From: Rhodospirillales bacterium | GTDB taxonomy: Bacteria > Pseudomonadota > Alphaproteobacteria > Rhodospirillales > Casp-alpha2 | Assembly (NCBI GenBank): GCA_018664265.1 | Contig: JABJOR010000209.1 | Span: 1 to 10,143 of the forward strand | Length of the DNA stretch: 10,143 nucleotides | Direction of reading: 5' to 3' | Part shown: positions 1-10,143 of the stretch, piece after piece | How positions within the stretch are numbered: position 1 is the stretch's first letter | Layout of the letters: every line of letters starts with the position of its first letter | Translations under genes and position numbers: made by a program | Notes under the pieces: model-generated | What the model saw: only the letters and a program-made list of their open reading frames with translations | Database searches by the model: none | Told to the model about the DNA's origin: nothing

Positions 1-1
1 A

Positions 2-748
2 TTAGTCATGATGGGGGCCTTTACGATTTGGCTTCTCCACGCGCAGTATGGATTGGGATATATCCCATCTATCATGGTCGCGATCATTCTTGTGACCGTG
101 ATCGGTTTGTTGATGGAGAGGCTATTGTTCCGGCCCACGCGATCTGATCCGCTGGCCGGACTAATATGCTCTATCGGGGTGTTATTTATTTTACAGGTTG
201 CCGCGACTCTGATTGGTGGCGACGGGCCTTCAAAGCAGGTGGCACCACCTTTCCACGGCACTTTGATTTTATTTGATTTCCTACGAATTCCTTATCAAAG
301 ACTGTTCAGTCTTATCGTTTCTGTCTCGGCGCTTAGTGCGCTTTGGTTCTTCCTCACACGTACCAAGTTTGGCTGGGCGCTACGGGCTGTTGCCCAGGAC
401 AGAGAGGCTGCCGAATTGCAAGGCATTAACAGTAATCGTATTTCCGTGATCGCGATTGGTGTCGGTGCTGCCTTGGCAGGTCTTGCAGGTGGGCTTGTTG
501 CACCGCTAACTAATATCAATCCCCACATGGGACACAACGTTATTGTGACCGCCTTTATTGTAACGATTGTTGGGGGCGTTGGCAGTTTGTCTGGCGCAGT
601 TTTAGCCGCAGTTTTATACGCAATGTTCCATACCTTAATGACAGTTTATTTTGGTGGAACCATTGCAACGATATGTGGACTGGTGCTGATGGTGGTTGTT
701 CTGATTGTTAAACCAACAGGTATTATGGGAGTGCGAGTAAGTGAATAA
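2..748 (+). CDS. LivH-like ABC transporter inner-membrane permease, 5' end missing
   Basis: Inner-membrane permease of a branched-chain amino acid type (HAAT, LivH family) ABC importer, which forms the translocation path with the LivM-like partner encoded next. The reading frame is open to the left edge (Leu-Val precede the first Met at position 8). Family members carry roughly 40 more N-terminal residues before the 'LMLGAY'-like segment, seen here as LVMMGAF. I therefore treat it as truncated by the window rather than starting at position 8. Several hydrophobic membrane segments are visible. The cytoplasmic coupling loop typical of the family is clear around residues 125-160 counted from Met8 (ALRAVAQDREAAELQGIN, then a GAALAGLAGGL helix), followed by VGGVGSLSGAVLAA. 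The stop overlaps the start of the next gene by 8 bp, which indicates translational coupling. The true substrate may be an amino acid, amide, urea or another small polar molecule. Confidence 0.9.
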   Translation, partial: LVMMGAFTIWLLHAQYGLGYIPSIMVAIILVTVIGLLMERLLFRPTRSDPLAGLICSIGVLFILQVAATLIGGDGPSKQVAPPFHGTLILFDFLRIPYQRLFSLIVSVSALSALWFFLTRTKFGWALRAVAQDREAAELQGINSNRISVIAIGVGAALAGLAGGLVAPLTNINPHMGHNVIVTAFIVTIVGGVGSLSGAVLAAVLYAMFHTLMTVYFGGTIATICGLVLMVVVLIVKPTGIMGVRVSE

Positions 749-1727
749 TAAAAGTATACTCACACGCCAGAATATTTTCTTCGGCGCGATCTTTTTTGCC
801 ATTATTATAGCAATGCCTCATTTTCTAAAGTTTCACCATCAAGATTTGCTGATCTTTTTAACGGTCAATGTTTTGGTTGTTTGCAGTTACCGTCTTGTAA
901 CGCTGACGGGCGAATGGTCATTGATCCATGCCGTCATGATGGGGGTTGGCACCTATACGGCGACATTGCTGTTCAATCATTATGACCTGGCTATGTGGTT
1001 TACAATTCCCATGGCCGGTCTTGTATCTGGCCTCGTCGCTGTTTTGTTGTGCTTCCCTCTGTTACGCATGACGCAGTTTTACTTCTTGATTGGATCCTTT
1101 GCTGCAGGTGAAGCTATTCGTCTTATCTGGATTTATCACGTTGGCCTGTTCGGCGGAACCAGTGGTCTGAGAGGGGTAGAGCCTCCTATTTTATTTGGTA
1201 TCGATTTCCTTGACCCTATTCCATATTATTATCTGACTTTAGCCGTTGTGACGTTGTGTCTGATACTTCTCTACAGAATTGAAAATTCCCGTGTTGGTCT
1301 GACGTTACATTCTATTCACTGGAAGGCACCATTAGCTGAATCCGTAGGCGTGAATGCCTGGAAGTATCGTGCTTTGGCTTTTATTCTGGGATCGTTCTTT
1401 GTTGGCATCGCTGGTGCTTTGAAAGTTCACTATATTGGTAGTGTAACGCCAAACCAGTTTGGCATCGGGTATATGGTCTTTATTTTGATCTGGGTGATTG
1501 TTGGTGGTTATAACAAATTTTATGGCCCCATCATCGGTGTTATAGCCCTGACTGTATTTGATGAGTCGATCAGGAGTTTTGAAGTATTGCGACCTGCCAT
1601 TTATGGCGGCGTTCTCATTGCCTCGATCCTCTTCCTGCCTTTGGGGCTGGAGAGTGTTCCTGGAAAACTCAAGGCATGGTTTGGCATTGGTCGTACCAGA
1701 CAAGAACCACCGTTAACGGATCAATAG
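741..1727 (+). CDS. LivM-like ABC transporter inner-membrane permease
   Basis: Second permease of the Liv/HAAT importer, 328 residues, usual length for LivM. The start is GTG at 741, supported by a GGGAG Shine-Dalgarno at 727-731 and by the 8-bp overlap with the upstream permease. The N-terminus opens with a membrane segment (residues about 12-28), and many further hydrophobic segments follow. LivM hallmarks include [23 protein letters not shown] near residues 53-75 and the late [18 protein letters not shown] segment. The usual coupling-loop pattern (AIRxNExxAexxGi) is divergent here: it reads [16 protein letters not shown], followed by the expected [19 protein letters not shown] helix. The core family is not in doubt, but the altered loop suggests a specialised subfamily in which the ATPase contact has drifted. 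The next gene starts 2 bp downstream. Confidence 0.92.
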
Positions 1728-1729
1728 AT

Positions 1730-2485
1730 ATGACTATTTTAGAAATCAAAAATGTGACCAAACAGTTTGGTGGGCTAACGGCATTAAGTGATGTCAGCTT
1801 CCAGATTGATGAAGGTGAAATACGTGGATTGATCGGCCCCAATGGTGCCGGAAAAAGCACTATGTTCAAAAATATTGCCGGGTTTTATACTCCGACGAAT
1901 GGCAACATTTTATATCAGGGTAAGAATATAGAAGGACAAAAGCCTCACACAATTGCGGAGTTAGGCATCGTCAGAACATTTCAGGAAACAACCTTGTTTC
2001 AGGAAATGACTGTGTTTGAAAATGCTCTGGTCGGGACCCATATCAAGGGGCGGACGGATGTGTTTTCTGCAATTTTTGGCCTGGACAAGAACAAGCAAAA
2101 AGCTGCTGGCGAGAAAGTGATGGAAGTTCTTGAATTCATGGGGCTGAGTGATCGGAAAGATCAATTTGCTTCTGAACTACCTTTGGGCTCACAACGCGCA
2201 CTAGCATTATCAATCGCACTTGTGTCTGAGCCGAAAATTATGCTGATGGATGAGCCTTTTGCAGGTATGAATCCAGAAGAAACCAATCACATGATGGATC
2301 TGACAAGAAAAGTACGAGAGTCAGGCATTACGATTGTTCTTGTTGAACATGATATGAAAGCTGTTATGGGACTTTGCCATTATTTGACAGTTTTGAATTT
2401 TGGTGAAGTGCTTGCACAAGGAACACCAGAAGAAATTCGTGGCAACGACAAGGTGATTGAAGCCTACTTGGGCGGGGTGAAATAA
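1730..2485 (+). CDS. LivG-like ABC transporter ATP-binding protein
   Basis: Cytoplasmic ATPase of the Liv/HAAT importer, 251 residues. I place the start at ATG 1730, 2 bp after the livM-like stop, because the protein then begins at the family's usual point ([19 protein letters not shown]). An upstream in-frame ATG at 1676 would lie inside the preceding gene. Walker A is GPNGAGKST at residues 36-44, Walker B and the catalytic Glu are IMLMDEP with D174-E175, and an H-loop is present (VLVEHDM). The ABC signature is degenerate: LPLGSQRAL replaces the usual LSGGQ, in line with LivG proteins, which normally read LPYGQQRRL. The long loop after Walker A, with RTFQETTLF, is typical of LivG. It pairs with the LivF-like ATPase that starts 1 bp downstream. 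Confidence 0.93.
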
Positions 2486-2486
2486 T

Positions 2487-3194
2487 ATGCTTTTACAGGT
2501 TAACAACATACACGTTCACTATGGTCAAGTCGCAGCCCTTAAAGGCATATCCTTGGAAGTTGGTGAAAACGATTTTGTCACACTGATTGGCTCAAACGGC
2601 GCAGGCAAAAGCACGACTTTACGTACGATATCCGGACTTGATCATCCAAGTGCCGGAGAAATCGTCTTTGATGGTGAGCGTATCGAAAGTTTTTCTGCAG
2701 ACAAAATTTTGAAAATGGGCATAGCACACGTACCGGAAGGCCGCAGGGTTTTTAAAGATTTGACGGTAACCGAAAACCTTCTTCTTGGAGCATTTACCCG
2801 CGATGATGAAGAAGGTATCAAAAGAGACCTTGCCAATACATTTGATCGCTTTCCAAGATTACGTGAACGTCATAATCAATCGGCCAGAACCATGAGTGGT
2901 GGTGAACAGCAAATGCTGTCTATTGGGCGCGCGTTGATGTCTGCTCCCCGTGTTCTTTTGCTGGATGAGCCATCCCTTGGGCTTGCACCAAATATCGTTA
3001 AAGATATTGCCCGTATTCTGGTTGAAATTAACAGCCAGGGTGTTTCTATTGTTCTGGTTGAACAAAATGCAGAGCTTGCATTGGAACTGGCACGTCATGG
3101 CTACGTTTTGGAAACAGGAAGCGTTGCTTTGGAAGGTGAAGCAAGCGGATTGATGGATAATGATCACGTACGTAAAGCGTATCTGGGTATTTAA
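2487..3194 (+). CDS. LivF-like ABC transporter ATP-binding protein
   Basis: Second cytoplasmic ATPase of the importer, 235 residues, standard LivF length. Walker A is GSNGAGKST (residues 35-43), the ABC signature is the canonical SGGEQQ (137-142) followed by MLSIGRAL, and Walker B/catalytic Glu is LLLDEP with D160-E161. It is followed by SLGLAPN, a strong LivF signature, and by the VLVEQNA switch region. HVPEGRRVFKDLTV in the middle of the protein is also typical of LivF. The canonical signature here contrasts with the degenerate one in the LivG-like partner, as is normal for LivG/LivF heterodimers. It is the last gene of the transporter operon: an intrinsic terminator follows 21 bp after the stop. 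Confidence 0.95.
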   Translation: MLLQVNNIHVHYGQVAALKGISLEVGENDFVTLIGSNGAGKSTTLRTISGLDHPSAGEIVFDGERIESFSADKILKMGIAHVPEGRRVFKDLTVTENLLLGAFTRDDEEGIKRDLANTFDRFPRLRERHNQSARTMSGGEQQMLSIGRALMSAPRVLLLDEPSLGLAPNIVKDIARILVEINSQGVSIVLVEQNAELALELARHGYVLETGSVALEGEASGLMDNDHVRKAYLGI

Positions 3195-3215
3195 GACATT
3201 CTCATATTTGATTGA

Positions 3216-3255
3216 GGCGCTGGCCCTTAAATGGTTCCAGCGCCTTTTTCTTTTT
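3216..3255 (+). terminator. Intrinsic terminator ending the liv operon
   Basis: An 8-bp perfect GC-rich stem, GGCGCTGG (3216-3223) with CCAGCGCC (3237-3244) around a 13-nt loop, is followed by TTTTTCTTTTTT. It lies 21 bp after the livF-like stop. The stem sits between convergent genes, but read on the minus strand it lacks a U-run after the stem, so it probably works mainly for the plus strand. The same stem occurs at 7244-7271. Confidence 0.9.
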
Positions 3256-4355
3256 TACATGGCGTGAAGTCGTTCTCTGCCGGGATCAACGAAAGGAATG
3301 CTTGTTGCCGTTGCTTGGCACTGAATGGTCGAGCCACGTAATTCCAATTGTGTGCCTTCTTTGGCTGCGGATGGAATGAGCTGAACAAGGGCAATGGATT
3401 TCCCAAGATGTTTTGAGTACGCTGCTGTTGTAATACGACCAACAACATTACCATCGATGAAGAGTTTGGCATCATGGTCCACAACGCCGTCGTGATCTGC
3501 GACAATGCCGTAAAGTTTTACCTTATCTTTGCCTTCGAGTTCGAACACAGCTTGCTTGCCACGAAAATCACCTTTTTTGCGAGATACAGCCCAACCGAAA
3601 TCCATCTCCCATGGGGTGTTTTCCTCATTTGCTTCTGCCCCATAGAGCATTAAACCGCTTTCTACACAGACGGATTCAATTGCCCCTAGGGACATTGGAA
3701 GTAATCCAAGCGGCTGACCGTGATCCATCAAGCCTTGCCAAACGTCGACAACGTCATCTGCTCCAACGAAAACCTCGTATCCTCGTTCGCCTGAAAATCC
3801 GGTTCGTGAGAGCATTAGCTCCTTGCCGAAAAGGGTTGTGTCGATATGGTGTGAAAATACGAGTTCGCCAAGATTTGCATCTGTATGGGCGTCAAGAAGT
3901 TCCAGTGACTTTGGCCCCTGAACGGCGAGCACGTGCATATCGTCATCATCTTCGATACTGACATTGCGCCCTTTGGCGTACTCTTGCAAATATTCCAGCG
4001 TTGGCCCGATGCCGCTGGCAACCAGGTAGTGTCCTTCAGCCATAGTGTTAATGATGGCGTCGTCACAGAAGTGCCCGTCTTCTTTCAGGATAGGACAATA
4101 GGCCGATTTACCAACGGGGATTTTTGTCATGTCTCTGGTGACCAGATAATCGACAGTAGCAAGTGCATCCGGGCCACGGACCTGAATTTTTCTCAATGCA
4201 GAGGTATCCCACATGCCAATCGTTTTACGGACTGCGTCGTGTTCATCTAACAGATCAGTAGGATAAGTAGCGGGCAAGTCCATACCGTTCCAGTCTTCCA
4301 TTTCGCCACCAAGCGCGCGTAGAGTGGCGTCTAGCGCCGAAATTCGTTTAGCCAT
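3255..4355 (-). CDS. GcvT-family tetrahydrofolate-dependent methyl/aminomethyl transferase, copy 1
   Basis: Cytoplasmic GcvT/YgfZ-fold protein, 366 residues, expected to move a one-carbon group from a methylated substrate to tetrahydrofolate. The N-terminal folate domain includes GMWDTSALRKIQVRGPDAL (47-65), then GHFCDD with D98-D99 at the place of the T-protein catalytic Asp, and SRTGFSGERGYEV (183-195), the folate-site segment. A GCV_T_C-type C-terminal domain starts near residue 278. The start is ATG at 4355 with a CAGGGAAA ribosome-binding site at 4363-4370. No gcvH, gcvP or lpd lies nearby, so a role in the glycine cleavage complex is unlikely. The length and stand-alone form resemble DmdA (DMSP demethylase) and other dedicated demethylases, but I see no motif that fixes the substrate. 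It is divergent from the methyltransferase and about 64% identical, ungapped by hand count, to the protein at 7296-8396. Confidence 0.88.
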   Translation of the reverse strand: MAKRISALDATLRALGGEMEDWNGMDLPATYPTDLLDEHDAVRKTIGMWDTSALRKIQVRGPDALATVDYLVTRDMTKIPVGKSAYCPILKEDGHFCDDAIINTMAEGHYLVASGIGPTLEYLQEYAKGRNVSIEDDDDMHVLAVQGPKSLELLDAHTDANLGELVFSHHIDTTLFGKELMLSRTGFSGERGYEVFVGADDVVDVWQGLMDHGQPLGLLPMSLGAIESVCVESGLMLYGAEANEENTPWEMDFGWAVSRKKGDFRGKQAVFELEGKDKVKLYGIVADHDGVVDHDAKLFIDGNVVGRITTAAYSKHLGKSIALVQLIPSAAKEGTQLELRGSTIQCQATATSIPFVDPGRERLHAM

Positions 4356-4425
4356 GTTTGTGTTTCCCTGGATATGTATGTGGAGTTTATATGGATTTCA
4401 CCGACAAAGTTACAAATTTGATGTT

Positions 4426-4448
4426 ACTATAATTTCCAATTATAATAC
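4426..4448 (-). promoter_or_regulatory. Putative promoter for gcvT-like copy 1
   Basis: On the minus strand a TATAGT -10-like hexamer (4431 down to 4426) lies 16 bp from the edge of the 24-bp element, which would fill the -35 position. The predicted leader to the start codon is about 65 nt. An alternative TATAAT (4444 down to 4439) lies almost against the element. The region is AT-rich, so chance matches are easy. Confidence 0.4.
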
Positions 4449-4471
4449 TATATACCTTAAGTGATATATAC
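4448..4471. promoter_or_regulatory. Conserved 24-bp regulatory element (operator or activator site), copy 1
   Basis: The sequence is C-TATATAC-CTTAAGTGA-TATATAC: a 7-bp direct repeat with 16-bp periodicity. It also contains an imperfect palindrome centred on CTTAAG (TATAT at left, ATATA at right). It matches 8469-8492 at 23 of 24 bases, the only difference being CTTAAG against CTTAGG. It lies between divergent genes and occupies the -35 zone of the plus-strand promoter. No regulator gene is in the window, so the binding protein is unknown. Confidence 0.75.
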
Positions 4472-4494
4472 TAACATTGCCCACTCGTATAATT
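4466..4494 (+). promoter_or_regulatory. Putative promoter for the methyltransferase
   Basis: A perfect TATAAT at 4489-4494 lies 17 bp after the last six bases of the 24-bp element, which provide no TTGACA-like -35. The arrangement suggests an activator-dependent promoter or one blocked by a repressor. The expected transcript start near 4501 would give a 5' leader of about 220 nt. Confidence 0.6.
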
Positions 4495-4500
4495 TTTAGA

Positions 4501-4721
4501 GTGTGAGTAAAAATGGCGCTCATGCGAGGGAAATTATAAGTTGAGTGAAGCAATAATCTTTAAATTTTCCCCGGTGGCTTGAAACAAGCCTGCACTGCGT
4601 TCTTTCGGGGAGTGCTACAAATAATACAGGGAAAGTTAGCACATAAATAACAAGGACATATTGCAGGAAAAAATAAACACAATGCCATTGGTTTTGAAAG
4701 TTTTCAGGGAGACGACTAATT
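4501..4721 (+). promoter_or_regulatory. Long 5' leader of the methyltransferase, candidate structured RNA
   Basis: This is most of the 366-bp gap between the divergent genes. Hand pairing finds the hairpin GGCTTG (4576-4581)/CAAGCC (4585-4590). It also finds CCCCG (4569-4573)/CGGGG (4606-4610) and GCACT (4592-4596)/AGTGC (4611-4615). The last two interlock as an H-type pseudoknot, and their 3' strands are directly adjacent. GTGCTA (4612-4617) can instead pair with TAGCAC (4637-4642), and GGGAAA (4528-4533) can pair with TTTCCC (4566-4571), so exclusive alternatives exist. I do not recognise a known riboswitch class. The Shine-Dalgarno AGGGAG (4706-4711) is not obviously sequestered. The pairings could be chance. 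Confidence 0.35.
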
Positions 4722-5762
4722 ATGACTAATATAGGCGATGTTTTTGCAAACCTGGCTGATACAGGTGAGCCACCTTTGATATCGCAACTGGCGCGGGCTT
4801 CATGGCTTGCCGGTGCGGCGAAATCGGCAGTTAGCCTCGGGATATGCGATAAATTGAGTGGTCGGAAAGAAACCGCTGAATGGATGGCAAAAGAACTTGG
4901 TGCAAACCCACTGCATACTGAAGAAATGATGAACTCCTGCGTCGCTGCAGGTCTGTTGGTGAAGACGGGCAATGAATTTCAAAATTCTGAAGAAAGCGAC
5001 AAGTATCTTGTTAAAGGCAAGCCCACATATTATGGCGAGGCCTTTACCTACCTTTCAAGCTTGGGCTCTCTTTTTGATCAAGTGGACACCGCCATGCTTT
5101 CCGGCGAGGAAATGTCCCACGAAGATGAATTCGAATCAGAAGAAGCAGAAGCAGCCTATTGGACTCATTACATGCTGGCCATGGACCAATGGGGTGGCAG
5201 GATGCAGGAAGACATGCTTCTGGATAACGTTGATCTGACCGGAAAAAAGACATTCTTGGATGTGGGGTGTGGTTCCGGTGTTTACACCAGAGCTGTTTGC
5301 AAGAAATACCCGGATTTAAAGGGTATTCTTTTTGATCAGGAAAAAGCCTTGCCGCTGGCCGTATCTTTGGTGAAAGAGGCCGGAATGTCAGATCAAATCT
5401 CTACTCTGGCTGGTGATTATCATACTGATTCTTTTGGTTCTGGATATGATGCTGTTCTGTTTTCAGGTGCACTTATCCAGGAACCTGGTGATGCCCAGAT
5501 ACTTTTGTTGAAGAAAGCCTTTGAGAGCATGAATTCAGGCGGCATCGTCATTATTCAAGATATCTTTAAAATTGGTCCTTACACGGAAACGTCTCCGAAA
5601 ATTGCACTGGAAAGTTTAGTCGCCGCTGTTTTCTTCGGTGGCTCAGGTGGCGTGGTTTCAGGTGATGAAACGGAAGGTTTCCTTGCCGAGGCTGGCTTTA
5701 CATCTCCCACGCAAATTCCATTGCCTGGAGTTTATTCAATTGTAACAGCTGTTAAGCCTTAG
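4722..5762 (+). CDS. SAM-dependent methyltransferase with N-terminal dimerisation domain
   Basis: Class I methyltransferase of 346 residues in the Methyltransf_2/acetylserotonin O-methyltransferase-like group. Residues about 15-105 form a winged-helix dimerisation domain (SQLARASWLAGAAKSAVSLGICD, then a helix-turn-helix-like ELGANPLHTEEMMNSCVAAGLL). The SAM site is LDVGCGSG, with D180 to G186, followed by an acidic GDYHTD and by GGIVIIQD, which end strands of the Rossmann fold. Where O-methyltransferases of this family carry the catalytic His in L-H-D-W-P, this protein reads L-I-Q-E-P (251-255). It may therefore methylate N, S or C, or use another base. The start ATG has AGGGAG at 4706-4711, 10 nt upstream. 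Divergent from gcvT-like copy 1 across the shared element, it is probably co-regulated with it. The substrate is unknown; DsyB-type S-methyltransferases are one relative to test. Confidence 0.85.
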   Translation: MTNIGDVFANLADTGEPPLISQLARASWLAGAAKSAVSLGICDKLSGRKETAEWMAKELGANPLHTEEMMNSCVAAGLLVKTGNEFQNSEESDKYLVKGKPTYYGEAFTYLSSLGSLFDQVDTAMLSGEEMSHEDEFESEEAEAAYWTHYMLAMDQWGGRMQEDMLLDNVDLTGKKTFLDVGCGSGVYTRAVCKKYPDLKGILFDQEKALPLAVSLVKEAGMSDQISTLAGDYHTDSFGSGYDAVLFSGALIQEPGDAQILLLKKAFESMNSGGIVIIQDIFKIGPYTETSPKIALESLVAAVFFGGSGGVVSGDETEGFLAEAGFTSPTQIPLPGVYSIVTAVKP

Positions 5763-5790
5763 GGAAGGGCGCTATAGGGGCGAGAAAGTA

Positions 5791-5826
5791 TCTGGACAGG
5801 TACTTAAAGTTTATTGTCTGTCCAGA
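5791..5826 (+). terminator. Hairpin after the methyltransferase, possible weak terminator or operator
   Basis: A perfect 9-bp inverted repeat, TCTGGACAG (5791-5799) and CTGTCCAGA (5818-5826), surrounds an 18-nt loop and starts 28 bp after the methyltransferase stop. It is followed by ATATCTTCT rather than a run of T, so it is not a canonical terminator. It could equally be a regulator site for the downstream binding-protein gene. Confidence 0.4.
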
Positions 5827-5947
5827 ATATCTTCTATCGACCTAAAACTAATTAATTTTGCAGCTATAAAAAATGTAAAATTGGTATATCGTGGTTTTGT
5901 CGCGAAAATAAAAAAATCTAATCTTTATAAATCTAAGGGAGTTAGTT

Positions 5948-7216
5948 ATGGGAATTACGAGACGTAAGTTTGTTCAAACAACAGCAGCTGTTGGTACGCT
6001 TTCTGCCAGCACAGGTTTGCCAACACGGGTGTTTGCTGCCGGCCAAAAAACAATAAAAATTGGTATGAATATTCCAATGACAGGCGATTATGCCCCTTGG
6101 GGTTTGCCTGGCCTGTACGGTTGTCAGATTGTTGCTGATGATATTAACGCCGCAGGTGGTGTCGATATTGGCGGTGATAACTACGCCATTGAAATGGTCT
6201 CTTATGATCATGGCTACGATATTGAAAAAGCCCTTCAGGGTTACAAGAAAATGGTAACCGAAGATGACGTCAGCATGATCATGATGCTCGGTGGTGCGAC
6301 CATCGGTGCTGTGATGCCTTGGGGAGAGCGTAAAAAAGTCTTTACCACGACCTTATTGTCAAGTGACGTTACACCGGATACGGAACATTTGCTGGCACCT
6401 GTTGAAAACCACCCGCTTTATTTGGTAACCATTGTTGAGTACCTCAAAAGGACTTATCCGAATGCCAAACGGGCCGTTATTGTGACCAACAATGACGTGG
6501 AATATGGCCTGCAGGCTGTAGCCACTTTCCAGGCTGCTTTTGAAGTCGCAGGTATTGAAGTTGTTGATATTAATCTGCATGGTTTTGATGTCACCGATTT
6601 CGCCCCAATCGTCAGCTCCGTTTTGGACAAGGACCCTGATATCTTCTGCATGGCAACCAGCTTCTACACCACAACATTGATGGAGCAGCTTTATCATCAG
6701 GGTTATAAGGGCTTAGTCGTCAGCTCTACACTGGATTATCATGAAGAAGTCATTGAAAAAACCAGCCAGGAATTTGTCGATGGCACCATTCACTGTTTCC
6801 CTTCTTTCGATGATCCAAAATTGAATGAAGCGGGAATTGATTTCCCCGATCCAAACGGCTTTGATGCCAAATTCAGGGCGAAGCATCCTAATGACTGGTC
6901 TGCTGTGTCATGGGAATATCCGGCCATTATGTTGCAATGGATTGAAGGCGCGAAAGCAGCTGGCAGTATAGAATCGGAAGCGGTTCTGAGTGCTCTTAAA
7001 GGCAACCCGAACCCGCCGCATGTTTATGGTCCTGGGAAATGGTGGGGCAAAGAGCTCTGGGGTAGTGATAACGTCATTGTTGGCAACTGGCCTGTTGTCG
7101 CCATTGAAGGCGGCAAGACCCGAATTAAAGAGTTCGGCGATGTTGCAGGCTGGCTGGACAAGCACTCTGCCGTGTTGATCAAATACATGAAAGAACATGG
7201 TCTGCGCACAATGTAG
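5948..7216 (+). CDS. Tat-exported Liv-type (Peripla_BP_6) substrate-binding protein
   Basis: Periplasmic ligand-binding protein, 422 residues, predicted to deliver substrate to the Liv-type importer encoded at 2-3194. The N-terminus is a twin-arginine signal (R5-R6-K7-F8-V9), a hydrophobic stretch and a likely signal-peptidase site after VFA/VFAA (residues 28-31). There is no lipobox Cys, so it should be soluble. The mature part opens with KTIKIGMNIPMTGDYAPWG, the standard start of a type I binding fold. It continues with GCQIVADDINAAGGVDIGG and VIVTNNDVEYGLQAVATFQAAFEVAG, which fit the leucine/amide/urea-binding family. AAGGGAG at 5935-5941 lies 6 nt before the start. The stop is TAG followed at once by TAA. 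The gene is separated from its presumed transporter by two other genes. The ligand cannot be inferred reliably. Confidence 0.9.
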   Translation: MGITRRKFVQTTAAVGTLSASTGLPTRVFAAGQKTIKIGMNIPMTGDYAPWGLPGLYGCQIVADDINAAGGVDIGGDNYAIEMVSYDHGYDIEKALQGYKKMVTEDDVSMIMMLGGATIGAVMPWGERKKVFTTTLLSSDVTPDTEHLLAPVENHPLYLVTIVEYLKRTYPNAKRAVIVTNNDVEYGLQAVATFQAAFEVAGIEVVDINLHGFDVTDFAPIVSSVLDKDPDIFCMATSFYTTTLMEQLYHQGYKGLVVSSTLDYHEEVIEKTSQEFVDGTIHCFPSFDDPKLNEAGIDFPDPNGFDAKFRAKHPNDWSAVSWEYPAIMLQWIEGAKAAGSIESEAVLSALKGNPNPPHVYGPGKWWGKELWGSDNVIVGNWPVVAIEGGKTRIKEFGDVAGWLDKHSAVLIKYMKEHGLRTM

Positions 7217-7243
7217 TAATCAATTAGATTGCTAAAAATAAAA

Positions 7244-7275
7244 GGCGCTGGGTCCATATGGAACCAGCGCCTTTT
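7244..7275. terminator. Bidirectional intrinsic terminator between convergent genes
   Basis: The stem GGCGCTGG (7244-7251) with CCAGCGCC (7264-7271) extends inward through TCC/GGA after one G-A mismatch. It has TTTT-AATTT on the plus-strand side and, read from the other strand, TTTTATTTTT. It can therefore end both the binding-protein transcript and the minus-strand gcvT-like transcript. Its outer 8-bp stem is identical to that of the terminator at 3216-3244. Confidence 0.88.
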
Positions 7276-7295
7276 AATTTGCGGTATTGGGTTTG

Positions 7296-8396
7296 TTAAT
7301 TCGCCAACTGCTTTGTTCTGCCAGGATCAACAAACGGGATGCTGGTGGCTGTGGCTGTGCATTGAATGGTTGGGCCTTTTAGATCCAGCTTCGTGCCTTC
7401 TACGGCAGCAGACGGGGTCAAATGAACGAGCGCCTGTGATTGCCCCATACGCTTGGAATAAGCTGGTGTTGTGACGTGGCCTACAACCTCTCCGTTAATG
7501 GAAAGCTCGGCGCCATGTTCCACAACATCATCATGATCTGCAACAATACCGAAGTATTTGACTTTCTCTTTTCCTTCAAGGGCGAAGACGGCTTCCTTGC
7601 CTCGGAAATCGCCTTTCTTGCGAGATACTGCCCATCCCATATTGACTTCCCAAGGTGTATTTTCCTCGGTTGCCTCAGCGCCATAAGCCATAAGGCCACT
7701 TTCAATATGAACCATTTCAAGTCCACCAAATGAAATCGGCTTAAGGCCAAAATCTTGGCCTTTTTCCATAAGCTCGTCCCAGATACCAACAACTTCGGTG
7801 TCGCGCATATAAAGCTCATACCCTCTTTCGCCAGAATAGCCCGTGCGAGAAACCATCATGTCTACACCACAAACCTTGGTGTGTATCTGATGGCTAAATG
7901 CCAGGTCACGAAGGTTGGCTTCCGTTTGCTCGTCAAGAAAATCTATGGAATTTGGTCCCTGAACCGTGATGATGTGCAGATCATCATCAAGCTCAACTGT
8001 CATATTTTTACCCTTAACATATTCCTGTAACAGCTCATACGACGGGCCGATGCTGCCAGCGAGCAGGAGGTGGTTTTCTTCTACATGGAAGGCGATACCG
8101 TCATCACAAAAGTGGCCATTGTCTTTCAGGATCGGGCAATAGGCTGATTTTCCAACATAGATCTTGGACATATCGCGGGTGACCAGATAGTCCATAGCCG
8201 CCAGAGCGTCTGGTCCATGGACCTGAATTTTTGTTAGTGCAGAGGTATCCCACATGCCAACGGTTTCACGAATTGCGTCATGCTCAAGATTCATATCCCA
8301 GGGAAAGCCAAACGCGACATCCATGTTATTCCATTCGCCCATTTCCGCGCCGAGCGCGAGAAGTGTTGGTCCGAGCGTTGATGTTCGTTTAGCCAT
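7296..8396 (-). CDS. GcvT-family tetrahydrofolate-dependent methyl/aminomethyl transferase, copy 2
   Basis: Paralogue of the protein at 3255-4355, also 366 residues. By hand alignment about 233 positions are identical with no gaps. The GMWDTSAL segment, VGKSAYCPIL (81-90), GHFCDD (D98-D99), SRTGYSGERGYE (183-194), EENTPWE, AVSRKKGDFRGK and TSIPFVDPGR (351-360) are all conserved. The catalytic-type Asp and the folate segment therefore remain in both, and neither copy looks degenerate. Differences cluster in residues 21-38, 101-120, 171-180 and 195-230. Some of these regions could line the substrate pocket, suggesting two related substrates or two steps (inference). The start is ATG at 8396 with AAGGAT at 8406-8411. 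It is divergent from the glycosyltransferase across the shared element. No glycine cleavage partners are in the window. Confidence 0.88.
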   Translation of the reverse strand: MAKRTSTLGPTLLALGAEMGEWNNMDVAFGFPWDMNLEHDAIRETVGMWDTSALTKIQVHGPDALAAMDYLVTRDMSKIYVGKSAYCPILKDNGHFCDDGIAFHVEENHLLLAGSIGPSYELLQEYVKGKNMTVELDDDLHIITVQGPNSIDFLDEQTEANLRDLAFSHQIHTKVCGVDMMVSRTGYSGERGYELYMRDTEVVGIWDELMEKGQDFGLKPISFGGLEMVHIESGLMAYGAEATEENTPWEVNMGWAVSRKKGDFRGKEAVFALEGKEKVKYFGIVADHDDVVEHGAELSINGEVVGHVTTPAYSKRMGQSQALVHLTPSAAVEGTKLDLKGPTIQCTATATSIPFVDPGRTKQLAN

Positions 8397-8444
8397 GTCT
8401 ATTGTATCCTTGTTGTTTGAATGGAAAAATAAGCCCGTCCCTGA

Positions 8445-8469
8445 ACTATCAAAAAATAAAGAGTCACTC
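8445..8469 (-). promoter_or_regulatory. Putative promoter for gcvT-like copy 2
   Basis: On the minus strand GATAGT (8450 down to 8445) lies 18 bp from the edge of the 24-bp element. That matches the layout at copy 1, where TATAGT lies 16 bp away. The predicted leader is about 40 nt. The hexamer match is modest; the parallel with copy 1 is the main support. Confidence 0.35.
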
Positions 8470-8492
8470 TATATACCTTAGGTGATATATAC
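8469..8492. promoter_or_regulatory. Conserved 24-bp regulatory element (operator or activator site), copy 2
   Basis: The sequence is C-TATATAC-CTTAGGTGA-TATATAC, identical to 4448-4471 except for one A-to-G change in the spacer. It has the same orientation relative to the plus-strand gene and to the divergent gcvT-like gene. Bases flanking the element are not conserved between the copies, which argues for selection on the element itself. Confidence 0.75.
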
Positions 8493-8514
8493 GGAGCTTA
8501 GGGAACACTATAAT
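8487..8514 (+). promoter_or_regulatory. Putative promoter for the glycosyltransferase-cupin operon
   Basis: A perfect TATAAT at 8509-8514 lies 16 bp after the 24-bp element, against 17 bp at the methyltransferase promoter. There is no TTGACA-like -35 outside the element. The predicted leader is about 70 nt. Confidence 0.6.
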
Positions 8515-8591
8515 GAAATTGTATGGGTAATAATAAACATATGTGTTAGGTGTGTGGTAACAAATAATAGCCACTCAGGGAGGATTTTGAG

Positions 8592-9881
8592 ATGAGTATA
8601 GGTAAAACAATCGCGTTTTTTCCAGAGGCATGTTACGGACCGGCATTGAATTCTGTCGGGATCGCACAAGCTTGTGAAAAATTGGGGCACAAGGAGGTCT
8701 TTCTGACGGATCCGGGGCTATCCGGTGTTTATTCCGGTTATGGCTTCGAAGAGCATGCCGTCAATATGTCAGAACCAATGCCACCGGAAGAAATGGCGAA
8801 ATATTGGACGGACTTTATTGATGGCCACATTCCAAATTTTGCATTGTCCCCATATGACCAGATCGACAACTATGTAAAAGAATGTTGGGAAAACATAGTC
8901 AACACCTCCGTTTGGGCCGAGAAAGATCTCCCTGGTATTCTTGATAAGGTAAAGCCTGATTTGATCTGTGTTGATAACGTCATCCTGTTCCCGGCTTGTA
9001 AGCAATACGGCGTTCCCTGGGTGCGGATTGTATCGTGTAGTGAGAACGAAGTTACCGACCCAAAAATTCCACCGCACCTATCTGGCTGTGGGGAAAATGA
9101 TTTCGAAGCACAACAGGCTTATCGTGATAAATTCAATGAAGTCATTGCCCCAATCCATGCAGAATTTAACGAACATTTAAAAAGTTGTGGAATAGACCCG
9201 TATCCGATTGGTCAGTTCTGTGAAGATTCACCGTATCTGAATTTGCTGCTCTATCCGGAACCTGTAAAGTTCAACCGTAGCATTCCTCTGGATCCTAAGA
9301 AATTCCAGCATCTTGAAGGGTGTGTTCGCGCTGAGGCTGACTACGAAATTCCAACGTTTGATGCCCATAACGATGGAAAATTAATCTACCTGAGTTTTGG
9401 CAGCCTTGGATGTGGTGATACCGATTTGCTTAATCGCATTATCAACGAACTGGGCAAACAGCCATATCGCGTTTTGGTAAATGTCGGTGACTATATGGAC
9501 GCCTATACCGACTTGCCTCCGAACGTTAAAATCAGTAACTGGTTCCCGCAACCAACTGTTATTGATCAAATGGATATGGTTATCCACCACGGTGGCAACA
9601 ATACGTTCACCGAATGTCTGTATTTTGGTAAACCTGCCATCATCATGCCTTATGTTTGGGATGGTCATGATAATGCAACCCGTGTTCAGGAAACAGGTCA
9701 TGGCTTCAAAATGCATCGCTCTAATTGGGAACCGGAAGAACTGATTTCCAAGATCGAAGCTTGTCTGAACGATGAAGCCATACAGGCAAAAATGGCCTCC
9801 ACATCAAAACACATGAAACAATTCAATGGCCCGGAAAGAGCCGCTGGATTGCTGGACCAATTATTGAAGGACAATAGTTAA
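8592..9881 (+). CDS. GT1-type (UDP-glycosyltransferase-like) glycosyltransferase
   Basis: GT-B fold glycosyltransferase, 429 residues, resembling the macrolide/UGT (MGT, YjiC-like) group that moves a sugar from a nucleotide donor to a small molecule. The donor-binding C-terminal half is clear: LIYLSFGSLGCGD, then NWFPQPTVIDQMDMVIHHGG with H332-H333-G334-G335, NNTFTECLYFGKPAIIMP and DGHDNA (357-362) in place of the usual DQxxNA. The N-terminal acceptor half starts with TIAFFPEACYGPALNSVGIA. The GH dipeptide that normally holds the catalytic His appears as GP, so the acceptor chemistry may differ. No signal peptide or membrane segment is evident, so it is probably cytoplasmic. CAGGGAGG at 8577-8583 lies 8 nt before ATG. 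The stop overlaps the start of the next gene by one base (TAATG). The acceptor and sugar donor cannot be read from the sequence. Confidence 0.85.
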   Translation: MSIGKTIAFFPEACYGPALNSVGIAQACEKLGHKEVFLTDPGLSGVYSGYGFEEHAVNMSEPMPPEEMAKYWTDFIDGHIPNFALSPYDQIDNYVKECWENIVNTSVWAEKDLPGILDKVKPDLICVDNVILFPACKQYGVPWVRIVSCSENEVTDPKIPPHLSGCGENDFEAQQAYRDKFNEVIAPIHAEFNEHLKSCGIDPYPIGQFCEDSPYLNLLLYPEPVKFNRSIPLDPKKFQHLEGCVRAEADYEIPTFDAHNDGKLIYLSFGSLGCGDTDLLNRIINELGKQPYRVLVNVGDYMDAYTDLPPNVKISNWFPQPTVIDQMDMVIHHGGNNTFTECLYFGKPAIIMPYVWDGHDNATRVQETGHGFKMHRSNWEPEELISKIEACLNDEAIQAKMASTSKHMKQFNGPERAAGLLDQLLKDNS

Positions 9882-10143
9882 TGGCGCACGACACTCTTAA
9901 TTCATCGGCACCACATATAAAAAACGCCACAACAATCAGCCATGATCTGGAAGATTGGGGCGATCAGCCGGATATGCTCGAAGGGCAGTCCCATTCAAGC
10001 GGAGTTCTGCTGTGGGCCAATGAGGATGCTTCATCTGAATCTGCCATGTGGATATGCACACCAGGAACCTGGCGGTTGAGCATTCCCAGCGACGAGTTGT
10101 GTTATTTCGTTTCAGGCCGGGCGACCTATACCAGTGATGATGG
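9881..10143 (+). CDS. DUF861/Cupin_3 domain protein, 3' end beyond the window
   Basis: 87 codons are visible. The ATG at 9881 shares one base with the glycosyltransferase stop (TAATG), so translation is probably coupled. After a polar N-terminus of about 35 residues comes a cupin segment: GVLLWANEDASSESAMWICTPG, TWRLSIPSDELCYFVSG and RATYTSDDG. This matches the Cupin_3 (DUF861) pattern of xGxWxxTPGxxxxxxxxDExCYxxxGxxxxTxxDG. The family includes ureidoglycine aminohydrolase-like and EutQ-like cupins, many of unknown function. The visible part shows no His-rich metal site, so catalysis is uncertain. It may bind or sense a metabolite of this pathway. Confidence 0.75.
   Translation, partial: MAHDTLNSSAPHIKNATTISHDLEDWGDQPDMLEGQSHSSGVLLWANEDASSESAMWICTPGTWRLSIPSDELCYFVSGRATYTSDD

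What the first reader, a model, noticed from the sequence alone, without database searches (positions are those of the whole stretch)
4448..8492. Same 24-bp element in two divergent promoters, with matched -10 spacing on both sides
Positions 4448-4471 and 8469-8492 agree at 23 of 24 bases while nearby non-coding bases do not. A perfect TATAAT follows at 17 and 16 bp toward the plus-strand genes, and TATAGT or GATAGT lies at 16 and 18 bp on the gcvT sides. The core is a direct repeat TATATAC-N9-TATATAC. This is what one regulator controlling four transcripts would look like. No regulator gene is in the window, so it lies elsewhere, perhaps beside the cupin gene or upstream of livH.
Basis: partly seen in the sequence, partly recalled or inferred. 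Interest (0 to 1): 0.75.

Follow-up and report, generated by a model that had tools for sequence, protein, structure and literature searches.

The report
LuxR-type operator in two divergent promoters
The repeated 24-base element is very probably the DNA landing site of a regulator related to quorum-sensing LuxR proteins; the same kind of site lies in front of that regulator's own gene and an amine-type transporter elsewhere in the genome, so one switch probably runs a scattered set of genes.

Summary
It is an imperfect palindrome, on the minus strand GTATATAYCMC-N4-GGKATATAG, rather than a direct repeat. Related clusters in two other alphaproteobacterial MAGs keep it (one strongly, one weakly) at the gcvT2|UGT promoter. 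Weaker copies in the own genome and both relatives lie between orthologous LuxR-type (GerE) regulator genes and divergent potA-type genes; in the own genome this is contig C381. A motif built de novo from nine spacers upstream of LuxR homologues, without window input, ranks the two window elements first and second in 10,143 bp. The regulator's sensor domain resembles VqsR of Pseudomonas aeruginosa. Best reading: operator of a VqsR-like LuxR regulator co-controlling amine-type transport and this GcvT/glycosyltransferase cluster, perhaps as class II activator. Binding, activation versus repression, and ligand are not shown. In two gammaproteobacterial MAGs the same gene pair instead carries a TetR-type operator shared with a TetR gene.

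The parts
4448..4471 (-). Element copy 1 (minus strand GTATATATCACTTAAGGTATATAG), proposed LuxR-type operator between gcvT1 and the O-methyltransferase gene
8469..8492 (-). Element copy 2 (minus strand GTATATATCACCTAAGGTATATAG), proposed LuxR-type operator between gcvT2 and the glycosyltransferase gene; conserved in L029 and, weaker, L032
4488..4493 (+). TATAAT, putative -10 box toward the O-methyltransferase, 16 bp from copy 1
   Evidence: sequence only
8509..8514 (+). TATAAT, putative -10 box toward the glycosyltransferase, 16 bp from copy 2
   Evidence: sequence only
4426..4431 (-). TATAGT, putative -10 box toward gcvT1, 16 bp from copy 1
   Evidence: sequence only
8445..8450 (-). GATAGT, putative -10 box toward gcvT2, 18 bp from copy 2
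   Evidence: sequence only
3255..4355 (-). gcvT1, GcvT/DmdA-like folate-dependent aminomethyltransferase or demethylase
4722..5762 (+). O-methyltransferase-like gene (Methyltransf_2 plus dimerisation domain)
7296..8396 (-). gcvT2, GcvT/DmdA-like gene
8592..9881 (+). UGT/MGT-type glycosyltransferase gene
9881..10141 (+). EutQ-like cupin gene, cut by the contig end

Best explanation
The element is the operator of a LuxR-family (GerE) regulator with a VqsR-like sensor domain. In the own genome the regulator gene lies on contig C381, divergent from a potA-type gene that heads a run of transporter genes, with another copy of the operator between them. The regulator, presumably as a dimer, would bind GTATATAYCMC-N4-GGKATATAG in both window spacers and so control gcvT1, the O-methyltransferase, gcvT2 and the glycosyltransferase-cupin transcript together with the transporter. 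Because the site covers the -35 region, with a -10-like box 16-18 bp away on each side, I think it works as a class II (lux-box-like) activator of the metabolic genes, probably in response to an amine taken up by the transporter. Shown by computation: motif identity, its conservation, its linkage to the regulator gene. Inferred: binding, dimer, activation, ligand, autoregulation. The confidence below is for 'operator of this regulator'; for the activator mode alone I would say about 0.6.
For: (1) 22 of 24 bases kept at gcvT2|UGT in L029 (= genome G002), and 15 of 20 core bases in L032 (= genome G074), the latter reached in 0 of 2000 shuffles. (2) Weaker copies lie between LuxR-type and potA-type genes in the three cluster-bearing alpha genomes G000, G002 and G074; the three LuxR proteins are 63-72% identical. 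(3) Eight plasmid loci fetched only because they encode a LuxR homologue (8 of 40 listed; 317 records matched) all carry a GTATATAY site in front of it; in 7 of 8 an ABC ATPase gene next to a spermidine/putrescine-type binding protein gene is annotated as divergent, the eighth record being unannotated. (4) De novo motif from those eight spacers plus L076, with no window input: its top two hits in the window are the two elements, 13.4 bits each, next distinct 7.3 (width 20); at width 24, 10.7 and 10.2, next distinct 3.9. A matrix from 10 regulator sites excluding this genome gives 23.3 and 20.6 bits; the highest of 200 window shuffles is 17.5. (5) In 11 LuxR proteins aligned, the DNA-binding region of the ten others is 32 to 51 of 56 residues identical to the own one. 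(6) In Ruegeria conchae the LuxR gene sits between a spermidine/putrescine-type transporter operon and a glycosyltransferase gene.
Against: No binding or expression data. The -10 spacing is not kept at LuxR|potA, nor on the UGT side in L029 and L032. With up to 2 mismatches, hits are little above the reversed-pattern control (G000 23 against 19, G002 24 against 16), so the G002 regulator site rests on orthology. The G000, G002 and G074 regulator sites were found with cluster-derived patterns, so they are not independent; four of the nine homology-found sites are near-identical Rhizobiaceae/Phyllobacteriaceae sequences, and the de novo method forces one site per spacer. The own genome is only 78% complete, and a LuxR paralogue could bind. 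L032's copy scores only 10.9 bits with the regulator-only matrix, below the best window shuffles, though it is the top site of that 15-kb locus. Two of 12 spacers (L076, L190) were not picked correctly by the cluster-only matrix because the stretches I gave it ended inside the site.
Confidence: 0.8

Rival explanations
1. Same operator and same LuxR-type regulator, but acting as a repressor that blocks the -35 region of all four promoters until a ligand releases it.
For: The element covers where a -35 box would be, so the site could equally occlude polymerase. In the gamma lineage the same gene pair carries an operator inside a -35/-10 spacer, a repressor-like position. Three regulator loci (L076, L190, L191) have the site at or just before the LuxR start codon, fitting autorepression. 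A promoter-like TTGATG-17-TATAAT ends at 4446, just before copy 1.
Against: The promoter scan found no -35-like hexamer for the TATAAT boxes at 4488 and 8509 (none of its 8 hits uses them), so those promoters look weak without an activator; the hit ending at 4446 is one of 8 where shuffles give a mean of 11.6.
Confidence: 0.3
2. The element is bound by a different regulator that happens to share the motif, or by a paralogous LuxR.
For: G002 has a further LuxR protein about 40% identical to its own ortholog; the own genome is incomplete.
Against: The motif precedes the same orthologous regulator in the three cluster-bearing alpha genomes examined and in 8 of 8 plasmid loci fetched. The GntR/FCD regulator of L147 and the HTH_26 regulator of L029 have no match at E 1e-8 in G000 or G074.
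Confidence: 0.12
3. A leftover of the gcvT duplication without function: both copies descend from one duplicated promoter.
For: gcvT1 and gcvT2 are paralogues (64% identical), and the L029 relative has only one copy.
Against: Flanks have no similarity while the element keeps 23 of 24 bases; the element is also conserved across genera and a related motif precedes the regulator gene.
Confidence: 0.03
4. Chance AT-rich similarity.
For: AT-rich spacers hold many TATA-like words.
Against: Shuffle maximum 20 of 24 in 500 trials; cross-genome conservation; regulator linkage.
Confidence: 0.01

Closest known systems
lux box and LuxR class II activation (Vibrio fischeri; recalled)
   Same: About 20-bp imperfect palindrome; regulator with GerE domain and a model that matches quorum-sensing LuxR structures; site overlapping the -35 region of divergent promoters
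   Different: Different sequence; no PF03472 autoinducer domain detected; I did not search for a LuxI; ligand unknown
VqsR of Pseudomonas aeruginosa (PDB 5xhx)
   Same: Sensor domain alignable by sequence (E 3.6e-14) and best structural match of the model (TM 0.87 over the solved domain)
   Different: About 25% identity; VqsR acts in quorum sensing (recalled); its operator was not compared
Subgroup E LuxR solos of fluorescent pseudomonads, PjeR and PolR (PMC8546723, passages read)
   Same: LuxR gene flanked by polyamine transport genes
   Different: Pseudomonas proteins, not shown here to be orthologous; promoters did not respond to putrescine, spermidine or spermine in that study
TmaR/TmoR control of trimethylamine genes in Ruegeria pomeroyi (PMC13390433, abstract and Results read)
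   Same: Regulation of methylated-amine catabolism in marine alphaproteobacteria; tmm follows livF in L032
   Different: TmaR is AraC-type and TmoR GntR-type; a term search found no binding motif or site in the main text

Membership tests
LuxR/GerE transcription regulators (the proposed binder) | C-terminal GerE helix-turn-helix (PF00196) | tested here: met
   49.6-60.9 bits in 4 of 4 LuxR proteins scanned, cut-off 23.5
AHL-binding quorum-sensing LuxR proteins | Autoinducer-binding domain PF03472 detected | tested here: not met
   No PF03472 match at E up to 1 in the 4 proteins, although the model matches RhlR, SdiA and QscR structures
VqsR-like LuxR regulators | Sensor domain homologous to VqsR | tested here: met
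   phmmer E 3.6e-14; Foldseek E 7.3e-10
VqsR-like LuxR regulators | Function in quorum sensing | not testable with these tools
   No expression data
lux-box-type class II operator | About 20-bp palindrome centred near -42 of the transcript start | tested here: inconclusive
   Palindrome and -10 geometry fit at the window sites, but starts are unmapped and the geometry is mostly not kept elsewhere
Operator of the C381 LuxR regulator | Same motif in front of the regulator's own gene in several genomes | tested here: met
   12 of 12 regulator spacers examined carry it: 10 by cluster-only matrix, L076 and L190 by de novo motif on longer stretches. Three of the 12 (G000, G002, G074) had been found through the motif, nine through homology
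Operator of the C381 LuxR regulator | Direct binding | not testable with these tools
   needs EMSA or footprinting
TetR operator seen in gamma relatives | TAACTGACTNACNNGTCAG in the gcvT2|UGT spacer | tested here: not met
   Perfect matches only in the L030 and L031 clusters; in G000 one 2-mismatch hit, on contig C97

The most novel reading that the evidence does not exclude
A large, apparently uncharacterised family of VqsR-like LuxR regulators in alphaproteobacteria senses an amine and binds GTATATAYCMC-N4-GGKATATA. Its regulon normally covers its divergent pot-type transporter, and in this lineage it has captured a mobile GcvT/glycosyltransferase/LivHMGF cluster, which in gammaproteobacteria is instead wired to a TetR repressor that likewise sits beside a pot-type transporter gene. 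The same genes would then have been wired twice to amine-transport regulators of unrelated families.
Probability: 0.45. Interest if true: 0.62.

Novelty: new member of a known kind. Interest (0 to 1): 0.52.

Why it matters
It gives a concrete operator, a candidate regulator and a testable regulon for a LuxR-type family with 2395 homologues at E up to 1e-20, and it ties a poorly understood GcvT/UGT/cupin gene set to amine-type uptake. None of the papers listed by nine literature searches (three of them returned no paper, and 43, 82, 90 and 101 showed only the top of longer lists) is evidently about this operator or regulon, judging by titles and abstracts; most subscription journals are not held. 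It also shows that the same gene pair can carry unrelated operators in different lineages.

Tried and rejected
GntR/FCD regulator of the related polyamine-type UGT cluster (L147): no match at E 1e-8 in G000, G002, G072, G073, G074 or G015; one 31% match in G001. HTH_26 regulator of L029: no match in G000 or G074; distant matches (35-39%) in G015 and G072. TorR-like and AsnC-like regulators on the L029 contig were noted but not searched elsewhere; their usual sites (recalled) do not fit. Riboswitch in the long O-methyltransferase leader: no Rfam match in the window at E up to 1, fold z -0.59. Direct-repeat reading: decays in L029 and L032. Pattern scans for further regulon members or carriers: 48 family genomes, 3 matched with up to 2 mismatches (own, G002 and one site in G010); 385 class genomes, only the own one matched exactly; 398 phylum genomes, 4 matched, the three others inside open reading frames. 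The class and phylum draws share genomes, and G002 and G074 were not among them. Conserved -10 spacing as a general rule: not kept. G000:C507 site (2 mismatches): just before the start of a cupin-like gene (by eye), probably chance. Cluster rarity: close gcvT2 orthologues in 2 of 317 genomes of the order.
Full report
The observation. Window positions 4448-4471 and 8469-8492 differ at one base of 24; the flanks do not align. The best ungapped 24-base match between shuffled versions of the two spacers was 20 in 500 trials. TATAAT follows both copies at exactly 16 bp; a same-offset TATAAT arose in 1 of 20,000 shuffles of the first 60 bp of the flanks and 0 of 20,000 of 99 bp. The own genome (G000, 3.28 Mb, 603 contigs, 78% complete) has only these two matches to the 24-mer at up to 3 mismatches. 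The window is the whole of contig C596.

Symmetry. TATATAC-N9-TATATAC is exact in both copies, but the left part also pairs with the right as an inverted repeat (TATATaCC-TTAA-GTGATATA). In relatives the direct repeat decays (7 of 8 positions in the window copies, 6 and 4 of 8 in L029 and L032), while at least 14 of 22 positions are self-complementary in all four.

Setting. The genes are livHMGF, gcvT1, an O-methyltransferase, a Peripla_BP_6 binding protein, gcvT2, a UGT/MGT-type glycosyltransferase and a cupin (Pfam for the last six; livHMGF by eye). A search of species genomes for the glycosyltransferase kept the best 80 of 140 loci; in six of the 80 (L029-L034) a gcvT2 relative is divergent from the glycosyltransferase. 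L029 is genome G002 of the same family; there gcvT1, the O-methyltransferase and gcvT2 lie on one strand opposite the glycosyltransferase. Its gcvT2|UGT spacer holds CTATATTCCTTAAGTGGTATATAC, 22 of 24. L032 (genome G074) has a weaker copy at the same place, 15 of 20 core bases, not reached in 2000 shuffles. L030, L031, L033 and L034 show no such copy.

Finding the regulator. In G074 the degenerate core matches at up to 1 mismatch in two places (control: none): the cluster, and a spot between an ABC ATPase gene of PotA type and a divergent GerE/LuxR-type gene. Searching all held loci with that LuxR protein hit, besides itself, four loci. Two had been fetched only because they carried weak element copies, at G000 C381 (63% identical) and G002 C79 (69%). 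A third is a more distant paralogue in G002 (36%), and the fourth lies in the L076 glycosyltransferase locus (48%). In G000, G002 and G074 the order is LuxR, element, PotA-type gene; PotA type by TIGR01187 in G000 (365.6 bits, cut-off 355.6), by Pfam ABC_tran and TOBE_2 in G074, by eye in G002. In G000 the regulator is at about C381:11395-12273 (minus), the site at 12311-12334 and potA from 12428. Pairwise identity of the three LuxR proteins is 63-72%.

Independent tests. The regulator was searched in plasmid records by protein alone: 317 records matched, 40 were listed, 8 were fetched. In 7 of the 8 the LuxR gene is annotated divergent from an ABC ATPase gene that is followed by a spermidine/putrescine-type binding protein gene; the eighth has no annotation. 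With L076 this gave nine spacers found without the motif. De novo motif finding (one site per spacer, by construction) returned a site with TATATAC or TATATAT in each; scanning the window with that motif placed the two elements first and second, 13.4 bits each, next distinct 7.3 (width 20). The nine are not all independent: four sites are near-identical. A matrix from the four cluster sites alone picked the shared site in 10 of 12 regulator spacers; shuffles reached its score in 4 of 300 for G002, 7 of 300 for L191, 1 of 300 for L196 and 0 of 300 for the other seven. In L076 and L190 it chose another site because my stretch ended inside the right one (L190's wrong site: 16 of 300). A matrix from ten regulator sites without this genome scored the window elements 23.3 and 20.6, against a highest shuffle of 17.5 in 200; L029 scored 19.9 and L032 10.9. 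Two of those ten sites (G002, G074) had been found with a cluster-derived pattern. Over the 15 aligned sites 8 of 24 columns are invariant and three more agree in 14 of 15. A matrix from all sites, run over the 1.9 Mb of held loci, gave scores of 24 and above only at these known sites.

The protein. Pfam finds GerE, not PF03472. Sequence search of solved structures gives 5xhx (E 3.6e-14), which the fold search names as the VqsR ligand-binding domain of Pseudomonas aeruginosa (Foldseek E 7.3e-10, TM 0.87 on the target), followed by RhlR, SdiA and QscR (model pLDDT 81.7, pTM 0.59). 2395 proteins match at E up to 1e-20. The DNA-binding region is conserved among the 11 LuxR proteins aligned.

How it may work. 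With -10-like boxes 16-18 bp from either edge, the palindrome would centre near -41 of each start, and a promoter scan found no -35-like hexamer for the two TATAAT boxes. That geometry fits class II activation (recalled from the LuxR literature). It holds for the four window promoters and, with a 4-of-6 box, the gcvT2 side of L029; it does not hold elsewhere. In L076, L190 and L191 the site lies at or just before the LuxR start codon, which fits autorepression. Activator: about 0.6; repressor: about 0.3. The ligand is guessed to be an amine, from the pot-type genes and from G002 neighbours that look by eye like glutamine-synthetase- and amine-oxidase-type genes; it is untested. A further weak site (21.9 bits) precedes a potD-like gene (by eye) at G000:C552.

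Contrast in gamma MAGs. L030 and L031 carry TTGTAA-N17-TATTAT or TAGTAT with CTGACTNACNNGTCAG in the spacer. A like site in the same promoter frame precedes a TetR gene in both genomes (L158, L159; proteins 75% identical; TetR_N and BetI-type C-terminal domain met, BetI equivalog cut-off not met), divergent from a potD-like gene (by eye) in L158. At up to 2 mismatches the pattern hit 4 places in G072 (control 3), 2 in G073 (control 0), 1 in G000 (1), 1 in G002 (1) and 0 in G074 (5). So the same gene pair seems wired to a regulator of a different family there.

Literature. I read the abstract and Results of PMC13390433 (TmaR, TmoR) and passages of PMC8546723 (LuxR solos beside polyamine genes, not induced by polyamines). 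Of other papers I saw only listings. Searches listed no paper that is evidently about this operator; several lists were capped, and most subscription journals are not held.

Limits. All of this is comparative sequence evidence. The G000 assembly is fragmentary, weak sites at 2 mismatches are little above control counts, and few cluster-bearing genomes exist in the collections.

Noticed in passing
L030:4162-4180, L031:1642-1660, L158:1501-1519, L159:1501-1519 (-): TetR-type operator (CTGACT...GTCAG) inside a TTGTAA-N17-TAGTAT-like promoter, shared by gcvT2|UGT and TetR-upstream spacers in two gammaproteobacterial MAGs.
   Followed up: partly
L032:11139-12485: Trimethylamine monooxygenase (NF058570, 834 bits) directly after livF in the L032 cluster, hinting that the cluster handles methylated amines.
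   Followed up: partly
L170:1472-1495 (G000:C552): Weak operator-like site (21.9 bits) upstream of a potD-like binding protein gene and after an aminotransferase-like gene (names by eye); possible extra regulon member.
   Followed up: partly
L134:6048-10867 (G002 contig C72): TorT-, TorS- and TorR-like genes (names by eye; response regulator domains by Pfam for the last) beside a glycine-betaine-type ABC transporter near the L029 cluster.
   Followed up: no
window 4500-4721: The O-methyltransferase transcript would have a leader of about 220 nt; no Rfam match and no unusual folding energy.
   Followed up: yes
window 8592-10141 and L147, L189: The UGT plus EutQ-like cupin pair is widespread; in annotated Rhizobium and Ruegeria plasmids it lies next to spermidine/putrescine-type ABC transporter and GntR regulator genes. 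Its biochemical role is unclear.
   Followed up: partly
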